From Bacteroidales bacterium (GTDB taxonomy: Bacteria; Bacteroidota; Bacteroidia; Bacteroidales; UBA932): a stretch of DNA of 64,000 bases. Below, one piece after another: positions 1 through 64,000 of this stretch. Within the stretch, counting starts at the first letter, position 1. Every line of letters begins with the position of its first letter. Position numbers and translations under genes: made by a program. The notes beneath the pieces are model-generated. The model searched no databases. It was not told where the DNA came from and was given only the letters and a program-made list of their open reading frames with translations. The stretch covers positions 22,850-86,849 of the forward strand of contig JAFSMS010000090.1 of assembly GCA_017447815.1 (NCBI GenBank), given 5' to 3'.

Positions 1-167
1 CCGAAAGCGCCCGGCTCAATTTCCAGATGTGGAATCCGGCCGATGACAGGAGCCAGAACGGCGGAAACATCATCAACGGAGACGAGAACCTTTCGTTCCA
101 CAACGCCGTCAAACGCCTGAAAGACAATTATAACACGCATCTGAAAGTGATGGCCCGGAAGTTATAG
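1..167 (+). CDS. C-terminal fragment of an unidentified protein
   Basis: An open frame enters from the left edge in frame 3 and stops at a TAG at 165-167, giving 54 residues that end in ...LKVMARKL. I do not recognise the family from this tail. It is soluble-looking, Asn/Asp-rich (NPADDRSQNGGN) and followed by a helix-like, basic end. The cytochrome c assembly gene begins 52 nt downstream on the same strand, so a c-type cytochrome or other exported redox protein is possible, but no haem motif (CxxCH) lies in the visible part. Function unassigned. Confidence 0.6.
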   Translation, partial: ESARLNFQMWNPADDRSQNGGNIINGDENLSFHNAVKRLKDNYNTHLKVMARKL

Positions 168-219
168 CCCTGTGGCACGGCTTTGGCAGCAAAAGGGACG
201 CTGACTCTTCCGACAGATA

Positions 220-1785
220 ATGAAACGGACAAAATACCTCTCTTACGGCGCCATGGCGGCTCTCATCCTGATGATGATGGCCGCCACCGTTGTAGAAAAA
301 ACCAGCGGCACCGGCACCGCGTTCCGCTGGGTGTACCACAATCCGCTTTTCCTGGCCCTGTGGGCCGTGGCGGCCGTTTGCGGGCTCATTTTCCTGATTC
401 GGCAGGGCCTTCCCCGGAGACCCTTCACCCTGGGCATCCATGCCGGGCTGGCCGTCATCCTGGCCGGGGCGCTGATAACCTTGCTTTCCGGCAGCAACGG
501 CAGCCTCCACCTGCGGGAAGGGGAAACGTCCTCCGCCTTCGTGCTGGACGACGGGTCACCGGCCTCCCTCCCCTTCGGCGTCCGCCTGGACGATTTTGCC
601 ATCGACTATCATCCCGGCTCCCGCATGCCTTCCGACTACCGTTCCTGCGTGGTTTTCCTGCCGGAAGGGAAGGCGGTGCCCATTTCCATGAACCACATCG
701 CCAAATACCGCGGCTACCGTTTCTACCAGGCCGATTACGACGAGGACGAACGAGGCAGCATCCTGGCGGTGAGCCACGATCCCTGGGGCGTGGGCATCAC
801 CTATGCAGGCTACCTGCTGTTGCTTATTTCCATGATCGGTTTCTTCTTCGAGAAGGATACGGCTTTCCGCTCGGCCCTTCGCCGGGTGGCCTCTTTTACG
901 GCGGCGCTCGCCCTGTTCGCCCTGCTTCCTTCCCTGCCTGCGGCGGCGCAGCCTGTCGAAGTTCAGGAGGCCGGGCAACTCTATGTCCAGATCGGCCGGC
1001 CGATGGTGCAGTCCATCGTGTGCCTGGTGCTGGGCGTCGTGCTCTTTGTGACGGGGGCGGTGTGCATTTCCAAAGGGAAGAAATACCCCGCCCGGGTGCT
1101 TGTGGCCGGAATCGTGGTGGCGCTGCTCATGTGGCTGTACCTGACGCTGGTCCTGGTCCTGCGCTGGTTTGCGTCCGGGACCGGTCCTTATGTGGGCCGA
1201 TACAACGTGATGATGCTCATGGCCTGGTTCTCCACGCTGGCTATCCTGCTGCTGTCCAAGCGTTTCCCGCTCATCCAGCCGCTCGGATTCCTGCTCTCCG
1301 GCTTCACGATGCTGCTGGCCAGCCGGGCCGGGGCAAGCCTTCAGATTACGCCCCTGATGCCCGTCCTCCGCTCTCCTCTGCTGTCCGTCCACGTGCTCAG
1401 TATGATGATGTCCTACACGCTGTTCGGCCTGGTGGCCTTCAACGGAATCATGGGCGTGGCCGTCCCCTCCCGGGAGGCCAGTGAACATCTTCGGGATGCG
1501 AGCCTGACGGTGCTCTACCCCGCGGTGTTCCTGCTCACGTTCGGAACCTTCCTGGGGGCGGTTTGGGCCAATATTTCCTGGGGCAGTTACTGGGCCTGGG
1601 ATCCCAAGGAGACCTGGGCGCTGATCACCTTGCTGGTGTATTCGTTCACCCTGCACGGCGGGGCGCTCAAGCCCTTCCGGAACGCCCGCTTTTTCCACGG
1701 GTACACCATCGCGGCCTTCCTCTGCGTGCTGATAACGTACTTCGGCGTCAACCTGATTCTGGGCGGCATGCACTCGTATGCCTGA
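220..1785 (+). CDS. ccsA: CcsB/ResB-CcsA fusion, cytochrome c haem-delivery protein
   Basis: A 521-residue inner-membrane protein of the system II cytochrome c maturation pathway, which carries haem across the membrane for attachment to CxxCH motifs. The N-terminal third resembles ResB/CcsB: membrane helices near 8-26, 44-61 and 70-90, then a periplasmic stretch to about 190. The C-terminal half is CcsA-like with about seven helices and the tryptophan-rich haem-handling signature WGSYWAWDPKE at 454-464. Candidate haem-ligand histidines are H73, H391 and H479. The fused layout and length fit the Bacteroidota form. The ATG at 220 is the first in frame before the first helix. Substrate cytochromes are not visible in the window; the truncated upstream gene could be one. 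Confidence 0.9.
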   Translation: MKRTKYLSYGAMAALILMMMAATVVEKTSGTGTAFRWVYHNPLFLALWAVAAVCGLIFLIRQGLPRRPFTLGIHAGLAVILAGALITLLSGSNGSLHLREGETSSAFVLDDGSPASLPFGVRLDDFAIDYHPGSRMPSDYRSCVVFLPEGKAVPISMNHIAKYRGYRFYQADYDEDERGSILAVSHDPWGVGITYAGYLLLLISMIGFFFEKDTAFRSALRRVASFTAALALFALLPSLPAAAQPVEVQEAGQLYVQIGRPMVQSIVCLVLGVVLFVTGAVCISKGKKYPARVLVAGIVVALLMWLYLTLVLVLRWFASGTGPYVGRYNVMMLMAWFSTLAILLLSKRFPLIQPLGFLLSGFTMLLASRAGASLQITPLMPVLRSPLLSVHVLSMMMSYTLFGLVAFNGIMGVAVPSREASEHLRDASLTVLYPAVFLLTFGTFLGAVWANISWGSYWAWDPKETWALITLLVYSFTLHGGALKPFRNARFFHGYTIAAFLCVLITYFGVNLILGGMHSYA

Positions 1786-1791
1786 GCAAGT

Positions 1792-2217
1792 TCAGTCTTC
1801 CCAGGCGAGCAGGCGGGTCCCGTCGGCCTCCACGCGGATGTACACCTTCAGGGTCTCTTCCGGCAGGAGCGCTTCGATGTTCTCCGGCCATTCCATCAGG
1901 CACAGCTGCCCGCTGTCCAGATAGTCGTACAGGCCGATGTCCAATGCTTCGGCCTCCTGCTCGATCCGGTAAAAATCAAAATGGAAGATGGGCCGTCCGC
2001 CCCGTCCGCGGTATTCGTTCACGATGGCGAAAGTGGGGGAACTGATGGCGTCTTCCTCCACCCCCAACTCCTTGCAGACGGCGGTGGTGAAAGTGGTTTT
2101 TCCGGCGCCCATCGGCGCATAGAACGCCACCAGCGAATGATTGCCGATGGCCTGCAGGAACTCTTTCGCCGCCCTGGGCAAATCTTCCAGATGCTGAATG
2201 GTGATTTCGTGCTTCAT
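1792..2217 (-). CDS. tsaE: tRNA threonylcarbamoyladenosine biosynthesis ATPase TsaE
   Basis: A 141-residue P-loop ATPase that works with TsaB and TsaD to make the t6A37 modification of ANN-decoding tRNAs. Walker A is PMGAGKTT at residues 35-42, followed by the family block SSPTFAIVNEY and the HFDFYR motif. Length is normal for the family. An in-frame ATG 30 nt upstream exists, but it lies within the end of the upstream gene; the start at 2217 is preferred because a TAnnTTTG promoter ends 5 nt before it. The gene converges on ccsA, 6 nt from its stop. Confidence 0.93.
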   Translation of the reverse strand: MKHEITIQHLEDLPRAAKEFLQAIGNHSLVAFYAPMGAGKTTFTTAVCKELGVEEDAISSPTFAIVNEYRGRGGRPIFHFDFYRIEQEAEALDIGLYDYLDSGQLCLMEWPENIEALLPEETLKVYIRVEADGTRLLAWED

Positions 2218-2222
2218 GGGTG

Positions 2223-2230
2223 CAAATATA
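2223..2230 (-). promoter_or_regulatory. -7 promoter element of tsaE
   Basis: TATATTTG on the minus strand matches the Bacteroidota consensus TAnnTTTG. Only 5 nt separate it from the tsaE ATG, so the transcript should be leaderless or nearly so. It directly abuts the comM stop codon. Confidence 0.6.
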
Positions 2231-3790
2231 CTACAAATCCAGGACATTTTGCCGGTCCAGGAAGCGGTAACTGGCGGCTTCGGCCAGATGCACGGGCTGG
2301 ATGTCCCGTTCTCCGGAAAGGTCGGCGATGGTGCGGGCGATTTTCACGATGCGGGTATAAGCGCGGGCGCTCAGCCCCAGGCGGTCGATGATCCGCTCCA
2401 GCAGTTGCTTGCATTCCTCCGACAGGGGGCAGAAACGCTCCAGTTCCCGCGTCCCCATTTCCGAGTTGGTGAAAATGCCCATTCCGGCAAACCGTTTCCG
2501 CTGAATCTCCCGCGCCCGGAGCACCCGCCCGGCGATGGCTGCCGACGGTTCGGCCTTCTGGCCCCGCAGGAGGGCGGTTGTCTCGACAGGCGAGCAAAGC
2601 AGTTGAATGTCAATCCTGTCCATGATAGGGCCGCTCAGTTTCGAGAGGTAGGCCTGGCGCTGCCCGGGGGTGCAGGTGCAGCGCTCTCCCACGCCGAAAT
2701 ACCCGCACGGGCAGGGATTTGACGCGGCGACCAGCATGAACGAGGCCGGGTATTCAATCTTCGCCTTGAGCCGGGAAATGCTCACCACCCGGTCTTCCAA
2801 CGGTGCCCGGAGCGACTCCAGCGTCGATTTCGGCGCCTCGCAGAATTCGTCCAGGAAGAGCACGCCGTTCGTCGCCAGGGAAACCTCGCCGGGAAGGATG
2901 TTCTCGCCGCTGCCCCCGCCCAGCATGGCGGCCTTGGAGGCCGAGATGTGCGGTGCCCGGAAAGGCCGCTGCCGCAGGAGCCCCGGCCGTCCCTGCGACC
3001 GCCCCGCCACGGAATAAACCTTGGAAGTGATGGCGCTCTCTTCCAGCGACATGGCGGGAAGGATGCCGGCCATGGCCTTGGCGATCGAACTTTTCCCGCT
3101 GCCGGGCGCCCCGATCAGAATGACATTGTGCTGGCCGGCGCAGGCGATTTCCACGCCCCGCTTGGCCGCCTGCTGCCCGATGATATCGGCAAAATCCATA
3201 AAAGAGCCCGGCGGGACGGCGGGAGCCTCCATGGCCAGCCGGTAGGCCTCCGTGTTCCGGATCAGCAGACGGGAGCAGTCCTCCCTCTCTCCCAGGACCA
3301 GCAGCACGTCGTCCAGGGTCTTCACCCCGAACACTTCCGTCTGTGTATAGTCCGCCGCCTCCAGGGCCGACTGCTCCGGCAGGATACAGCCCCGGAAGCC
3401 CTGTCGCATGGCGAGTTCCACCATGGGAAGGGCCCCGCTCACCGGCCGTACACTGCCGTCCAGCCCCAGTTCACCCATGATCAGGTACTTGTCCAGGGCC
3501 GGCAGGGGACTCTGCTCCGAGGCGGCGATGATCCCCAGGGCGATGGGAATGTCGTAGCCGCTGCCCTGCTTGTGCAAGTCGGCCGGAGCCAGGTTGATGA
3601 CAATCTTTTTTCCGGGGATGTGGAAGCCCTTCGCCTGCAGGGCCGTCACCGTTCTCAGGAGGCTTTCCTTTACGGCCGCATCGGCCAGTCCCACCAGATG
3701 GATGCCGATCCCCAGGGTGATGTTCACTTCGATGGTGACGGGGACGGCGCTGATGCCGATGCATTTGGCGCTGTGGATGTTGACAAGCAT
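2231..3790 (-). CDS. comM: ComM/YifB family Mg-chelatase-like AAA+ ATPase
   Basis: A 519-residue protein of the YifB/ComM family. In naturally transformable bacteria ComM is a hexameric helicase that promotes branch migration during recombination of incoming DNA; its role in Bacteroidota is less defined. The N-terminal Lon-S5-like domain occupies about 1-170. The AAA+ core has Walker A GAPGSGKS at 227-234 and Walker B-like VLFLDEFCE. A cysteine cluster (CPCGYFG...CTC) follows, then the Mg-chelatase C-terminal domain. Length is typical (about 510). The gene precedes tsaE on the same strand and follows a lipoprotein gene by 3 nt. Confidence 0.92.
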   Translation of the reverse strand: MLVNIHSAKCIGISAVPVTIEVNITLGIGIHLVGLADAAVKESLLRTVTALQAKGFHIPGKKIVINLAPADLHKQGSGYDIPIALGIIAASEQSPLPALDKYLIMGELGLDGSVRPVSGALPMVELAMRQGFRGCILPEQSALEAADYTQTEVFGVKTLDDVLLVLGEREDCSRLLIRNTEAYRLAMEAPAVPPGSFMDFADIIGQQAAKRGVEIACAGQHNVILIGAPGSGKSSIAKAMAGILPAMSLEESAITSKVYSVAGRSQGRPGLLRQRPFRAPHISASKAAMLGGGSGENILPGEVSLATNGVLFLDEFCEAPKSTLESLRAPLEDRVVSISRLKAKIEYPASFMLVAASNPCPCGYFGVGERCTCTPGQRQAYLSKLSGPIMDRIDIQLLCSPVETTALLRGQKAEPSAAIAGRVLRAREIQRKRFAGMGIFTNSEMGTRELERFCPLSEECKQLLERIIDRLGLSARAYTRIVKIARTIADLSGERDIQPVHLAEAASYRFLDRQNVLDL

Positions 3791-3793
3791 GGC

Positions 3794-5020
3794 TCAGTAG
3801 ATTTGCAGGGAGGTGAAGCGGCCGTTGAAGTGCAGGGTGGTCACTTCCCCGTCGCGGATCAGAAGGTGCTCTCCCTTGGCGGGATCGCTGAGGGCGATGG
3901 CCAGGACGCCCTTCCGGTACTGCGCGCAGCGTCTGGAGGGAAGCCGGAAGCGGTCCGATGGAAAGGGAATGGTCTTTTTGTCCCAGTAGAGGGTGCGGAC
4001 GGTATGCTCCGGGCCCTCCACCAGGTAGGCGGTGTGGGAGCCGTCCGTGAGCATTTCCAGGATGGGCTGGTTGTCGGTGACCATGTTCACCACCGTGGAG
4101 ACGTCCCGCAGCCAGTAGCAGTAGTTTTTCCCGCTGGCGATCCCTGTGCTGTGCCCTTTCAAGAGCAGCCGGCCCTCTCCCGGCACCAGTTTCAGGTAGT
4201 GGGGAACCTCTGTGGGCTCCATCTCAATCTCTTGGATGGTATTGCCCTTTACCAGGCAGTAAGAACTTCGGACGCTGCGCCTGAGTTCGCTCCGATATAC
4301 GGTGCCGTCGTGTACCCGGATGTCGTAGAGGCCGCCGACGATGCTCCCGGCCGGAATCATGGCCAGCATCTCGTCCTCATGCATCACCCGGTACTCCCAT
4401 TGCAACTGGTCCCCTTTCCAGATGGGAATGCCGTAGGTATAGTAAACGCCCGAAGAGTCCCGGGAGAAGGCGCCTCCCTCCCATTCGCAGTCCTCCGGGC
4501 CGTCCAGGACCGTCCCGACGGGGGAGGAAAAGCGTTCCTGCCCGTTGATGCGGAAACTGAAGCCGCCGTTTCCCCGGCGCTGCCCCAGCGTGTAGGCGAT
4601 GCCGTTCACCGCCAGGAATCCCCGCAGCAGTTCGTCCCCCTCATAGCGGAAACGTTCTTTCCCGTCGCAGGAGACCACCACTTCGTTTCCGTCGCAGGCG
4701 TCGGTCCATAGCCTTCCTTCGGCGATGCGGTGCCGATCGGCCTCGGGGCGGCCCTCGACGGCGACCCTGAGCACTTCTTCCCCGTTTTTGAAAAGGACCA
4801 CGTCGGCCTGTCCGGGGTCCTGCCAGTCCACCCCCTCGGGATAGACAAAAGCGCTTGCGTAGATATCCGGCACAGGAGGCTCCTCGGCCGCGGGCGGAAG
4901 CACGACCGTGGAATCCCGGCCGCTTCCTTTGGCGTCGGAGCGGGGCGTGTTTTCAAAAAGCGGTTTTTGGCAGGAGACGAGAGCCAGGGACAACAAAAAG
5001 AATCGGAACAACTTACCCAT
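3794..5020 (-). CDS. Predicted lipoprotein of unknown function
   Basis: A 408-residue protein starting MGKLFRFFLLSLALVSC, a type II signal peptide with lipobox LVSC and lipidated Cys17. An upstream in-frame ATG at 5089 would put non-signal sequence before the signal peptide, so 5020 is chosen. The mature part has many short beta-like stretches with repeated glycine, aspartate and tryptophan/tyrosine, which suggests a beta-propeller-like periplasmic or surface protein. I do not recognise a named family. It ends 3 nt before comM and is probably transcribed with it. The ispE gene diverges from it. Confidence 0.75.
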   Translation of the reverse strand: MGKLFRFFLLSLALVSCQKPLFENTPRSDAKGSGRDSTVVLPPAAEEPPVPDIYASAFVYPEGVDWQDPGQADVVLFKNGEEVLRVAVEGRPEADRHRIAEGRLWTDACDGNEVVVSCDGKERFRYEGDELLRGFLAVNGIAYTLGQRRGNGGFSFRINGQERFSSPVGTVLDGPEDCEWEGGAFSRDSSGVYYTYGIPIWKGDQLQWEYRVMHEDEMLAMIPAGSIVGGLYDIRVHDGTVYRSELRRSVRSSYCLVKGNTIQEIEMEPTEVPHYLKLVPGEGRLLLKGHSTGIASGKNYCYWLRDVSTVVNMVTDNQPILEMLTDGSHTAYLVEGPEHTVRTLYWDKKTIPFPSDRFRLPSRRCAQYRKGVLAIALSDPAKGEHLLIRDGEVTTLHFNGRFTSLQIY

Positions 5021-5137
5021 AACGCACAGTTTTTTGTCGGCTGCAAGGTCGCAAAAGCGGGGCAGAAAACCTACAATCGGAAAAAACAAAGTGTTGTTTC
5101 AGGTGTTTTTTTGCTGTTTTTTACGATTTTTTCACCG

Positions 5138-5145
5138 TATCTTTG
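5138..5145 (+). promoter_or_regulatory. -7 promoter element of ispE
   Basis: TATCTTTG matches TAnnTTTG and stands 4 nt before the ispE ATG, again implying a leaderless message. The T-rich stretch just upstream is AT-rich compared with the coding flanks. Confidence 0.65.
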
Positions 5146-5149
5146 TGCC

Positions 5150-5986
5150 ATGATCCGTTATCCCAACGTCAAACTCAATCTGGGGCTGCACGTGCTGCGG
5201 CGCCGCGAGGACGGTTTCCACGACCTGGAAACCCTCTTCGTCCCCTATACCGGCATCAGCGATTGCCTGGAAATCGTCACGGGAGAAGACTACAGCCGCA
5301 CCCTCGCCGGCCTCAAGGAGCGGTATGGCTCCCTGGCGCAGGCCGTCACCCCGGACGGGAAACTCATGATCACCATCGCCCGCCGGGAAGGCGTGGACTG
5401 GGACCCGCTCAAAGACTTGACAGCCAAGGCCTACGGCCTCCTGGCCCAGGAGTACGACCTTCCCCCCATGAAAATCTTCCTGGAAAAACGGTCGCCCGTG
5501 GGCGCCGGCCTCGGGGGAGGGTCGGCCGATGCCGCCTTTGCCCTGCGCATGATCTCGGCGCTGGCCGGGCTCAACCTGGCCGATGCGCAACTCGCCGGCC
5601 TCGCCGCCCGTCTGGGTAGCGACTGCGCCTTCTTCGTGTACAACACGCCCATGCTGGGAACCGGCCGCGGAGAGGTGCTGGAGCCCTGGGCCATCGACCT
5701 GTCCCCCTACCGGACCGAGGTGTTCATTCCGGAAGGAATCTCCGTCTCCACGGCCGATGCCTACCGCGGCATCACCCCGCGGATTCCCGCCAAGAGCCTG
5801 CGGGAGGTGCTTTCCCAGCCCGTCTCGACCTGGCGGGAAGAACTCAAGAACGACTTCGAGGAAACGGTGTTTGCCAAATACCCGGCCCTCTCACCCGTCA
5901 AGGAGCGCCTGTATGCAAACGGAGCCCTGTACGCCGCCATGTCCGGCAGCGGCTCCGCGTTTTTCGCCCTGTATAAGAAGGATTAA
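5150..5986 (+). CDS. ispE: 4-diphosphocytidyl-2-C-methyl-D-erythritol kinase
   Basis: A 278-residue GHMP kinase that phosphorylates CDP-ME in the MEP (non-mevalonate) isoprenoid pathway. The N-terminal YPNVKLNLGLHVLRRREDGFHD block (5-24) and the ATP-binding motif PVGAGLGGGSADAAF (116-130) identify it; a late MSGSGSAFFALY block closes the GHMP fold. Family length is 280-290. The frame is open far upstream, but the ATG at 5150 directly follows a promoter and begins the conserved MIRYPNVKLN block. Its stop overlaps the convergent EnvC-like gene by 4 nt. Confidence 0.93.
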   Translation: MIRYPNVKLNLGLHVLRRREDGFHDLETLFVPYTGISDCLEIVTGEDYSRTLAGLKERYGSLAQAVTPDGKLMITIARREGVDWDPLKDLTAKAYGLLAQEYDLPPMKIFLEKRSPVGAGLGGGSADAAFALRMISALAGLNLADAQLAGLAARLGSDCAFFVYNTPMLGTGRGEVLEPWAIDLSPYRTEVFIPEGISVSTADAYRGITPRIPAKSLREVLSQPVSTWREELKNDFEETVFAKYPALSPVKERLYANGALYAAMSGSGSAFFALYKKD

Positions 5987-7203
5987 TTCCGAAGCCAGTT
6001 CTCCGGATTCTGGGGCGTGGACCCTTTCCAGAGTTCGAAGTGGAACTGGTCTTCTCCGCCGATGGTGTCTACCGTGCCCACAGTCTGGCCGGTCACCACT
6101 TTGTCGCCGGCTTTCACGTTCACCGTCTTGAGTTTGCTGTACAGGGTGAAGTATTCCCCGTGGCTGACCAGCACGCACTGGTTGTAACCGGGCAGCACCA
6201 CAATCTGCGTAACCGTACCGTTGAAGACTGCCTTGGCCTCCGCTCCGCGCTTGACGGTGAGGGTGACGCCGTTGTTCTGCGGCAGGTCCACGTTGGTGTA
6301 AACCGGGTGTTTGTGCTTGCCGAAGCGCTCTACCACGGCCCCTTCCACCGGCCACGGCAGCCGGCCTTTGTTGGCGGCGAACTCGCCGGAGAGTTTGGCG
6401 TCAATCTCGGTGGAGGTGGTTTTCCCGCCGGCCTTGCCGCCCTTGGCTTTCCCCTTGCCCGCGGCCTTGGCGGCCGCTTCCTGCTGGGCGCGGATCAGGT
6501 CGGCAATCTTGCGGTTGAGGGCCTCTTTCTGGCGGTTCTTTTCCTGCAGCTGCTGCTGGTATTTCTTGCGGTCCTTGCTCAACTGGTTCACCAGGCGCGA
6601 GGATTCAGCCTCTTCGTCCTGGAGGCTGGCCCGCTCCTTCACCACCTTGCGGCGCATTTCGTCGGCATCGTTTCTCAGGGTGGTGAGCCGCTCTTTTTCC
6701 ACTTCCAGCCGGGCCGATGTCTCGCGGATTTTCAGGGCCTGGCCGCTCATCTGGGCCGACAGGCTGCGGAGGTAGCCGAAACGGCGGAACGCCTGCCCCA
6801 TGGACTCGCTGGAGAGCACGTACATGTACCACATGCGGCTGTCGCGGTTTTTGTACGACCCCCGGATGAGCCGGCCGTAATAGAGGGAAAGCGTGTCGTA
6901 ACGGGCCTGCAGCCGGTTAATCTCCCCCTGGCACACGCCGATGGAATCGTTCAGCAGGCGGAGGGTCTGGTCGCATCCCGCAATGAGTTTTTCCCGGGCC
7001 GATATCTTGCTGCGCACCAGCGTGAGGGTGTTCATGGCCGCCGAACTGTTCTTGGAATTCTGGGCCAGCTGGCGGTTGATGAGGGCGATATCCTTTTCCA
7101 ACTGCGCACGCTGGCTTTCGAGTTTTTTCATACTGGTCTTCTGGCCGTATGCGGGCAGGCATACGACGAGCGCCAGGATGAGGATATGAAGGGCTCTTCT
7201 CAT
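5983..7203 (-). CDS. EnvC-like periplasmic coiled-coil protein with degenerate M23 (LytM) domain
   Basis: A 406-residue exported protein: signal peptide 1-20, long coiled coils (about 25-115 and 150-245), a Lys/Ala/Gly-rich linker, then a LytM/M23 domain at about 280-406. In active M23 peptidases the zinc ligands come from HxxxD and HxH. Here the first site reads HPVYTNVDL, the middle block is LYSKL rather than LYxHL, and the last site is QFHFEL, with Gln386 replacing the first histidine of HxH. The missing ligands match EnvC-type activators of cell-division amidases rather than an enzyme (inference). It overlaps the upstream TPR gene by 4 nt, so the two are translationally coupled. Confidence 0.85.
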   Translation of the reverse strand: MRRALHILILALVVCLPAYGQKTSMKKLESQRAQLEKDIALINRQLAQNSKNSSAAMNTLTLVRSKISAREKLIAGCDQTLRLLNDSIGVCQGEINRLQARYDTLSLYYGRLIRGSYKNRDSRMWYMYVLSSESMGQAFRRFGYLRSLSAQMSGQALKIRETSARLEVEKERLTTLRNDADEMRRKVVKERASLQDEEAESSRLVNQLSKDRKKYQQQLQEKNRQKEALNRKIADLIRAQQEAAAKAAGKGKAKGGKAGGKTTSTEIDAKLSGEFAANKGRLPWPVEGAVVERFGKHKHPVYTNVDLPQNNGVTLTVKRGAEAKAVFNGTVTQIVVLPGYNQCVLVSHGEYFTLYSKLKTVNVKAGDKVVTGQTVGTVDTIGGEDQFHFELWKGSTPQNPENWLRN

Positions 7204-8837
7204 GGTTGTTCCTGGGCCTCCAGACGGGTGGCCATATTGCGGTAAACTTGGGCGGTTTCGGGTTCTCCCAGGACTTCCAGCACGGTGGCGTAGTGCCGCA
7301 GGATAACAGCGCTTTCCTTGCCGCCGTACAGCATGGCATGTTTGAAGAAAGGCTTGGCTTCCAGGTCTTTACCCATCAGGTGGAGAATCCAGGCGAAGGT
7401 GTCCAGGTAGGTGGCGTTGTCGGGCTCGGCCTCCACCGTCTTCTTGGACATGTTGTAGGCTTTCTTGAGTTTTTTGCCCTGCACGCTCAGGTAATAGGCG
7501 TAATTGTTGAGGACCGGGGCATAGGAAGGGTCCAGCCGGAGGGCCTTGTCATAGGCCTTGAAGGCCTGCCCGCTGTCACCCATGGAGTAATAGGCGTCTC
7601 CCATCATGGACCAGGCGCTCAGGCACAGTTTCTTGTCCTTGGGGTGGGTTTTCAGGAGGTACTCGCAGTTGGTGATGATGGCGTCGTAGTCTTCCAGTTC
7701 GTAGTTGGCCATGTTGGCATAGTCCAGGAAGGCCAGTTCGCCGAAGTGGTCGAACGCCGCCATGGAGCGCTCCCGGAGGGCCTTCCAGTCTTTCTGCAGG
7801 GAGAGGTACTGGACATAGGTGGCCGTCTGTCCCAGGCTTTCCGGGTACTCGTCGGCCGCTTTCCGGAACCAGGGGCCGGCCTCGGCCTCGCGCCCGGTCG
7901 AGTAATAATAACTGCCGGCGGTGGCCAGGAGGCTGCTGTCGGCGGGGTGCGTCTCCAGGGTTTCCGTCACGAAACGGTCGAACCCTTCCCGGTGCAGTTG
8001 CAGGATTTTGGGGTCCAGGCTCCGCATCATGTTGCTCAGGTACATGTTCTTGGTGGCGGCGGGGATGTCCTCGGACGTGAAGAACGGGTCCAGGGTCTGG
8101 AAATAGTCCTTGTAACGGCGCATGTGCCGATAGACTTCGGACATGCCCAGGATGGCGGGGACATAGCTGCTGTCCAGCGAGAGGGCTTCCGTGTAGCGGG
8201 CCTGCGCCAGGGAATCGGCGAAATCGGCCAGGTAGTAGTCTCCGAGCATGGACAGGATGGTGGGGGAGGAATACTGGGTGTTGAATTTTTCCAACTCCTG
8301 CACGCCCTCTTCCTGCCGTCCCATGGCGCTCAGGACATCGTAGCGGGTGCGCACCACTTCTTCCGACAGGCCCCGCTGCCGCTCGATTTCCGAGAGCGTG
8401 GACAGCGCCTTGTCGTACTCTTTCTGGGCCAGGTAGATATCCAGCAGTTCGTACACGATGGAGTTTTTGTCCGGGAAGGCTTTCACGAGCGCTTCGTACT
8501 GCCCTTCCCCTTCATCGATCCGGTTCTGGGCCAGATACATGCGGCCCAGCAGGCGGCGGTACCAGTAATTGGTGCTGTCCAGGGCGATGGCCTTCTTGAG
8601 GGAGGCTTCGGCCTGCTCCGCGTCCGAGGTTTGCCACTGCGTCTGCGCGAGGTAATACCAGACGGCGTCGTTCCCGGGGGCGGCTTTGGAAAGCGTCTGC
8701 AGGATGTCCCGGGCACGGACGACCTGGCCGTTCCCATAGAGCGTCACCGCATCGATGAGATTGCTTTCGACAGACTGGCCGATGGCCGGGGCCACGGAAA
8801 AGAAACAGACAAGCAGCGCCAGGGCGAATTTTTTCAT
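7200..8837 (-). CDS. Exported tetratricopeptide-repeat protein
   Basis: A 545-residue protein with signal peptide MKKFALALLVCFFSVAPAIGQ and serial TPR motifs through nearly the whole chain (for example the A..Y..AL..DP signatures YDKALRLDPSYAP and AEASLKKAIALDSTNYWYRR). It probably acts as a periplasmic or outer-membrane scaffold. The start at 8837 follows a promoter by 5 nt; an earlier in-frame start at 8882 would lie upstream of that promoter. It overlaps the EnvC-like gene by 4 nt. In Bacteroides relatives a TPR gene commonly precedes an M23 gene, often with a DUF4292 lipoprotein between (from memory); none is present here. Confidence 0.85.
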   Translation of the reverse strand: MKKFALALLVCFFSVAPAIGQSVESNLIDAVTLYGNGQVVRARDILQTLSKAAPGNDAVWYYLAQTQWQTSDAEQAEASLKKAIALDSTNYWYRRLLGRMYLAQNRIDEGEGQYEALVKAFPDKNSIVYELLDIYLAQKEYDKALSTLSEIERQRGLSEEVVRTRYDVLSAMGRQEEGVQELEKFNTQYSSPTILSMLGDYYLADFADSLAQARYTEALSLDSSYVPAILGMSEVYRHMRRYKDYFQTLDPFFTSEDIPAATKNMYLSNMMRSLDPKILQLHREGFDRFVTETLETHPADSSLLATAGSYYYSTGREAEAGPWFRKAADEYPESLGQTATYVQYLSLQKDWKALRERSMAAFDHFGELAFLDYANMANYELEDYDAIITNCEYLLKTHPKDKKLCLSAWSMMGDAYYSMGDSGQAFKAYDKALRLDPSYAPVLNNYAYYLSVQGKKLKKAYNMSKKTVEAEPDNATYLDTFAWILHLMGKDLEAKPFFKHAMLYGGKESAVILRHYATVLEVLGEPETAQVYRNMATRLEAQEQP

Positions 8838-8842
8838 ACTTA

Positions 8843-8850
8843 CAAAAATA
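8843..8850 (-). promoter_or_regulatory. -7 promoter element of the TPR/EnvC-like operon
   Basis: TATTTTTG on the minus strand, 5 nt before the ATG at 8837. It is divergent from the sigma-factor promoter only 33 bp away. Confidence 0.6.
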
Positions 8851-8883
8851 GGGGAAATATTTTGTTTTCTCTCGGTTTGCACA

Positions 8884-8891
8884 TAAATTTG
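8884..8891 (+). promoter_or_regulatory. -7 promoter element of the ECF sigma gene
   Basis: TAAATTTG matches TAnnTTTG. Transcription would begin near 8896, which excludes the in-frame ATG at 8891 and favours 8942 as the sigma-factor start, leaving a leader of about 45 nt. Confidence 0.5.
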
Positions 8892-8941
8892 TGTTTAATA
8901 TCAAACAAATTCCGCACCTTTTGAAACGTTTTTGGGAGAAA

Positions 8942-9517
8942 ATGCATCTTATTACTTGGACAAGGGATGAGCAGTCCCCTGCCGGCGCGTCGTCCCTGGA
9001 ACAGTTGGCGGCCGCCTGCGGGCAAGGGGAGCGGAAGGCTCAAAGGGCTTTGTTCGAGGCACTTTCCCCCAAGATGATGGCCGTGTGCCTGCGGTACATG
9101 GGAAACCGGGAAGAGGCGGAGGACGTGCTGCAGGAAGGTTTCATCACCCTGTTCACCAAATTAGACAGCTATCAGGGAGCGGGCTCCTTTGAAGGCTGGG
9201 CCAGAAGGATCTTTGTCAATACTGCCCTCATGCATCTCAGACGCACGGATGCGCTGGGTCTCAGCGACGACATCGAAGAGGCCCGCAGCCTTTTCACCCA
9301 GGAGGCCACGCCGGTGCAGAAAATGGGATACAGGGATCTGATGCGCATGATATCGGCCCTCCCGGCCGATGCCAGGACGGTCTTCAACATGTATGTGGTG
9401 GAAGGCTATTCGCACAAGGAAATCGCGGAGGAACTGGGCTGTACGGAGGCCACTTCGCGCTCCAAGTTGCAGCGCGCCCGCATCAGGCTGCAGGAAATGA
9501 TAAGAGGAAGCAAATGA
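8942..9517 (+). CDS. ECF-type RNA polymerase sigma-70 factor
   Basis: A 191-residue extracytoplasmic-function sigma factor. Region 2 is visible as RALFEALSPKMMAVCLRYMGNREEAEDVLQEGF (described here in part: AEDVLQEGF binds core polymerase). Region 4 carries the helix-turn-helix in YSHKEIAEELGCTEATSRSK. The frame is open to an ATG at 8891 inside the promoter; MHLITW at 8942 is chosen because it lies downstream of the predicted transcription start. The stop overlaps the next gene, an anti-sigma/beta-barrel fusion, by 4 nt, so the pair is almost certainly a sigma/anti-sigma module. Confidence 0.9.
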   Translation: MHLITWTRDEQSPAGASSLEQLAAACGQGERKAQRALFEALSPKMMAVCLRYMGNREEAEDVLQEGFITLFTKLDSYQGAGSFEGWARRIFVNTALMHLRRTDALGLSDDIEEARSLFTQEATPVQKMGYRDLMRMISALPADARTVFNMYVVEGYSHKEIAEELGCTEATSRSKLQRARIRLQEMIRGSK

Positions 9518-10698
9518 AAGAGAATGAATTTGACATACAAGTAAGAAACTTGTTGCAAAACGCAGAGGAGCCGGTCTCTCCCCATGTTTGGGAAGGGATC
9601 GCGGCGGGGCTGGACAGAAAGAGGCGCCGCGTAGTTCCCCTGTGGGTCTGGCGTACGGCGGCCGGTGTGGCTGCCGCCGCCGCGGTGGCCGCCGGTGTGG
9701 TTTTCCTGAAACCCGCCGCCACCCTTATCGAAGAACATTCTAATCCTATTATTACCATAGCAGAGGCTCCTGCTACTGTGGCGGAAACCCCCGTCTTAGC
9801 AGCGGAGCAGGAGCCCGCGAGACTGGCCGCCTACCGGGCCGTGCCGGCAAAGCCCGCCCCCGTGCAGGAGGAAGCGCCTGCCGTAAAGGCTGTCCCCGTG
9901 CAGGCTGTCCCCGTACAGGAAGCGCCTGAGCAGAAAGCCCCTGCGCAGAAAAAGCAGGAAAAGACGGTGGTTCCGGTCCAGATCGACCCGACGCAGGATG
10001 CCCAGGCCCAGTTCAACCTCCTGGCCCAGGCCGAAGACCGCCCCGCTTCGGGCCGCGGCTTCTCCCTTACGGCCTCCGGAAACCTGCAGGGGCTTCGCCG
10101 GAGCAGTGTCGGCGGCGGTTTCACCCGTCCTTACAGCGCTCCTGCGGCCACCGCCGGGGAAGGCATTTACAATGAAAGTCCGGAGGTGGGTTTCAGCCTG
10201 CCCTTCTCGGCCGGCATCGGCCTCAAATACAATTTCACGCCGCGCTGGGGCGTGGGCATCGGGGTGCGTTACACCAACCTCAGCCGCACGTTCGTGGGAG
10301 ACTATGTGGGAGCCGGCTTCCGGGAACTCCAGACCGATATCGACAACCATCAGCACTGGATCGGCATTCCCGTCCATCTGTACTATGATATCGTGAACAA
10401 GGGCCGCTGGCGCGTACACGCCTTTGCCGGCGCCAGCGCGGAATTCCTGGCCGACAACGATTTCCTCATCCACGGCTCTTCCAAGGATTACCACTATCAC
10501 CAGGCCGGCACCCGTCCGCAGTGGTCGGGAGACCTGGGCCTGGGCGTGGAATTCCGGATCACACCGGTTCTGGGTCTCTATCTGGATCCCAGTTTCCGTT
10601 ACTTCTTCCGCACCGATCTGCAGCCGCGGTCCATCCGCACCATCCAGCCGCTCCGCTTCGACCTGGAGGCCGGCCTGCGTTTCTCCTTCGGAAACTGA
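9514..10698 (+). CDS. Anti-sigma-like N-terminus fused to an outer-membrane beta-barrel
   Basis: A 394-residue protein coupled by a 4-nt overlap to the ECF sigma gene. Residues 1-42 are a short cytoplasmic domain with the anti-sigma-like PHVWEGIAAGLD block. A single membrane helix follows at about 44-66. Residues 70-155 are a Pro/Ala/Val/Gln linker (repeats of PVQ and AP like a TonB spacer). Residues 155-394 are a beta-rich domain with alternating aromatic strands ending in FSFGN, a typical outer-membrane barrel terminus. Taken literally the protein would bridge inner membrane, periplasm and outer membrane. Similar Bacteroidota proteins are annotated as outer membrane beta-barrel proteins; the anti-sigma role is inferred from position and the N-terminus. 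Confidence 0.75.
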   Translation: MKENEFDIQVRNLLQNAEEPVSPHVWEGIAAGLDRKRRRVVPLWVWRTAAGVAAAAAVAAGVVFLKPAATLIEEHSNPIITIAEAPATVAETPVLAAEQEPARLAAYRAVPAKPAPVQEEAPAVKAVPVQAVPVQEAPEQKAPAQKKQEKTVVPVQIDPTQDAQAQFNLLAQAEDRPASGRGFSLTASGNLQGLRRSSVGGGFTRPYSAPAATAGEGIYNESPEVGFSLPFSAGIGLKYNFTPRWGVGIGVRYTNLSRTFVGDYVGAGFRELQTDIDNHQHWIGIPVHLYYDIVNKGRWRVHAFAGASAEFLADNDFLIHGSSKDYHYHQAGTRPQWSGDLGLGVEFRITPVLGLYLDPSFRYFFRTDLQPRSIRTIQPLRFDLEAGLRFSFGN

Positions 10699-10702
10699 CC
10701 GC

Positions 10703-11209
10703 TTACCGCAAAGGTTCCAGGGCTACGGTCCCGGGGATGATATCCTCGGGCGGTTTGCCGTGCAGGTAAATAATTCTCTGATTGGGACTTCCGCGAAACA
10801 GAAGGTCCGTATCCCGCTGCTCCAGGATAAAAGGCCCGTCCACCAGGACATCCAGGTACGGGAGCATTTGGGAAAGTTCTTCCGAGGCCTGAATCTCTTC
10901 CAGCGTGAATCCCGTCCAGCACCAGATGGTCTTGCGGGTTTCCGCTTTGATGCGCCGGGCCAGTTCCGTGAAGGCTTCCACCTGGTAGAACGGGTCTCCG
11001 CCGGAGAAAGTGACGTCCGACAGGTCGTCGGCCTTGATCACCTCCAGGAGGTCTTCCACGTCCATCCACCGGCCCGCCTCGAAACTCCAACTCTGGGGGT
11101 TGTGGCAGCCCTTGCAGGCGTGGCGGCAGCCAGCACAATAAATGGCCGTCCGGAAACCGGGTCCGTCGGCCATTGTCTGTTGCAAAATGTCAAGTACTCG
11201 GATCTTCAT
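10703..11209 (-). CDS. nrdG: Anaerobic ribonucleotide reductase-activating protein
   Basis: A 168-residue radical SAM enzyme that uses a 4Fe-4S cluster and S-adenosylmethionine to install the glycyl radical on NrdD. The cluster motif CRHACKGC (CxxxCxxC) lies near residues 29-36, followed by the TFSGGDPFYQ SAM-binding block. The start at 11209 (MKIRVLDILQQ) is chosen over an ATG at 11266 that lies inside nrdD. It is downstream of nrdD on the same strand, separated by 43 nt that hold two inverted repeats. Confidence 0.93.
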   Translation of the reverse strand: MKIRVLDILQQTMADGPGFRTAIYCAGCRHACKGCHNPQSWSFEAGRWMDVEDLLEVIKADDLSDVTFSGGDPFYQVEAFTELARRIKAETRKTIWCWTGFTLEEIQASEELSQMLPYLDVLVDGPFILEQRDTDLLFRGSPNQRIIYLHGKPPEDIIPGTVALEPLR

Positions 11210-11214
11210 AATAT

Positions 11215-11240
11215 CAAGTCCCCTCCCTGGGAGGGGGTTC
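11215..11240 (-). repeat. G/C-rich palindromic repeat (family C) between nrdD and nrdG
   Basis: The plus strand carries CCCCTCCC at 11220-11227, one T, and GGGAGGGG at 11229-11236, a near-perfect palindrome. Read on the minus strand, GAA-C5-TCCC...GGGAGGGGACTTG resembles the two units at 63030-63058 and 63104-63132. It sits between nrdD and nrdG and could modulate the ratio of the two transcripts or simply be a dispersed repeat. Confidence 0.6.
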
Positions 11241-11259
11241 AAATAGCCGAGGCTATTTG
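11240..11259 (-). terminator. Perfect hairpin overlapping the nrdD stop codon
   Basis: CAAATAGCC (11240-11248) and GGCTATTTG (11251-11259) form a perfect 9-bp stem with a 2-nt spacer, spanning the nrdD stop codon at 11253-11255. No U-tract follows, so it is more likely an attenuating or RNA-stabilising hairpin than a full terminator. Confidence 0.45.
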
Positions 11260-13460
11260 TGTACAACGCGGTCTTTTAACTCGGCGAGTTTGCCGGCGTT
11301 CCAGCGGTCGGTGGTACCCACCAGGTAACCGGTGATGCGCTGCAGGGTGTCGATGTGGTGGCCGTGGCAGTGCGGGCATTCGGTGAGGTCCTTTTCGGCA
11401 TTCTCATAGCCGCAGTCCAGGCAGCGGTTGCGGTTGTGGTTCACGGAGCCGTAGCCGATGTTGTACTTGTCCATGAGGTCCACGATGCGCATGATGGCCT
11501 CGGGGTTGTGGGTGGCGTCGCCGTCGATTTCCACATAGAAGATGTGGCCGGCGCCCTCGTACTGGTGGTACGGGCCCTCGATGGCGGCCTTGTGCTCCGG
11601 CGTGCAGTGGTAGTAAACGGGCACGTGGCTGGAGTTGGTGTAGTAGTCCTTGTCGGTGATGCCGGGCAGTACGCCGAAGGTTTTCTTGTCGCGCTTGGTG
11701 AACTTGCCGGCCAGGCCTTCCGCGGGCGTGGCGAAGCAGGAGTAGTTGTGCTGGTATTTCTCGCTGAAGCCGTTGATCTTGTCACGCATGAAGGCGACAA
11801 TCCTCAGGCCCAGTTCCTGGGCTTCCTCGCTTTCTCCGTGGTGCTTGCCGATGAGGGCGATCAGGCATTCGGCCAGGCCGATGAAGCCGATGGCCAGCGT
11901 ACCCTGGTTGATGACGCTCTCGATGGTGTCGTCCGGATCCAGTTTGCCGCTGCCCAGCCAGAGGCCGTTCATCAGCAGCGGGAACTGCTTCTTGAGGGCG
12001 GTCTTCTGGAACTGGAAACGCTCGTCCAGCTGGCGGGCGCTGATTTCCAGGGCCCAGTCCAGTCTTTCGAAGAATTTGCCGATGCGCTGCTCCTTGTCGC
12101 TGATGCCCATGCACTCGATGGCCAGTTTCACGATGTTGATGGTGGTGAAACTCAGGTTGCCGCGGCCGATGGAGGTCTTGGGGCCGAAGCGGTTGTCATA
12201 CACGCGGGTGCGGCAGCCCATGGTGGCCACTTCGTGGATGTAGCGCTTGGGGTCGTCGGCCTTCCATTCGGGATCCTGGTTGTAGGTGGCGTCCAGGTTC
12301 AGGAAGTTGGGGAAGAAGCGGCGGGCGCTCACCTTGCAGGCGAACTTGTAAAGGTCGTAGTTGGGGTCTTCGGGGAGGTAACTGACGCCGCGTTTTTTCT
12401 TCCAGATCTGGATGGGGAAGATGGCGGTGGAGCCGTTGCCCACGCCTTCATACGTGGTGTTGAGGATTTCGCGGATGATGCAGCGGCCCTCGGCCGACGT
12501 GTCGGTGCCGTAGTTGATGGAGGAGAAGACCACCTGGTTGCCGCCGCGGCTGTGGATGGTGTTCATGTTGTGCACGAAGGCCTCCATGGCCTGGTGCACA
12601 CGGCCCACGGTCTGGTTGATGGCATGCTGCTGGGCGCGTTCCTTGCCCTGCAGGCCCACGAGGTCGTGCTTGAGGTAATCGTCGATCTTGGCTTTCTTGA
12701 GTTCGCTGTAATCGACATTGGCGATTTCGCTCACCTTGTCCACTTCCTCTTCATAGGTCTTGCGCACGTAGGGGGCCAGGTAGAAGTCGAAGGCGGGGAT
12801 GGCCTGGCCGCCGTGCATCTCGTTCTGGACGGTTTCCATGGAAATGCAGGCCAGGACGCTGGCGGTCTCGATGCGCTTGGCGGGACGGGACTCTCCGTGG
12901 CCGGCCCTGAGGCCGTGCTCCAGGATGATGTCCAGCGGGTGCTGGATGCAGGTGAGGGACTTGGTGGGATAGTAGTCCTTGTCGTGGATGTGGATATAGT
13001 TGCCGGCCACGGCCTCGCGCACGGGGTCGCTCAGGAGGCATTCATCCACATAACTCTTGGTGGCCTCGGAGGCAAACTTCATCATCATGCCGGCGGGGGT
13101 GTCGGCATTCATGTTGGCGTTTTCACGGGTGATGTCGTTGGCCTGGGCCTGGATGATGGTCTCGAAAATCTCGTTGCTCTTGGCCTTGCGGGCGATGTTG
13201 CGCTTGTTGCGGTAACGGATATATTCCTTGGCCACTTCCTGGCGGGGGCTGTTCATGAGGTGGTTCTCCACTACGTCCTGGATCTCTTCCACCGTCATTT
13301 CCTCCTTGTCCAACTGGGAGATGGCATGGGCAATCTGGGCGGCGAGTACGATATCTTCGCCATTCTCGGTCACATCCATTGCTTTCAGGATGGCGGCCAC
13401 AATTTTCTGGTTATTGAAGTCAACGCGGCGGCCGTCGCGTTTCAGTACACGTTTTACCAT
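11253..13460 (-). CDS. nrdD: Anaerobic ribonucleoside-triphosphate reductase
   Basis: A 735-residue class III ribonucleotide reductase that makes dNTPs without oxygen using a glycyl radical. Residues 3-95 are an ATP-cone allosteric domain (RVLKRDGRRVDFNNQKI). The C-terminus has the zinc motif CLDCGYE...CPHC and the glycyl-radical region RITGYLVG (radical Gly about 711) followed by RWNAGKLAELKDR. Length is normal. The gene has a promoter 53 nt upstream and is followed by its activase nrdG. Together they indicate an anaerobic lifestyle. Confidence 0.96.
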   Translation of the reverse strand: MVKRVLKRDGRRVDFNNQKIVAAILKAMDVTENGEDIVLAAQIAHAISQLDKEEMTVEEIQDVVENHLMNSPRQEVAKEYIRYRNKRNIARKAKSNEIFETIIQAQANDITRENANMNADTPAGMMMKFASEATKSYVDECLLSDPVREAVAGNYIHIHDKDYYPTKSLTCIQHPLDIILEHGLRAGHGESRPAKRIETASVLACISMETVQNEMHGGQAIPAFDFYLAPYVRKTYEEEVDKVSEIANVDYSELKKAKIDDYLKHDLVGLQGKERAQQHAINQTVGRVHQAMEAFVHNMNTIHSRGGNQVVFSSINYGTDTSAEGRCIIREILNTTYEGVGNGSTAIFPIQIWKKKRGVSYLPEDPNYDLYKFACKVSARRFFPNFLNLDATYNQDPEWKADDPKRYIHEVATMGCRTRVYDNRFGPKTSIGRGNLSFTTINIVKLAIECMGISDKEQRIGKFFERLDWALEISARQLDERFQFQKTALKKQFPLLMNGLWLGSGKLDPDDTIESVINQGTLAIGFIGLAECLIALIGKHHGESEEAQELGLRIVAFMRDKINGFSEKYQHNYSCFATPAEGLAGKFTKRDKKTFGVLPGITDKDYYTNSSHVPVYYHCTPEHKAAIEGPYHQYEGAGHIFYVEIDGDATHNPEAIMRIVDLMDKYNIGYGSVNHNRNRCLDCGYENAEKDLTECPHCHGHHIDTLQRITGYLVGTTDRWNAGKLAELKDRVVHK

Positions 13461-13513
13461 ATGGCTAGTTTCTTATTTGTCCGGTTTGGTCAATTGGCGC
13501 GGAGGCGCGAGAA

Positions 13514-13521
13514 CAAAGATA
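13514..13521 (-). promoter_or_regulatory. -7 promoter element of nrdD
   Basis: TATCTTTG on the minus strand, giving a leader of about 45-50 nt before the ATG at 13460. Confidence 0.55.
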
Positions 13522-13573
13522 GTTTTAAAGATTTTAGATTCCCACTGTTTTGCAAGGAAAAGTTATCAACAAT

Positions 13574-13625
13574 TTGGGCTGCCTCTTGTTAATTTGTTGA
13601 TTAACAATTGGCAGCCCAATTTTTT
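13574..13625. terminator. Large hairpin with T-tract in the pptase-nrdD gap
   Basis: TTGGGCTGCC (13574-13583) pairs with GGCAGCCCAA (13610-13619). An inner inverted repeat TTGTTAAT/ATTAACAA extends the structure, and TTTTTT follows on the plus strand. No plus-strand gene leads into it, so its role for the two minus-strand genes is unclear: it lies downstream of the phosphopantetheinyl transferase and upstream of the nrdD promoter. It may terminate the former or be part of nrdD control. Confidence 0.5.
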
Positions 13626-13690
13626 AATTTAGAATTTCTCTAAAATATAACTATCTTGTTTCTTTTTTGGAAAAGTTTTCAACAAAGGCC

Positions 13691-14329
13691 TCAATCGCCC
13701 ACCACCCAAACCAGTACGTGGCGGTCGAAAGTCATGTATTCGAGGTCGAATTCCTCCTCGTCGTCGTTCTTGTCGATGAACGTGGCTTCCAGCTCTCCCT
13801 CCCCGCGGGGACGGAAACGCTCCACCTCGATTTGCTCGGCGAAATCCACGTTGTAGCGGCTCAGCAACTTGAAGATGGCCTCCTTGGCGCACCAGTAGAT
13901 GGCCAGTTGCTCATTGCGCTTCTCATCTTCCAGGTCTTCGATTTCGTCTTCGCTGAGGGCTTTTTTCTCCACGGCGGAGAAGTCGCGGTCCAGGGATTCG
14001 ATGTCGATGCCGCAGTCTTCCTCGTCGTGCAGGATGACGGCCACGTATTTTTCCGTATGGGTGATGGAGATGTTCACCGGATTGTTCTCCAGGTAGGGTT
14101 TGCCGTTGTCATGATGGCTCAGGTACACCTTCTCGTCGAAGAGGGTGTTCAGCAGGGCGCGGACGGCGAGCCGCTGCTTGCGAAGGGATTCGCTGCGGAT
14201 GAAGGAGATTTCTTCCATCTCGTCCGAAGGGGTGGCGCTCAGTTGGGTGAGTTCCTCTTCGGTTTCGGTGATTTGCCACACGCCGATGGTGGCTTCGTTT
14301 TCCAGTTTTTTCTTTAAATAAAGTCCCAT
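13691..14329 (-). CDS. 4'-phosphopantetheinyl transferase superfamily protein
   Basis: A 212-residue Sfp/AcpT-like transferase that moves phosphopantetheine from CoA to a serine of a carrier protein. The two signature blocks are present: GIDIESLDRDF (GxDxE) and WCAKEAIFK (WxxKEAxxK), which bind Mg and CoA. The start at 14329 (MGLYLKKK) is preferred over an ATG at 14380 that adds a Cys/Arg-rich leader with no family similarity. No carrier-protein gene lies nearby, so the substrate is unknown. The protein is markedly acidic near its C-terminus (KNDDEEEFDLEYM). Confidence 0.88.
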   Translation of the reverse strand: MGLYLKKKLENEATIGVWQITETEEELTQLSATPSDEMEEISFIRSESLRKQRLAVRALLNTLFDEKVYLSHHDNGKPYLENNPVNISITHTEKYVAVILHDEEDCGIDIESLDRDFSAVEKKALSEDEIEDLEDEKRNEQLAIYWCAKEAIFKLLSRYNVDFAEQIEVERFRPRGEGELEATFIDKNDDEEEFDLEYMTFDRHVLVWVVGD

Positions 14330-14531
14330 TACAAGGTTTTTTCGACGACAACAAGTGCCCGCCCGGATGCAAGGATGCACCGGGTTTTGTTAGTTAATCT
14401 AGTTAAGACGCAACAGAGGGTCGTCTGAACCGACGCCCTTTACTGGATTGGAATTGACTGGACTGGGAGGCTCCATGTTAATCGTTCAATATATCGGTAC
14501 AAAGATAATGGATTTTTCGCAATTGACAATA
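14330..14531. other. Intergenic gap between the transferase gene and mdh promoters
   Basis: About 200 nt with no credible gene. It contains an imperfect inverted repeat around 14370-14394 (CCCGG...CCGGG). No tRNA-like fold and no TAnnTTTG element for the minus-strand gene was seen. Confidence 0.5.
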
Positions 14532-14559
14532 TATCTTTGCGGGGAAATTCGTATCTTTG
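14532..14559 (+). promoter_or_regulatory. Tandem -7 promoter elements of mdh
   Basis: TATCTTTG occurs twice, at 14532-14539 and 14552-14559, exactly 20 bp apart and ending 55 and 35 nt before the mdh ATG. A TTGACAAT sequence just upstream of the first copy could serve as an upstream element. Either or both may be active. Confidence 0.55.
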
Positions 14560-14594
14560 TGGTCCCGAAATATTTTTTAAAAAGACATAGTATC

Positions 14595-15581
14595 ATGAAA
14601 TTCCTTACTGATGAAAAGCTCCTGATCGTGGGCGCCGCCGGTATGATCGGCTCCAACATGGTCCAGACCGCCTGCATGCTCGGTCTTACTCCCAACATCT
14701 GCCTGTACGATATCTTTGAGCCCGGCCTCAAGGGTGTCCTCGCCGAAATGGACCATTGCGCCTTCCCGGGCGTGAACCTCACCGCCACCATCGACCCGGC
14801 CGTCGCCTTCAAGGACGCCAAGTACATCATCTCCTCCGGCGGAGCACCCCGTAAAGAAGGAATGACCCGTGAAGACCTCCTTAAAGGCAACTGCCAGATC
14901 GCTGCCGAATTCGGCGACAACATCAAGAAGTACTGCCCGGACGCCAAGTTCGTCGTGGTCATCTTCAATCCGGCCGATGTCACCGCCCTCACGGCCCTCA
15001 TCCACTCCGGCCTGAAGCCTTCCCAACTCACTTCCCTGGCCGCCCTCGACAGCACCCGTCTGCAGGAAGCCCTGGCCCTGGAATTCGGCGTACAGCAGTG
15101 CAAGGTCACCGGTGCCCACACCTACGGCGGTCACGGTGAGGCCATGGCCGTATTCGCCTCCCAGGTGAAGATCGACGGCAAGCCCCTCGCCGAGATGGGC
15201 CTTTCCGCCGAGCGTTTCGAGGAAATCAAGCACAATACCATCCAGGGTGGTTCCAACATCATCAAACTCCGTGGCCGCAGTTCCTTCCAGAGCCCTGCCT
15301 ACCAGGCTGTGAAGATGATCGAGGCCGCCATGGGCGGCGAGGTGTTCACCTGGCCCGCCGGCACGTATGTGAACGAAGGCAAGTACAAGAACGTGATGAT
15401 GGCCATGCCCACCACCATCGACGCCACCGGCTGCCACTTCACCGCACCGCAGGGTACCGCCGAGGAAATCGCCGCCCTGGACGCTTCCTACGAGCACCTC
15501 TGCAAGATGCGCGACGAGATTATCGGCCTGGGCATCGTTCCCGCTACGGCCGACTGGTGCAAGGAGAACGCCAATCTGTAG
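14595..15581 (+). CDS. mdh: Malate dehydrogenase
   Basis: A 328-residue NAD-dependent dehydrogenase of the lactate/malate family, interconverting malate and oxaloacetate in the (branched) TCA pathway. The Rossmann GxxGxxG is in GAAGMIGSNM near residue 11. Substrate arginines are in APRKEGMTREDLL, and the catalytic His is in GAHTYGGHGEAM. Length fits the Bacteroides-type enzyme. The frame is open to 14448, but the ATG at 14595 follows the promoters and begins the conserved KLLIVGAAG block. It stands as a monocistronic unit 21 nt before the SGNH operon. Confidence 0.92.
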   Translation: MKFLTDEKLLIVGAAGMIGSNMVQTACMLGLTPNICLYDIFEPGLKGVLAEMDHCAFPGVNLTATIDPAVAFKDAKYIISSGGAPRKEGMTREDLLKGNCQIAAEFGDNIKKYCPDAKFVVVIFNPADVTALTALIHSGLKPSQLTSLAALDSTRLQEALALEFGVQQCKVTGAHTYGGHGEAMAVFASQVKIDGKPLAEMGLSAERFEEIKHNTIQGGSNIIKLRGRSSFQSPAYQAVKMIEAAMGGEVFTWPAGTYVNEGKYKNVMMAMPTTIDATGCHFTAPQGTAEEIAALDASYEHLCKMRDEIIGLGIVPATADWCKENANL

Positions 15582-15602
15582 TTCTCTGACAGGCGCCTAC
15601 CG

Positions 15603-17024
15603 ATGAAAGCGAGGCAGGTTCTTGTTTTTCTCCTTGGCGTCTTTGCCATGCTGGGTTTGCTGTGGCTGGTGACCCCGGCCGACGGCGTGAACCTGGGCCC
15701 GCTGAACCTTCGTTTCGCCTCCTATGAGCGCATGGCGCGGGAGGCCGGAGAAAAGAAGGTGGACGTGGACTCCGTGCTCCGTGCCGTGGAGGCGCGCTTC
15801 CGCATGGAGGACGACACCCTCAACTACTACCGTAAATTCTTCTACGAGAATCCGGACCGGATTTTCCTTCCTGACGGGGACTACCGCTTCTTCGACCCTC
15901 TCTTCCACCAGTTGGAACGGGCCGGGGAGCGGAAGGTCCGCGTAGTACACTACGGAGACTCCCAGATCGAGATGGACCGCATCTCGCAGGACCTGCGGCA
16001 GGCGCTGCAGGAGCGCTTCGGCGGCGGCGGCACAGGCCTTTTCCCCGCGGTGAGCAATGTCCCGTCGGCCAGTATCTACAAATCGGCCTCCGGGGGATTC
16101 GTGCAATATACCATGTACGGTGATTCCACCACCCGGCGGGCCGGGCACAACCGGTACGGCATGCTGGCCCAGGTGGTCCAGCTCACCGGGGGCGGCACCA
16201 TGACCCTGCGGGGCACCAAGAATCGGCAGGCCCGCGAAGGGGCCAAGACCTTCGAGAGCGTTTCGGTGCTTTACGGCCGCGGGGAGAACCTGGAGGTGAA
16301 GGCCTTTTCGGACACCCTGAAGCCCTTTCCCGTGGTGGAGAGCCGGGGCAGCTGCACCCTCGTCACCTGGCACTTCGGCCGTCCGGTGCAGAAAGCCACC
16401 CTCAAGTTCAAGGGCAGCGCCGAGATTTACGCCGTCGGGGCCGACGGAGAAAGCGGCGTGGCGGTGGACAATGTCCCGCTCCGGGGCTGTTCCGGCACCA
16501 TTTTCACCCGCATTTCCAAGCCGCTCATGGAAGACAGTTTCGCCCTTACGGACACGCGGCTCATCATCCTTCAGTTCGGCGGAAACATGATGCCCATGGT
16601 GCGCGGGACCAAGATCATTCAGCAGTACCAGGAGCAAATCCAGCAGCAGATCGCCTATTTTCACGAGGTGGCCCCCGAGGCCAAGATCCTCTTCATCGGC
16701 CCGTCCGATATGGGCAAGAGCGTGGGCGGACGGATGGTCACCTGGCCGTACCTGCCCGAAATGGTGGATTCGCTCAAGGCCACGGTCCTGCGTAACGATG
16801 CCGCCTATTGGGACCTGTATCGCATGATGGGCGGTGAAAACTCCATGGTCCAGTGGGTCAGGCACAACCCTTCCTATGCCGGCCCGGACTACATTCACTT
16901 CACGCCGGCGGGCGCCCGCCGGGTGGGAGAGGCGCTTTCCCGCTCCTTCCTCACGTACTACGATTTTTACCAGTTGCGGAAAACCCTTCCCGAGAACCGG
17001 GTGAAACAGGCCATGCAACCATGA
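15603..17024 (+). CDS. Membrane-anchored SGNH/GDSL-family protein
   Basis: A 473-residue protein with one N-terminal membrane helix (about 5-24) and an extracytoplasmic SGNH-hydrolase fold. Block I is VVHYGDSQIEMDR with the candidate nucleophile Ser120, and the late DYIHFTPAG gives the Asp-His pair. Such proteins next to an MBOAT acyltransferase usually transfer or remove O-acetyl groups on surface polysaccharide (family knowledge; substrate unknown). It overlaps the next SGNH gene by 4 nt. Confidence 0.8.
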   Translation: MKARQVLVFLLGVFAMLGLLWLVTPADGVNLGPLNLRFASYERMAREAGEKKVDVDSVLRAVEARFRMEDDTLNYYRKFFYENPDRIFLPDGDYRFFDPLFHQLERAGERKVRVVHYGDSQIEMDRISQDLRQALQERFGGGGTGLFPAVSNVPSASIYKSASGGFVQYTMYGDSTTRRAGHNRYGMLAQVVQLTGGGTMTLRGTKNRQAREGAKTFESVSVLYGRGENLEVKAFSDTLKPFPVVESRGSCTLVTWHFGRPVQKATLKFKGSAEIYAVGADGESGVAVDNVPLRGCSGTIFTRISKPLMEDSFALTDTRLIILQFGGNMMPMVRGTKIIQQYQEQIQQQIAYFHEVAPEAKILFIGPSDMGKSVGGRMVTWPYLPEMVDSLKATVLRNDAAYWDLYRMMGGENSMVQWVRHNPSYAGPDYIHFTPAGARRVGEALSRSFLTYYDFYQLRKTLPENRVKQAMQP

Positions 17025-18211
17025 GAAAGGGAATTCTGACCATGCTGCTGCTTTTGCTTCTGCTGCCTTCCGAGGCCCGCAGGCAGCCGCGCTATCCCTT
17101 TGTCCGGACAGACCTCAACTACCTCCAGATGCCCGGCGAGAAGGCTCCGGAGTTCTATCATTTCTGCCGCAAACTGGATACGCTCCTTGTCACCGGCGGC
17201 GGGGATGTGCGCATTCTCCAGGTGGGCGGCTCGCATGTGCAGGGCGGCGTGCTGAGCGACCGCCTGCGCCGCAATTTCCTGAATCTCCGATATGGCATTA
17301 CCGGCGGCCGGGGCCTGGTTTTCCCCTTTTCGGCCGCCCATACCAATACCCCGGTGAGTTACAACAGTTCCTATATGGGCAACTGGGAAAGCGTCAACTG
17401 TCTCAAGCCCGGGGAAACATCGCTGGGCCTCACCGGAATGGCGGTGATGGCGCAGGACACATCGGCCCGGATCGTCATCGACCTGGTGCTGCGGGAAAAG
17501 CAGTTGTTGCAGCAGCGCTATACCTTTAATAAGGTGGACGTCCTGGGCAGCGGCTCGCTGGAGCCCGTCCTGCTCCTGAACGGGAAGGACACCCTTCGCG
17601 GGGTGGGCACGGCCGGATTGAGGCACTTCGACCTCCCATACTACACCGACTGGCTTCAACTGGCATTCACCGGGCAGGGAACCTTTTCCCTTCGCGGACT
17701 GTATCTGGACAAGCCCGGCGGCGGTTTTTCGCTCAGCGAGGCCGGAGTGAACGGCGCCTCCACGGGCTCCTGGCTCAAGTGCGACCTCTGGGAGCAGGAA
17801 CTTCGCCGCGTGATGCCCGACATGGTCATTTTTTCCATCGGCATCAACGACATCCAGGGGGCCGATTTCGACGTCCGCCGCTTCAAGTCCCATTACCGCG
17901 AACTGGTGAAACGCGTACACAAGGTGAATCCCCGCTGTGCCATCCTGTTCAGCGGCATCAACGACAGTTGGCGCCGGCGGGAGCCCAACACCCATACAGA
18001 GGTTGTCGAGAACGCTTTCCGCGAACTGGCCAAGGAATTCCACGCCGTTTTCTGGGACTGGTTCCGGGTGATGGGCGGCACCGGCTCCATGGCCCAGTGG
18101 GAGCAGGCCGGTCTGGCCCAGGCCGATAAAGTTCACTTCACCTCCAATGGCTACCGGCTGGTGGGAGATCTCCTGTTCGACGCCATCATGGATGAGTATT
18201 ACCGCCGATGA
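17021..18211 (+). CDS. Second SGNH-family protein, exported
   Basis: A 396-residue protein with a signal peptide (MRKGILTMLLLLLLLPSEA) and SGNH blocks: ILQVGGSHVQGG in place of GDS (block I Asp replaced by Gly), FSIGINDIQGADF, and DKVHFTSNGY with the Asp/His pair. It is a diverged paralogue of the preceding protein, sharing the NSMVQW/GSMAQW block before the last motif. It overlaps its neighbours by 4 nt on each side and so belongs to a three-gene acylation operon. The start at 17021 overlaps the upstream stop codon. Confidence 0.78.
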   Translation: MRKGILTMLLLLLLLPSEARRQPRYPFVRTDLNYLQMPGEKAPEFYHFCRKLDTLLVTGGGDVRILQVGGSHVQGGVLSDRLRRNFLNLRYGITGGRGLVFPFSAAHTNTPVSYNSSYMGNWESVNCLKPGETSLGLTGMAVMAQDTSARIVIDLVLREKQLLQQRYTFNKVDVLGSGSLEPVLLLNGKDTLRGVGTAGLRHFDLPYYTDWLQLAFTGQGTFSLRGLYLDKPGGGFSLSEAGVNGASTGSWLKCDLWEQELRRVMPDMVIFSIGINDIQGADFDVRRFKSHYRELVKRVHKVNPRCAILFSGINDSWRRREPNTHTEVVENAFRELAKEFHAVFWDWFRVMGGTGSMAQWEQAGLAQADKVHFTSNGYRLVGDLLFDAIMDEYYRR

Positions 18212-20142
18212 ACAGCCTCTGGGATATCATACGGGACTTTTTCGTGAGTCTGCTGTCCTTCGACCAGGCCCATCCGCTGCTGTTCACCCAGTTCTATTTC
18301 TGGGCGTTTTTCGCGCTGGTTTTCGCCGTCTTCTCCCTCTTCCACTCCAAGGTGCTGCTGCGCAACGGCTACCTTTTTGCCGTTTCGCTGTTTTTCTACT
18401 ACAAGACCAGCGGAGTCTTCCTGGCGCTGCTGCTCTTTGTCATTGTCTATAATTTCTTCGCCGCCAAGGGCTTGCGGCGGCTTCGCTCGGAGAAGGCGAA
18501 ATCGGCCCTGACAGTCCTGAGCGTGGTGGTGGACCTGGGCATCCTGGCCTATTTCAAATATGCCTATTTCCTGACGGACTTCGTGAACAACCTTCTGGGG
18601 CTCAACCTGCAGGTGCACGATGTGCTGGGGGAATGGCTCAATATGCTGACGGGGACGTCCCTTTTCCGGGTCGATGCCATCATCCTGCCGGTGGGCATCT
18701 CCTTCTTCACCTTCCAGGCGGTGAGTTACGTGGTGGACGTGAAGCGGCGCCGGATTGCCCCGGTCGAGAATTTCCTGGACTTCGGTTTCTACCTGTCCTT
18801 CTTCCCGCAGCTGGTGGCCGGCCCCATCGTGCGGGCTTCGGAGTTCATCCAGCAGTTGCACAAGCCGTACAACCTGAGCCGGCGGTGGTTCGGCATCGCC
18901 ATCTTCTGGATTATGAACGGCCTTGTGAAAAAACTCGTCATGGCCGACTATCTGGCGGTGAATTTCTGCGACCGGGTGTTCGAGAATCCCTTGATGTACA
19001 GCGGCTTCGAGAATCTGTCGGCACTTTTCTGCTATTCCCTGCAGGTATATGCCGATTTCTCCGGCTACACGGACATCGCTACGGGCGTGGCCATGCTCAT
19101 GGGCTTTTATCTGCCCCAGAACTTTGACTCGCCGTACAAGGCGGTGAACACGCAGCAGTTCTGGCGCCGCTGGCACATGACGCTGTCGCGCTGGCTCAAG
19201 GACTATCTGTACATTCCGCTGGGCGGCAACCGCAATGCCACGGCGGGGACGTTCATCATCATTGCGGCGGTGGCGGTGTTCGGCAGTTTCCTCAGCGGCA
19301 GTTGGTGGGTGGCCTTCGGCGTTTTTGTGCTGGCGGCAGGCATCGGCCTTTGGGCCTGGAAACGGCCGCAGGACCGCAAACTCATCACCACCAACATCAA
19401 TTCCATGAACACCATGCTGCTGGGCGGCCTGTGGCACGGCGCCAGTTGGAATTTCATGATTTGGGGCGGCCTTAACGGCATCGGCATGGTCATCTATAAG
19501 ATTTGGACCAAGCGGAGCATGCTGCAGAAACTGTTGCTGATCAGTTCTCTCATGAGTATAAGCGCCCTGCTGGTGCGATGGACGCACGCCCCGGTGTGGA
19601 ACATGTTCACGGTGTGGCTGCTCATGATCTGGGTGGGGACTTTCGTGAAGTACTGCTACCGCTGGGCCGTCCTGGGGAGGGATGCGGTGGTCAAAGCGCC
19701 GGCGCTGACGGCCAAAGGGGCGGTGATTCCGGTGCAGTTGCCTTCGGCCCGTGCCCGCTGGATTTCCCGCGCATGGGATATTTTCCAGACCTTCGTGTTC
19801 ATCACCTTCACCCGGCTGTTCTTCCGCAGCGGCTCCAACCTGGACCCGGCCCTCGCCAACGAGCAGGCCTGGAACACCGCCAAGAACATGGTGAACCAGA
19901 TCGGGTCGGCCTGGGACCTGTCCCTGGTCCCCGCCATGGCCTGGCAGCACCGCGCCGTGCTCCTGCTTTTTGTGGTGGGCATGATCATCCACTGGCTCCC
20001 GGAGCGCTTCAAGCGCCGTTATCGCATTGTCTTTGCCCGTCTGCCCCTGTTCTGGATGGCCGTGGTGGTGGTCGCCATCATCCTCTTCTTCTTCCAGTTC
20101 ATCACCGCCGACCTCCAATCCTTCATCTACTTCCAGTTCTAG
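18208..20142 (+). CDS. MBOAT-family membrane O-acyltransferase (AlgI/DltB-like)
   Basis: A 644-residue polytopic membrane protein with the MBOAT core: YFFPQLVAGPI-like block (LSFFPQLVAGPIVRASEF), QFWRRWHMTLSRWLKDYLYIPLGGN, and the invariant His410 in GGLWHGASWNFMIWGG. It would move an acyl (probably acetyl) group across the membrane for transfer to a polysaccharide by the two SGNH partners. Compared with typical AlgI (about 470 residues) it has an extra hydrophobic insert between LGGNRNATAG and the His block, and a long C-terminal extension with further helices. Its stop overlaps that of the convergent ksgA. Confidence 0.88.
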   Translation: MNSLWDIIRDFFVSLLSFDQAHPLLFTQFYFWAFFALVFAVFSLFHSKVLLRNGYLFAVSLFFYYKTSGVFLALLLFVIVYNFFAAKGLRRLRSEKAKSALTVLSVVVDLGILAYFKYAYFLTDFVNNLLGLNLQVHDVLGEWLNMLTGTSLFRVDAIILPVGISFFTFQAVSYVVDVKRRRIAPVENFLDFGFYLSFFPQLVAGPIVRASEFIQQLHKPYNLSRRWFGIAIFWIMNGLVKKLVMADYLAVNFCDRVFENPLMYSGFENLSALFCYSLQVYADFSGYTDIATGVAMLMGFYLPQNFDSPYKAVNTQQFWRRWHMTLSRWLKDYLYIPLGGNRNATAGTFIIIAAVAVFGSFLSGSWWVAFGVFVLAAGIGLWAWKRPQDRKLITTNINSMNTMLLGGLWHGASWNFMIWGGLNGIGMVIYKIWTKRSMLQKLLLISSLMSISALLVRWTHAPVWNMFTVWLLMIWVGTFVKYCYRWAVLGRDAVVKAPALTAKGAVIPVQLPSARARWISRAWDIFQTFVFITFTRLFFRSGSNLDPALANEQAWNTAKNMVNQIGSAWDLSLVPAMAWQHRAVLLLFVVGMIIHWLPERFKRRYRIVFARLPLFWMAVVVVAIILFFFQFITADLQSFIYFQF

Positions 20143-21050
20143 GCCAGGAGGTTGGTAAGGGCGATGAAGTCCTCCACACCGAGCCGTTCCGGCCGGAGGG
20201 AAAAGACGTCCTGGGCGAGGAAGGCGGCAAGTTCGTCGTCAGACCAGCCCAGGCGGTCGGCTTTGGCGCGGGCGAGCGGCTTGAGTGGATTGCGCATCAT
20301 CTTCCGGCGCTGGCCGAAGGCCGTTTTCACCACCGTCTTGAACAGGGCCTCGTCGCAGCCAAGCGATGTGCGCCCGTTGCGCTTGAGCCGAATCACGGCG
20401 CTCTCCACTTTGGGCGGCGGGGCAAAGCAGCCGGACCCCACGGTGAAAAGGTACTCGATATCATACCAGGCCTGCAGCAGCACGCTCAGGATGCCGTAGG
20501 TCTTGGTTCCTGGCCCTTCGGCGATGCGTTCCGCCACCTCTTTCTGGACCATCCCCACCACTTCGGGGATGCGGTCCTTGTAGTCCAGCACTTTGAAGAA
20601 AATCTGCGAGGAGATGTTGTAAGGAAAATTGCCGATGACGGCAAAGTCCCCGTCGAAGATTTTTTCCAGGCGCAGCGTGAGGAAATCGGCCTCCATGAGC
20701 CGCCCCTGCATGCCCTGAAAATGGGTGAGAAGGTATTCGACGCTTTCAGAATCAATCTCCACGAGTTTGAGGTCGATATCGCTGCGCTCCAGCAGGTACT
20801 GCGTAAGCACCCCCATGCCGGGGCCAACTTCCAAGACGGGGGAAGGATGCATGATGTCCCCTTGAATGCGCTCTGCAGAGCGCCGGCGGAGGCCGTGTCC
20901 TTGGACTTGTTCCAAGGACATACTAGGCCGGGAGCCGCGGGGGGATAATAGGGGGGCAGCGCCCCCCTCTAAGGCATCTACGATGGCGCGGGCCACTTTC
21001 TGGTCGGTGAGAAAATGCTGGCCGAGGGCCTTTTTGGCACGGACTTCCAT
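20139..21050 (-). CDS. rsmA: 16S rRNA dimethyladenosine transferase with an in-frame insertion
   Basis: A 303-residue KsgA/RsmA homologue (usual length about 265) that dimethylates A1518 and A1519 of 16S rRNA. The N-terminus KKALGQHFLTD, SAM motif PVLEVGPGMGVL (71-82) and NFPYNISSQIFFK catalytic block are intact. Between VDAL and PVLEV about 43 residues (28-70) replace the usual 5-8; this stretch is Gly/Arg/Ser-rich and is encoded by a palindrome-rich DNA segment. The start at 21050 is one nt after the HAD gene's stop. The reading frame is uninterrupted, so the protein is probably functional with an extra surface loop. Confidence 0.92.
   Translation of the reverse strand: MEVRAKKALGQHFLTDQKVARAIVDALEGGAAPLLSPRGSRPSMSLEQVQGHGLRRRSAERIQGDIMHPSPVLEVGPGMGVLTQYLLERSDIDLKLVEIDSESVEYLLTHFQGMQGRLMEADFLTLRLEKIFDGDFAVIGNFPYNISSQIFFKVLDYKDRIPEVVGMVQKEVAERIAEGPGTKTYGILSVLLQAWYDIEYLFTVGSGCFAPPPKVESAVIRLKRNGRTSLGCDEALFKTVVKTAFGQRRKMMRNPLKPLARAKADRLGWSDDELAAFLAQDVFSLRPERLGVEDFIALTNLLA
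20841..20969. repeat. Palindromic element inserted in frame in ksgA
   Basis: This segment has no counterpart in normal KsgA. It contains a perfect 10-bp stem TGTCCTTGGA/TCCAAGGACA around loop CTTGT (20896-20920) and a G/C-rich palindromic block ATAGGGGGGCAGCGCCCC (20948-20965). The same blocks, CTTGT..C.AAGGAC followed by ATAGGGGGCAGAGCCCC, occur in the same order in the insert at 50278-50388. The element is open in the ksgA frame on the minus strand. Confidence 0.65.
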
Positions 21051-21051
21051 A

Positions 21052-22158
21052 CTAGATACCTCCTCCTTCCACGGCACCGGCGGCCTTGGCGAAGGCCGGC
21101 TGCAACAAGTAGCGGGAATCACAGGAACGGGCCAGCGCCGTCAGTTCCCCGATGGGGCTGGTAAGGGAGCGGCCCACATCGATGATCAGGCCGCACACCA
21201 TGTCGTCAAAAGCGGTGAGCATGGGCACGTCGCCGTTGGAGTCTCCGCCCACCAGGACAGGCCCGCGGCCTTCATACGAAGGGGCGATGCAGGTCTTGAT
21301 GCAGGACACTTTTCCCGGGCCGATGGGCTGCACATACTTGTCGTCATACCGGGCCGTCAGGCGCTCGGAAGGCGCAAAGCGCAGGCCGAAAACATGCTCC
21401 GGCGGCAGTCCGGGCCCCAGTTGCGGGTCGCAGGCCAGCTCTTCCACGATGAGTTCCAGGGAAGCGGAGCAGACATAGGCGTCTATCTTATTATCCCTCA
21501 AGCAATTGAAAAGGTCTTTCATCTCCGGGGCGAAGTAGATGCCGCGTTCCACCTTGCCGCCCCATTTCCCGTCTTTGGAGCGCCACTCCTCGACGGCCAG
21601 TTTATCGGCCCCCAGATGCTCTGCAATGGCGTCGTGTACCACGGCGCGGGCTTCCTGTTCCGTGTAGCCGGCCAGCAGGCCCGGCATCCAGAGGTAGGAG
21701 ACCTCTTCGCCGAAAGCCATGTCCATGCCCACGAGCAGGGAGTACATCCGGGCGCGGAAGTCCTGGTACAGGACCATGTCGTGAATCTTTTCCCCATGGT
21801 CGAGGAAATTGCGAAGCAGGGCATATTCCACCTGGAGCATTTCGCCCATTTTGGCAAACGTGATATCGCTGCCGGGAATCAGGCGGGACGGATCCGGGAT
21901 GCCGTCCATGAAACGGTGCTTGGGCGCGTCGGCATAGCGCAGATGCTCGATCTGATAGACCCAGAGCGCCTGCGAAATGTCGTGGACAATGGAGGTCTTG
22001 TCAAAGTCAAACACGGCATAACCTCCTGATTTTGAGGTTAATAAAGCGTTTAGAGATTCCCGTACATACGGGTCCCAGGAACCGCCTTCCAGGGTTTTGG
22101 GTGCATGACAGGAGGCCACTGCCAGTGCAGCGCAAAGAATCAAGGCAAAATGTTTCAT
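21052..22158 (-). CDS. HAD-superfamily phosphatase lipoprotein
   Basis: A 368-residue predicted lipoprotein (MKHFALILCAALAVASC, Cys17) with a haloacid dehalogenase fold. Motif I is FDFDKTSIVHD (nucleophile Asp near residue 50), and motif IV is GGDSNGDVPML. The composition resembles phosphoserine phosphatase-like HAD proteins, but the substrate is unknown. The start at 22158 follows a -7 promoter by 4 nt. It runs into ksgA with a single intervening nucleotide, so the two probably share a transcript. Confidence 0.82.
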   Translation of the reverse strand: MKHFALILCAALAVASCHAPKTLEGGSWDPYVRESLNALLTSKSGGYAVFDFDKTSIVHDISQALWVYQIEHLRYADAPKHRFMDGIPDPSRLIPGSDITFAKMGEMLQVEYALLRNFLDHGEKIHDMVLYQDFRARMYSLLVGMDMAFGEEVSYLWMPGLLAGYTEQEARAVVHDAIAEHLGADKLAVEEWRSKDGKWGGKVERGIYFAPEMKDLFNCLRDNKIDAYVCSASLELIVEELACDPQLGPGLPPEHVFGLRFAPSERLTARYDDKYVQPIGPGKVSCIKTCIAPSYEGRGPVLVGGDSNGDVPMLTAFDDMVCGLIIDVGRSLTSPIGELTALARSCDSRYLLQPAFAKAAGAVEGGGI

Positions 22159-22162
22159 GCAG

Positions 22163-22170
22163 CAAAGATA
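22163..22170 (-). promoter_or_regulatory. -7 promoter element of the HAD lipoprotein gene
   Basis: TATCTTTG on the minus strand, 4 nt before the ATG at 22158 and within 5 nt of the upstream gene's stop codon. Confidence 0.6.
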
Positions 22171-22174
22171 CAAA

Positions 22175-23800
22175 TTAATTGCGGGCTGCGAGCCATTCGG
22201 CCGGCGTTTGTCCGGTGACCGCCTTGAAATTCCGGTAAAAGGCCGATTCCGACGCAAACCCCGCCGCATCGGCAATGTCGGAAAGCCGCATCTGGGGCGT
22301 TTCCTGCAGTTTTTTCTGGGCAAAACGGACGCGGTATCCGTTCACGTAGTCCAGGAAAGAGCAGCCGGCTCCGGTATTGATGCAGGAGGAGATGTATTTG
22401 GTGTTGGTCCCGAGGGTGGTGGCCAGTTCGGCGATGGTGAGGCCCTTGCGCCTGTACAGTCCCTTTTCCATCATGGCCGATACCCGCTCAAACAACTCCC
22501 GCTCCCGCTGGCTCTGCGGTTCCGGCAATTCCGCCTGATCCGGCTCGGGACGCTCCGTACGGGCCTTTTTTCTGCGCCGGACCAGCCACCAGCCCAGGCT
22601 CACCAGGGCCAGTCCCGTGAGAATGCCGGCCGCCATCCCGGCCGACCGGGCGCGGGAGCCGGTATCGGCAACGGGCGTTTCCTGGCGGGGGTCAAAGATA
22701 TAGACAGAGGCGAAGGGCTTGTAATTGGAGTCTTTGATTCCGCCGGCGAGGACAATCCGTCCGTCCGTCAGCAGGGTGAAGGCGCCGTATTGGGGCAAAT
22801 CCTCCAGGGGCTCCGTATAGTGGAGTTTCAGCGTGGCCTTCCCGCCTTCCAAGGCCGGTTTGTAGCCGATCTGAAGGGCATAGGCACGGTTTTCCGCATC
22901 GGTCCCCAGCGCCCAGGCGTACTCTCCGTCACAAAGCAGGGGATTCCAATAAAAGATGGGACCGCCCGCTCCCCGGAGCGGAATCTCCGTTTCCAGTTCC
23001 AAAAGGGAAAACGCCTCTCCTTGGACCCGCAGGATGCCATTGGCCTCCAAACTGTCATTGACGGCGAGCATCAGATAGTCGTATTCTCCTATTTTGCAGA
23101 GGGGCTGAACCATGTCCCCGTCCGAGAACATGGGCCGTGCGGTGAGCAGCAGGGGCTCCTGGAAGGCCTCCCCATGCAGGCGGTCCACCCATCCTTTTCC
23201 CGGGCGTCCCCAGGAATCCATGGCGCTGAAGACGATGGCGTTGTCCGGAGCCGTCGGGAGAATCCACGGATAGCTCCGGTTCTCGGCCGTTTCCTTTACC
23301 GTAGCAAAGCCGTCTTTGGCCGAATACATCTCCAGCGCATCTTCGGCAAACCAGTTTCCGGAAACCAGAATGGAGCCGTCTTCCATTTCCAGGGCGGAGG
23401 AAGCGGCGCGCCGGCGGTCCAGAATGGAGACGGGTTCAAAGGAATGGCTTGCGGGCAGGTAACGCTCTGCGGAGAAACTCTGCCCGATGCCGAACGCTTC
23501 CTGCAGTCCGCCGCCCAGCAGGATGGTTCCGTCTTTCAGCCTGAGGCAGAAGCCGTTGTCGTGGGTGTATAGGGAGGAAAGCGTGTTCCACTTGCCGTCC
23601 TTGAAGTATTCTGCCGTGGGGGTGGGAATGAAACCGGTGGTGTGCCCCCCGATGACGGTGAGTTCGCCGTCCAGTTGCAGCAGGGCATGGCCCGCGCGCG
23701 GAACCGTCAGGTCCGGAAGCCGTTCCCAGGCCATCTCCTGCGCCCGGGCGGAAGCCAGGGACAGAAACAGGGCAAGGCCGATGTAAATACCTTTCGTCAT
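22175..23800 (-). CDS. Membrane-spanning regulator: periplasmic Kelch-like sensor plus AraC DNA-binding domain
   Basis: A 541-residue one-component regulator. A signal peptide (1-21) leads into a periplasmic beta-propeller with Kelch-like blades, for example RAGHALLQLDGELTVIGGH and ALEMEDGSILVSGNW. A membrane helix lies near 395-417, followed by RRRKKA, a charged linker and a C-terminal AraC/XylS domain: LTIAELATTLGTNTKYISSCIN and MRLSDIADAAGFASESAFYRNFK are the two helix-turn-helices. It resembles the hybrid two-component systems of Bacteroidota without kinase or receiver. It is divergent from the 1403-residue lipoprotein gene, which is its likely target. The start at 23800 follows a promoter by 6 nt. 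Confidence 0.85.
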   Translation of the reverse strand: MTKGIYIGLALFLSLASARAQEMAWERLPDLTVPRAGHALLQLDGELTVIGGHTTGFIPTPTAEYFKDGKWNTLSSLYTHDNGFCLRLKDGTILLGGGLQEAFGIGQSFSAERYLPASHSFEPVSILDRRRAASSALEMEDGSILVSGNWFAEDALEMYSAKDGFATVKETAENRSYPWILPTAPDNAIVFSAMDSWGRPGKGWVDRLHGEAFQEPLLLTARPMFSDGDMVQPLCKIGEYDYLMLAVNDSLEANGILRVQGEAFSLLELETEIPLRGAGGPIFYWNPLLCDGEYAWALGTDAENRAYALQIGYKPALEGGKATLKLHYTEPLEDLPQYGAFTLLTDGRIVLAGGIKDSNYKPFASVYIFDPRQETPVADTGSRARSAGMAAGILTGLALVSLGWWLVRRRKKARTERPEPDQAELPEPQSQRERELFERVSAMMEKGLYRRKGLTIAELATTLGTNTKYISSCINTGAGCSFLDYVNGYRVRFAQKKLQETPQMRLSDIADAAGFASESAFYRNFKAVTGQTPAEWLAARN

Positions 23801-23806
23801 GATACA

Positions 23807-23814
23807 CAAAGATA
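23807..23814 (-). promoter_or_regulatory. -7 promoter element of the Kelch/AraC regulator
   Basis: TATCTTTG on the minus strand, 6 nt before the ATG at 23800. Confidence 0.6.
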
Positions 23815-23846
23815 AGCCTTTTCCGGATAGTTTGCTTGCCCGGATT

Positions 23847-23868
23847 CTGTCAATTCCTGAATTGACAG
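23847..23868. promoter_or_regulatory. Candidate operator 1, perfect palindrome
   Basis: CTGTCAATTC, a 2-nt centre, and GAATTGACAG make a perfect 10-bp-arm palindrome about 35 bp upstream of the regulator's -7 box. Its core CAATTCCTGAATTGACAG is similar (14 of 18 positions) to the site at 23902. Confidence 0.5.
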
Positions 23869-23901
23869 CATTATTTTCAGACAATGGGAGAAATTTTCTT
23901 G

Positions 23902-23919
23902 CAATTCCCGAATCGGGAG
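23902..23919. promoter_or_regulatory. Candidate operator 2, imperfect palindrome
   Basis: CAATTCCCGAATCGGGAG, containing TCCCG/CGGGA, lies exactly 51 bp from the matching core of operator 1, close to five helical turns. It is 44 bp upstream of the lipoprotein's -7 box, where an activator would bind. Confidence 0.45.
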
Positions 23920-23962
23920 TGCGGTTTTCCGCTGATAGGAGCGATAAATCTCCGGGAGGGGG

Positions 23963-23970
23963 TATATTTG
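23963..23970 (+). promoter_or_regulatory. -7 promoter element of the 1403-residue lipoprotein gene
   Basis: TATATTTG, 22 nt before the ATG at 23993. Confidence 0.55.
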
Positions 23971-23992
23971 TATAAATCTAAAAACTTGTGCC

Positions 23993-26900
23993 ATGAAACG
24001 GATAAGCCTCCTTGCCCTGTCTCTGATGATCTTGCTCCAGGGCTGCGGCCGCAGAGAAGACCCTACCCCTCAAAACTATCAACTGAAGCTGGACCCCGCG
24101 ACGCTGGTCCTCTCCGCTGCCGGAGAAGCCCAGACGGTCCAGGTAACAACGGACGCCCCTTCCTGGAAAGCGGAGGCGTCGGCCGACTGGATCAAGGTCT
24201 CCACCTCCGGGAACACCATTTCCGTGAGCGCCGAGGCCAACACCTCCAAAGACAGCCGGAACGGAGCGGTCCGGGTGACGGCCGGGACGGCCAAAGCCGA
24301 TCTGGCGGTCGTACAGGGCGGCAAGTCGAATCGGCCTGCCGATGATCCCTATCCTATGGCCAGTTACGGGCTGGACGATGAGTCCATCTTCGTGAAGAAA
24401 GAATACTCGGAAGGCATCATCGCGGCCAATCCGGAGCAGAATACCTTCACGGTTCCGTCCTCGGCAGTAGGCGCCCAGAAGCCGGAAACCGGTCAGAAAC
24501 TGATTATGAACACGCCCACCGAACTGTTCCCGGACGGCTTGCTGGCCGAGGTGCAATCGGTTAAGGAAACAAATGGCAATTATGAAATCACCTACCGCCC
24601 TCTCAAGTTAGAGGAAGCGTTCACCGATCTTACTATTGAGGAAACGGACCTGGATATCGGCGGGGCTCTCCTGAAAGTGCTGGATGCCGATGGAAATGAA
24701 GTGCCTTTCACCAAGACAAAGGGTACGGAAGAGAAGAGTTTCAATATTTCCATCCCCGAGGCCAGTTGGCCGGTCGATATTATTGAAGGGCTGGAAATCA
24801 AGCCCATCATGGACGTAAAACTCTCCATGCTGTTCCAGGCCATCATCGCCGATGCCACGCTATATACTTTCAATGCCAGGGTAAAGGCCGATATGGATAT
24901 CGGCGCAACCATTGCCCTCGGCGCTGAAGGAAAACTCATTGACAAGCGTTGGCCCATTTTTTCCATGTACTTCGCCGCCATTGCGGTGGGGCCGGTTCTG
25001 GTTACCCCGTTTGTACAGTTGGAGGCGGTTTTCTCGGTTTCAGGAAAAGTGAGCATAGAGGCCACGGCAATTTACCATACCGTCCAGAAACAGGGTATCC
25101 ATTATGATGCCAGTGGCGGCTGGGGCATGATTGACTATACCAAAGAAAACCAGAACGGAGAGTGGAAAGAACTGAGTGTGTCACCCAAATTGGAAGGCAG
25201 CATTGCCTACGGACTGGGCCTGGGACCGTACTTTGGCGTTTACGGCAAGGTGGTGGCAGCCGGCGTTACCATGGATATCAAGTTGAAAGAGACCGTGAGC
25301 GAGGCTTTCAACCTCCTGGACGGAGACCCCACCCGTTACCTGAGCTGGGATTTTGTGAAGCATCTGCAGAATATCGAATACGAAGCCGCCACGGTCGCAA
25401 GTGCCTCCATGAACGTGGAACTGGTGAATATGCCTGCCGCTTCCCTTGAAACGCCGGAGTTTACCATATCGTCCAACAAGATGAAACTCCTTCCTTCGGT
25501 GAACGACAAAACGTTCACTTTCGAGCGCCTTGACGACGGAATGGAACTCACGATAGATGTTTTCAACAAGCATTTGTTCGGCGGCAGAGTCTATGCCATG
25601 GTGAAGGAAAATGCCCAAACCCCCGATACCGAGGCCCGTCGTGTGTACTTTGATAACGCTGAAGATGTCGGCATGGATGACTTGAACGAAGGTACGGCGG
25701 AGAGTGTGAAACTGAAGGCCTTTATCCCTCTGGATGAGGAGGATTCGGACATTCAGTATGCCGACATCATGTACAAGACGCCGGATTTCGAGACCCCGTT
25801 CTGCCTGGCGTCCCTGGAACAGGCGTTTGACGATACCGAAGCCCGCGCGGCCCTGCTGAAGATTCTGGAGAACATTTATGGCGCCCGCGAGGGAAGTTGG
25901 GAAGGCTGCAACTGGTTCAACACCAACCAGCAGGTGTATGCGATGAAAAACATCCGCACCTCCTTCAAAAACGGAGAGTTCCGCTATAAGATTACCATCC
26001 CTTCCCAATGGAAAATGGGCAAGGCTCTCGGTGTGGGCAATTACTCCGGGAACGCGGCGCGCTTCGGAAGTTGGGAACTGGTGTTCGAAGACGGATCGGA
26101 TGCCAACATGGAGACATTCACCGTCAGTGACGCCCATTTCACGGGTGTCAGCCTGAATGGGGACAAAGTTACCAGATTCTCCGTAAACAGCCCCATCTGG
26201 AGCCGATTTGACGATATTCCTTCCACGGTTACCTGGCTGGACTTGAGCAAAACCCCCGTCGAGGAACTGGAATCTGCCAAAATCAGTGAATCCATAACGG
26301 GACTCATCCTGGAAGATTGTCCGAAACTGAAAAAGCTTACAGTGGGGCCTTCCGACGGAAATGTCACAGCCATCGACTATTCCGTGAAAGGCAGCAGCGG
26401 ACTGGAAACCATCTGCCTGCAGAACATGACCTTCCCTTCGGCCTTCTTCTATCTGAATGAACGCGGAAACAAGACGGCGGAACTCTCCTTCCGTTCCTGC
26501 AAGCTGGAGGACAATAGTTTCCCGGGCAATTTCACCTCGATAAATTTTGACCACTGTACTTTTGCCACCATTACGGTGAGTGGCAACAAGACGCTTGAAC
26601 GGATTGACCTGAGCACCTCCAAGGGTACCGGTTTGGTGGTGAAGGACTGCCCCAAGATGAGTGCCCTGGTATGCCCGGATACGGGTATTTCCACGTTTGA
26701 GGTCGAGAATCTGCCGGAAATGGTCTATATAAACGTGGAAAACAACGAGAACCTCAAACGGCTGGTTCCCGAGGTCTTCGACGAAATCCCGGAGCGTGGC
26801 GGAAGCGTGGATTACGACATCCGCTACAGTTATACCGACGTAGGCGGCACCATCGAGTACGAAGACAGCGGCTACGGCTTCTGGTATGAAGGCGAACCGG

Positions 26901-28204
26901 AATGCGGCTACCACGGCAAGGAACCGCCCAAGGAAGATGAAGAAGGATATGTCACCCATCCGGGAGAGAGCCCTGCCCGGGCTGCGTTCCGAAAAGTGCT
27001 GCAAGATTTGTACAAATGCCGCAAGGGCGAATGGGACGGCTGCAACTGGCTGGACGGCAGCAAGGCCCTGGGAGACCTGACAAATGTTTATGCTCCGGAA
27101 AACGAAAGCAATAATGAAACATATTCGGTTACCATTCCCGTGGAGTGGCAGTTTGGAGCGGATGTGATTGTCAAGAATCACAACAAACTGCCTACCCAGC
27201 AGTATGGTGGAGAAACCGGCCATTACGAAGACTGGAAACTTTTTATTGAAGGGGAGAGAACTTATGATAACTTTAGTATTTCAGACATCCGCTGCTACTT
27301 GATTCAGGCAGCGGGCGAGGCCAAGGTTTTCGCCGTCCACAGTCCCAGTTTCTTCTTCAACCCGAGGGGAGATGAGCCTTGGAAGTACAGGTCTAACATC
27401 ATCCCTTCCAAGATTCATACGCTGGATATGCGGGGGAGCGGTGGCTATGATTTTGATTATCATGTGGATTATGAGCATACTCCCAAGGTGTTCAAACTGC
27501 GCCGTTACGACGGAAAGAACCTGAACCAGGGCCTTATGCTCTCCGTGAAGTATGCCGATGCCAGTCCCCGGCCCATGCCCACCATTGAAATTGGAAGCAA
27601 CGAAGATGGTTCGGATGGTGGGAAATGGGTAAAACTCACCAATATGATTCTTCCCTACGGGGATCTTCCCATAAAGGTGGTAAAGATGAGCGCGCTCGAA
27701 CTGTATGGTTGCACCGGAGACATGATATATATGCCGCAGAATATTACTTATCTGGCCGTAGGAGCAAGTAGCGACGGCGGTGTCAATTATATGCCTTATG
27801 CTTCCGGCACGGCCGATATCAAGGAAGTCAAAGTGTTGGATAACAATGTCATTATAGGAATAAGTGCTAAAGTACAGGAAGGTGTTACCGTATCGGGTTG
27901 TCCGTCTTTGAAAGAAGCGTATTTCACGGGTTCCCCCATCTCCCGCTTCCAGATGGACAATGTTCCGGCACTGAACTCTTTGTCAGTTGGCAAATGCACC
28001 AACCTGACAATGGAGGTTCCGCCAGTATTCGAACAATTATGGGAATCCGGGGGATGGCTCGCTTATGATCAGCGTTACGAATACACCTACGGAGACGGCC
28101 CCTACACCACCGAGAAAGGCACCAAGTTCAACTACACCGACAACGGTTACGGCTTCTATTACGCTGGTGAGCCCGCCCAAGGCTACCACCGGGATCCCCG
28201 TTAA
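23993..28204 (+). CDS. Large BACON-domain surface lipoprotein with tandem duplication
   Basis: A 1403-residue predicted lipoprotein (MKRISLLALSLMILLQGC, Cys18). Residues about 31-110 are a BACON-like domain (VQVTTDAPSWKAEASADWIKV in part). A middle region of about 500 residues is unassigned. Two related units follow: about 617-979 and 995-1403. Each opens with a helix and tryptophan block (RAALLKILENIYGAREGSWEGCNW versus RAAFRKVLQDLYKCRKGEWDGCNW, shown in part), continues with a leucine-rich-repeat-like stretch, and closes with a GYGF-YxGEPxxGYH block. Codon use is less GC-rich than that of neighbours, suggesting acquisition. It is likely controlled by the divergent Kelch/AraC protein. Role unknown; surface binding is plausible. 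Confidence 0.8.
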   Translation: MKRISLLALSLMILLQGCGRREDPTPQNYQLKLDPATLVLSAAGEAQTVQVTTDAPSWKAEASADWIKVSTSGNTISVSAEANTSKDSRNGAVRVTAGTAKADLAVVQGGKSNRPADDPYPMASYGLDDESIFVKKEYSEGIIAANPEQNTFTVPSSAVGAQKPETGQKLIMNTPTELFPDGLLAEVQSVKETNGNYEITYRPLKLEEAFTDLTIEETDLDIGGALLKVLDADGNEVPFTKTKGTEEKSFNISIPEASWPVDIIEGLEIKPIMDVKLSMLFQAIIADATLYTFNARVKADMDIGATIALGAEGKLIDKRWPIFSMYFAAIAVGPVLVTPFVQLEAVFSVSGKVSIEATAIYHTVQKQGIHYDASGGWGMIDYTKENQNGEWKELSVSPKLEGSIAYGLGLGPYFGVYGKVVAAGVTMDIKLKETVSEAFNLLDGDPTRYLSWDFVKHLQNIEYEAATVASASMNVELVNMPAASLETPEFTISSNKMKLLPSVNDKTFTFERLDDGMELTIDVFNKHLFGGRVYAMVKENAQTPDTEARRVYFDNAEDVGMDDLNEGTAESVKLKAFIPLDEEDSDIQYADIMYKTPDFETPFCLASLEQAFDDTEARAALLKILENIYGAREGSWEGCNWFNTNQQVYAMKNIRTSFKNGEFRYKITIPSQWKMGKALGVGNYSGNAARFGSWELVFEDGSDANMETFTVSDAHFTGVSLNGDKVTRFSVNSPIWSRFDDIPSTVTWLDLSKTPVEELESAKISESITGLILEDCPKLKKLTVGPSDGNVTAIDYSVKGSSGLETICLQNMTFPSAFFYLNERGNKTAELSFRSCKLEDNSFPGNFTSINFDHCTFATITVSGNKTLERIDLSTSKGTGLVVKDCPKMSALVCPDTGISTFEVENLPEMVYINVENNENLKRLVPEVFDEIPERGGSVDYDIRYSYTDVGGTIEYEDSGYGFWYEGEPECGYHGKEPPKEDEEGYVTHPGESPARAAFRKVLQDLYKCRKGEWDGCNWLDGSKALGDLTNVYAPENESNNETYSVTIPVEWQFGADVIVKNHNKLPTQQYGGETGHYEDWKLFIEGERTYDNFSISDIRCYLIQAAGEAKVFAVHSPSFFFNPRGDEPWKYRSNIIPSKIHTLDMRGSGGYDFDYHVDYEHTPKVFKLRRYDGKNLNQGLMLSVKYADASPRPMPTIEIGSNEDGSDGGKWVKLTNMILPYGDLPIKVVKMSALELYGCTGDMIYMPQNITYLAVGASSDGGVNYMPYASGTADIKEVKVLDNNVIIGISAKVQEGVTVSGCPSLKEAYFTGSPISRFQMDNVPALNSLSVGKCTNLTMEVPPVFEQLWESGGWLAYDQRYEYTYGDGPYTTEKGTKFNYTDNGYGFYYAGEPAQGYHRDPR

Positions 28205-28222
28205 CCAACCTTCTTAACCCCA

Positions 28223-28258
28223 AAATCCCGCCGGTTCCGTGAGGTGCCGGCGGGATTT
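28223..28258 (+). terminator. Rho-independent-type terminator after the large lipoprotein gene
   Basis: AAATCCCGCCGG (28223-28234) and CCGGCGGGATTT (28247-28258) form a perfect 12-bp stem with a 12-nt loop, 18 nt after the stop codon. It also separates the gene from the hip locus. Confidence 0.75.
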
Positions 28259-28295
28259 ATTGACTATTGGAGCAGATTGTCCAAGGCAAGTGTTT

Positions 28296-28311
28296 TCACA
28301 AAATATTGTGA
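28296..28311. promoter_or_regulatory. Candidate HipB operator, distal
   Basis: TCACAAAATATTGTGA has 6-bp inverted arms TCACAA/TTGTGA. It matches the site at 28357-28372 at 14 of 16 positions and lies 61 bp from it, on the other side of the -7 box. Confidence 0.55.
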
Positions 28312-28340
28312 TTTTGGTTGCAAAAGCAAAAATAAAACGC

Positions 28341-28348
28341 TATTTTTG
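28341..28348 (+). promoter_or_regulatory. -7 promoter element of the hip locus
   Basis: TATTTTTG, 27 nt before the first ATG, flanked by the two candidate operators. Confidence 0.55.
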
Positions 28349-28356
28349 TGCAAAAA

Positions 28357-28372
28357 TAACAATATATTGTGA
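28357..28372. promoter_or_regulatory. Candidate HipB operator, proximal
   Basis: TAACAATATATTGTGA contains the perfect 12-bp palindrome ACAATATATTGT (28359-28370). It lies between the -7 box and the first start codon, a position suited to repression. Confidence 0.55.
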
Positions 28373-28375
28373 TTT

Positions 28376-28696
28376 ATGAAAAGCGCCAGGGTATATATAA
28401 AGGGGATTCCGGCAGGGCGTCTGATACAGGAGAGCCCGAACAAATACAGATTTACCTACGATGAAGCGTATGTGCTGCAACATCGTGAAGATCCGGTTTG
28501 CCTAGCCATGCCCGTAAGGGAAAAGAGCTATTCGGCCCCTTATCTTTTTCCTTTTTTCAGCAATATGTTATCCGAAGGGAGCAATCGCCTGTTCCAGGCC
28601 CGCCTGCATCATATAAACCCGGACGACGACTTTTCCCTGCTGCTGGAGATTGCCGGCTATGACACCATCGGCGCAGTAACCGTAAAGCCTGAATAA
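28376..28696 (+). CDS. hipS: HipS-like small protein (HipA N-terminal domain as a separate gene)
   Basis: A 106-residue protein equivalent to the N-terminal subdomain of HipA kinases (VYIKGIPAGRLIQE; LAMPVREKSYSAPYLFPFFSNMLSEGSNR in part). In the three-gene HipBST systems the corresponding HipS acts as the antitoxin for the kinase HipT. It ends 2 nt before the kinase gene. GC content is visibly lower than in the surrounding housekeeping genes, as usual for mobile toxin-antitoxin loci. The symbol is given by analogy with HipBST. Confidence 0.75.
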   Translation: MKSARVYIKGIPAGRLIQESPNKYRFTYDEAYVLQHREDPVCLAMPVREKSYSAPYLFPFFSNMLSEGSNRLFQARLHHINPDDDFSLLLEIAGYDTIGAVTVKPE

Positions 28697-28698
28697 TC

Positions 28699-29655
28699 AT
28701 GCCTGTCCCATTTTCTAGACAAGAAGTCAAAGCGCTGTTCGACGGCAAGAAAGTACTGTCGCAGTTACCGTATCCCAATTTTGGGGACGACACGGAGACG
28801 CAGGCCGCCATCGTCGAAGGGTCAGGACGATTGTCCATCTCCGGCGCACAGGAAAAATACGCGATGGTGGTGGATGGGAACCAACTTCGGCTCACCCGAA
28901 GCGGAGAATCCGGCCGATTCATCGTTAAGCCGGCGCCCACCGACCGACGCTTTTGGCTCAGGGCCGATATGCCTGCCAATGAGTATATTACAATGCGAAT
29001 AGCCCAAAACGTTTTCGGCATCGAGGTGGCGGCACATGGCCTGTGCTTTCTTGGGAATGGCGATGCTGTGTATATTACCCGTCGTTTCGATTATCTCCCC
29101 GATGGTGGCAAGATTCATATGGAAGATTTTGCCTCGCTGGCCGGTCTTAATCGGCAAAATGCCGGAGACGACTACAAATACGACCGTCTGAGCTATGAAG
29201 ACTGTGCCGATCTTATCCAGAGGTACAGTATTGCTCCTAAAGTGGACCTGCTCAAGTTCTATCGGTTATTATTGTTCAATTACCTGTTTTGCAACAGTGA
29301 CGCCCACTTGAAAAATTTTTCGCTCTTTGCGCCCAGCCCCGGAGAGTATAGGCTGGCCCCGGCCTATGACCTGCTCAACACGCAAATGCACCTGCGTTCG
29401 TCCATCTTTGCGCTGGAAAAAGGCCTTTTCAAAGAAGGAACGCCCATTACGGATACTACGCCCATCGGCCGTCCCCTTTTTGAGGATTTCGGTCGGTGCA
29501 TTGGACTCTCCGAGATGCTCATTCAGCGGGAGATAGGCCGATTCGCCAAGTCATATACCGCAGTAGAAGAACTGATTAAGACGAGTCTGCTATCCCCGGA
29601 AGCCAAAGAGAGTTATTATAAAGACTACAAGTACAGACAAAGCACCTTGCAGTAA
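28699..29655 (+). CDS. hipT: HipT-like serine/threonine kinase toxin
   Basis: A 318-residue HipA-family kinase lacking the N-terminal subdomain, close to the length of HipT (about 335). The Gly-rich loop LSISGAQEKYAM carries the SIS motif at 46-48, the autophosphorylated pair in studied HipT proteins. FIVKP gives the ATP lysine, NYLFCNSDAHLKNFSLF the catalytic Asp/Asn block, and PAYDLLNT the metal-binding Asp. HipA/HipT proteins phosphorylate aminoacyl-tRNA synthetases (GltX or TrpS) and stop growth; the target here is unknown. It lies between hipS and hipB with 2-nt gaps. Confidence 0.82.
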   Translation: MPVPFSRQEVKALFDGKKVLSQLPYPNFGDDTETQAAIVEGSGRLSISGAQEKYAMVVDGNQLRLTRSGESGRFIVKPAPTDRRFWLRADMPANEYITMRIAQNVFGIEVAAHGLCFLGNGDAVYITRRFDYLPDGGKIHMEDFASLAGLNRQNAGDDYKYDRLSYEDCADLIQRYSIAPKVDLLKFYRLLLFNYLFCNSDAHLKNFSLFAPSPGEYRLAPAYDLLNTQMHLRSSIFALEKGLFKEGTPITDTTPIGRPLFEDFGRCIGLSEMLIQREIGRFAKSYTAVEELIKTSLLSPEAKESYYKDYKYRQSTLQ

Positions 29656-29657
29656 GA

Positions 29658-29864
29658 ATGGAACAGATAGGAATTACGATAAAAGAAAGGCGTAAAGAGT
29701 TGGGAATCAATCAGCAAGAACTGGCCGATCTGGCTGCTGTAGGCATCAACTCCCTTGTGGCCATCGAGCGTGGCAAAGGCAATCCTTCCATGAAAACCTT
29801 GCTACGCATATTGGATGTGCTGGGGTTGGAAATAAAACTCTCCCGGGTTTCGCGGATACCATAA
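29658..29864 (+). CDS. hipB: HipB-like XRE-family transcriptional repressor
   Basis: A 68-residue helix-turn-helix protein: IKERRKELGINQQELADLAAVGINSLVAIERGKGNPS is a full Cro/CI-type domain (described in part). It is likely the DNA-binding member that autoregulates the locus through the palindromes at 28296 and 28357. Gene order is S-T-B, whereas the studied E. coli system is B-S-T. It is short, with no C-terminal tail beyond the domain. Confidence 0.82.
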   Translation: MEQIGITIKERRKELGINQQELADLAAVGINSLVAIERGKGNPSMKTLLRILDVLGLEIKLSRVSRIP

Positions 29865-29890
29865 ACGGCACATAATTCAGCTTTTTTTGC

Positions 29891-29898
29891 TATTTTTG
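29891..29898 (+). promoter_or_regulatory. -7 promoter element of aspS
   Basis: TATTTTTG, 39 nt before the aspS ATG and just downstream of the hipB stop. Confidence 0.55.
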
Positions 29899-29937
29899 TG
29901 GATTGTTACAAAGCAATCGACAAAAACAGCATAAATC

Positions 29938-31710
29938 ATGTACAGAACACACACATGCGGCGAGCTCCGCATTCAGAACAAAGGACAGCAGGTGACCCTT
30001 GCCGGATGGGTTCAGAAGGCCCGCAAACTGGGCGGAATGACCTTTATCGACCTCCGTGACCGTTACGGCATCACCCAACTGGTCGTAGAGGCCGACGCCC
30101 CCGCTTCCCTGGTGGAAACCGCCACCTCCCTGGGCCGGGAATTCGTGATCCAGGTCAAGGGCGAAGTGGTTGAGCGTCAGGCGAAAAACGCCAAGATGCC
30201 CACCGGCGACATCGAAATCAAAGTATCGGCCATCAACATCCTGAACAAGAGCGTGACCCCGCCCTTCACCATCGAGGAAGAGAGCGACGGCGGCGAGGAC
30301 CTTCGCGCCAAATACCGCTATCTGGACCTTCGCCGCGGCCCGCTGCAGAGGGCCCTGGCCCTGCGTCACAAAGTGGCCCACGAGGTTCGCAACTACCTGG
30401 ATGCCAACGGCTTCATGGAAATCGAAACCCCTTACCTGATCAAGAGCACCCCGGAAGGCGCCCGCGACTTCGTGGTCCCTTCCCGCATGAATCCCGGCCA
30501 GTTCTACGCCCTGCCGCAGAGCCCCCAGACCTTCAAGCAGCTCCTGATGGTGGCCGGCTACGACCGCTACTTCCAGATCGTGCGCTGCTTCCGTGACGAA
30601 GACCTCCGTGCCGACCGTCAGCCCGAATTCACCCAGATCGACTGCGAAATGTCCTTCGTGGAGCAGGAAGACGTCCTGAACATGTTCGAAGGCATGATGC
30701 GCACCATCTTCAAGAACGTGCTGGATGTGGACATCCCCAATCCCATGCCCCGCATGAGCTGGTACGACGCCATGGACAACTACGGCTCCGACAAGCCCGA
30801 CGTCCGCTTCGGCATGACCATCCACGAAATCACCGACGTGGCCAAGGGCAAAGGCTTCAGCGTCCTGGACGAGGCCGCCTACATCGGCGCCATCTGCGTC
30901 CCCGGCGCGGCCGAATACACCCGCAAGCAGATTGACGAACTCACCGAATGGGTAAAACGCCCCCAGGTGGGCGCCAAGGGCCTCATTTACGTGAAAGTCA
31001 ATGCCGACGGCAGTTTCAAATCCTCCATCGACAAATTCTACGGGGCCGATGACCTGGCCAAACTGGCCCAGAAGGCCGAGGCCAAGCCCGGCGACCTGAT
31101 GCTGGTGATGAGCGGCCCTGCCAAGCGCAAAGTGCAGACCATGCTGGGCGTGCTGCGCCTGGAAATGGGCGGCCGCCTGGGCCTTCGGAGTCCCAAGGAG
31201 TTCGCCCCGCTGTGGATTGTGGACTTCCCGCTCCTGGAATGGGACGACGAAACCCAGCGCTTCTACGCCATGCACCATCCCTTCACCGCCCCCAAGCCGG
31301 AGCACGAGAAGTGGTTCTACAGCGATAAGAAAGAGGACCTGGAGCGCGTCTGCGCCAACGCCTACGACTTCGTGCTCAACGGCAACGAACTGGGCGGCGG
31401 CTCCATCCGTATCCACAATGCCGACATGCAGAAGCGCATGTTCGAGGTGCTGGGCATCGGCCCCGAAGAGGCCGAATACAAGTTCGGCTTCATCATCAAC
31501 GCCTTCAAGTTCGGCGCTCCGCCACATGGCGGCCTGGCCTTCGGCTTCGACCGCGTCTGCGCCCTCATGGGTGGGCAGGACACCATCCGCGACTACATTG
31601 CCTTCCCCAAGAACAACCAGGGCCGCGACGTGATGATTGACTCCCCGTCGGAAATCGACCAGACCCAGTTGGACGAACTTCAGATTGCCCTGCGTCCCGC
31701 CGCAGAATAA
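29938..31710 (+). CDS. aspS: Aspartyl-tRNA synthetase
   Basis: A 590-residue class IIb synthetase that charges tRNA-Asp. The N-terminal OB fold ([23 protein letters not shown] in part) is followed by the class II motifs: [20 protein letters not shown] (motif 1), [18 protein letters not shown] (motif 2) and [13 protein letters not shown] (motif 3). A bacterial GAD insertion domain occupies the centre (about 280-420). The length is normal for the bacterial type. The hip locus ends 73 nt upstream; a strong hairpin begins immediately after the stop. Confidence 0.96.
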
Positions 31711-31750
31711 GCATCGAGGGGCAAAACAGGCCGATTTTGCCCCGCGATGC
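31711..31750 (+). terminator. Long hairpin directly after aspS
   Basis: GCATCG and GGGGCAAAA (31711-31726) pair with TTTTGCCCC and CGATGC (31735-31750), a 15-bp stem interrupted by one A/G mismatch, with an 8-nt loop. A second weaker repeat, GGGGCAA/TTGCCCC, lies at 31770-31795. They fill almost the whole aspS-murB gap and may terminate or process the aspS message. Confidence 0.55.
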
Positions 31751-31802
31751 CCCCAACAACCCCCGGTGCGGGGCAAAAAAGGCCCCGATTGCCCCTGACA
31801 GT

Positions 31803-32885
31803 ATGGTGACGAAGACTGCATATTTCGACCTTTCCAGCCGGAACACTTTCCGGATGCGGGTGAAGTGCGCCCTGTTTGTAGAGGTGACGGAAGAGGCCGA
31901 TCTGGCAGCCCTGGACTGGGACGCCCTGCCCCAGCCGGTGCTGGTGATGGGCGGCGGCTCCAACCTCCTCTTTACCAAAGACTTTCCCGGCACAGTCCTT
32001 CATGTGGCCATCTGTCATTCCTCCCATTCCTGTCATTCCTCCCATTCCTGTCATTCCTCCCATTCCTGTCATTCTGAGCGAAGCGAAGAATCTGTCACCT
32101 GCGGCGCCGGGGTGGTCTTCGACGATTTCTGCGCCTGGGCGGCGTCCGAGGGCCTCTGGGGCCCCGAAAACCTCTCGCTTATTCCCGGCGAAGTGGGGGC
32201 ATCGGCCGTGCAGAATATCGGCGCATACGGCGTGGAGGCCAAGGACATCATTGCCGGCATCCGGGCCTATGACCGCACCACCGGCCAGTTCGTGGACATC
32301 CATCCGGCCGATTGTGCCTACGGCTACCGCACCTCCCGTTTCAAGACGGAGTGGAAAGGCCGATATGTCATCACCGCCGTCACCTACCGCCTCAGCCGCA
32401 CGCCGCAGCCCCGCCTGGACTACGGCGGCGTCCGCAAAGCCCTGTCCTGTCCTGCTGAGCGCAGCGAAGAATCCCTGACCCCGCAAGACATCCGGGAGGC
32501 CATCATCGGCATCCGCCGGCAGAAATTGCCCGACCCTGCGGAGGTGGGCAGCGCCGGCAGTTTCTTCTGCAATCCCGTCATCTCCCGCGAGCACTTCGAC
32601 CGCATCGTCGCCACCGCTCGCGAGGACAACGGCCCCGCCTATGAAGTGCCGCATTACGACACCCCGGACGGCATCAAAGTCCCCGCCGCCTGGATGATCG
32701 ACCAGTGCGGTTTCAAAGGCTGCCGGCAGGGGGGTGCTCAGGTGTATCCCGGGCAGCCGCTGGTGATTGTAAACGCCACAGGCACAGCGACTCCGCAGGA
32801 AATCATCGGCCTGGAGCAGCAGATTATCCAAACGATTGAACGCAAATACGGTATCACCCTTCATCCCGAGGTAGAACATGTCTAA
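31803..32885 (+). CDS. murB: UDP-N-acetylenolpyruvoylglucosamine reductase with two in-frame repeat insertions
   Basis: A 360-residue flavoenzyme that reduces the MurA product to UDP-MurNAc. FAD-binding blocks VLVMGGGSNLLF (47-58) and SLIPGEVGASAVQNIGAYGVE are intact; YGYRTSRFK, GSAGSFF (proton-donor Ser) and the C-terminal Glu region are present, placing it in the type I family. Residues 71-98 are three copies of CHSSHS plus CHSERSEES, and 215-224 are SCPAERSEES. Both are encoded by repeat DNA and replace loops seen in relatives. The frame stays open. The start is ATG 31803; the stop overlaps murA by 8 nt. Confidence 0.92.
   Translation: MVTKTAYFDLSSRNTFRMRVKCALFVEVTEEADLAALDWDALPQPVLVMGGGSNLLFTKDFPGTVLHVAICHSSHSCHSSHSCHSSHSCHSERSEESVTCGAGVVFDDFCAWAASEGLWGPENLSLIPGEVGASAVQNIGAYGVEAKDIIAGIRAYDRTTGQFVDIHPADCAYGYRTSRFKTEWKGRYVITAVTYRLSRTPQPRLDYGGVRKALSCPAERSEESLTPQDIREAIIGIRRQKLPDPAEVGSAGSFFCNPVISREHFDRIVATAREDNGPAYEVPHYDTPDGIKVPAAWMIDQCGFKGCRQGGAQVYPGQPLVIVNATGTATPQEIIGLEQQIIQTIERKYGITLHPEVEHV
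32013..32096 (+). repeat. 18-bp tandem repeat plus dispersed-repeat-like segment inside murB
   Basis: Three exact copies of TGTCATTCCTCCCATTCC (32013-32066) are followed by TGTCATTCTGAGCG and AAGCGAAGAATC. The last part resembles a short dispersed repeat (GAGCGAAGCGAAGAATC) that I know from many bacterial genomes. The 18-mer encodes CHSSHS, and the tail encodes ERSEES. Confidence 0.8.
32445..32474 (+). repeat. Second copy of the ERSEES-encoding repeat in murB
   Basis: The sequence GAGCGCAGCGAAGAATC (32457-32473) matches the tail of the first insert (GAGCGAAGCGAAGAATC) at 16 of 17 positions and is read in the same frame, again giving ERSEES. Confidence 0.7.
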
Positions 32886-34185
32886 ATTTATCATCGAAGG
32901 CGGACACAAACTGTCCGGAACCATTACCCCGCAGGGCGCCAAGAACGAAGCCCTGGAAGTAATCAGCGCCGTGCTCCTGACCAGCGAGCCCGTCACCATC
33001 AGCAACATTCCGGAGATTCTGGACGTGAAGAACCTCATGGAACTGCTGCAGAACATGGGCGTCAAAGTGACCCGCCTCGCCAAGGGCATGTACACCTTCC
33101 AGGCCGATGAGGTGGACACCGCCTACATCGAGACCGAAGAGTTTGTGGCCAAGTGCGCCAAACTTCGCGGCTCGGTAATGGTGGTGGGACCGCTGCTGTC
33201 CCGTTTCGGCCATGCCTGGTTTGCCAAGCCGGGCGGAGACAAGATCGGCCGGCGCAGGGTGGACACCCACCTGGACGGCATGGTGAAACTGGGGGCCGAA
33301 ATGTCCTACGATCCTTCCCGCCGCGCTTTCCACCTGACGCAGGAAGGCCGCCTCACGGGCCGCTACATGCTGCTGGACGAGGCATCCGTCACCGGTACGG
33401 CCAACATCGTGATGGCCGCCGTGCTGGCCAAGGGGACCACCACCATCTACAACGCGGCCTGCGAACCGTATCTGCAGCAACTCTGCAAGATGCTCAACCG
33501 CATGGGCGCTTTCATCGACGGCGTGGGGTCCAATCTCCTGCGCATCCATGGCGTGGAGGCCCTGCACGGCACGTTGCACAAGATCCTGCCCGACATGATC
33601 GAGGTGGGCTCCTTTATCGGCATGGCTGCCATCTGCCAGAGCAGCATCATCATCAAAAACGTCTCCTATTACGACCTGGGCATCATTCCCGACGCCTTCC
33701 GCCGCCTGGGCATCAAACTGGAGCAGCAGGGAGACGACATCTACGTCCCCGCGCAGGACAGTTACGAAATCGACTCCTTCCTGGACGGCTCCATCATGAC
33801 TCTGGCCGATGCCCCCTGGCCCGGCCTCACCCCGGACCTGTTGTCCGTGATGCTGGTGGTGGCCACCCAGTGCAAGGGCAGCGTGCTCATTCATCAGAAG
33901 ATGTTCGAGAGCCGCCTGTTCTTCGTGGACCGTCTCATCGACATGGGCGCCCAGATTATCCTCTGCGACCCGCACCGGGCGGTGGTGATCGGCCACGACC
34001 ACCGCATCACCCTCAAGGCCGCGCGGCTGGTGTCGCCGGATATCCGTGCCGGTATCGCCATGCTCCTGGCCGCCATGAGCGCCCGGGGCACCTCCACCAT
34101 CGACAACATCGAGCAGATTGACCGCGGTTACGAAGACATCGAAGGCCGCCTCAATGCCCTCGGGGCGCATATTACCCGTGCGTAG
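32878..34185 (+). CDS. murA: UDP-N-acetylglucosamine 1-carboxyvinyltransferase, Asp variant
   Basis: A 435-residue enolpyruvyl transferase for the first committed step of peptidoglycan synthesis. Conserved blocks include GAKNEALEVISA (21-32 region), LRGSVMVVGPLL and GRRRVDTHLDG. The active-site loop reads KPGGDKIG, with Asp121 where most bacteria have the Cys that fosfomycin alkylates (Cys115 in E. coli). It overlaps murB by 8 nt, so the two first lipid II steps are translationally coupled. Length is slightly above the usual 420. Confidence 0.96.
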   Translation: MSKFIIEGGHKLSGTITPQGAKNEALEVISAVLLTSEPVTISNIPEILDVKNLMELLQNMGVKVTRLAKGMYTFQADEVDTAYIETEEFVAKCAKLRGSVMVVGPLLSRFGHAWFAKPGGDKIGRRRVDTHLDGMVKLGAEMSYDPSRRAFHLTQEGRLTGRYMLLDEASVTGTANIVMAAVLAKGTTTIYNAACEPYLQQLCKMLNRMGAFIDGVGSNLLRIHGVEALHGTLHKILPDMIEVGSFIGMAAICQSSIIIKNVSYYDLGIIPDAFRRLGIKLEQQGDDIYVPAQDSYEIDSFLDGSIMTLADAPWPGLTPDLLSVMLVVATQCKGSVLIHQKMFESRLFFVDRLIDMGAQIILCDPHRAVVIGHDHRITLKAARLVSPDIRAGIAMLLAAMSARGTSTIDNIEQIDRGYEDIEGRLNALGAHITRA

Positions 34186-34261
34186 CCGTTACATGGCCAA
34201 GTCAAAATACGTCCGCTTACCGTGCTGGCCGGTATCGAATGGCGTTTTTGATTTTTTTTAC

Positions 34262-34269
34262 TAATTTTG
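34262..34269 (+). promoter_or_regulatory. -7 promoter element of the aminotransferase gene
   Basis: TAATTTTG, 7 nt before the ATG at 34277. Confidence 0.55.
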
Positions 34270-34276
34270 TAGTTTG

Positions 34277-35443
34277 ATGGACTACAGCAAATACTTTTCG
34301 GCCGATGTACCTTCTTTCCTGCGCTCGCCCGTGCGGGAAATTTTCCGCAAGGTGGACCTTTCGGCCATTTGTTCCTTCGCGGGCGGATATCCGGCGGCGT
34401 GCACGTTTCCGCTGGCCGATATCCCCGGCCTCACGGAGCGTGTGTTGGCCAAATACGGCACCAAGGCGCTGCAGTACGGTGCCACGCAGGGCGTTCCGGA
34501 ACTGCGGGAACTGATTGCTTCCCGCTATGGCGTGCCCGTTTCGCAGGTGCAGATCACCACGTCGTCCCAGCAGGGGATCGACGTGTGTTCGCGGGTGTTC
34601 CTGGACCCCGGCGACGTAGTGCTGGCCAGCAACCCCGTCTATCTGGGCGCCCTGCAAAGTTTCAAGGCCTATCGGGCCGATGTGAGGGATATCCCCTCGG
34701 GTGATGCCTCCGACGGGTACTTGTCCGGGGGTGGACAAGCCCCCAAATTCATCTATGTGATACCGGATTTCAACAATCCTACCGGAAAGACGCTGACCCT
34801 GACGGAGCGGGAAAGACTGGTGGCCCTGGCCCGGGAACTGGACTGCCTCATCGTGGAGGACAGCCCGTACCGCGAACTGCGCTACTCCGGCGAGGCGGTG
34901 CCCACCATCCGTTCGATGGCGCCGGAACGCACGCTGCAACTGGGCAGTTTCTCCAAGATTTTTGCACCGGGGTTCCGGCTGGGGTGGATCATCGGCCCGG
35001 AACCGCTGCTGGAGCAGATTTACGTGTGCAAACAGTGCCTGGACCTTTGTCCGCCGGTGCTGGACCAGTACCTGGCGGCCGAATTCTTGGGCTCCGGACT
35101 GCTGGACGCCAATTTGCAGAAGACCATTGCGGAGTACCGCCGCCGGCGCGACCTCATGGTCTCCCTGCTGGAAAAATACATGCCGGCGGGCGTTACCTGG
35201 ACCTATCCGGAAGGCGGCCTGTTCCTCTGGCTTACGCTGCCGCCCGCCGTGGATACCGTGGCGCTGTACGACCGTGCCCTCGCCGCCGGCGTGGCCTATG
35301 TGGCCGGCTCCTTCTTCTACACGGACGGCAGCCACCGCAACACCATGCGCCTGAACTTCTCCTTCGTGGACGAAGCCAAGATGGAACCGGGAATCCGTCT
35401 CCTAGTTTCCCTCCTCGGTGGCAACCAAGTTCCTGATTGTTAG
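34277..35443 (+). CDS. Class I/II PLP-dependent aminotransferase
   Basis: A 388-residue fold-type I aminotransferase. Key blocks are YGATQGVPELRELIA, FIYVIPDFNNPTGKTL, and SFSKIFAPGFRLGWIIGP with the PLP Lys227. It resembles the 2-aminoadipate/MocR-like subgroup. The next gene is dapF, so a role as the missing diaminopimelate aminotransferase is attractive, but this subgroup also covers aromatic and aminoadipate substrates. The first ATG is at 34277; an in-frame TTG 3 nt earlier is unlikely. A 7-bp hairpin CTTGTCC/GGACAAG lies in the linker coding for YLSGGGQ. Confidence 0.82.
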   Translation: MDYSKYFSADVPSFLRSPVREIFRKVDLSAICSFAGGYPAACTFPLADIPGLTERVLAKYGTKALQYGATQGVPELRELIASRYGVPVSQVQITTSSQQGIDVCSRVFLDPGDVVLASNPVYLGALQSFKAYRADVRDIPSGDASDGYLSGGGQAPKFIYVIPDFNNPTGKTLTLTERERLVALARELDCLIVEDSPYRELRYSGEAVPTIRSMAPERTLQLGSFSKIFAPGFRLGWIIGPEPLLEQIYVCKQCLDLCPPVLDQYLAAEFLGSGLLDANLQKTIAEYRRRRDLMVSLLEKYMPAGVTWTYPEGGLFLWLTLPPAVDTVALYDRALAAGVAYVAGSFFYTDGSHRNTMRLNFSFVDEAKMEPGIRLLVSLLGGNQVPDC

Positions 35444-35446
35444 ATA

Positions 35447-35490
35447 TTTACGTACAATCCTCTGCGCAAAATGAGCAGAGGAATATACAC
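35447..35490 (+). repeat. Intergenic palindrome (family B), copy 1
   Basis: TACGTACAATCC...TCTGCGCA and its imperfect complement TGAGCAGAGGAATATACA form a hairpin in the aminotransferase-dapF gap, starting 4 nt after the stop codon and ending 10 nt before dapF. It is the most diverged of four copies. Confidence 0.7.
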
Positions 35491-35500
35491 AACACATTGA

Positions 35501-36406
35501 ATGATAGAGAGTTACAAATCACGGATTTTTAAGTTTTCCGGTGCGGGGAACGATTTTGTGGTGCTGGACGGCCGACAGGGGGGCATGGAGCCCTTCCGCG
35601 AGCCGGGCAGGATCGGCGCATTGTGCCGCGAGTACCATACGGACGGGCTCATGATTCTGACCCGTCCCGTCCTGGACCGCTCCGACCGGCCCGTTTCCCC
35701 GGACTTCGTGATGGAATTCTACAACCCCGACGGTTCCGGCGGCATGATGTGCGGCAACGGCGGGCGCTGCATCGTGGCCTTTGCCGATTATCTCGGCATC
35801 CTTCCGGCCGACGGCCGCACCTACCGCTTCCTCGCCCCGGACGGCGATCATATCGCGGAAATCCTCTCGAAAGAGCATTCCGCTCACTGGACGGTTCGGC
35901 TGAAAATGATTGATGTTCACGGAATTACGCCCATGAAAGGCGGTTATTTCCTGAATACCGGCACAAGGCATTTCGTAAAATTCACGACCGGGGTGGACGG
36001 CCTGGACATGGAGGCCGATGCCAAGCCGCTCCGTTGGGATCCAGCCTTCCAGCCGGAAGGCACCAACGTGAATTTTGTGGAAGTCCGCTCCGACGGCCTT
36101 CACGTCCGCACTTTTGAAAAGGGCGTGGAAGGGGAGACGCTTGCGTGCGGCACCGGCCTCACGGCATCGGCCCTGGCCGCCTGCAAGGCCGGCATCCCTT
36201 GTTCCTCCGGAGCGGAGCAGCCCATGGGGTCCGGGGAATCAGGCCCCCGGAATGCCGAAGACAAGACGGTATCGCAGGCGGTGTACCGCCTGCAATGCCG
36301 CCGCGGCGACTGGCTCCAGGTATGTTTCCGTCCGGGTCCCGATGACCGCTTCTCCGAGGTTTACCTCACCGGTCCCGCCGAACTGGTGGCCGTTAATCCC
36401 TTATAG
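35501..36406 (+). CDS. dapF: Diaminopimelate epimerase with a C-terminal-half insertion
   Basis: A 301-residue epimerase (usual 260-275) converting LL- to meso-diaminopimelate for peptidoglycan and lysine. N-terminal FSGAGNDFVVLDGR and the two catalytic cysteine blocks MMCGNGGRC and LACGTGLTASALAA are intact. Between ALAACKAGIP and VYRLQCRRGDWLQV lies a Gly/Ser/Pro-rich stretch of about 25-30 residues (about 232-261) not expected in the family. The start follows palindrome copy 1 by 10 nt; copy 2 begins about 5 nt after the stop. Confidence 0.92.
   Translation: MIESYKSRIFKFSGAGNDFVVLDGRQGGMEPFREPGRIGALCREYHTDGLMILTRPVLDRSDRPVSPDFVMEFYNPDGSGGMMCGNGGRCIVAFADYLGILPADGRTYRFLAPDGDHIAEILSKEHSAHWTVRLKMIDVHGITPMKGGYFLNTGTRHFVKFTTGVDGLDMEADAKPLRWDPAFQPEGTNVNFVEVRSDGLHVRTFEKGVEGETLACGTGLTASALAACKAGIPCSSGAEQPMGSGESGPRNAEDKTVSQAVYRLQCRRGDWLQVCFRPGPDDRFSEVYLTGPAELVAVNPL
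36198..36282 (+). repeat. Probable in-frame insert within dapF
   Basis: The segment begins CTTGTTCC, contains CCGGGGAATCAGGCCCCCGG (36232-36250 region) and ends ACAAG. The terminal CTTGT/ACAAG and the G/C palindrome recall the ksgA and dapE-like inserts, but identity is weaker. It codes for the extra loop in DapF. Just downstream, GCAGGCGGT/ACCGCCTGC forms another perfect stem in the coding sequence. Confidence 0.45.
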
Positions 36407-36411
36407 CACAG

Positions 36412-36458
36412 TTGTTTACGTACAATCCTCTGCGCAAAAAGCGCAGAGGATTGTACAG
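36412..36458 (+). repeat. Intergenic palindrome (family B), copy 2
   Basis: GTACAATCCTCTGCGC (36420-36435) and GCGCAGAGGATTGTAC (36441-36456) form a perfect 16-bp stem around AAAAA. It is located 5 nt after dapF and 33 nt before the PanE-like gene. Confidence 0.85.
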
Positions 36459-36491
36459 AAGTAGTTGAAACAGAGAGAGATAAGAATCACT

Positions 36492-37502
36492 ATGAGAAAG
36501 GCTATTTACGGCGCAGGGTCCCTGGGGACCATTCTGGGCGCCTATATAACCCGCAAAGGAGGCCGGATCGACCTCATCAACCGCAACGTAAAGCATGTGG
36601 AGGCCCTGCAGCAGCAGGGAGCCCATGTCGCCGGGACCGTGGACTTCGTCCAGCCGGTTACCGCCTATACACCGGACCGGATGACCGGTCTGTACGATAT
36701 CATCTTCCTTCTCACCAAGCAGCAGGAAAATGCCAAGGTGGTCACTTTCCTCAAAGACTATCTGGCCCCGGACGGCGTCATCGTCACCCTGCAGAACGGC
36801 CTTCCGGAGCAGGGAATCGCCGATATCGTGGGCGAAGACCGGGTGCTGGGCTGCACGGTGGCCTGGGGCGCCACGATGGTCGGCCCGGGCGTGTGTGAAC
36901 TTACCAGTTCGCCGGACAGTCTTACTTTTTCGCTGGGCAGCATGGCCGGGAAGCCCCACAAGTACATGGAACAGGTGCGACAGTTGCTGGAAATGATGGG
37001 GCCCGTGACCGTGGAGCCCAATTTCGTGGGCACCCGCTGGAGCAAACTGCTCATCAACAGCGCCTTTTCCGGCATGAGCACCGTCCTGGGCTGCACCTTT
37101 GGCGAGGCTGCGGCCGACAAGACCTCCCGCAAGGTGGTCCTGGCCCTGATCAAGGAATGCATCGACGTGTGTGCCGCCGCCGGCATCAGGATTGAGCCCG
37201 TGCAGGGCAAGGACGCCGTGAAACTCCTGGACTATCACGGGCCCGTGAAGAAGGCCCTTTCGCTGCTGATTCTGCCCATCGCCATCCGGAAGCATGCAAA
37301 ACTCAAGGCCAGCATGTTGCAGGATATCGAAAAGGGCAAGAAGACCGAGGTCGATGCCATCAACGGCGCCATTGCCGCCTTCGGCCGGAAAATCGGCTGC
37401 CCTACGCCGATGAACGAAAAAGTCACCGCCATCATCCACCGCATCGAGGCAGGCGAACTCCGTCCCGGCTTCGAAAATTTGAAACTTTTCCTGAAAAAAT
37501 AA
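36492..37502 (+). CDS. Ketopantoate reductase (PanE/ApbA) family protein
   Basis: A 336-residue NADPH-dependent reductase. The N-terminal Rossmann motif is YGAGSLGTILGAY (GxGxxG). The substrate-domain block WSKLLINSAFSGMSTVLGCTFGE and a late conserved region resemble PanE, which reduces 2-dehydropantoate in pantothenate synthesis. Several Bacteroidota carry extra ApbA paralogues, so the exact substrate is uncertain. The start at ATG 36492 begins at the Rossmann strand; an in-frame TTG at 36465 overlaps nothing conserved. Confidence 0.8.
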   Translation: MRKAIYGAGSLGTILGAYITRKGGRIDLINRNVKHVEALQQQGAHVAGTVDFVQPVTAYTPDRMTGLYDIIFLLTKQQENAKVVTFLKDYLAPDGVIVTLQNGLPEQGIADIVGEDRVLGCTVAWGATMVGPGVCELTSSPDSLTFSLGSMAGKPHKYMEQVRQLLEMMGPVTVEPNFVGTRWSKLLINSAFSGMSTVLGCTFGEAAADKTSRKVVLALIKECIDVCAAAGIRIEPVQGKDAVKLLDYHGPVKKALSLLILPIAIRKHAKLKASMLQDIEKGKKTEVDAINGAIAAFGRKIGCPTPMNEKVTAIIHRIEAGELRPGFENLKLFLKK

Positions 37503-37529
37503 CATATTTCTAACGCGGATAGTTGCAAA

Positions 37530-37544
37530 ACTAATTTTTATAGT
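37530..37544. promoter_or_regulatory. Candidate BlaI operator of cassette 1
   Basis: ACTAATTTTTATAGT has inverted arms ACTA/TAGT and directly abuts the -7 box. Its reverse complement matches the site at 42381-42395 at 13 of 15 positions. Confidence 0.45.
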
Positions 37545-37552
37545 TATATTTG
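37545..37552 (+). promoter_or_regulatory. -7 promoter element of blaI cassette 1
   Basis: TATATTTG, 4 nt before the ATG at 37557. Confidence 0.6.
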
Positions 37553-37556
37553 CGAC

Positions 37557-37910
37557 ATGAAACGTTTGACCAATAAAGAAGAAGTGATCATGAATCACTT
37601 CTGGGAAAAAGGCCCCATGTTCATCCGGGAACTGCGGGCCTTGTATCCGGATCCAAAGCCGGCCATCACTACATTATCTACCCAGGTGCGTACGCTGGAG
37701 GAAGAGGAATTCATCGGCCACAACGAATATGGTCCCACTTTCCAGTATTACGCTAAAGTTAGCCGCGACCAGTACAAGCGGGGCACGCTTATCAGCCTCA
37801 TTGACAAGTACTTTGCGCATTCTTACGTAAACGCTGTGTCTGCTTTGGTGAAAGAGGAGAAACTGAGCGTGGAGGACCTTCAGGAAATCATTAGAATGAT
37901 CGGGAAATGA
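37557..37910 (+). CDS. BlaI/MecI-family repressor (cassette 1)
   Basis: A 117-residue winged-helix repressor: LTNKEEVIMNHFWEKGPMFIRELRALYP at the N-terminus and AITTLSTQVRTLEEEEFIGH as the recognition region (described in part), then a C-terminal dimerisation helix pair. In the studied systems the partner BlaR1 triggers cleavage of BlaI. It overlaps the M56 gene by 4 nt. No beta-lactamase is present, so the module probably senses another envelope signal. Confidence 0.88.
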   Translation: MKRLTNKEEVIMNHFWEKGPMFIRELRALYPDPKPAITTLSTQVRTLEEEEFIGHNEYGPTFQYYAKVSRDQYKRGTLISLIDKYFAHSYVNAVSALVKEEKLSVEDLQEIIRMIGK

Positions 37911-39247
37911 TGTCGTTTCTTCTCTACATCGGCAAGGCGGCCGTGGCACAGGCTGTCTTTTACCTCTTTTACCGATTGCTGCTCAGGAAAGAAACCTTTC
38001 ACCGGCTCAACCGGGCGGTGCTGGTGGGAACGTGCCTCGTCAGTTTCTTGCTTCCGCTGTGCATTGTCACCATCCACAAGCCCGTTCAGGGAAATGCGGC
38101 GCTGCAAGCCATGATGGATACTTTTTCCACGCAGTTGCAGGTGGCATCGGCGGGTACTCCGTGGTGGCAGACGGCCCTGGTGCTCCTCTACTGGACGGGG
38201 GTGGCGGCCATGCTGGCCAGAACAGCCTTTTCCGTGGCCTCCATCCTCAGAATCATCCGCCGGGCAACCCCTGTGCAGGACCATGTCTATGTTACGGAAG
38301 AGGAGATCTCCCCCTTCAGTTGGATGGACCGGATTGTCCTTTCCCGCGCAGACTGGGAAGCCCCGCACGACTCCATTCTCGCCCATGAGCGGGCGCACAT
38401 CGCAAACAAACATTCCATAGAACTGCTTCTGGTCGATGTGATGATTGCCTTCCAATGGTTTAACCCCGCCATCTGGATGCTCCGGGCCGACCTTCAGGAA
38501 CTGCATGAATATGAGGCCGACGAAGCCGTCCTCCAAGGGGGCGCCAACCTTTCGGAATACCAGTACCTTCTGGTGCGGAAAGCCTTCAGCGATGCGGGCT
38601 ATTCGGTAGCCAACAGTTTCAGCCACAGCACTTTGAAAAACAGGCTTCGGATGATGTCCCGGACACCGTCGGCCTCGGCCCATGGCCTTAAGGCGCTCTA
38701 TGTGCTGCCGCTGGTCCTTCTGGCCGTCGGCGTGCAGGCCCGCACGGTATATGACCGGAACAAGGACTACGAGGGATATGATGTCACTGATACATTGAAA
38801 GTCCGTATAACGGACACAGTGGGGGTAATCCAGATGAAGGTTGTCGGCGAAGTAGAGGAAGATCCCCTGTATGTGATTGACGGTAAAATGACGGAAGATG
38901 CCGGAGCCTTGGAGTCCCATTCCGTATCTCAGATCAAGTGCGCCACGGTTTATAACAAGGAAGAGAGCCGGGAAAAATTCGGGGTGTCGCGCTGCGTCGT
39001 GGAGGTTGAAACGTATGAGCGCAAGCCCCTGCCGGACAAGCAGACCTTGGTGCTGATTGTGACCGGGGACGGAAAAGTGGAAGGCCCCGGCGGCGTGGCC
39101 GAAATAAAAGGATACGGGAAGCATCTGCGAAAGGTGACGGGCAATATGGTGCTGCCCCTTGTCACTGTCCAGATCAAGGCCGATGCTTCCGCTCCGCGCG
39201 GGGCGGTGGAAGCCTTGAAGGAAGAACTGAAAAAAGATGTGAATTAA
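37907..39247 (+). CDS. M56-family (BlaR1-like) membrane metallopeptidase (cassette 1)
   Basis: A 446-residue integral membrane antirepressor. Membrane helices lie near 3-20, 35-55, 85-108 and 265-282. The zinc motif HERAH and the downstream EYEADE are present between helices 3 and 4. The periplasmic tail contains PLYVIDGKMT..., a short TonB-plug-like motif common in Bacteroidota M56 proteins, instead of a penicillin-binding domain. It is translationally coupled to the BlaI gene and overlaps the plug/barrel gene by 1 nt. Confidence 0.87.
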   Translation: MMSFLLYIGKAAVAQAVFYLFYRLLLRKETFHRLNRAVLVGTCLVSFLLPLCIVTIHKPVQGNAALQAMMDTFSTQLQVASAGTPWWQTALVLLYWTGVAAMLARTAFSVASILRIIRRATPVQDHVYVTEEEISPFSWMDRIVLSRADWEAPHDSILAHERAHIANKHSIELLLVDVMIAFQWFNPAIWMLRADLQELHEYEADEAVLQGGANLSEYQYLLVRKAFSDAGYSVANSFSHSTLKNRLRMMSRTPSASAHGLKALYVLPLVLLAVGVQARTVYDRNKDYEGYDVTDTLKVRITDTVGVIQMKVVGEVEEDPLYVIDGKMTEDAGALESHSVSQIKCATVYNKEESREKFGVSRCVVEVETYERKPLPDKQTLVLIVTGDGKVEGPGGVAEIKGYGKHLRKVTGNMVLPLVTVQIKADASAPRGAVEALKEELKKDVN

Positions 39248-42123
39248 TGAAAAAAGGACTTATACTTTTCTTGCTTCTTCTGGGCTTACATGCTCACGCT
39301 CAGGTGCTTATCCTGAACGACAGCGTGTTCCAAACCCGCATGACGGAGATCAAGGCCACGGTGGTGGACTCGCTCACCAACGAGCCCGTGCCGTTCGCCT
39401 CCGTGTATGTGATTCCGGCCAAGGACACCACCATCACCAACTTCACCCTTTCCAATGACAAGGGCGAGGCCAAGTTGGAGGAGGTTCCGCTGGGCCAGTA
39501 CACCTTCCACGTGGAGATGATGGGGTATAAGCCCTTTGTGAAAGACCGGTATTTCCGGGAGCGGATCACCGACTTCGGCACCATCAAACTGCAACAGGAC
39601 GACGAGTACCTGCAGGCGGCCGTCATCAACGACGTGGGCAATCCCATCGTGGTCAAAAAAGATACGGTGGAATTCAACGCCTCTTCCTTCCGGGTGGGCT
39701 CCAATGCCATGCTCAAGGACCTTCTGCAGCGTATGCCCGGCATGGAAATCACGGACGACGGCAAGGTGAAGTTCAATGGGGAGGAAATCGACAAAATCAC
39801 CATCGGCGGCCGCACCTTTTTCTTCAACGACCAGAGCACGGCGCTGAACAACCTCCCGGCGGCGGTGGTGGACAAGGTACGGGTGATCGACCGCGACAGC
39901 GAGCAGACCCGCGCCACCGGCATCCAGGACGGCAAAAAGGAGAAAATCCTGGACGTGGGGCTCAAGAAAGAATATGAGAAAGGCTGGTTCGGCAATGTGG
40001 GCGTCAAGGGCGGTTCCACCGTGGCCGCCGCCAAGGCCGATGAACCCCTGCGTGACAACCGCGGCTTCCTGTACAGCGGAAACGCCCTGGTATCGGCCTA
40101 CAATGAGAAAGACCAGGTGACGGTGATCGGGAATGTGCAGAACGTGTCCGACGGCAACGGGGTATTCATCGTCTATGGCGATGACGGCCCCACCGCCATG
40201 AACCAGGGCCTTTCATCGGCCGCACAACTGGCGGTGAACGCCAACACCAATCGCATCAAGGATGTGGAAAGTACGGTGGCGGTGAACTACAAATACACGG
40301 ACACCGACAGTGGAAGCAAGTCGTACAGAACCACTTATCAGGACGATGGCAACCTGGTGAGCGAGAGTGAGAACTCCGGCACCAGTTTTGGCCAGTCTGT
40401 GACGGCCGACCTGGAATTCAAAAAGGAGAAAGGGAAGGTCATCTTCTTCCTCTATCCCACCTTCCGCTATACGGATTCCTTCTCGCGAAACGCCGGGAGC
40501 ACCACCACCCGGCGGGAACTGGATTGGCTCAACAACAGTACCAACGCGTCGTCCGGCCAGACATTCAACCGCTTGGGCAACCTGGGCTCCGGCATCACTT
40601 TCCGGGAACTCTGGGGCAAGAAAAACCGTTCGCTGCGCTTCGAGTTGTACACCAACTATTCCACCAGCAACGGCAACAGTTCCCAACTGACCAGCCTGGA
40701 GCAGGCCTCCGGCATGGAAAAGCGCGAACTGGACTATGTGAGCAAGGGGAAAAGTTTCGGTATCAACGGCCTGGTCCGTTATACGGAGCCGCTGGGCGAA
40801 AAACTCACCCTTACCGGCACGCTGTCCATGAATTACAACAATTCCGACCGGCAGTCCGACGCATTCGATGCCGTGGGCTTCAATGCCTACTATTCGTCGC
40901 TGAACCGGTCGCGGTTCATGACACCGGCCTTTGAACTCAATGGGCAGTACAGACTTACGCAAGGCGGCTATTTTACGCTGGGTGCCCGGGTGCATGGAAG
41001 CCAGAACCGGACTTATTCCCAAACCTTCGGCATCGAAGAAACCACGGGCGAAGGCGAGTGGTTTTGGTTTGTGTCGCCTGTGATGCGTTTTGTTTACAGC
41101 AAGGACAAGCATCGGGTTACCTTTTATGCCAATGGCAGCAGTTCGCAGCCGCAGGCCAGCCGGATGCTCCCGGTGTTGAATGTGGGCAATGCTTCCCGGC
41201 TTTCCGTGGGCAACATCTACCTGCGGCCTTCGGGTACGCTGTCGTTCAGTGCCGACTGGAACCGGAACGACCGCGAAAAGTTCTCAACCTTAATGGTCGA
41301 CCTCTTTGGCCAACTGAATATCCGGTCCGTAGGGAACGCCCAGTGGTACGATAAAGGAGGCATCCTGTATTCCATTCCGGCCAACATGAAAGCACCGACA
41401 TTCTTTGTGGCGGCCTACGTCAATTTCACTACGCCGCTGGACAGCAAGAAATGGTGGTCGCTGAGCGTCAGCGGGGGCCTTCAGCAGCAGAATTACGCCT
41501 CGTTCCTTTCCAGGGGTGCGCTCCCCGGCCTGGACAAAGACAACTTTGACTACACGGCATTCATGGCCGATTTTTGGGGAAACGCCGACGGTGACCGTTT
41601 CTATGGCGGGGAAAGCGGCTTTGAGGAAAATGTGACCCGTGACTTCTCCCCGCAGATGTCCTTCAACCTGCGCTATAACCGGGAAAAGTTTTCCATATCG
41701 GCCGGTATGGGAGCCTCCGGCCACATTGCGCGCAGCAGCCTGACCCCGTCCGCAGATATGAATACGCTGAATATGTACGGCCTGGTCCGGGGATCCTATG
41801 TTACGCCGCACGCCTTTGAACTGTCCACCAACCTTCGCTATACCGTATATAAAGGGTATGCGGCCGGTTACGATCGGCCGGAGTTGGGCTGGGATGCCGA
41901 GGTGTCCAAGAACATCGGCGCATTTACGCTCAGCCTCAAGGCCTTTGACATCCTGAACCAGACCCGCGGCCGAAGCCATACCGTCACCGCCAATTACGAA
42001 GAGGACTCCTACCGTCTGGTGATGGGCCGATGCGTCCTTTTCGGCGTAAAGTGGAACTTCGGCAAGATGAACGCCGCCCAGAGTCAGCGTGCCCAGCAGG
42101 CCGCCTGGAAAATGGTCTGGTAA
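39247..42123 (+). CDS. Outer-membrane beta-barrel protein with carboxypeptidase-regulatory-like and plug domains
   Basis: A 958-residue exported protein (signal peptide MKKGLILFLLLLGLHAHAQ). Residues about 35-115 are a CarboxypepD-regulatory-like domain (ATVVDSLTNEPVPFASVYV). A plug-like domain follows (VKKDTVEFNASSFRV, LLQRMPGMEITDDGKV, VDKVRVIDR). The rest is a large barrel typical of the OMP_b-brl_3 type of TonB-dependent-receptor-like proteins. No obvious SusD partner is near. As third gene of the BlaI-M56 operon it is probably the regulated output. Confidence 0.87.
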   Translation: MKKGLILFLLLLGLHAHAQVLILNDSVFQTRMTEIKATVVDSLTNEPVPFASVYVIPAKDTTITNFTLSNDKGEAKLEEVPLGQYTFHVEMMGYKPFVKDRYFRERITDFGTIKLQQDDEYLQAAVINDVGNPIVVKKDTVEFNASSFRVGSNAMLKDLLQRMPGMEITDDGKVKFNGEEIDKITIGGRTFFFNDQSTALNNLPAAVVDKVRVIDRDSEQTRATGIQDGKKEKILDVGLKKEYEKGWFGNVGVKGGSTVAAAKADEPLRDNRGFLYSGNALVSAYNEKDQVTVIGNVQNVSDGNGVFIVYGDDGPTAMNQGLSSAAQLAVNANTNRIKDVESTVAVNYKYTDTDSGSKSYRTTYQDDGNLVSESENSGTSFGQSVTADLEFKKEKGKVIFFLYPTFRYTDSFSRNAGSTTTRRELDWLNNSTNASSGQTFNRLGNLGSGITFRELWGKKNRSLRFELYTNYSTSNGNSSQLTSLEQASGMEKRELDYVSKGKSFGINGLVRYTEPLGEKLTLTGTLSMNYNNSDRQSDAFDAVGFNAYYSSLNRSRFMTPAFELNGQYRLTQGGYFTLGARVHGSQNRTYSQTFGIEETTGEGEWFWFVSPVMRFVYSKDKHRVTFYANGSSSQPQASRMLPVLNVGNASRLSVGNIYLRPSGTLSFSADWNRNDREKFSTLMVDLFGQLNIRSVGNAQWYDKGGILYSIPANMKAPTFFVAAYVNFTTPLDSKKWWSLSVSGGLQQQNYASFLSRGALPGLDKDNFDYTAFMADFWGNADGDRFYGGESGFEENVTRDFSPQMSFNLRYNREKFSISAGMGASGHIARSSLTPSADMNTLNMYGLVRGSYVTPHAFELSTNLRYTVYKGYAAGYDRPELGWDAEVSKNIGAFTLSLKAFDILNQTRGRSHTVTANYEEDSYRLVMGRCVLFGVKWNFGKMNAAQSQRAQQAAWKMVW

Positions 42124-42160
42124 TCCCTCTTCCGCCTCCCATGGTGATCCGGGGCGATTC

Positions 42161-42222
42161 GGCTTGTGGCGGTTCGTTTTGGCTTGTGGAGGTTCAATTT
42201 GGGGTTGTGGCGGCCTGCTTTT
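42161..42222 (+). repeat. Three tandem 20-nt imperfect repeats
   Basis: GGCTTGTGGCGGTTCGTTTT, GGCTTGTGGAGGTTCAATTT and a 22-nt GGGGTTGTGGCGGCC... unit follow each other in the 317-nt gap between the barrel gene and the second blaI. A small stem GGCGGC/GCCGCC (42209-42228) follows. No gene was seen in this gap. Confidence 0.6.
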
Positions 42223-42261
42223 GCCGCCCCCGGGTGGCCGTTAACTCGCTGATACACATGT

Positions 42262-42310
42262 GTTTACGTACAATCCTCTGCGCATTTTGCGCAGAGGATT
42301 GTACGTAATA
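42262..42310 (+). repeat. Intergenic palindrome (family B), copy 3
   Basis: A perfect 21-bp stem: arm 42264-42284 (TTACGTACAATCC then TCTGCGCA) pairs with 42288-42308 around a 3-nt TTT loop. This is the longest and most perfect copy. It lies 140 nt after the barrel gene and 133 nt before blaI of cassette 2. Confidence 0.9.
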
Positions 42311-42380
42311 TGCTCATAGTCAGGGAGATACCAGCCACCCGCTGCGCCATTCAAGCAGCACTATAAATTTACGGAAAACT

Positions 42381-42395
42381 CCTAAAAAAATTAGT
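42381..42395. promoter_or_regulatory. Candidate BlaI operator of cassette 2
   Basis: CCTAAAAAAATTAGT, the reverse complement of ACTAATTTTTTTAGG, resembles the cassette 1 site and overlaps where the upstream promoter element would be. Confidence 0.4.
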
Positions 42396-42413
42396 AGATA
42401 AGAAAATTTGTTG

Positions 42414-42421
42414 TATCTTTG
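42414..42421 (+). promoter_or_regulatory. -7 promoter element of blaI cassette 2
   Basis: TATCTTTG, 19 nt before the ATG at 42441. Confidence 0.55.
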
Positions 42422-42440
42422 CAACAGAAACTTAAAACAC

Positions 42441-42800
42441 ATGAAACAGAAACTTACGGAAAAAGAAGAGATGCTCATGAATATTTTCTGGGCACATGGC
42501 AGCATGTTCATCAGGGATCTGATGGCATATATCCCGGAACCCAAGCCCCATTACAATACGGTGGCTACACTGGTCAAGTTCCTCGAAGAGAAGGATTTCC
42601 TGGAGCGTGAGCCCATGGCCAATTCTTTCCGCTACAAGGTGAAGACCACAGAGAAGCAGTACCGCGGAGACACCGTTTCAGAGGTGGTGGCCCGCTATTA
42701 CGGCAACTCCTACCTAAGTATGGTATCCCAGTTTGTGGAGGAGGATAAAATGGATATCCAGGAGTTGAAAGACCTCATCGCCCAAATTGAGAACAAATGA
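42441..42800 (+). CDS. BlaI/MecI-family repressor (cassette 2)
   Basis: A 119-residue paralogue of the repressor at 37557: LTEKEEMLMNIFWAHGSMFIRDLMAYIPEPKPHYNTVATLVKFLEE (described in part) aligns with it along the winged helix. The ATG at 42441 is chosen because an in-frame TTG start at 42408 overlaps the promoter. It overlaps the second M56 gene by 4 nt. Confidence 0.9.
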   Translation: MKQKLTEKEEMLMNIFWAHGSMFIRDLMAYIPEPKPHYNTVATLVKFLEEKDFLEREPMANSFRYKVKTTEKQYRGDTVSEVVARYYGNSYLSMVSQFVEEDKMDIQELKDLIAQIENK

Positions 42801-44053
42801 CGCCCTTCCTCTTATATATCGCGCGGGCCGGGCTTTATCTGGGCCTGTTCTACGCTTTTTACCTGCTGGTGATGCGGCGGACCACGTTTTTCGGCCTTAA
42901 CCGCGTGCTGCTGCTGGCAGGCAGTTACCTCTGCCTGCTCCTGCCGGTCATCCGGCTCAGAACCGTGGACGCCGTCGGCATGGCCCGGGAGTTGACGGTG
43001 GTGGGCACGGAATGGGAGCCGTCGGCCGCTGCCCCCAAGGCCTTTCCGTGGCCGGAAGTCCTGCTGGCCCTCTATGTGTGCGGGGCCGCCGGGGTATTGA
43101 CGCTGTACCTGGTATCGGCCTTGAAGGTGAATCGGCTTATCCGCCGGGGGGAAAAGACCGTCCTGGAAGATTGTACCCTGGTTTTGCTGGAAGAAAACGT
43201 TCCCTCTTTCAGTTGGGGGCGGACGGTGGTGATGAATCGGCAGGATTTGGAGCAGAACCCAGCCATTTTCGCCCATGAGCAGATGCACGTACGCTGCAGG
43301 CATACGGTGGACCTGCTCCTGTTCTTTCCCCTTCAGGTGGTCTTCTGGTGGAATTTCCTGGTGTGGATTGCCCGGGAAGAACTTCAACTCCTGCACGAAT
43401 ACCAGGCCGACGAAGGCGTGATTCAAAAAGGCATCGATGCTACTCAATATCAATTACTTCTGGTGCGAAAAGCCGTGGGGGAACAGCGTTTCTCCCTGGC
43501 CAGCGGCTTTCAGCACGCAAAACTCAAAAACCGAATTGCCATGATGCTCAAACCCACTACCGCCGGTTGGATGCGCTGGTCGTATCTGGCCCTGATTCCC
43601 GTGCTGGCAACTTTCATGTTCGCCTGCAATCCCAAGAAAAGCGCCGAAAAACCTGTCCCGGCAGAAGAATCCGAGGCATCGAAGAGCCTCCCCACAAAAG
43701 CAGACGCCGCACTCTACCAGGAGGAAGGGGCCGTCCCCTATGCCATGGTGGGCGTGAAGCCTTCGTTCGAAGGCGGTGGCGCCGACAAGTTTTCCCACTG
43801 GGTCAACAGCCAACTCAAATATCCCAAGCAGGCCATTGATGACAGGGTGGAAGGCCGCATTACGATGATGTTCACCGTGGATGCCGACGGCTCTGTCCGA
43901 AATGTCAAAGTGCTCAAGGGGGTCCGCAAAGACTTGGACGAGATGGCGCTATCAGTGGTTAGCGCCTCCCCGAAATGGGAGCCGGGCCGCGATGCCGAAG
44001 GAGAGGCCGTACCGGTGACCTTTGTCTTCCCGATAATCTTTCAACTGAAATGA
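42797..44053 (+). CDS. M56-family metallopeptidase with TonB C-terminal domain (cassette 2)
   Basis: A 418-residue membrane antirepressor with the same helix layout as its paralogue, the zinc motif HEQMH, and EYQADE. A fourth helix near 260-277 (LALIPVLATFMFAC) is followed by a charged linker and a TonB-like C-terminal domain (about 315-418: KYPKQAIDDRVEGRITMMFTVDADG and PVTFVFPIIFQLK). The TonB domain suggests contact with an outer-membrane protein. It overlaps the TPR gene by 4 nt. Confidence 0.88.
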   Translation: MTPFLLYIARAGLYLGLFYAFYLLVMRRTTFFGLNRVLLLAGSYLCLLLPVIRLRTVDAVGMARELTVVGTEWEPSAAAPKAFPWPEVLLALYVCGAAGVLTLYLVSALKVNRLIRRGEKTVLEDCTLVLLEENVPSFSWGRTVVMNRQDLEQNPAIFAHEQMHVRCRHTVDLLLFFPLQVVFWWNFLVWIAREELQLLHEYQADEGVIQKGIDATQYQLLLVRKAVGEQRFSLASGFQHAKLKNRIAMMLKPTTAGWMRWSYLALIPVLATFMFACNPKKSAEKPVPAEESEASKSLPTKADAALYQEEGAVPYAMVGVKPSFEGGGADKFSHWVNSQLKYPKQAIDDRVEGRITMMFTVDADGSVRNVKVLKGVRKDLDEMALSVVSASPKWEPGRDAEGEAVPVTFVFPIIFQLK

Positions 44054-45231
44054 GAAGGCTGATCCTCTTAGCGCTTTGGATGATGGTCTGCGTGCCGCTG
44101 GGTGCGCAGACCACGCATCGCGATTCTCTCATCGTCCGAAGCCGGTATCTCCGCAGCGTTCTCCGCACGGACGAGGCCATCGGCCTGCTTTCCACGCTGG
44201 TGTCCCCGGAGCGGATGGATGTCGATATCCTCTCCGAACTGGCCGACTGCCATTTCCAGAGCGGCCATTACGAGGAGGCCGCGCTCTTGTATGACATGCT
44301 GTCGCTGCAAAACCCCGGCAACCTCCTTTTCAAATTGCGCAAAATGCAGATTTTCTACCGGGTAAAGGCCTGGCGGCAAACCGTGGAGGCCGGTAAGGAA
44401 GTCCTGGCGCTGGACACCATTCCCGCGGTGTTGGGCTATGTGGGAGACGGATTCAAGCAGTTGGAGCAGGCCGATTCGGCCCTGTGGTACTATCGCCGCT
44501 CCCTGGCCCTGAAACCGCAGAACGCCGCCACCGTGTCCAAGGTTTTCGATATCCTGGTGGGACGGGATGCGTTCGAGGAAGCCATCGCCCTTACGAGCGC
44601 TTATTTGGAGAAAGATCCGGACAATCCGGTGGTGGCTCCGCTCTGCGGGCTGGCCCATTACCGGAAAGGGGAGTATGACACCGCCGCCGCCATTTTCGAG
44701 CGCCAACTGGAACTGGGCAACGACACCTATCCCATCCACTATTATCTGGGCCAGAGTTACTGGCATACGACCCGCGCCTACCGGGCCGACAAGGAACTGC
44801 TCGCCGCCTGGCAGATCGATTCCTCCGACGTGACCCTGGCTTACAACATCGCCGCCCTTCGCACCGACTTGAAGCTTCCCTTCGAGATGGTGCAACCCTG
44901 GGTGGACCGGGCCTGGGAGATGAGCCAGCCCGACAACAAAATGCTTTTCCAACTGCACCGGCTGTATGCCCAGGGCTTCAGCCACAACCCGAAGGAGGCC
45001 GCCCGGGCCCTCCGCCATTACGAGGAGGCTTATCGGCTCAATCCCAAATACAAACAGGCCTTTTTGCAGATGGGCTACCTTTATGAGCGCCAGGAAGAAA
45101 GGCGGAAAGCGATAGAGTGCTACGAGCGCTTCCTGAAAGAGGCCGGTCCCCAACACGACCGTTCCCGCTGGGTCCGGGAGAGAATAGCTGCCCTGAAAGC
45201 CGAAGAATTCATGCAATCCCCTGATCGCTAA
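44050..45231 (+). CDS. Exported tetratricopeptide-repeat protein (cassette 2)
   Basis: A 393-residue protein with signal peptide MRRLILLALWMMVCVPLGAQ and TPR units throughout (ADCHFQSGHYEEAALLYDMLSLQNP; AYRLNPKYKQAFLQMGYLYERQEERRKAIECYERFL, both in part). It is the third gene of the second BlaI-M56 operon. The start at 44050 overlaps the upstream stop; the frame remains open further upstream but lacks a signal peptide there. Partner and role are unknown. Confidence 0.85.
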   Translation: MRRLILLALWMMVCVPLGAQTTHRDSLIVRSRYLRSVLRTDEAIGLLSTLVSPERMDVDILSELADCHFQSGHYEEAALLYDMLSLQNPGNLLFKLRKMQIFYRVKAWRQTVEAGKEVLALDTIPAVLGYVGDGFKQLEQADSALWYYRRSLALKPQNAATVSKVFDILVGRDAFEEAIALTSAYLEKDPDNPVVAPLCGLAHYRKGEYDTAAAIFERQLELGNDTYPIHYYLGQSYWHTTRAYRADKELLAAWQIDSSDVTLAYNIAALRTDLKLPFEMVQPWVDRAWEMSQPDNKMLFQLHRLYAQGFSHNPKEAARALRHYEEAYRLNPKYKQAFLQMGYLYERQEERRKAIECYERFLKEAGPQHDRSRWVRERIAALKAEEFMQSPDR

Positions 45232-45248
45232 CCACCTGATACATAGTT

Positions 45249-45296
45249 GTTTCCGTACAATCCTCTGCGCAAAATGCGCAGAGGATTATATGTAAC
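45249..45296 (+). repeat. Intergenic palindrome (family B), copy 4
   Basis: TCCTCTGCGCA (45261-45271) and TGCGCAGAGGA (45275-45285) form a perfect 11-bp core stem. The outer arms (GTTTCCGTACAA/TTATATGTAAC) pair partly with G-T and mismatches. It lies 17 nt after the TPR gene, in the gap before dapA. Confidence 0.8.
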
Positions 45297-45348
45297 GGGC
45301 TGGGAATCATTTGATTATCGGCCACTGTAAATAATCCGGAAATTCTTC

Positions 45349-45368
45349 GTACATTTGTAAAAATGTAC
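45349..45368. promoter_or_regulatory. Palindrome overlapping the dapA promoter and start
   Basis: GTACATTT (45349-45356), a GTAA centre, and AAATGTAC (45361-45368) form a perfect 8-bp-arm palindrome that contains the -7 box TACATTTG (45350-45357) and the ATG at 45363. A repressor bound here would block transcription of the dap operon. Confidence 0.45.
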
Positions 45369-46247
45369 ACTGGTATGAATACGATACAGTTTAAAGGCTG
45401 CGGAACGGCCCTGCTTACCCCGTTCAAGGGGGCCGAGGTGGATTATGAGGCTTTTGCCGCCACAGTGGACTGGCAGGTGACGGCCGGCACGGATTTTCTG
45501 GTTCCGCTGGGCACGACCGGCGAAACGCCCACGCTCTCCGAATCGGAGAAACTGCAGGTGCTGGAAGTGGCCTTGCAGCATGCCGCCGGAAAACCGGTGG
45601 TGGCGGGTGTCGGCTCCAACTCGGTGGACGCCACCCTCGCCAATATGCGCCTGCTGCAGGATGCCGATGCCTTCCTGGTGGTTGTCCCCTTCTATAACAA
45701 GCCGCCGCAAAGAGGTATCTACCAATACTTTAAGACTATCGCCGCAAGCACTTCCAAGCCCATCATCCTATACAACGTCCCCGGCCGGACCGGCTCCAAC
45801 ATCGAGGCCGATACCACCTTGGCCCTGGCCCGGGACATCCCCAACATCGTGGGCATCAAGGAGGCTTCCGGCAGGATGGACCAGATTCAGGCCATCCTGG
45901 AGGGTCGGCCCGAAGGCTTTTCCGTCCTCAGCGGCAACGACGACGACACCCTCTCCCTGATGCAGAAGGGGGCCGATGGCGTTGTCTCCGTGGCCTCCAA
46001 TGTGTTCCCGTCGGCCATGGCGGATTTTGTACATGCCGCCCAGGCGGGCAGGTGGGAGGTGGCCGCCAAGATGGAAGAGCGCCTGAAACCGCTGTTCAAG
46101 GCCCTTTTCGTGGAGCCCAACCCCATTCCGGCCAAGGCTGCCATGGCCGAACTGGGCCTCATGGAAAACAGCCTGCGCCTGCCCCTGGTTTCGGCCGATC
46201 CCGCCACGGAAGAATTAATCAAGCAAACCCTTAAAGACCTGTTCTAA
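45363..46247 (+). CDS. dapA: 4-hydroxy-tetrahydrodipicolinate synthase
   Basis: A 294-residue class I aldolase condensing pyruvate with aspartate semialdehyde, the first diaminopimelate-specific step. Blocks GTALLTPF, PLGTTGETPTLSESEK, YNVPGRTG (Tyr of the triad) and GIKEASG (Schiff-base Lys) are present. Two ATG codons are possible, 45363 and 45375; the -7 box ends 5 nt before the first. It begins an operon of aspartate-family genes: dapD overlaps its stop by 1 nt. Confidence 0.95.
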   Translation: MYTGMNTIQFKGCGTALLTPFKGAEVDYEAFAATVDWQVTAGTDFLVPLGTTGETPTLSESEKLQVLEVALQHAAGKPVVAGVGSNSVDATLANMRLLQDADAFLVVVPFYNKPPQRGIYQYFKTIAASTSKPIILYNVPGRTGSNIEADTTLALARDIPNIVGIKEASGRMDQIQAILEGRPEGFSVLSGNDDDTLSLMQKGADGVVSVASNVFPSAMADFVHAAQAGRWEVAAKMEERLKPLFKALFVEPNPIPAKAAMAELGLMENSLRLPLVSADPATEELIKQTLKDLF

Positions 46248-47023
46248 TGGAAATTACCCTTGTAGAATTCAATAAAGTGCTGGATGCCCTGGAAAAGGGC
46301 GAACTCCGCGTGGCGGAAAAAGTGAACGGAACCTGGAAAGTGAACCAGTGGGTGAAGGAAGTCATCCTGGCCGGATTCAAACTGGGTGCCGTCACGGACA
46401 TGTCCGAGGGGCAGTTTTCCTTCTTTGACAAAGACACCTTTCCGGTGCGGAAATTCGCGGCGGCGGACGGTGTGCGCATCGTCCCCGGCGGGTCCAGCAT
46501 CCGCCGCGGCGCCTACCTCGCCCCCGGCAGCATCGTGATGCCCCCGGCCTATGTGAACGTGGGGGCCTATGTGGGCGAGGGAACCATGGTGGACAGCCAC
46601 GTGACCATCGGCTCCTGTGCCCAGGTGGGGCGGAACATCCATATATCGGCCTCCACGCAGATCGGGGGCGTGCTGGAACCGGCCGGCGCCCTGCCCACCA
46701 TCATCGAAGACGGCGCCTTCGTGGGCGGCAACTGCGGCATCTATGAAGGCACCATCGTGGAGGAAGGCGCCGTAATCGCCTCGGGCGTGGTCATCACCTC
46801 TTCGACCGCCATCTTCGACACCACCACCGGCGAATTCATCAAGCGGAATGCCGACGGCCGCATCGTGGTGCCCCGTAACGCCGTGGTGGTGAGCGGCTCC
46901 AAGCCCATCATCCGGGACGGCAAGCCCCTGGCAAGCGGCGTACACCTCTACTGCCCCGTGATTGTGAAGTATCGGGACGAAAAAACGGCCGGCAGTGTTC
47001 ACCTGGAAGATATGCTTCGATAG
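46247..47023 (+). CDS. dapD: 2,3,4,5-tetrahydropyridine-2,6-dicarboxylate N-succinyltransferase
   Basis: A 258-residue left-handed beta-helix acyltransferase. The family block RIVPGGSSIRRGAYLAPG, YVNVGAYVGEGTMVDSHVTIGSCAQVG and GGVLEPAGALPTIIEDGAFVGG (in part) match DapD rather than the acetyltransferase DapH. The N-terminal domain is somewhat shorter than in E. coli (274 residues in total). This places the organism on the succinylase branch, which requires an aminotransferase and DapE. Confidence 0.92.
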   Translation: MEITLVEFNKVLDALEKGELRVAEKVNGTWKVNQWVKEVILAGFKLGAVTDMSEGQFSFFDKDTFPVRKFAAADGVRIVPGGSSIRRGAYLAPGSIVMPPAYVNVGAYVGEGTMVDSHVTIGSCAQVGRNIHISASTQIGGVLEPAGALPTIIEDGAFVGGNCGIYEGTIVEEGAVIASGVVITSSTAIFDTTTGEFIKRNADGRIVVPRNAVVVSGSKPIIRDGKPLASGVHLYCPVIVKYRDEKTAGSVHLEDMLR

Positions 47024-47047
47024 AAGATCATTAAAAATCAACAAGAT

Positions 47048-49009
47048 ATGCGTCACAAGAAATGGGGGATTCTGGTCGTGCTGGCGCTGATGGCGTGCAG
47101 CGGACCGGCCACGGTGGAATGGACCGAGGGAGAAAAGCAGGCCGATGGCCGCGCACAGTACACGCTGGTCCTCAATAACGTGCCGGGCGGTTCCCGCGTC
47201 TGGTTCCAGGAACTTTACGACAACCTGGAGGTGGTTTCTCCGGAGGGGCTGTCCATACGGCATTATCAGGGCACCTCCTGCTATTTCGATATTCCGGCCG
47301 ATGCCTCCAAAACCCTCACCATCAAGTATTTGGAACGTTCGCTTCCGCGTCACTCCTGGGCTCCGGAAGGCTTTATGCTGCAGCAGGAAGGCCGGGAGGA
47401 CCGGCCGCTTCCCGTGACGTATCACTTCCTGGAGCGCGAGGGCACCCCGGTGAGTGCCGATTGGTATGCCGCCCGCTACCAGGTGCAGCCCGGAGACCTC
47501 ATTCCCCGGCCCAAGCGTGTGATCCTCGGGGCCGATGCCGCCCCTGGCGGGGAGTCCCGCCCCGCCGGCTGGTACCGCATCACCGTCAGCGGCGGGAAAG
47601 CCGCCGTGGAATCGGCCGACCGGGAAGGCGGACTGTATGCGCGGCAGACCCTGGACAAACTTTCGGAGCCGCTGCCGGATATGGTCATAGAAGACTGGCC
47701 CGACCTGGGCCTTCGCGGATTCATGCTGGATGTGGTGCGGGACTTCCGCACCAAGGAGGAAGTGCTGAAAGTGCTGGATATCATGGCTTCCTACAAGGTG
47801 AACCTGCTGCACTTCCATCTGGGGGACGACGAAGCCTGGTGCCTGGAAATCCCCCGCCTGCCGGACCTGACGGCCTTCAGCGGCCATCACGCGCTGCCGG
47901 ACTGGGACCTGCAGGAAACGAAAGCCTTGAAGCCCACGGCCAACGGCCAGATCGGCAATACTACTTTCTATACCGAAGCGGAGTACAGGGAAATTCTGCA
48001 ATATGCCTGGGAAAGAGGCATTTGCGTAGTTCCGGAGTTCGATGCGCCGGGCCATTCGCGCTCGTCCATCAAGGCCATGGCGGCTTACGAGCGCCGCACG
48101 GGAGACAGCAGTTTCCGCCTGCAGGATCCGGCCGATACCTCCCGCTACTGGAGCGCCCAGGACTTCACGGACAACGTCCTGGACCCGGACTATCCGGGCG
48201 TGTATAAGTTCTACGGCGTGGTGTTCGACGAAGTGATCCGGATGCACCGGGAAGCCGGTGTCCCCCTGCCGGGCATCCATATCGGCGGAGACGAAGTGCC
48301 GGAAGGCACCTGGGCCGGACGCGACCGTAAACAAATGAAGGACAAGTTCACCCGGGGAATCCTTGCCCTGGCGCAGGAACGCGGCATCAAACTGGCCGGC
48401 TGGCAGGAGATGGTACAGGGAATCGAGCCGGAAACCCTGGAGGCGCTCAAAAAGCAGTTGCTCTTCGTAAATGCCTGGAATACAAGGGGAGACGATATCG
48501 AACTCACCTACCAACTGGCCAACGACGGCATCCCCGTGCTGCTTTCCAATGTCCAGAACGCTTATGTCGATCTGGCCTATTCGGACGACCCGGAGGAAAT
48601 CGGCCTGCATTGGGGCGGCTATGTGGACGAACGCAAATCCTTTGCCCTGCAACCCTGGAAAATCTATGAATCCGTGCGCTGGGAAGGCGTGGACACCCCG
48701 GTGGACTGGGCGCATGCCGCTGAAGGCCGCACCCCGCTGCTGCGGCCGGAAATGATTGTCGGGGCCGAGGCGCTGCTTTGGTCGGAGAATCTCCGGAATT
48801 TCCAGCATACCACCTTCCAGATGCTGCCCAAGGCCCTTGGAATCTGGGAGCGGGCCTGGAATTCCCGTCCGGATTGGCCTACGGATGAGGCATTTGCGGC
48901 CGATTTCGACCGTTTCTATTCCATTGTGAAGGCCGTGGAGATGCCGCGTTGGGAAGCTGCCGGCTACGCCTATAGAAAGAAAATTAACACCATTGAAATT
49001 TGCTATTAG
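47048..49009 (+). CDS. GH20 beta-N-acetylhexosaminidase lipoprotein
   Basis: A 653-residue lipoprotein (MRHKKWGILVVLALMAC, Cys17). An N-terminal beta domain (about 20-200) precedes a GH20 TIM barrel: RGFMLDVVRDF, LLHFHLGDDEAWCLEI, EFDAPGHSR, and the catalytic Asp-Glu pair in HIGGDEVPEGTW. It cleaves terminal GlcNAc/GalNAc from glycans or peptidoglycan fragments. It sits inside the dap operon, 24 nt after dapD and 10 nt before asd, so it is cotranscribed with cell-wall precursor genes. Confidence 0.92.
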   Translation: MRHKKWGILVVLALMACSGPATVEWTEGEKQADGRAQYTLVLNNVPGGSRVWFQELYDNLEVVSPEGLSIRHYQGTSCYFDIPADASKTLTIKYLERSLPRHSWAPEGFMLQQEGREDRPLPVTYHFLEREGTPVSADWYAARYQVQPGDLIPRPKRVILGADAAPGGESRPAGWYRITVSGGKAAVESADREGGLYARQTLDKLSEPLPDMVIEDWPDLGLRGFMLDVVRDFRTKEEVLKVLDIMASYKVNLLHFHLGDDEAWCLEIPRLPDLTAFSGHHALPDWDLQETKALKPTANGQIGNTTFYTEAEYREILQYAWERGICVVPEFDAPGHSRSSIKAMAAYERRTGDSSFRLQDPADTSRYWSAQDFTDNVLDPDYPGVYKFYGVVFDEVIRMHREAGVPLPGIHIGGDEVPEGTWAGRDRKQMKDKFTRGILALAQERGIKLAGWQEMVQGIEPETLEALKKQLLFVNAWNTRGDDIELTYQLANDGIPVLLSNVQNAYVDLAYSDDPEEIGLHWGGYVDERKSFALQPWKIYESVRWEGVDTPVDWAHAAEGRTPLLRPEMIVGAEALLWSENLRNFQHTTFQMLPKALGIWERAWNSRPDWPTDEAFAADFDRFYSIVKAVEMPRWEAAGYAYRKKINTIEICY

Positions 49010-49019
49010 AACAAACAAG

Positions 49020-50018
49020 ATGAAAGTTGCCGTAGTGGGAGCCACCGGCCTGGTGGGCTCCAAGATGTTGGAGGTTTTGCAGGAGAGGAATTTCCCTGTA
49101 ACAGAATTGTTACCTGTCGCGTCTTCGCGCTCCTGGGGAAAAACAGTTTTGTTTCGCGGGAAAAAATGGACCGTGATGAGTGCCGACGAAGCCATCGCCC
49201 AGCGGCCTGTGCTGGCGATTTTCAGCGCAGGCGGGGCTGCATCGGCCGAACTTGCCCCCCGTTTTGCCGAAACCGGCTGCTACGTGGTGGACAATTCTTC
49301 TTATTGGCGCATGGACCCTTCGGTGCCGCTGGTGGTGCCGGAAATCAATGCCGATGTCCTGAAGGCCGGCGACCATATCATCGCCAACCCCAACTGCTCC
49401 ACCATCCAGATGGTGCTTCCCCTGGCGCCTCTGCATAGGAAATACGGCATAAAACGCATTGTAGTAAGCACTTACCAGAGCGTAACCGGTGCCGGACAGC
49501 GTGGCATCGAGCAGTTGGAGGCCGAGCGTGCCGGCGGCAGCGGAACCAAGTTCCCGCACCCCATCGACAAAAACGTCCTGCCGCACATCGACTCTTTCCT
49601 GCCGGACGGCTACACCAAGGAAGAGATGAAGATGGTGAACGAGACCCGGAAAATCCTGCGGGACCCGTCCATCGCCGTAAGCGCCACCGCCGTGCGCGTG
49701 CCGGTGGAAGGAGGCCATTCCGAGAGCGTCAACATCGAATTCCACCATCCCTACGACCTGGCCGATGTCCGGCAACTCATGGCCGACATGCCCGGCGTGG
49801 TCATCCAGGACGACCCTGCCGGCAACGTGTACCCCATGCCGCTCTATGCCTGGGGCAAGGATGATGTGTTTGTGGGCCGGATCCGGCGCGACCCGTCCGT
49901 GGAAAACGGCCTGAACCTCTGGTGTGTTTCCGACAACATCCGGAAAGGCGCCGCCACCAACGCCGTACAGATTGCCCAGGTGCTGCTGGCCAACGGCTGG
50001 CTGGATGCCGCCGACTAA
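49020..50018 (+). CDS. asd: Aspartate-semialdehyde dehydrogenase
   Basis: A 332-residue NADPH-dependent enzyme making aspartate semialdehyde for lysine, threonine and methionine. The N-terminal VAVVGATGLVGSKM is the Rossmann motif, NPNCSTIQMV carries the catalytic Cys, and GGHSESVNIEF the catalytic His. The ATG at 49020 starts exactly at the Rossmann strand; an in-frame ATG at 48993 overlaps the GH20 gene. It provides the DapA substrate in the same operon. Confidence 0.95.
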   Translation: MKVAVVGATGLVGSKMLEVLQERNFPVTELLPVASSRSWGKTVLFRGKKWTVMSADEAIAQRPVLAIFSAGGAASAELAPRFAETGCYVVDNSSYWRMDPSVPLVVPEINADVLKAGDHIIANPNCSTIQMVLPLAPLHRKYGIKRIVVSTYQSVTGAGQRGIEQLEAERAGGSGTKFPHPIDKNVLPHIDSFLPDGYTKEEMKMVNETRKILRDPSIAVSATAVRVPVEGGHSESVNIEFHHPYDLADVRQLMADMPGVVIQDDPAGNVYPMPLYAWGKDDVFVGRIRRDPSVENGLNLWCVSDNIRKGAATNAVQIAQVLLANGWLDAAD

Positions 50019-50058
50019 GATCGGCAGAACTGAAAATGTGACTAAGACCGTAAAAGGG

Positions 50059-51174
50059 ATGAATTGGGAATTGTTTAAAGCGTTGTTGTCGTTCGATTCC
50101 ACTTCCGGAAAGGAGCGGGAGGTGGCCGATTGGCTGCTCCGCACTCTGGAGGCCCCGTCCATCGAGGCGCAGGAGGTGGGGGACGGCAAGTTGAACCTTC
50201 TCCTGAAGTGGGGCACCCCCCAAGTGGTATTCTGCACCCACATGGACACCGTTCCGCCGTATATTCCCCCGACATTTCCGGCTTCGCTTTTCCCGGAGCT
50301 TGTCTCGAAGGACTGTCGGCGCCCATCAGAGCGCCCGGCCGGCCCCGGGATTTTACCGGGGGACGATAGGGGGCAGAGCCCCGTCAAGGGCCGGGGAAGC
50401 TGCGATGCAAAGGGGCAGATTTTTGCGATGTACACGGCATGCAAGGAACTGGAAGCCAGCGGGTTCACGGATTTCGGCCTGCTGCTGCTTGCCGGAGAGG
50501 AAACAGGGTCGTGGGGCGCCAAGGCCTTTGCCAGGACCGATTTCCGCGCTCCGTTCCTGATCGTGGGGGAACCCACGGAGAACAAGATGGTAAGCGCTTC
50601 CAAGGGCACCAAGTCGTACGACCTCACATTCCGCGGCGAGGCCTTCCATTCGGGCTATCCGCAGTATGGGGTGAGTGCCGTAGATTTGTTCGTCCAGTTC
50701 TATAACCAGCTCAAGGCCAAGGATTTCGGTATGGATCCGCTCCTGGGAGAAACCAGCTGGAACGTGGGGCTCCTGCACAGCGGCAATCCGCAAAACATCC
50801 TTTCCCCTGAACTCACCTGCCGCCTGTATTTCCGCACCACCTTCGTCTCCGACCGGGCGGTGCAGGATTGGATGGCGGCGCTCCCGGAAAGGACGGCCCT
50901 TTCCGGAAAACAGGCGGTCTCCGTTGTGGCTCGGGGCGGGGATGCGCCGGCGCGCTATGTGACCCTGCCGGGCTTCGGGCATGCGCCGGCGGCCTTCGGC
51001 AGCGATGCGCCGCACCTGGGCAATTTCGGCCATAAAATCATCTGCGGCCCCGGAACCATCCGTGTCGCCCATCGGCCCGACGAGCATATCCTCGTGGCCG
51101 ACCTGGAAAAGGCCGTGGAACAGTATGTACGGATGTACAAGGAACTGACCGCCCCGGCAGGCACAACGCCGTAG
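50059..51174 (+). CDS. dapE: M20-family deacylase, probable succinyl-diaminopimelate desuccinylase, with an in-frame insertion
   Basis: A 371-residue zinc amidohydrolase. Metal-binding blocks are THMDTVPP (His61, Asp63), GRGSCDAKGQ (Asp116), GEETGSWGA and GEPTENK. The closest families are ArgE/DapE/carboxypeptidase; its place between asd and dapB together with dapD argues for DapE (inference). Residues 74-110, between YIPPTF and GRGSCDAKG, replace the usual 6-10 residues with a Pro/Arg/Gly-rich stretch encoded by repeat DNA. Without it the length would be normal for this family. Confidence 0.8.
   Translation: MNWELFKALLSFDSTSGKEREVADWLLRTLEAPSIEAQEVGDGKLNLLLKWGTPQVVFCTHMDTVPPYIPPTFPASLFPELVSKDCRRPSERPAGPGILPGDDRGQSPVKGRGSCDAKGQIFAMYTACKELEASGFTDFGLLLLAGEETGSWGAKAFARTDFRAPFLIVGEPTENKMVSASKGTKSYDLTFRGEAFHSGYPQYGVSAVDLFVQFYNQLKAKDFGMDPLLGETSWNVGLLHSGNPQNILSPELTCRLYFRTTFVSDRAVQDWMAALPERTALSGKQAVSVVARGGDAPARYVTLPGFGHAPAAFGSDAPHLGNFGHKIICGPGTIRVAHRPDEHILVADLEKAVEQYVRMYKELTAPAGTTP
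50278..50388. repeat. Palindromic element inserted in frame in the dapE-like gene
   Basis: Contains CTTGTCTCGAAGGAC (50299-50313) and ATAGGGGGCAGAGCCCC (50366-50382), both also present, in the same plus-strand order, in the ksgA insert. An additional 25 nt (GCGCCCATCAGAGCGC region) and CCCCGGG...CCGGGGG lie between them. The dapE-like gene reads it on the plus strand, ksgA on the minus strand, so both strands of the element can be coding. Confidence 0.65.
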
Positions 51175-51193
51175 CGGCAAAGCAGAAAGGAAT

Positions 51194-51856
51194 ATGATCA
51201 AGGTAATTTTGAGTGGCTACGGAAAGATGGGCCACATGATTGAGAAGGAGTTGCAAAACCGGGGAATCGAACTGGTGGAAGCCAGCGAAAACATCACCGG
51301 AACCGACCCGGCCGTGGCCAGGGAGTGCGTGTGTATCGACTTTACGACACCGGAGGCCTTCCGGGCCAACTATCCTTTCATCGCCCGGCACTTCAAGGCG
51401 GCGGTCGTGGGCACAACCGACTGGAACGACATCCGGACACAGGTGCGTGACTGCTTTCTGGATGCGGGGACGCCCATGATCTATGCCTCCAATTTTTCGC
51501 TGGGGGTGAATGCGCTGTTCAAGGCGGTGGCCAAGGTGTCCGAGATGCTGAAAGGCGCCGGCTACACGCCCGAAATTGAGGAAATCCACCACATCCACAA
51601 ACTGGACGCTCCCTCCGGCACGGCCAAAAGCCTGGGTGCGCTCGTGGAGGAAGGCCTGGGCGAAAAGCCCGAAATTACCGCCATCCGTGAAGGGGAAGTC
51701 CCTGGTATCCATACGGTTACCTACACGTCGGCCTGTGACAAAATCACCCTAAAACACGAAGCCTTCTCGAGGGAAGGCTTCGCGAAAGGTGCTGTGGTGG
51801 CCGCCCTTCTCACCGAAGGCTTGCAGGGCGTTCACGAATTCGGAGACTTGCTATGA
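51194..51856 (+). CDS. dapB: 4-hydroxy-tetrahydrodipicolinate reductase
   Basis: A 220-residue NAD(P)H-dependent reductase. The N-terminal GYGKMGHMI is the GxxGxMG motif, and EIHHIHKLDAPSGTAKSLG carries the catalytic HHxxKxDAPSGTA block. It is shorter than the E. coli enzyme (273 residues) but complete in motifs. It acts after DapA in the same operon and overlaps the ThuA-like gene by 4 nt. Confidence 0.94.
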   Translation: MIKVILSGYGKMGHMIEKELQNRGIELVEASENITGTDPAVARECVCIDFTTPEAFRANYPFIARHFKAAVVGTTDWNDIRTQVRDCFLDAGTPMIYASNFSLGVNALFKAVAKVSEMLKGAGYTPEIEEIHHIHKLDAPSGTAKSLGALVEEGLGEKPEITAIREGEVPGIHTVTYTSACDKITLKHEAFSREGFAKGAVVAALLTEGLQGVHEFGDLL

Positions 51857-52668
51857 GAAAGGCCCTGTACCTGTTTCTGCTCCTTTTGGTTGCGGGTTGC
51901 GGCCAGCCGCGGGCCCGCCATCAGGCGCCGTACCGGGAGGCAAATTATGCCCATGGCGGCCCCCGTTTCAAGATTCTGTTGCTGTTCGATGACAGCGCGG
52001 AACCGGCGCATGTGCAATTTGCGCATCAGGCTATCGGCTTTTTCAACAAACTGACGGTGGGCGAGGGGTTTGTGGTGGATTCTACCCAGACGCTGGACGG
52101 ATACACCCTGGAGCAGTTGCAGGAATACACGGCGCTCATCGCCCTCAATGCAGCTCCGTCCCGGGCGGCCCGGCCGCTGTTCGAGGAGTACATGGAAAGC
52201 GGAGGTGGCTGGATCGGCTTTCATGCGGCCGGATACAATGACAAGGGCACCGGCTGGCCTTGGTTCAACCAATTCCTGGGGGCCGGCTTCTTCAAGGCCA
52301 ACAACTGGCCGCCCCAGCCTGCCCTGCTGGAGTTGGACCGCACGGACCATCCCGTGACGCGGAATCTGCCGGCTTCCTTTGTGTCTCCCGCCAGCGAGTT
52401 CTACCAGTGGCAGAAAGAGCCGCGGGAAAACCCGGATGTGGAAGTGCTGCTCACTTTGTCGGCGAGGAACTATCCCATCGGCCTCAAGGACATCATCTAC
52501 GGCGGAGATTTCCCGGTGGTGTGGACCAACAGGAACTACCGCATGCTGTACATCAACATGGGGCATGGAGACGAGCAGTTCGAGGATGCCACCGAAAAAC
52601 TGCTCTTTGTGAACGCTTTGCGGTGGATTGTCTCATGCGACCCCGCCGGCAATCCCTTCGACAGATAG
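51853..52668 (+). CDS. ThuA-like domain lipoprotein
   Basis: A 271-residue lipoprotein (MRKALYLFLLLLVAGC, Cys16) with a ThuA/class I glutamine-amidotransferase-like fold: FKILLLFDDS, YTALIALNAAPSRAA, GGGWIGFHAAGYND and FPVVWTNRNYRMLYINMGHG (in part). ThuA-like proteins are linked to sugar utilisation, but the biochemical role is unsettled. It closes the dap operon through a 4-nt overlap with dapB and converges on rubrerythrin 10 nt away. Confidence 0.8.
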   Translation: MRKALYLFLLLLVAGCGQPRARHQAPYREANYAHGGPRFKILLLFDDSAEPAHVQFAHQAIGFFNKLTVGEGFVVDSTQTLDGYTLEQLQEYTALIALNAAPSRAARPLFEEYMESGGGWIGFHAAGYNDKGTGWPWFNQFLGAGFFKANNWPPQPALLELDRTDHPVTRNLPASFVSPASEFYQWQKEPRENPDVEVLLTLSARNYPIGLKDIIYGGDFPVVWTNRNYRMLYINMGHGDEQFEDATEKLLFVNALRWIVSCDPAGNPFDR

Positions 52669-52678
52669 GAAGGGCCGG

Positions 52679-53221
52679 CTAATAGTTGGTGGCCTTGAGT
52701 TGGAAATAACTCTGGGGATGGGCGCAGACAGGGCACAGCGCCGGGGCTTTCTTGCCCACGACGATGTGGCCGCAGTTGGAGCACTCCCAGATGCAGTCCC
52801 CCTCGCGGGAGAAGACGATTTCCTTCTGCACGTTCTCAAGGAGTTTGCGATAGCGGGCCTCGTGCTCTTTTTCGATGGCGCCCACCATGCGGAACTTGGC
52901 GGCGATTTCCTTGAAGCCTTCTTCTTCGGCCTCCTTGGCCATGCGGTCATACATGTCGGTCCACTCGAAGTTCTCGCCTTCGGCGGCTGCGGCCAGGTTC
53001 TCGGCGGTGGTGGGGATTTCTCCGCCGCAGAGGTACTTGAACCAGATTTCGGCGTGCTCTTTCTCATTGGCCGCGGTTTCCTCGAAAATCTTGGAGATTT
53101 GGACGAAGCCTTCCTTCTTGGCCTTGGATGCAAAGTAAGTGTACTTGTTGCGCGCCTGGGATTCACCGGCAAAAGCCTCCTGGAGGTTTTTTTCGGTCTT
53201 GGTGCCTTTCAGATCTTTCAT
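52679..53221 (-). CDS. rbr: Rubrerythrin
   Basis: A 180-residue non-haem di-iron peroxidase for hydrogen peroxide defence in anaerobes. The ferritin-like part has [23 protein letters not shown] and two EExH-type helices ([23 protein letters not shown]). The C-terminal rubredoxin has two CxxC pairs (ECSNCGH, CPVCAHP). Start 53221 is preferred over an in-frame ATG at 53284 that lies upstream of the promoter. Confidence 0.95.
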
Positions 53222-53254
53222 ATTGTTGTTGGATGTTTGTGTTTCAGTAGCGAA

Positions 53255-53262
53255 CAAAGATA
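53255..53262 (-). promoter_or_regulatory. -7 promoter element of rbr
   Basis: TATCTTTG on the minus strand, 33 nt before the ATG at 53221, inside the short gap after the GH106 gene. Rubrerythrin is thus independently transcribed. Confidence 0.55.
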
Positions 53263-53280
53263 GGAATAATTTATAATTGT

Positions 53281-56200
53281 TCAAAACAGAATTTTCACCG
53301 GGCCGATGAGACCGGATTCGCGGAGAGGGCTGCCCGCCGCAGGGCCAGCGATGGTCCAGGTCTTGCGCTCCGCTTCCGGGAGGGAGGCGTCATAGGCCAG
53401 GCGGTTGAACCAGGTTCCCGTAACGGCGATGCGGAGCGTGTTGCGGCCCGCTTTTCCCCGGAGGACAAGTTTGTACGGACTGGCCCACAGCACCCCGGAG
53501 GGAACGCCGTTCAGCGACACGTCGGCAATCATGTCCACCCGGCCCAGGTCCAGCACGAAGTCCCCGGCCTTCGGGAGCGTGAAGGCTGTTTCATACACGG
53601 CGGTGCCGGAGAAAGCCTTTCCTTCGGGCCCCAGCGGAAGGTCTTTCCAAGGCTTGAGGGCGTTGAGCCTGAGCGGTTTTTCGGGAGCGCCCCAGCCCTC
53701 GGGGAAAGTGAGGGTCCAACTGTTCAGCGACTTCTCTTTCGTGGTCCGGGGGGCCTGCATGGGCGCCTTTCCGCTTTCCGGACGGAACACGACAAAGCAG
53801 TTCTCCGCACGCTCCAGGTCCAGGCAGATCCGCTGATAATCCCCTTCCTGTACGCTTTCCAGGCCGACGGCCGTGCCCGTTACGGCGTCCCAGCGCTCGG
53901 CCTTCCCCCGTGCGCGCAGTTTTACGGTTCCGTGGAAGTCCTTGCCCGTAGGGGCGGTGATGTAGTACCACTCGGCCCCGTCGGCCCTGCGATGCGCCCA
54001 GAGAAGGTCTTCCGTGCAGAGGAGGTTGGGCTCCAGGCCGAATGCCTGCAGGCTGCCCGTGGTGATGGAGGGGCCCAGCAGCACCTTGACGCCCGCGGCG
54101 ATGAGTTCGCGCACTTTTTCCACGGTTTTCGCGCTCATGCGGTCATTCTCCGGAATCCAGAGCAGCCCGTAGGAAATCCCGTCTTCCGTGGTGAGGCGGC
54201 CGTCCTTCACGCGGAGGCGGTTCATCAGGGCGTCCGGATTGCAGTAATCGTATTTGTATCCCTTCGGGAAGGGGAAGCGCTGGTCGGGTTTCTGGTATCC
54301 CACCTCGTCGCCGGTGTACCAAAGCACGTCCACCACGGGCAGGCCGCGCTCCAGCAGGTAGGAGGTGCGGGCGAGGTATTGCGTGAAGTACGGCATGTAC
54401 TTCCACCAGGTCTGTCCCCGGAGGAACGGCGTGCCGATTTTGCTGCCGAAACTGGTTCCCGGCGGCAGGAAATCCACCTGGGGATTGTGCGTATAGGTGT
54501 GGAACACATTGTGGGTCACGCCCTCGGTCATGTTCAGGTTGGCCACTTCCTTGAGCATTTCCCAGTGTTCGTCCCAGTTGAGGTCGAAGGAGGTGAAACT
54601 CTCCGCCGCCACGCGGCGCTTGCCGTACAGATGGGCGGCCGATGCCGTGGGCTTGATGGGCTTGAAGTTGAGGTCTCCCACATAGCCTTCCGAAATGGGG
54701 TGCCAGAATTCCGTCATGGGAATGTCGGCATACTTGTAATACTCCATGAAGTCCATGGAGACCACATCGCCGCCGGCGGTTTCGTACTGGACGTCAAGGC
54801 CTTTTTCGTGGGCCAGGCGGGTCATTTCCCCGAAGAAGTTCTGGTTGTAGAGGTCTGTTTTCACGCGCCGCCAGTCTCCGAGGAAGCCCTCTGTCGCCTG
54901 CGGATTGTCCATCACATAGCCGCTCAGGGCCGGAAGCCAGTTGCGCAGCGGATATCCCGCACGGGTGCCGAATTCGGCCTCCATCGCCCCGGTCCAGTTC
55001 TGGTTGCGGCACTCCCAACTGTCCATGAGCATGCCGTTTCCGCGGCCCTGGAGCGGCCCTTCCTGCAGGCGGCCTACATAGTTGGCAAATTGCACCTGCG
55101 CCCCTCTGGTATCCAGTTTGTTGCACTCCCAGCCGGTGGCATTGGCCGGTGCCGGCCCGTTTTTGTAACCGCTGTTCACATGCCCGTAACGCAGAACGGT
55201 CCACTGCCCTTCCGGCGCCGTCCAGTCCAGGGTGCCGTCGGCCGCCATCAGGGCCGACAGGTCCAGGACCTTGGCCGAATTCACATAGGCCTCAGGGCAC
55301 TGCCGGGGGGCGTTCTGGGCTTTTTCCTTGCCGCGCAGGGTGCGGCCGGCGGCGGCGCGCCAGTCGTTCTGGCGGGCGGCCGAGTAGAATCGCAGCCAGG
55401 CCAGGTTCATCGGGTGCCGGTTGGTGACGGTGACGGAATAACTCTTTGCGCCTTCCACCTCATCGAGTGCCAGGGTGAACGGCTCGTTGTCTTGCCAACT
55501 GGCCATGGGAAGGTCCGTGCAGGCAACTTCCTTTTCCAAGCCGCCTTCGCAGTAGGCGACCACGCGGACGCGGACGTCGGGCGTATTGCAGAAAGCATGG
55601 CTGAGTTCTTGGACGGAAGGCATTTCCAGGGTGCGAAGGGCTGCGCCCTCCGGCAGGGTAAAATGCACGGTATGGGTGCCGGGCTTCTTCTCCGACACGC
55701 CTTCCCCTCCTTCCAGCATCCGGATCCAGTCCAGGCTGTCCGATACGAGGTTCTGCAGTTCCAGGGGCTTACCCGTGTCTCCGGCGGGGGTGGGGAAGGC
55801 CAGCACGCAGATGTCCCGGTAGTCCCGCCAGTCTTCCTCTGAAGGCTGGCCCTTGGGAAGGACGATGCCCGTGGCTCCGCCCGTTACGTCAGTCCGGCTC
55901 CACACGAGGTCCCGCATGGCGTCTTCGGGCCGCACCCAGGGACCGCCGGCCATGGCCCAGCCGGGGCAGGTTTGGATGGTGAGCCTCAAATCCAGGCTGC
56001 GGGCTTTCTCTCCCAGGTAGGCCACCATCCGGTCCCAGTCTTCGGAGAGGGGGATGATGGGCTGGTCCACGTGCGGCCATCGGCCTCCGAAAGCGCCGTG
56101 GAACCACTGGATGCCGGCAATCTTGGCTCCGGCGATGGCTTCCAAGTCGGCATCAAGGCCTTCACGGGACACGTTGTCGCCGATGAAGTGGAACCAGGTC

Positions 56201-56358
56201 TGGGGCCAGAAATCCTTGGGCGGCGCGGCAAAGTTTTGTTCGTCCTGCGGGCCGAAGGGGGCGTCCAGCACGGCCTTGTCGGCCTGGATGCGAGCGATTT
56301 GGGCATGCAGGCTCATCGTGGCCAGGATGCCCAGTGCGAAAAGAAGCAGTCGTTTCAT
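53281..56358 (-). CDS. GH106-type glycoside hydrolase (putative alpha-L-rhamnosidase)
   Basis: A 1025-residue exported enzyme (signal peptide [20 protein letters not shown]). The signatures [34 protein letters not shown] and [15 protein letters not shown] are typical of GH106. A C-terminal jelly-roll ([24 protein letters not shown], in part) resembles a sugar-binding domain. It probably removes rhamnose from plant or bacterial glycans. It starts 6 nt after thrA on the same strand, an odd pairing of amino-acid and glycan functions. Confidence 0.83.
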
Positions 56359-56364
56359 ATGCGG

Positions 56365-58422
56365 TTAGCGTAAAAGGTCGTTGAGGATGCTGCTCGCGGC
56401 CTCGCGGGCGCCTTCGCCGGGGCCCTGGATGACCAGCGGATAGGGGTGGAAGGCGCTGCGCACGATGATGGCGTTTTCCGTCCCTCTGAGGTGGTAGGCG
56501 GGATGCACCGGCGGCACATTGCGGATGCCGATGCCGGCCCTGTAGCCGTCGGCCGTCTTTTCCAGCGAGGCCACAAAACGGCGGCGGAACCCCTGGAGTT
56601 CGGCCTCGCGGGCTGCCCGGGAAAGGGCTTCCTCCTGTGCTTCCAGAGCCTGGTAGAAATCCTCCACGGAGCCGCCGGCGAGCGGGACCACCGGGGTGAT
56701 TTCCACGTCTTCCTCTTCCAGTTGCACGCCCGCTTCCCGGGCCAGGATGAGGAGTTTTCTCAGGGCGTCGCGGCCGCTCAGGTCCAGCCGGGGGTCGGGC
56801 TCGGTGAGGCCGGACGCCTGGGCCTTCCGCACCAGCGAGGCGAAACTCTCCCCGCCGGGCCGGTAGTCTCCCAGGATCTGGTTCAGGGTGCAGGACACCA
56901 CGGCCTCGATGGACAGGATTTCGTTGCAACTATTGGTGCCGCGGGCGATGGACTCCAGCATGGGCAGGGCGGCGCCCACCGTGGTTTCGTAGCGGAAAGG
57001 GACGCCGTTTTCGCGGGCGGCCGCCTGCATGGCGGCGTATTCCGGATAGGGAACGGCGATGGAGCGGCGGTTGCTGGAGACAATGCCGATGCCCGCTTCC
57101 AGCAGTTCGACATAGCGTTTATAAAGGGTTTCGCTGTCGGTGACGTCCACGAAAAGGGCGCCTTTGGGGGCCGATTGCAGGATGGCGGCGATGTAGTCTC
57201 CGCTCTGCGACAGTTGCGGCTGGCCGCCGAGGTCGATGCCCCACTGCCGGCTGTTGGCCCTTCCCACCACGCGGAGCAGTTTGCCCGTGCGTTCCTTCAC
57301 CGTGTCGGCCGTTTGCCGCAGCATGCCCAGAAGGGCCCCGGCCACGGCACCGTCTCCGGCGATGAAAAGGTTGATTTCTTCTATGGGAAGTTCCTGGAAA
57401 AAGGCCCGGTGAAGCGCACGCAGGGCTTGTTCCAGCACCGATTCGCGCACCCGGACGTCCAGGCTGGCGCCTTCGGCCCGGATGCTCAGGGCTGCAATTC
57501 CCGCTTCCGTCAGGGCTTTCGAGGCGGCTTCGCATCCCGTGCCGGGGGCGGCCGTCCGGCTACCCGCCAGGCGGATATGGCCGCCTTCGGAGGCTACGCC
57601 AATCCAGCGGGCGGCATCGGCTTCCGCGCCGATGACGGTATATTTCCCCTCCGGGGCGAAGGTGTTTCGGATTTCAATGTCTATCCCCGCCGCCATGGCC
57701 GGGGCTACCGTGGGTGCATATAGCACCTTGGCCCCGTGCGAGGCCATGTCCAGGGCGGCCGCGTAGGACATCCGGGGGATGGTGCGGGCGGCGGGCACCT
57801 GTTTGGGGTTGGCCGTCATGATGCCGGGGACGTCGGTCCAGATCTGGAGGCTTCCGGCCCCGATGGCGGCGGCATACAGCGCCGCGCTGTAGTCCGATCC
57901 GCCCCGTCCCAGGGTGCTGATGTTGCCGTCTTTATCCTGGCAGATAAATCCGGGGGCCACATAGATAGGGGCGTCTGTGCCTCTGACGGCCTGCCGGATT
58001 CTCCGGAAAGTCTCCGCTTCGTCTTCTTTCACCACCAGTTTCCGGGAGTCCAGCCATACGGCGGGGATGCCTTCGGCCTGCAGTTTGGCGCAGAGGATGG
58101 TGGTGGAGAGGATTTCGCCGAAGGTCACCTGCTCCGGCACCGGCGCCCGGCGCAACTCGGTGAAAAGGGTATCCACCTGCTGCTGCACTTGCTGCCGCTC
58201 CGCGCCGGTGAAAAGGCGCGTCACGATGTCCCGGTGGCGTTTTTCCATATCGGCCAGGCTTTTCTCGTCGGCCCTTAGCAGGGCGTCCGTGCAGCCGCTG
58301 ATGGCGCTGCTCACCAGTACCACCTTTCCCTTGGCCGCCTGCTTTTCCACGATGTCCAGCACACGCGACATGTTGGTGGCCGACGCCACCGAAGAACCGC
58401 CGAATTTGAGAACGCTATCCAT
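56365..58422 (-). CDS. thrA: Bifunctional aspartate kinase/homoserine dehydrogenase with shortened regulatory region
   Basis: A 685-residue fusion; ThrA homologues are usually about 810. Residues 1-265 are aspartokinase (KFGGSSV, GRGGSDYSAALYAAA, WTDVPGIMTANP). Residues about 280-350 form at most one ACT-like unit (GHIRLAGS...LSIRAEGAS). Residues 355-685 are homoserine dehydrogenase (NLFIAGDGAVAGALL, SSNRRSIAVPY). The family normally carries two ACT domains in about 165 residues between the catalytic parts. Threonine feedback may therefore be altered (inference). The start follows a promoter by 7 nt. Confidence 0.9.
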   Translation of the reverse strand: MDSVLKFGGSSVASATNMSRVLDIVEKQAAKGKVVLVSSAISGCTDALLRADEKSLADMEKRHRDIVTRLFTGAERQQVQQQVDTLFTELRRAPVPEQVTFGEILSTTILCAKLQAEGIPAVWLDSRKLVVKEDEAETFRRIRQAVRGTDAPIYVAPGFICQDKDGNISTLGRGGSDYSAALYAAAIGAGSLQIWTDVPGIMTANPKQVPAARTIPRMSYAAALDMASHGAKVLYAPTVAPAMAAGIDIEIRNTFAPEGKYTVIGAEADAARWIGVASEGGHIRLAGSRTAAPGTGCEAASKALTEAGIAALSIRAEGASLDVRVRESVLEQALRALHRAFFQELPIEEINLFIAGDGAVAGALLGMLRQTADTVKERTGKLLRVVGRANSRQWGIDLGGQPQLSQSGDYIAAILQSAPKGALFVDVTDSETLYKRYVELLEAGIGIVSSNRRSIAVPYPEYAAMQAAARENGVPFRYETTVGAALPMLESIARGTNSCNEILSIEAVVSCTLNQILGDYRPGGESFASLVRKAQASGLTEPDPRLDLSGRDALRKLLILAREAGVQLEEEDVEITPVVPLAGGSVEDFYQALEAQEEALSRAAREAELQGFRRRFVASLEKTADGYRAGIGIRNVPPVHPAYHLRGTENAIIVRSAFHPYPLVIQGPGEGAREAASSILNDLLR

Positions 58423-58429
58423 GACTGTG

Positions 58430-58437
58430 CAAAGATA
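58430..58437 (-). promoter_or_regulatory. -7 promoter element of thrA
   Basis: TATCTTTG on the minus strand, 7 nt before the ATG at 58422. It is divergent from the cdaA promoter 37 bp away. Confidence 0.6.
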
Positions 58438-58473
58438 ACATTTTTCTGCTTTTCAAAGTACAAGAATAATTCT

Positions 58474-58481
58474 TATATTTG
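58474..58481 (+). promoter_or_regulatory. -7 promoter element of cdaA
   Basis: TATATTTG, 6 nt before the ATG at 58488. Confidence 0.6.
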
Positions 58482-58487
58482 CAGACT

Positions 58488-59309
58488 ATGCTATTACAGG
58501 CAACGGGCATATTCGGTTTTTTGAGTTTCGGCTGGGCAGACCTGCTGGACATCCTCATGGTGGCCGTCATCATTTTCCTCCTCATCCGGGGCATCCGGGG
58601 GGACAGCACGGTCCTGAACATTGTGCTGGTCCTGGTGTTCCTCCTGATCCTCCAGGCGGTGGTGAGCGCCTTGAACATGCGCATGATGACGGTTCTGCTG
58701 AACACCCTGCTGGATGTGGGCGTGCTGGCCATCATCATCCTTTTCCAGCCGGAAATCCGCCATCTGCTGAACCGGCTGGCCGTTCAGTCGGGCCTGTCCC
58801 GGCGGAGCGGGCAGATTTTCAACCGCATCCTGGGCATCAAGGAGGAGAAGATGGGCAGCCATAGCGTGGAGGAACTCGGAGAGGCCGTCCGCGCCATGTC
58901 GGCCGAAAAGACCGGCGCCCTCATCGTGCTGCAGCACAAGAATTCCATGGACGAGTACATCGCCACGGGAGACCGTTTCGAGGCCGATATCAACCGCCGG
59001 CTCATCATGAACATCTTCTTCAAGAATTCCCCGCTGCACGACGGCGCCATGATTATCGTGGGAGACCATATCGCCGCCGCCCGCTGCCAGTTGCCCATGA
59101 CCAACCGCACGGACATCCCGGCCCACTACGGCATGCGGCACCGCGCCGCCATCGGCCTCAGCGAGGATACCGACGCCGACATCCTGGTGGTATCCGAAGA
59201 GACGGGCAATGTGAGTTTTGTCCGGGGCGGAGAGATTCGTACCGTTCAAGATATGCCGGAACTCAGAAGCATTCTGATTTCGGTGATGCAAAAGGAGGAG
59301 AAAGACTAG
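58488..59309 (+). CDS. cdaA: Membrane diadenylate cyclase
   Basis: A 273-residue CdaA/DacA-type enzyme that makes the second messenger c-di-AMP. Three N-terminal membrane helices (about 12-100) precede a DAC domain with the catalytic HDGAMII (Asp185) and GMRHRAAIG (RHR at 217-219). Length matches the family. An in-frame TTG 9 nt upstream overlaps the promoter and is rejected as start. It is followed immediately by mutS2 (no gap). Confidence 0.95.
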   Translation: MLLQATGIFGFLSFGWADLLDILMVAVIIFLLIRGIRGDSTVLNIVLVLVFLLILQAVVSALNMRMMTVLLNTLLDVGVLAIIILFQPEIRHLLNRLAVQSGLSRRSGQIFNRILGIKEEKMGSHSVEELGEAVRAMSAEKTGALIVLQHKNSMDEYIATGDRFEADINRRLIMNIFFKNSPLHDGAMIIVGDHIAAARCQLPMTNRTDIPAHYGMRHRAAIGLSEDTDADILVVSEETGNVSFVRGGEIRTVQDMPELRSILISVMQKEEKD

Positions 59310-61823
59310 ATGGACGGCCGGCTGGAGACGAAATTGGGATTCGACAAGGTGCGGGCGGCCATCGGGAGCCGATGCTCCACCGACTATGCCGCGCAGCGCG
59401 TGGCGGAGGAAGAGTTCAGCACAAACGGCGCGGAAATCCACCGCCGGCACCTCCTCACGGACGAGATGCGCCTGATCCTCATGTTCGAGGAAAACTTCCC
59501 CACATCCGGCTACATCGATGCCATCGGCTTCCTGGAGCCCATCGGCAAGAACGCCTCCATCGACCTCCTGTCTCTCGGGAAACTGCGTACGCTGCTGGAT
59601 ACGCTCCGCAAGGCCCTGCATTTTTTCCATACGGTGAAGGAGGGGATTTACCCCAACCTCCAGCATCTCGCGTCGGGCATATCGGCCCCGGCGGAAGTGC
59701 TGCAGCGCATCGATGCCATCCTGGACCGCCACGGAGAAATCAAGGATACTGCTTCGGACCAGCTGTACAAAATCCGCCGGAGCATCAAGGAAAAGGAAAT
59801 CAACGTTTCCAGACGCATGAATGCCATCCTGCGGCAGGCGCAGCAGGAGGGGCTCACGGACAGCGACGCTTCGGTGGCCATCCGGGACGGGAAGATGCTC
59901 ATCCCGGTGGCATCGGCCAAGAAGCGGGCTTTCCAGGGCTTCGTGTATGACGAAAGCGCCACCGGAAAGACCACTTTCATGGAGCCGGCCGAGATTGTCG
60001 CCCTCCAGAACGAGATTTCCGAACTGCATTTCGCCGAGACGCGCGAGATTTCCAAGATTCTGTACGAATTTGCCGAATTCCTGCGCCCCTTCGTGCCGGA
60101 ACTCATCGCCGGCGCCACCTTCGTGGGAGAACTGGACTTCAACATGGCCAAGGCCCAGGTGTCGCTGGACTATATCGCCGGCATGCCGGTGCTGTCGGAA
60201 GACGGGTCGCTGAGCCTGCGGAAGGCCCGGCATCCGCTGCTGGAAAAGAGCCTCCGGAAGGAGAAGAAAAGCATCGTTCCGCTGACGGTCGCGCTCACGC
60301 CCGAAAAACGCATCCTTTTGATTTCCGGCCCCAATGCGGGCGGAAAGTCGGTGTGCCTCAAGACGGTGGGCCTGTTGCAGTACATGTTCCAGTGGGGCAT
60401 GCTCATCCCGACTTCCGAAACGTCGGAACTGCCGGTCTTTGACCGGATCATGGTGTCCATCGGAGACGACCAGTCCCTGGAGAACGACCTTTCCACATAC
60501 AGCAGTTTCCTTTCGGACATGAAGGCCATGCTCTCCGTGGCCGATGCCCGGACGCTGGTGCTCATCGACGAATTCGGCTCCGGAACGGAACCGGCGGCCG
60601 GCGGAGCCATCGCCGAGGCCATCCTGCACGAACTGGACAGCCGCGGCGCCTATGGGGTCATCACCACGCACTATACCAACCTGAAGTTGTATGCCTCGTC
60701 GGCCGATACGGGCGTCGTGAACGGGGCGATGCAGTTCGATGCGGCCACCGTGGCGCCGCTGTTCCAATTGGAAATCGGCCTTCCCGGGTCTTCGTTCGCC
60801 TTCGAACTGGCGCGGAAGATGGGGATGCCGGAAAAGATCGTGCACGATGCCGAGGAGCGTGCCGGAGAGCAGTTCGTGGGCATTGAGCGAAACCTGCGCA
60901 AGATTGCCCGCAGCCGCCGCGCCCTGGACGAGAAACTTACCAAGATCCGCGCAACGGACAAGACCCTGGAAGGCCTGACCGACCGTTACGAAAAGGAGTT
61001 GGAGGACATCAAGGAGATGCGCCGCCGCATCCTGGACGAAGCCCGGGCCGAGGCGGAAAAGATTATCCACGGGGCCAACAAACAGGTGGAGAACACCATC
61101 CGCACCATCAGGGAATCCCAGGCCCGGAAAGAGGAGACGCAGGAGGCCCGTGCCGAACTGCAGGGGTTCCTGGGGGCCCTGGCCGACAGCCGTGCCCAGC
61201 GGGACGCCTATATCGACAGGAAACTGCAGGACGTCAAGGAACGCAAGGAGCGGGAGAAACTGCGCAAGCGCCGCCGCTCTTCCGAAGAAACGCTCCGGCA
61301 GATGGAGGAGGACGAGGCGCAGGAACGCAAGATGGCGGCCTTCCGGTCGGCCCCGCTGAAGGTGGGCGAGAAGGTGCGCATCAAAGATAACGGCATGGTG
61401 GGAGAAGTGTCCACCGTGAGCACAAAAGCCGTGTCGGTGATTGTAGGGAATATTACCACAAAACTGCCTCTGGACCGCGTGGAACGCATTACCGCCAATG
61501 AATACAAGGCGGTGGTGAAGGCGCCGGCCGCCCGTCCCCGCCAGGTGATTGACACCGCCCTGAGCGAGCGCAAGTCCAACTTCAAACTGGAACTGGACGT
61601 GCGCGGGGAGCGCGTGAACGATGCGCTGGAGATTGTGATGCGCTATATTGACGATGCCATCATGTTGGGTGTCCCTTCGGTGCGGATTTTGCATGGTAAG
61701 GGAACAGGCGCCCTGCGGGAGGAAATCCAGAAGTATGTCCGCACGGTGCCCGGCGTACAATCGGCGGCCGACGAGCACGTCCAATTCGGGGGCTCCGGGG
61801 TCACGGTTGTGAAATTTGACTAA
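59310..61823 (+). CDS. mutS2: Endonuclease MutS2
   Basis: An 837-residue MutS-family protein linked to suppression of recombination and ribosome-collision rescue. Walker A is GPNAGGKS at 340-347, with VLIDEFGSGTEP (Walker B) downstream. A long coiled coil spans about 510-640, then a KOW-like stretch (VGEKVRIKDNGMVGEV), and a C-terminal Smr domain (about 760-836; LDVRGERVNDALE, ILHGKGTGALR). Length is slightly above the usual 780-800. Its ATG directly follows the cdaA stop. Confidence 0.95.
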   Translation: MDGRLETKLGFDKVRAAIGSRCSTDYAAQRVAEEEFSTNGAEIHRRHLLTDEMRLILMFEENFPTSGYIDAIGFLEPIGKNASIDLLSLGKLRTLLDTLRKALHFFHTVKEGIYPNLQHLASGISAPAEVLQRIDAILDRHGEIKDTASDQLYKIRRSIKEKEINVSRRMNAILRQAQQEGLTDSDASVAIRDGKMLIPVASAKKRAFQGFVYDESATGKTTFMEPAEIVALQNEISELHFAETREISKILYEFAEFLRPFVPELIAGATFVGELDFNMAKAQVSLDYIAGMPVLSEDGSLSLRKARHPLLEKSLRKEKKSIVPLTVALTPEKRILLISGPNAGGKSVCLKTVGLLQYMFQWGMLIPTSETSELPVFDRIMVSIGDDQSLENDLSTYSSFLSDMKAMLSVADARTLVLIDEFGSGTEPAAGGAIAEAILHELDSRGAYGVITTHYTNLKLYASSADTGVVNGAMQFDAATVAPLFQLEIGLPGSSFAFELARKMGMPEKIVHDAEERAGEQFVGIERNLRKIARSRRALDEKLTKIRATDKTLEGLTDRYEKELEDIKEMRRRILDEARAEAEKIIHGANKQVENTIRTIRESQARKEETQEARAELQGFLGALADSRAQRDAYIDRKLQDVKERKEREKLRKRRRSSEETLRQMEEDEAQERKMAAFRSAPLKVGEKVRIKDNGMVGEVSTVSTKAVSVIVGNITTKLPLDRVERITANEYKAVVKAPAARPRQVIDTALSERKSNFKLELDVRGERVNDALEIVMRYIDDAIMLGVPSVRILHGKGTGALREEIQKYVRTVPGVQSAADEHVQFGGSGVTVVKFD

Positions 61824-61839
61824 AACCGAATAACCAAAT

Positions 61840-62214
61840 ATGAACGTTCAAAGAACCAGCAAGATAGGAGAGGCAGGCGAACAGATGGCCTGTGACTTCC
61901 TGCTCTCGCGGGGGCATCAGATTCTGGACCGGAACTGGCGTTCGGGTCATCTGGAACTGGATATCGTCTCGGAAGGTCCGGACGGCCTTCACTTCGTGGA
62001 AGTGAAAGCCCGGACGGCTCCGGTCACCACTGCGGTGACAGATCAGGTAAATACCATCAAGCAGAAACGGATATCGGCCGCCGCCATCCAATACCTTAAT
62101 AAAAAACATCTGGACGGGAAGGAAGTCTATTTCGACATCGTCACCGTCCTGTTCGACGGAAAGGAGACGGTGGTCCGTTACTTCCCGCAGGCATGGATTC
62201 CTATGTATGTTTAG
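61840..62214 (+). CDS. YraN/UPF0102 family nuclease-like protein
   Basis: A 124-residue protein with the restriction-endonuclease-like fold of the YraN family: GEAGEQMACDFLLSRGHQIL, the core ELDIV...FVEVKAR (Asp/Glu/Lys active-site pattern) and the late YFDIVTV strand. Function is not established. It lies 16 nt after mutS2 and 3 nt before the manC-like gene. Confidence 0.9.
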   Translation: MNVQRTSKIGEAGEQMACDFLLSRGHQILDRNWRSGHLELDIVSEGPDGLHFVEVKARTAPVTTAVTDQVNTIKQKRISAAAIQYLNKKHLDGKEVYFDIVTVLFDGKETVVRYFPQAWIPMYV

Positions 62215-62217
62215 CCT

Positions 62218-62991
62218 ATGAGCACATCTCACCGCTACTGTGTCATTATGGCCGACGGCACCGGCTCGCCCAAGCAGTTGCAGGTTACGTACGACCGTTT
62301 CCGCGAAGTGGTCCCTGAAGACCACATCCTTGTGGTGACCCTGGCCCGTTTCGGCGACGAGGCCCGCCGGGTGCTTCCTATGCTCCCGGAAAAGAACCTC
62401 CTGCTGGAACCTTTCGCCCGCAAGACGGCGCCCTGCATGGCCTTTGCCGCCTATACGCTGCTGTCCCGGGATCCCGAGGCCGTGATCGTGGCCACCCCGT
62501 GGGACCTTGTCATCCGCGACGAGAGCCTGTTCGCCCATACGCTCAAGGAGGCTTTCGGCTACGTGGAGGAGAATGACGTCCTGATGACCCTGGGCATCGT
62601 CCCCAAGAATCCGGATGTGAATTTCGGCTACATCCAGGTGAAGGAAGGCCGCAACGCCCACCTGATGGCCGGTCCGTTGCAGGTGAAAACCTTTACGGAG
62701 AAGCCCCCGCTGGAACTGGCCGAGGTGTTCGTCCGCACTGGAGAATTCTTCTGGAACAGCGGTATCTTCGTGTGGAAGGCTTCCACCATCGCCGCCGAGA
62801 TGGAACATTACATTCCCGAAGTGACGGAACTGTTCCGCGGCTGGCAGGAGCATATCGCGGATCCCGTGTGGCTGGAGAGGGCCTATGCCGAATGCCCCAA
62901 AGTCTCCCTGGACTACGGCGTCATGGAACGCACCTCCCGTGCCTGGCTCTATCCCGCCCGCTTCGGCTGGGCCGATATCGACCGATTGTGA
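62218..62991 (+). CDS. Degenerate, short mannose-1-phosphate guanylyltransferase-like protein
   Basis: A 257-residue relative of ManC (usual about 355). The body aligns well: VTLGIVPKNPDVNFGYIQVKEG, FTEKPPLELAEVF and FFWNSGIFVWK. The nucleotide-binding signature GGxGxR...PKQ is reduced to MADGTGSPKQL, with loss of the Arg and about 20 residues. The PSDH metal site reads PWDL. The chain stops at FGWADIDRL, where relatives continue for about 100 residues, and the stop lies within the first copy of a 74-bp repeat. The protein is probably inactive or repurposed; no continuing frame was seen downstream. Confidence 0.75.
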   Translation: MSTSHRYCVIMADGTGSPKQLQVTYDRFREVVPEDHILVVTLARFGDEARRVLPMLPEKNLLLEPFARKTAPCMAFAAYTLLSRDPEAVIVATPWDLVIRDESLFAHTLKEAFGYVEENDVLMTLGIVPKNPDVNFGYIQVKEGRNAHLMAGPLQVKTFTEKPPLELAEVFVRTGEFFWNSGIFVWKASTIAAEMEHYIPEVTELFRGWQEHIADPVWLERAYAECPKVSLDYGVMERTSRAWLYPARFGWADIDRL

Positions 62992-63133
62992 ATCGGCCGA
63001 TATCAAAACTATCAACGTTGCCCCCTCCCGAAACCCCTCCCCTCGGGGGAGGGACTTGTTTGTGAATCTGTCGATGTCAAAACTATCAACGTTGCCCCCT
63101 CCCGAAACCCCTCCCCTCGGGGGAGGGACTTGT
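62986..63133 (+). repeat. 74-bp tandem duplication containing G/C-rich palindromes (family C)
   Basis: Two adjacent 74-bp units (62986-63059 and 63060-63133) differ at only a few positions near their left ends. Each carries CCCTCCC, GAAAC, CCCTCCC and GGGAGGG, able to form a G/C stem, and ends GGGAGGGACTTGT. The first unit overlaps the stop codon of the manC-like gene. A related copy is between nrdD and nrdG. Confidence 0.85.
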
Positions 63134-63177
63134 GAAAAAGGCTGTTGATAACTTTTGGAAATTCAAATATTTATCCG

Positions 63178-63185
63178 TATCTTTG
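63178..63185 (+). promoter_or_regulatory. -7 promoter element of the rplC operon
   Basis: TATCTTTG, 73 nt before the rplC ATG. The leader begins with CCGCA...TGCGG (63190-63206), a small hairpin, and ends in an A-rich stretch before the start codon. A TTGATAAC sequence at 63144 may be part of the upstream element. Confidence 0.6.
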
Positions 63186-63258
63186 CGGTCCGCAAATGTG
63201 TGCGGGCTGTAATTTTTTACGGTTAAAGCATTAATAAACAATTAATTAACAAACACCA

Positions 63259-63885
63259 ATGCCTGGTTTAATTGGAAAGAAAGTCGGAATGATTTCCGTC
63301 TTCGGTGCCGACGGGAAGAATATCCCGTGCACTGTCATTGAGGCTGGTCCGTGTGTTGTCACGCAGGTTCGTACGGTGGAAACCGATGGTTATGCCGCCA
63401 TTCAGCTTGCCTATGACGAAAAGAAAGAGAAACGCACCAGCGCGGCCCTGAAGGGCCATTTCGAAAAGGCTGGAACTACTCCCAAGAAGAAACTTGTGGA
63501 ATTCCCCGCAGACTTCGCCGGAGAGCTCAAGCTCGGAGACACCATCACCGTGGCCGACGTTTTCACTGAGGACGTCAAGTTCATCGATGTGGTCGGTACT
63601 TCTAAAGGTAAGGGTTTCCAGGGCGTCGTGAAGCGTCATGGATTCGCCGGTGTAGGTGGTGTGACCCATGGTCAGCACAACCGTCTCCGTCACCCTGGTT
63701 CCATGGGTGCATCGTCCTGGCCTTCCCGCGTTTTCCCGGGAATGCGCATGGCCGGTCACATGGGCAACGAGCGTGTGAAGGTATTCAACCTCGAGGTCCT
63801 CAAAGTCATCCCTGAGAACAATCTCATCGTCGTTAAGGGTTCCGTACCCGGAGCCAAAGGTTCTTACTTAATCCTGGAGGACTAA
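63259..63885 (+). CDS. rplC: 50S ribosomal protein L3
   Basis: A 208-residue ribosomal protein. [13 protein letters not shown] at the N-terminus, [16 protein letters not shown] and [25 protein letters not shown] are family signatures. It is followed 3 nt later by rplD. The usual preceding gene rpsJ (S10) is not upstream; a promoter and repeats are there instead, so rplC leads the transcript. Confidence 0.97.
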
Positions 63886-63888
63886 TTT

Positions 63889-64000
63889 ATGGAATTGAAT
63901 GTTTTGAAGATTGACGGCACTCAGTCCGGAAAGAAAGTGGTTCTTGACGAGAAAGTGTTCGGCGTAGAGCCCAACGACCACGTCATCTACCTGGATGTCC
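63889..64000 (+). CDS. rplD: 50S ribosomal protein L4, N-terminal part
   Basis: The frame opens with [24 protein letters not shown] (in part), the normal N-terminus of L4, and runs off the right edge after 37 codons. Position directly after rplC is as in the S10 operon. Confidence 0.9.

Follow-up and report, generated by a model that had tools for sequence, protein, structure and literature searches.

A three-hairpin repeat of a Bacteroidales genus lies in frame in ksgA and other conserved genes and resembles the Rickettsia palindromic elements

Published accounts describe or cite coding palindromic repeats in Rickettsia, Wolbachia and Methanocaldococcus, as well as REPs inside genes of several taxa (PMC10969869, PMC2229807, PMC3767692, PMC3733652, PMC5771137, PMC2635572). 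The Rickettsia palindromic elements (RPE-1 and others) are about 100–150 bp long and come in several families per genus, and orthologues may share the position of their inserts (PMC2229807, PMC3767692, PMC10969869). The coding palindromes of Wolbachia and Methanocaldococcus are mentioned in two of these papers (PMC2229807, PMC3767692), one of which leaves insertion into hot spots as an open possibility for such elements (PMC3767692). Intragenic REPs of the GTAG and CGTC families are reported from conserved genes, truB among these, for example in Opitutus terrae, Rickettsia conorii and Thioalkalivibrio (PMC3733652). ERIC and the 107-bp Correia element, both bacterial MITEs, are characterized as small, non-autonomous and sometimes fused in frame (PMC2229807). 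Searches of the open-licence PMC literature listed no Bacteroidales equivalent of a coding palindromic element, in agreement with the initial annotation of the DNA analyzed here, which knew of no named one.

The repeat described below occurs in a 64,000-nt stretch of a Bacteroidales genome (contig JAFSMS010000090.1, positions 22,850 to 86,849; hereinafter the window). Like the RPEs, it is a hairpin-rich, multi-copy repeat situated both between genes and in frame within conserved genes, measuring 74–113 nt in the copies read and in frame in 30 of 91 of them; by analogy, it would work much like the RPEs in an unrelated lineage of gut Bacteroidales. It is unlike them, as RPE descriptions go, in having a Bacteroidales genus from another phylum as host, a GC content of about 70% and a three-hairpin layout; it also differs in showing identical copies on opposite strands, different repeat families in one and the same loop and many copies flanking tRNA or tmRNA genes. 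Similarly, it is akin to the palindromes of Wolbachia and Methanocaldococcus as a coding palindromic repeat outside Rickettsia, though in other taxa. With the intragenic REPs it shares a truB host gene (locus L075); however, REPs are 20–40 bp hairpins tagged with GTAG or CGTC, whereas the present element has three hairpins and shows the GTAG motif near hairpin 3 in just 6 of 91 copies. Like the MITEs, it is small and presumably non-autonomous; its two ends are unpaired in the consensus fold, and no clean empty/filled pair was seen in which a target-site duplication would show. We regard it as a non-autonomous, hairpin-forming mobile repeat that moved as DNA and whose in-frame copies survive in tolerant loops, a reading to which we assign a probability of roughly 0.8.

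The best-preserved copy in the window lies in ksgA (20139..21050, minus strand), which codes for the 16S rRNA adenine dimethyltransferase, of 303 residues when read from its ATG. The Pfam RrnaAD domain spans the insert (E 2.2e-44, residues 28–285 of the longer ORF), and invariant residues flank it on both sides in an alignment of 69 KsgA sequences. The spacing between the IVDAL and (V)LEVGPGMG motifs is 44 residues in the window protein versus 5 in the shortest orthologues, giving 39 extra residues, which bears out the earlier count of about 40 at a palindrome-rich block; the block indeed folds into three hairpins. A comparison with the solved KsgA structure 3tqs likewise places 5 versus 42 residues between the two matched segments. 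The insert follows the first long helix and precedes the strand that opens what we take to be the SAM-binding motif. In the AlphaFold model of the window protein, ten-residue blocks have pLDDT values of 87–98 apart from the N-terminal ~10 residues and residues 31–64, with residues 1–9 and 31–64 falling below 50. The modeled insert fits a tolerated disordered loop in an enzyme that may have kept its activity.

The full-length element copy occupies 20868..20968 in plus orientation. Our covariance model R1 gives it 110.3 bits (E 1.2e-17 for the window search), the copy being itself one of the 11 from which that model was built. As ksgA lies on the minus strand, it reads the opposite strand of the element, as EGGAAPLLSPRGSRPSMSLEQVQGHGLRRRSAER. 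Hairpin 1 (20868..20883) is the perfect palindrome GCGCTCTGCAGAGCGC, for which other copies show compensatory variants. Hairpin 2 (20884..20937) has the stem CGGC/GGC/TGTCC..GGACA/GCC/GCCG, of which the best DNA fold of the window copy alone makes the inner part only, and hairpin 3 (20950..20968) is AGGGGGGCAGCGCCCCCCT. With DNA parameters, the block folds with z-scores of −4.25 and −4.76 on the two strands, in either case beating all 200 dinucleotide shuffles. The structure is reflected in the evolution of the copies: the 11-copy consensus comprises 28 pairs, of which 13 have changed on both sides, and its covariation score was reached by none of 500 shuffles. The model re-found 91 copies in 91 sources; among the 85 distinct ones, 21 of the 28 base pairs show compensatory changes and 95.2% of cells pair, in an alignment that, having been fitted to the model structure, leans towards it. 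A search of five loci against Rfam 15 matched solely the neighboring tRNA, while the ksgA copy obtained one below-threshold match (19.2 versus 44 bits) and hence no family. Immediately 3′ of the element, the two PurL copies (L205 and L207) have an additional, identical inverted repeat (cagacaatgac..gtcattgtctg), so that a further 3′ module may form part of certain copies.

The element is dispersed in its own genome and across its genus. Relatives of the ksgA copy in the same genome lie beside tRNA-Val (contig C36), beside tRNA-Ala (C28) and on C76, where a partial copy sits in frame, downstream of the family 2 glycosyltransferase domain of its host gene. A strict pattern of the 3′ half has four matches in this genome and 15 in genome G172, with 4 of the 20 genomes searched lacking one, while the reversed-pattern control has no match in any of the 20. 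At E 0.01, the covariance model matches 170 of 400 genomes of the genus, the own genome included, with 10 candidates scored per genome so that copy numbers are lower bounds. This supports the initial proposal of a small palindromic element. In a sample of 247 genomes from the order, searched at the stricter threshold of 1e-4 as against 0.01 for the genus, the own genome alone matches; none of the other 246 does, although one is from the same genus and two are from the same family. The exact core additionally occurs in records of uncultured Bacteroidales, including genomes from red deer and goat omasum. As far as sampled, then, the element is confined to one Bacteroidales genus, probably Cryptobacteroides, to judge by the size and habitat of the genus. 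The 91 copies considered throughout come from the upper part of the genus match list, with some rows skipped, and decayed copies are under-represented among them.

The second match of the model in the window (50319..50385; 24.2 bits, E 0.011) is a degenerate, shortened copy in a dapE-like M20 peptidase gene (50062..51174, plus strand; Pfam Peptidase_M20, E 2.8e-15, and M20_dimer). Here the gene reads the plus strand of the element, so that, as initially proposed, the two genes of the window use opposite strands. The loop between the HMDTV and DAKG motifs has 59 residues as compared to 28 in the shortest orthologues (31 longer). Only hairpin 1 (GCGCCCATCAGAGCGC, 50319..50334) and hairpin 3 (GGGGGCAGAGCCCC, 50369..50382) are recognizable, the central stem of the model being gone, and the folding of the insert does not surpass that of shuffled sequences (z −0.70 and −0.79). 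Nevertheless, degenerate though the copy is, the two inserts do align: the ATAGGGGGCAGAGCCCC hairpin common to both gives a local score of 30, reached by 1 of 1000 dinucleotide shuffles, and the dapE insert scores 39 (0 of 1000 shuffles) against a copy of a sister subtype beside a Y1 transposase gene on contig C94 of the same genome. It is probably a decayed relative of the element. The initial annotation had reported two ordered blocks shared by the inserts. The first of them, CTTGT..C.AAGGAC, lies after hairpin 1 in ksgA and before it in dapE and is therefore not homologous by position. Taken alone, the block pattern has three matches in the window versus 3.73 expected, which is chance level.

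Entry into conserved genes in frame, surmised from the window, recurs on a broader scale: the 30 in-frame copies comprise 16 read on the minus strand of the element and 14 on the plus strand. The minus-strand hosts are KsgA (three), the DapE loop (two), Fmt, GH43 (two), an aminotransferase (two), RibF, TruB, TilS, DnaX, a THUMP-domain protein and DapF; the plus-strand hosts are YgiQ-type radical SAM proteins (five), a MiaB-like and a YggS-like protein, DnaG, PurL (two), FtsK, an NTP_transf_5 protein, a penicillin-binding protein and an M20 peptidase. Names such as YgiQ, TilS and MiaB are our reading of Pfam families; four hosts (L067, L207, L046, L063) were assigned via an orthologue and one (L206) by an upstream Pfam match and an open frame, rather than by scanning the whole gene, element included, with Pfam. 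The element has Pfam segments to its left and right in KsgA, YgiQ, Fmt, GH43, RibF, the MiaB-like protein, PurL, the penicillin-binding protein, the M20 copy L233 and TruB (its C-terminal domain match being just under the cut-off), and on one side only in TilS, DnaG, FtsK, DnaX, the NTP_transf_5 protein and the THUMP-domain gene. Outside the element, the host genes are under purifying selection (w 0.08–0.14 in seven species pairs); the element itself has too few changes for a dN/dS reading.

Because the coding set was sought via open frames spanning the element, copies that break a frame are under-detected. We therefore also screened the 42 copies neither in the first coding list nor near a tRNA, of which 10 are flanked on both sides by open frames of at least 80 codons on the same strand. 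Pfam searches of the pieces of these 10 (for L219, of the downstream piece only) identified L206 as DapF with the element in frame, L196 as a copy between RnfB-like and RnfC-like genes, and L185 and L209 as copies following the ends of an Omp85 gene and a pseudouridine synthase gene, respectively. For the remaining six, Pfam returned nothing informative, so that the apparent absence of broken genes is tentative.

The possibility of reading the element on either strand is borne out by pairs of identical copies. In genome G253, TruB (L075) reads as EVGSAPLLSPCGSRPISP... a stretch that a MiaB-like gene (L184), with 95 of 95 nucleotides identical, reads as QRSSERPAEAVSDEGG..., and an 89/89-nt identity on opposite strands links TilS (L074) and a YggS-like gene (L186) of genomes G345 and G318. 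Such DNA, coding on both strands, offers a clean natural case of parasitic DNA seeding new protein segments. An element open on both strands had been proposed as a notable coding parasite, and the double reading upholds this, but the openness as such is what composition leads one to expect: 26 of 29 coding copies are open on both strands versus 75% of their shuffles, and 49 of 62 other copies versus 74%. These values are about the shuffle level, as GC-rich composition predicts, and openness as an adaptation is rejected. With about 70% GC, the element usually has at least one open frame per strand and can therefore be carried in either orientation.

The loops that house the element are re-used. 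Across 70 ksgA loci (30 best matches and 40 picked by hand, often for a match that reached the N-terminus, hence not an unbiased set; all but L126 entered the above protein alignment), the loop ranges from 5 to 63 residues. It holds the present element in three species, its sister subtype on the opposite strand (read as DNA for G150, G385, G242 and G256, and by peptide only in the others), a palindrome of unrelated sequence that occurs in both orientations (in G208 and G247, among others), or different short sequences. The dapE loop spans 28 to 111 residues between HMDTV and DAKG (22 of 31 loci readable) and contains different repeat families by species, as does the aminotransferase loop (10 of 13 distinct loci readable). 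Since the genus has hundreds of sequenced species in which one loop is short, or filled by either family in either orientation, both target choice and structural tolerance become measurable. The unrelated palindromic repeat, GCCTCCGCTTCGCTCC..GGCCGAGGGTGGCCAGAGG (L083:2220-2298, in the ksgA of G208), is matched 8–32 times per genome in nine other genomes and once in that of the window; it is also in frame, in both orientations, in DapE and aminotransferase loops of other species.

Relationships among the copies cut across genes. Among the 91, the nearest relative of the window ksgA copy is that in the dapE loop of G248 (97%), ahead of the ksgA copy of G172 (91%), and the G149 ksgA copy is closest to a dapE copy of G313 (99%) versus 89/102 positions shared with the G172 ksgA copy. 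Hence, same-site copies do not all represent one old insertion, unless they were exchanged by conversion. In the G248 dapE (L048:1185-2438), HMDTV has its His replaced by Asn, and the loop with the element contains a CHSERNEES repeat as well; the gene is perhaps decaying. Species pairs with a copy at the same site in GH43, PurL and the aminotransferase have elements identical at 101/101, 96/96 and 98/99 positions, with flank dS values of 0.44–0.93, and their junctions are identical too, as for one insertion. Four other same-site pairs (ksgA and three YgiQ) share 92/101, 88/95, 87/89 and 85/89 positions, a divergence far under that of their flanks. Such near-identity is not expected of a neutral insert that is inherited vertically. 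The element could be strongly constrained, its copies could have been exchanged or converted recently, or exact insertion could have recurred.

On the favored reading, the element would spread as DNA, presumably mobilized in trans by some enzyme, and would settle between genes, beside tRNA or tmRNA genes and inside genes. Intragenic copies would persist if they left the reading frame of the host open and had landed in a surface loop that tolerates them, and would then be translated as a roughly 30–40-residue, probably disordered loop. Neither a transposase nor a target-site duplication was found for the element, nor did a close strain show a clean empty site, and we therefore infer its movement from sequence identity; transposition by a dedicated enzyme, translation of the inserts and retained activity of the host enzymes are likewise what we infer. 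A bolder, tentative proposal, which we consider possible but doubtful, is that the loops of KsgA, DapE, the aminotransferase and YgiQ, together with tRNA and tmRNA 3′ flanks, are genuine preferred targets, repeatedly hit at the same place in different species and in either orientation by several unrelated palindromic families whose copies were recently exchanged. The element would then belong to a site-preferring system of coding parasites that spreads through a genus, rather than to random insertions filtered by selection.

That the inserts are merely old, hypervariable, lineage-specific GC-rich loops of KsgA and DapE, alike in composition, would accord with the great variability of loop length and sequence within the genus and with the chance matches that GC-rich blocks yield; yet copies 97–100% identical in unrelated genes, the covariation and the matchless control for the 3′-half pattern make this highly improbable. 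For the ksgA copy it is refuted by the dispersed relatives, while for parts of the dapE insert it is possible. The surroundings of the non-coding copies raise another option, namely a regulatory or RNA-processing module, such as a 3′-end signal beside tRNA or tmRNA, that is copied by gene conversion and intragenic by accident. While 41 of the 91 copies are intergenic or unassigned, 20 have a tRNA or tmRNA gene at most 100 nt away (at most 10 nt for 13 of them), and 18 of these 20 have hairpin 3 towards the 3′ end of the RNA, in a tRNA scan that covered 90 of the 91 sources, the window being the exception; the little-diverged same-site copies would also suit conversion. However, 30 copies sit inside genes, 230 of the 400 genomes lack a match at E 0.01 with 10 candidates scored per genome, and copies at the same tmRNA flank differ in length and 3′ end (L054, L193, L199/L200), so we judge a regulatory origin quite unlikely. 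In all, the 3′ flank of the tmRNA gene is occupied in five species (L054, L193, L199, L200 and L014), 3–7 nt from the gene end.

A REP-like element mobilized by a RAYT (Y1 HUH) transposase would explain both hairpins and dispersal. Y1 genes are present in 31 of 43 genomes, one such locus of the own genome (L245, on C94) is adjoined by a copy of the sister subtype, and the six copies mentioned above carry GTAG in their last 30 nt, close to the foot of hairpin 3. Against this, Y1 genes are about equally frequent in element-poor (15 of 22) and element-rich genomes (16 of 21), five of the latter lack a Y1 match, 9 of the 10 Y1 loci read have no such adjacent copy, and 85 of the 91 copies lack GTAG near hairpin 3. 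Y1 genes are thus common yet not associated with the element, and with one adjacent copy in 10 loci we consider a RAYT partnership unlikely. Finally, the strong, conserved pairing could point to removal of the element before or during translation, by splicing or ribosome bypassing, leaving a protein without the insert. In the coding copies found, though, the frame of the host is uninterrupted, a feature that removal would not call for (albeit in a search that favored open frames), and a match to an Rfam family is absent; we see very little chance of such removal. The mobile repeat surviving in tolerant loops accordingly remains our preferred reading.

Several other repeats share these genomes. 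In the window, a hairpin repeat distinct from the element, GTACAATCCTCTGCGCAAAA.GCGCAGAGGATTGTAC, has four copies (35417-35514, 36385-36482, 42233-42330 and 45220-45317), and a hairpin resembling it occurs close to a match to Y1 transposase in the same genome. At 62986-63133, a 74-nt unit with CCCTCCCGAAACCCCTCCCCTCGGGGGAGGG forms two tandem copies that are 96% identical. Nine-base tandem units CTGTCATTC/CTCCCATTC at 32012-32099 and 32440-32480 run into a TGAGCGAAGCGAAGAATCT repeat; the CHSERSEES-type peptides seen in the ksgA and dapE loops of other species are probably this CTGTCATTC/CTCCCATTC/TGAGCGAAGCGAAGAATCT repeat in another frame. At L002:1600-1900, a tandem array of units like CCCCAAAGACTGCATCCCAGGGGCAAAAACGGCTCAATTTG stands beside one intergenic copy of the element.
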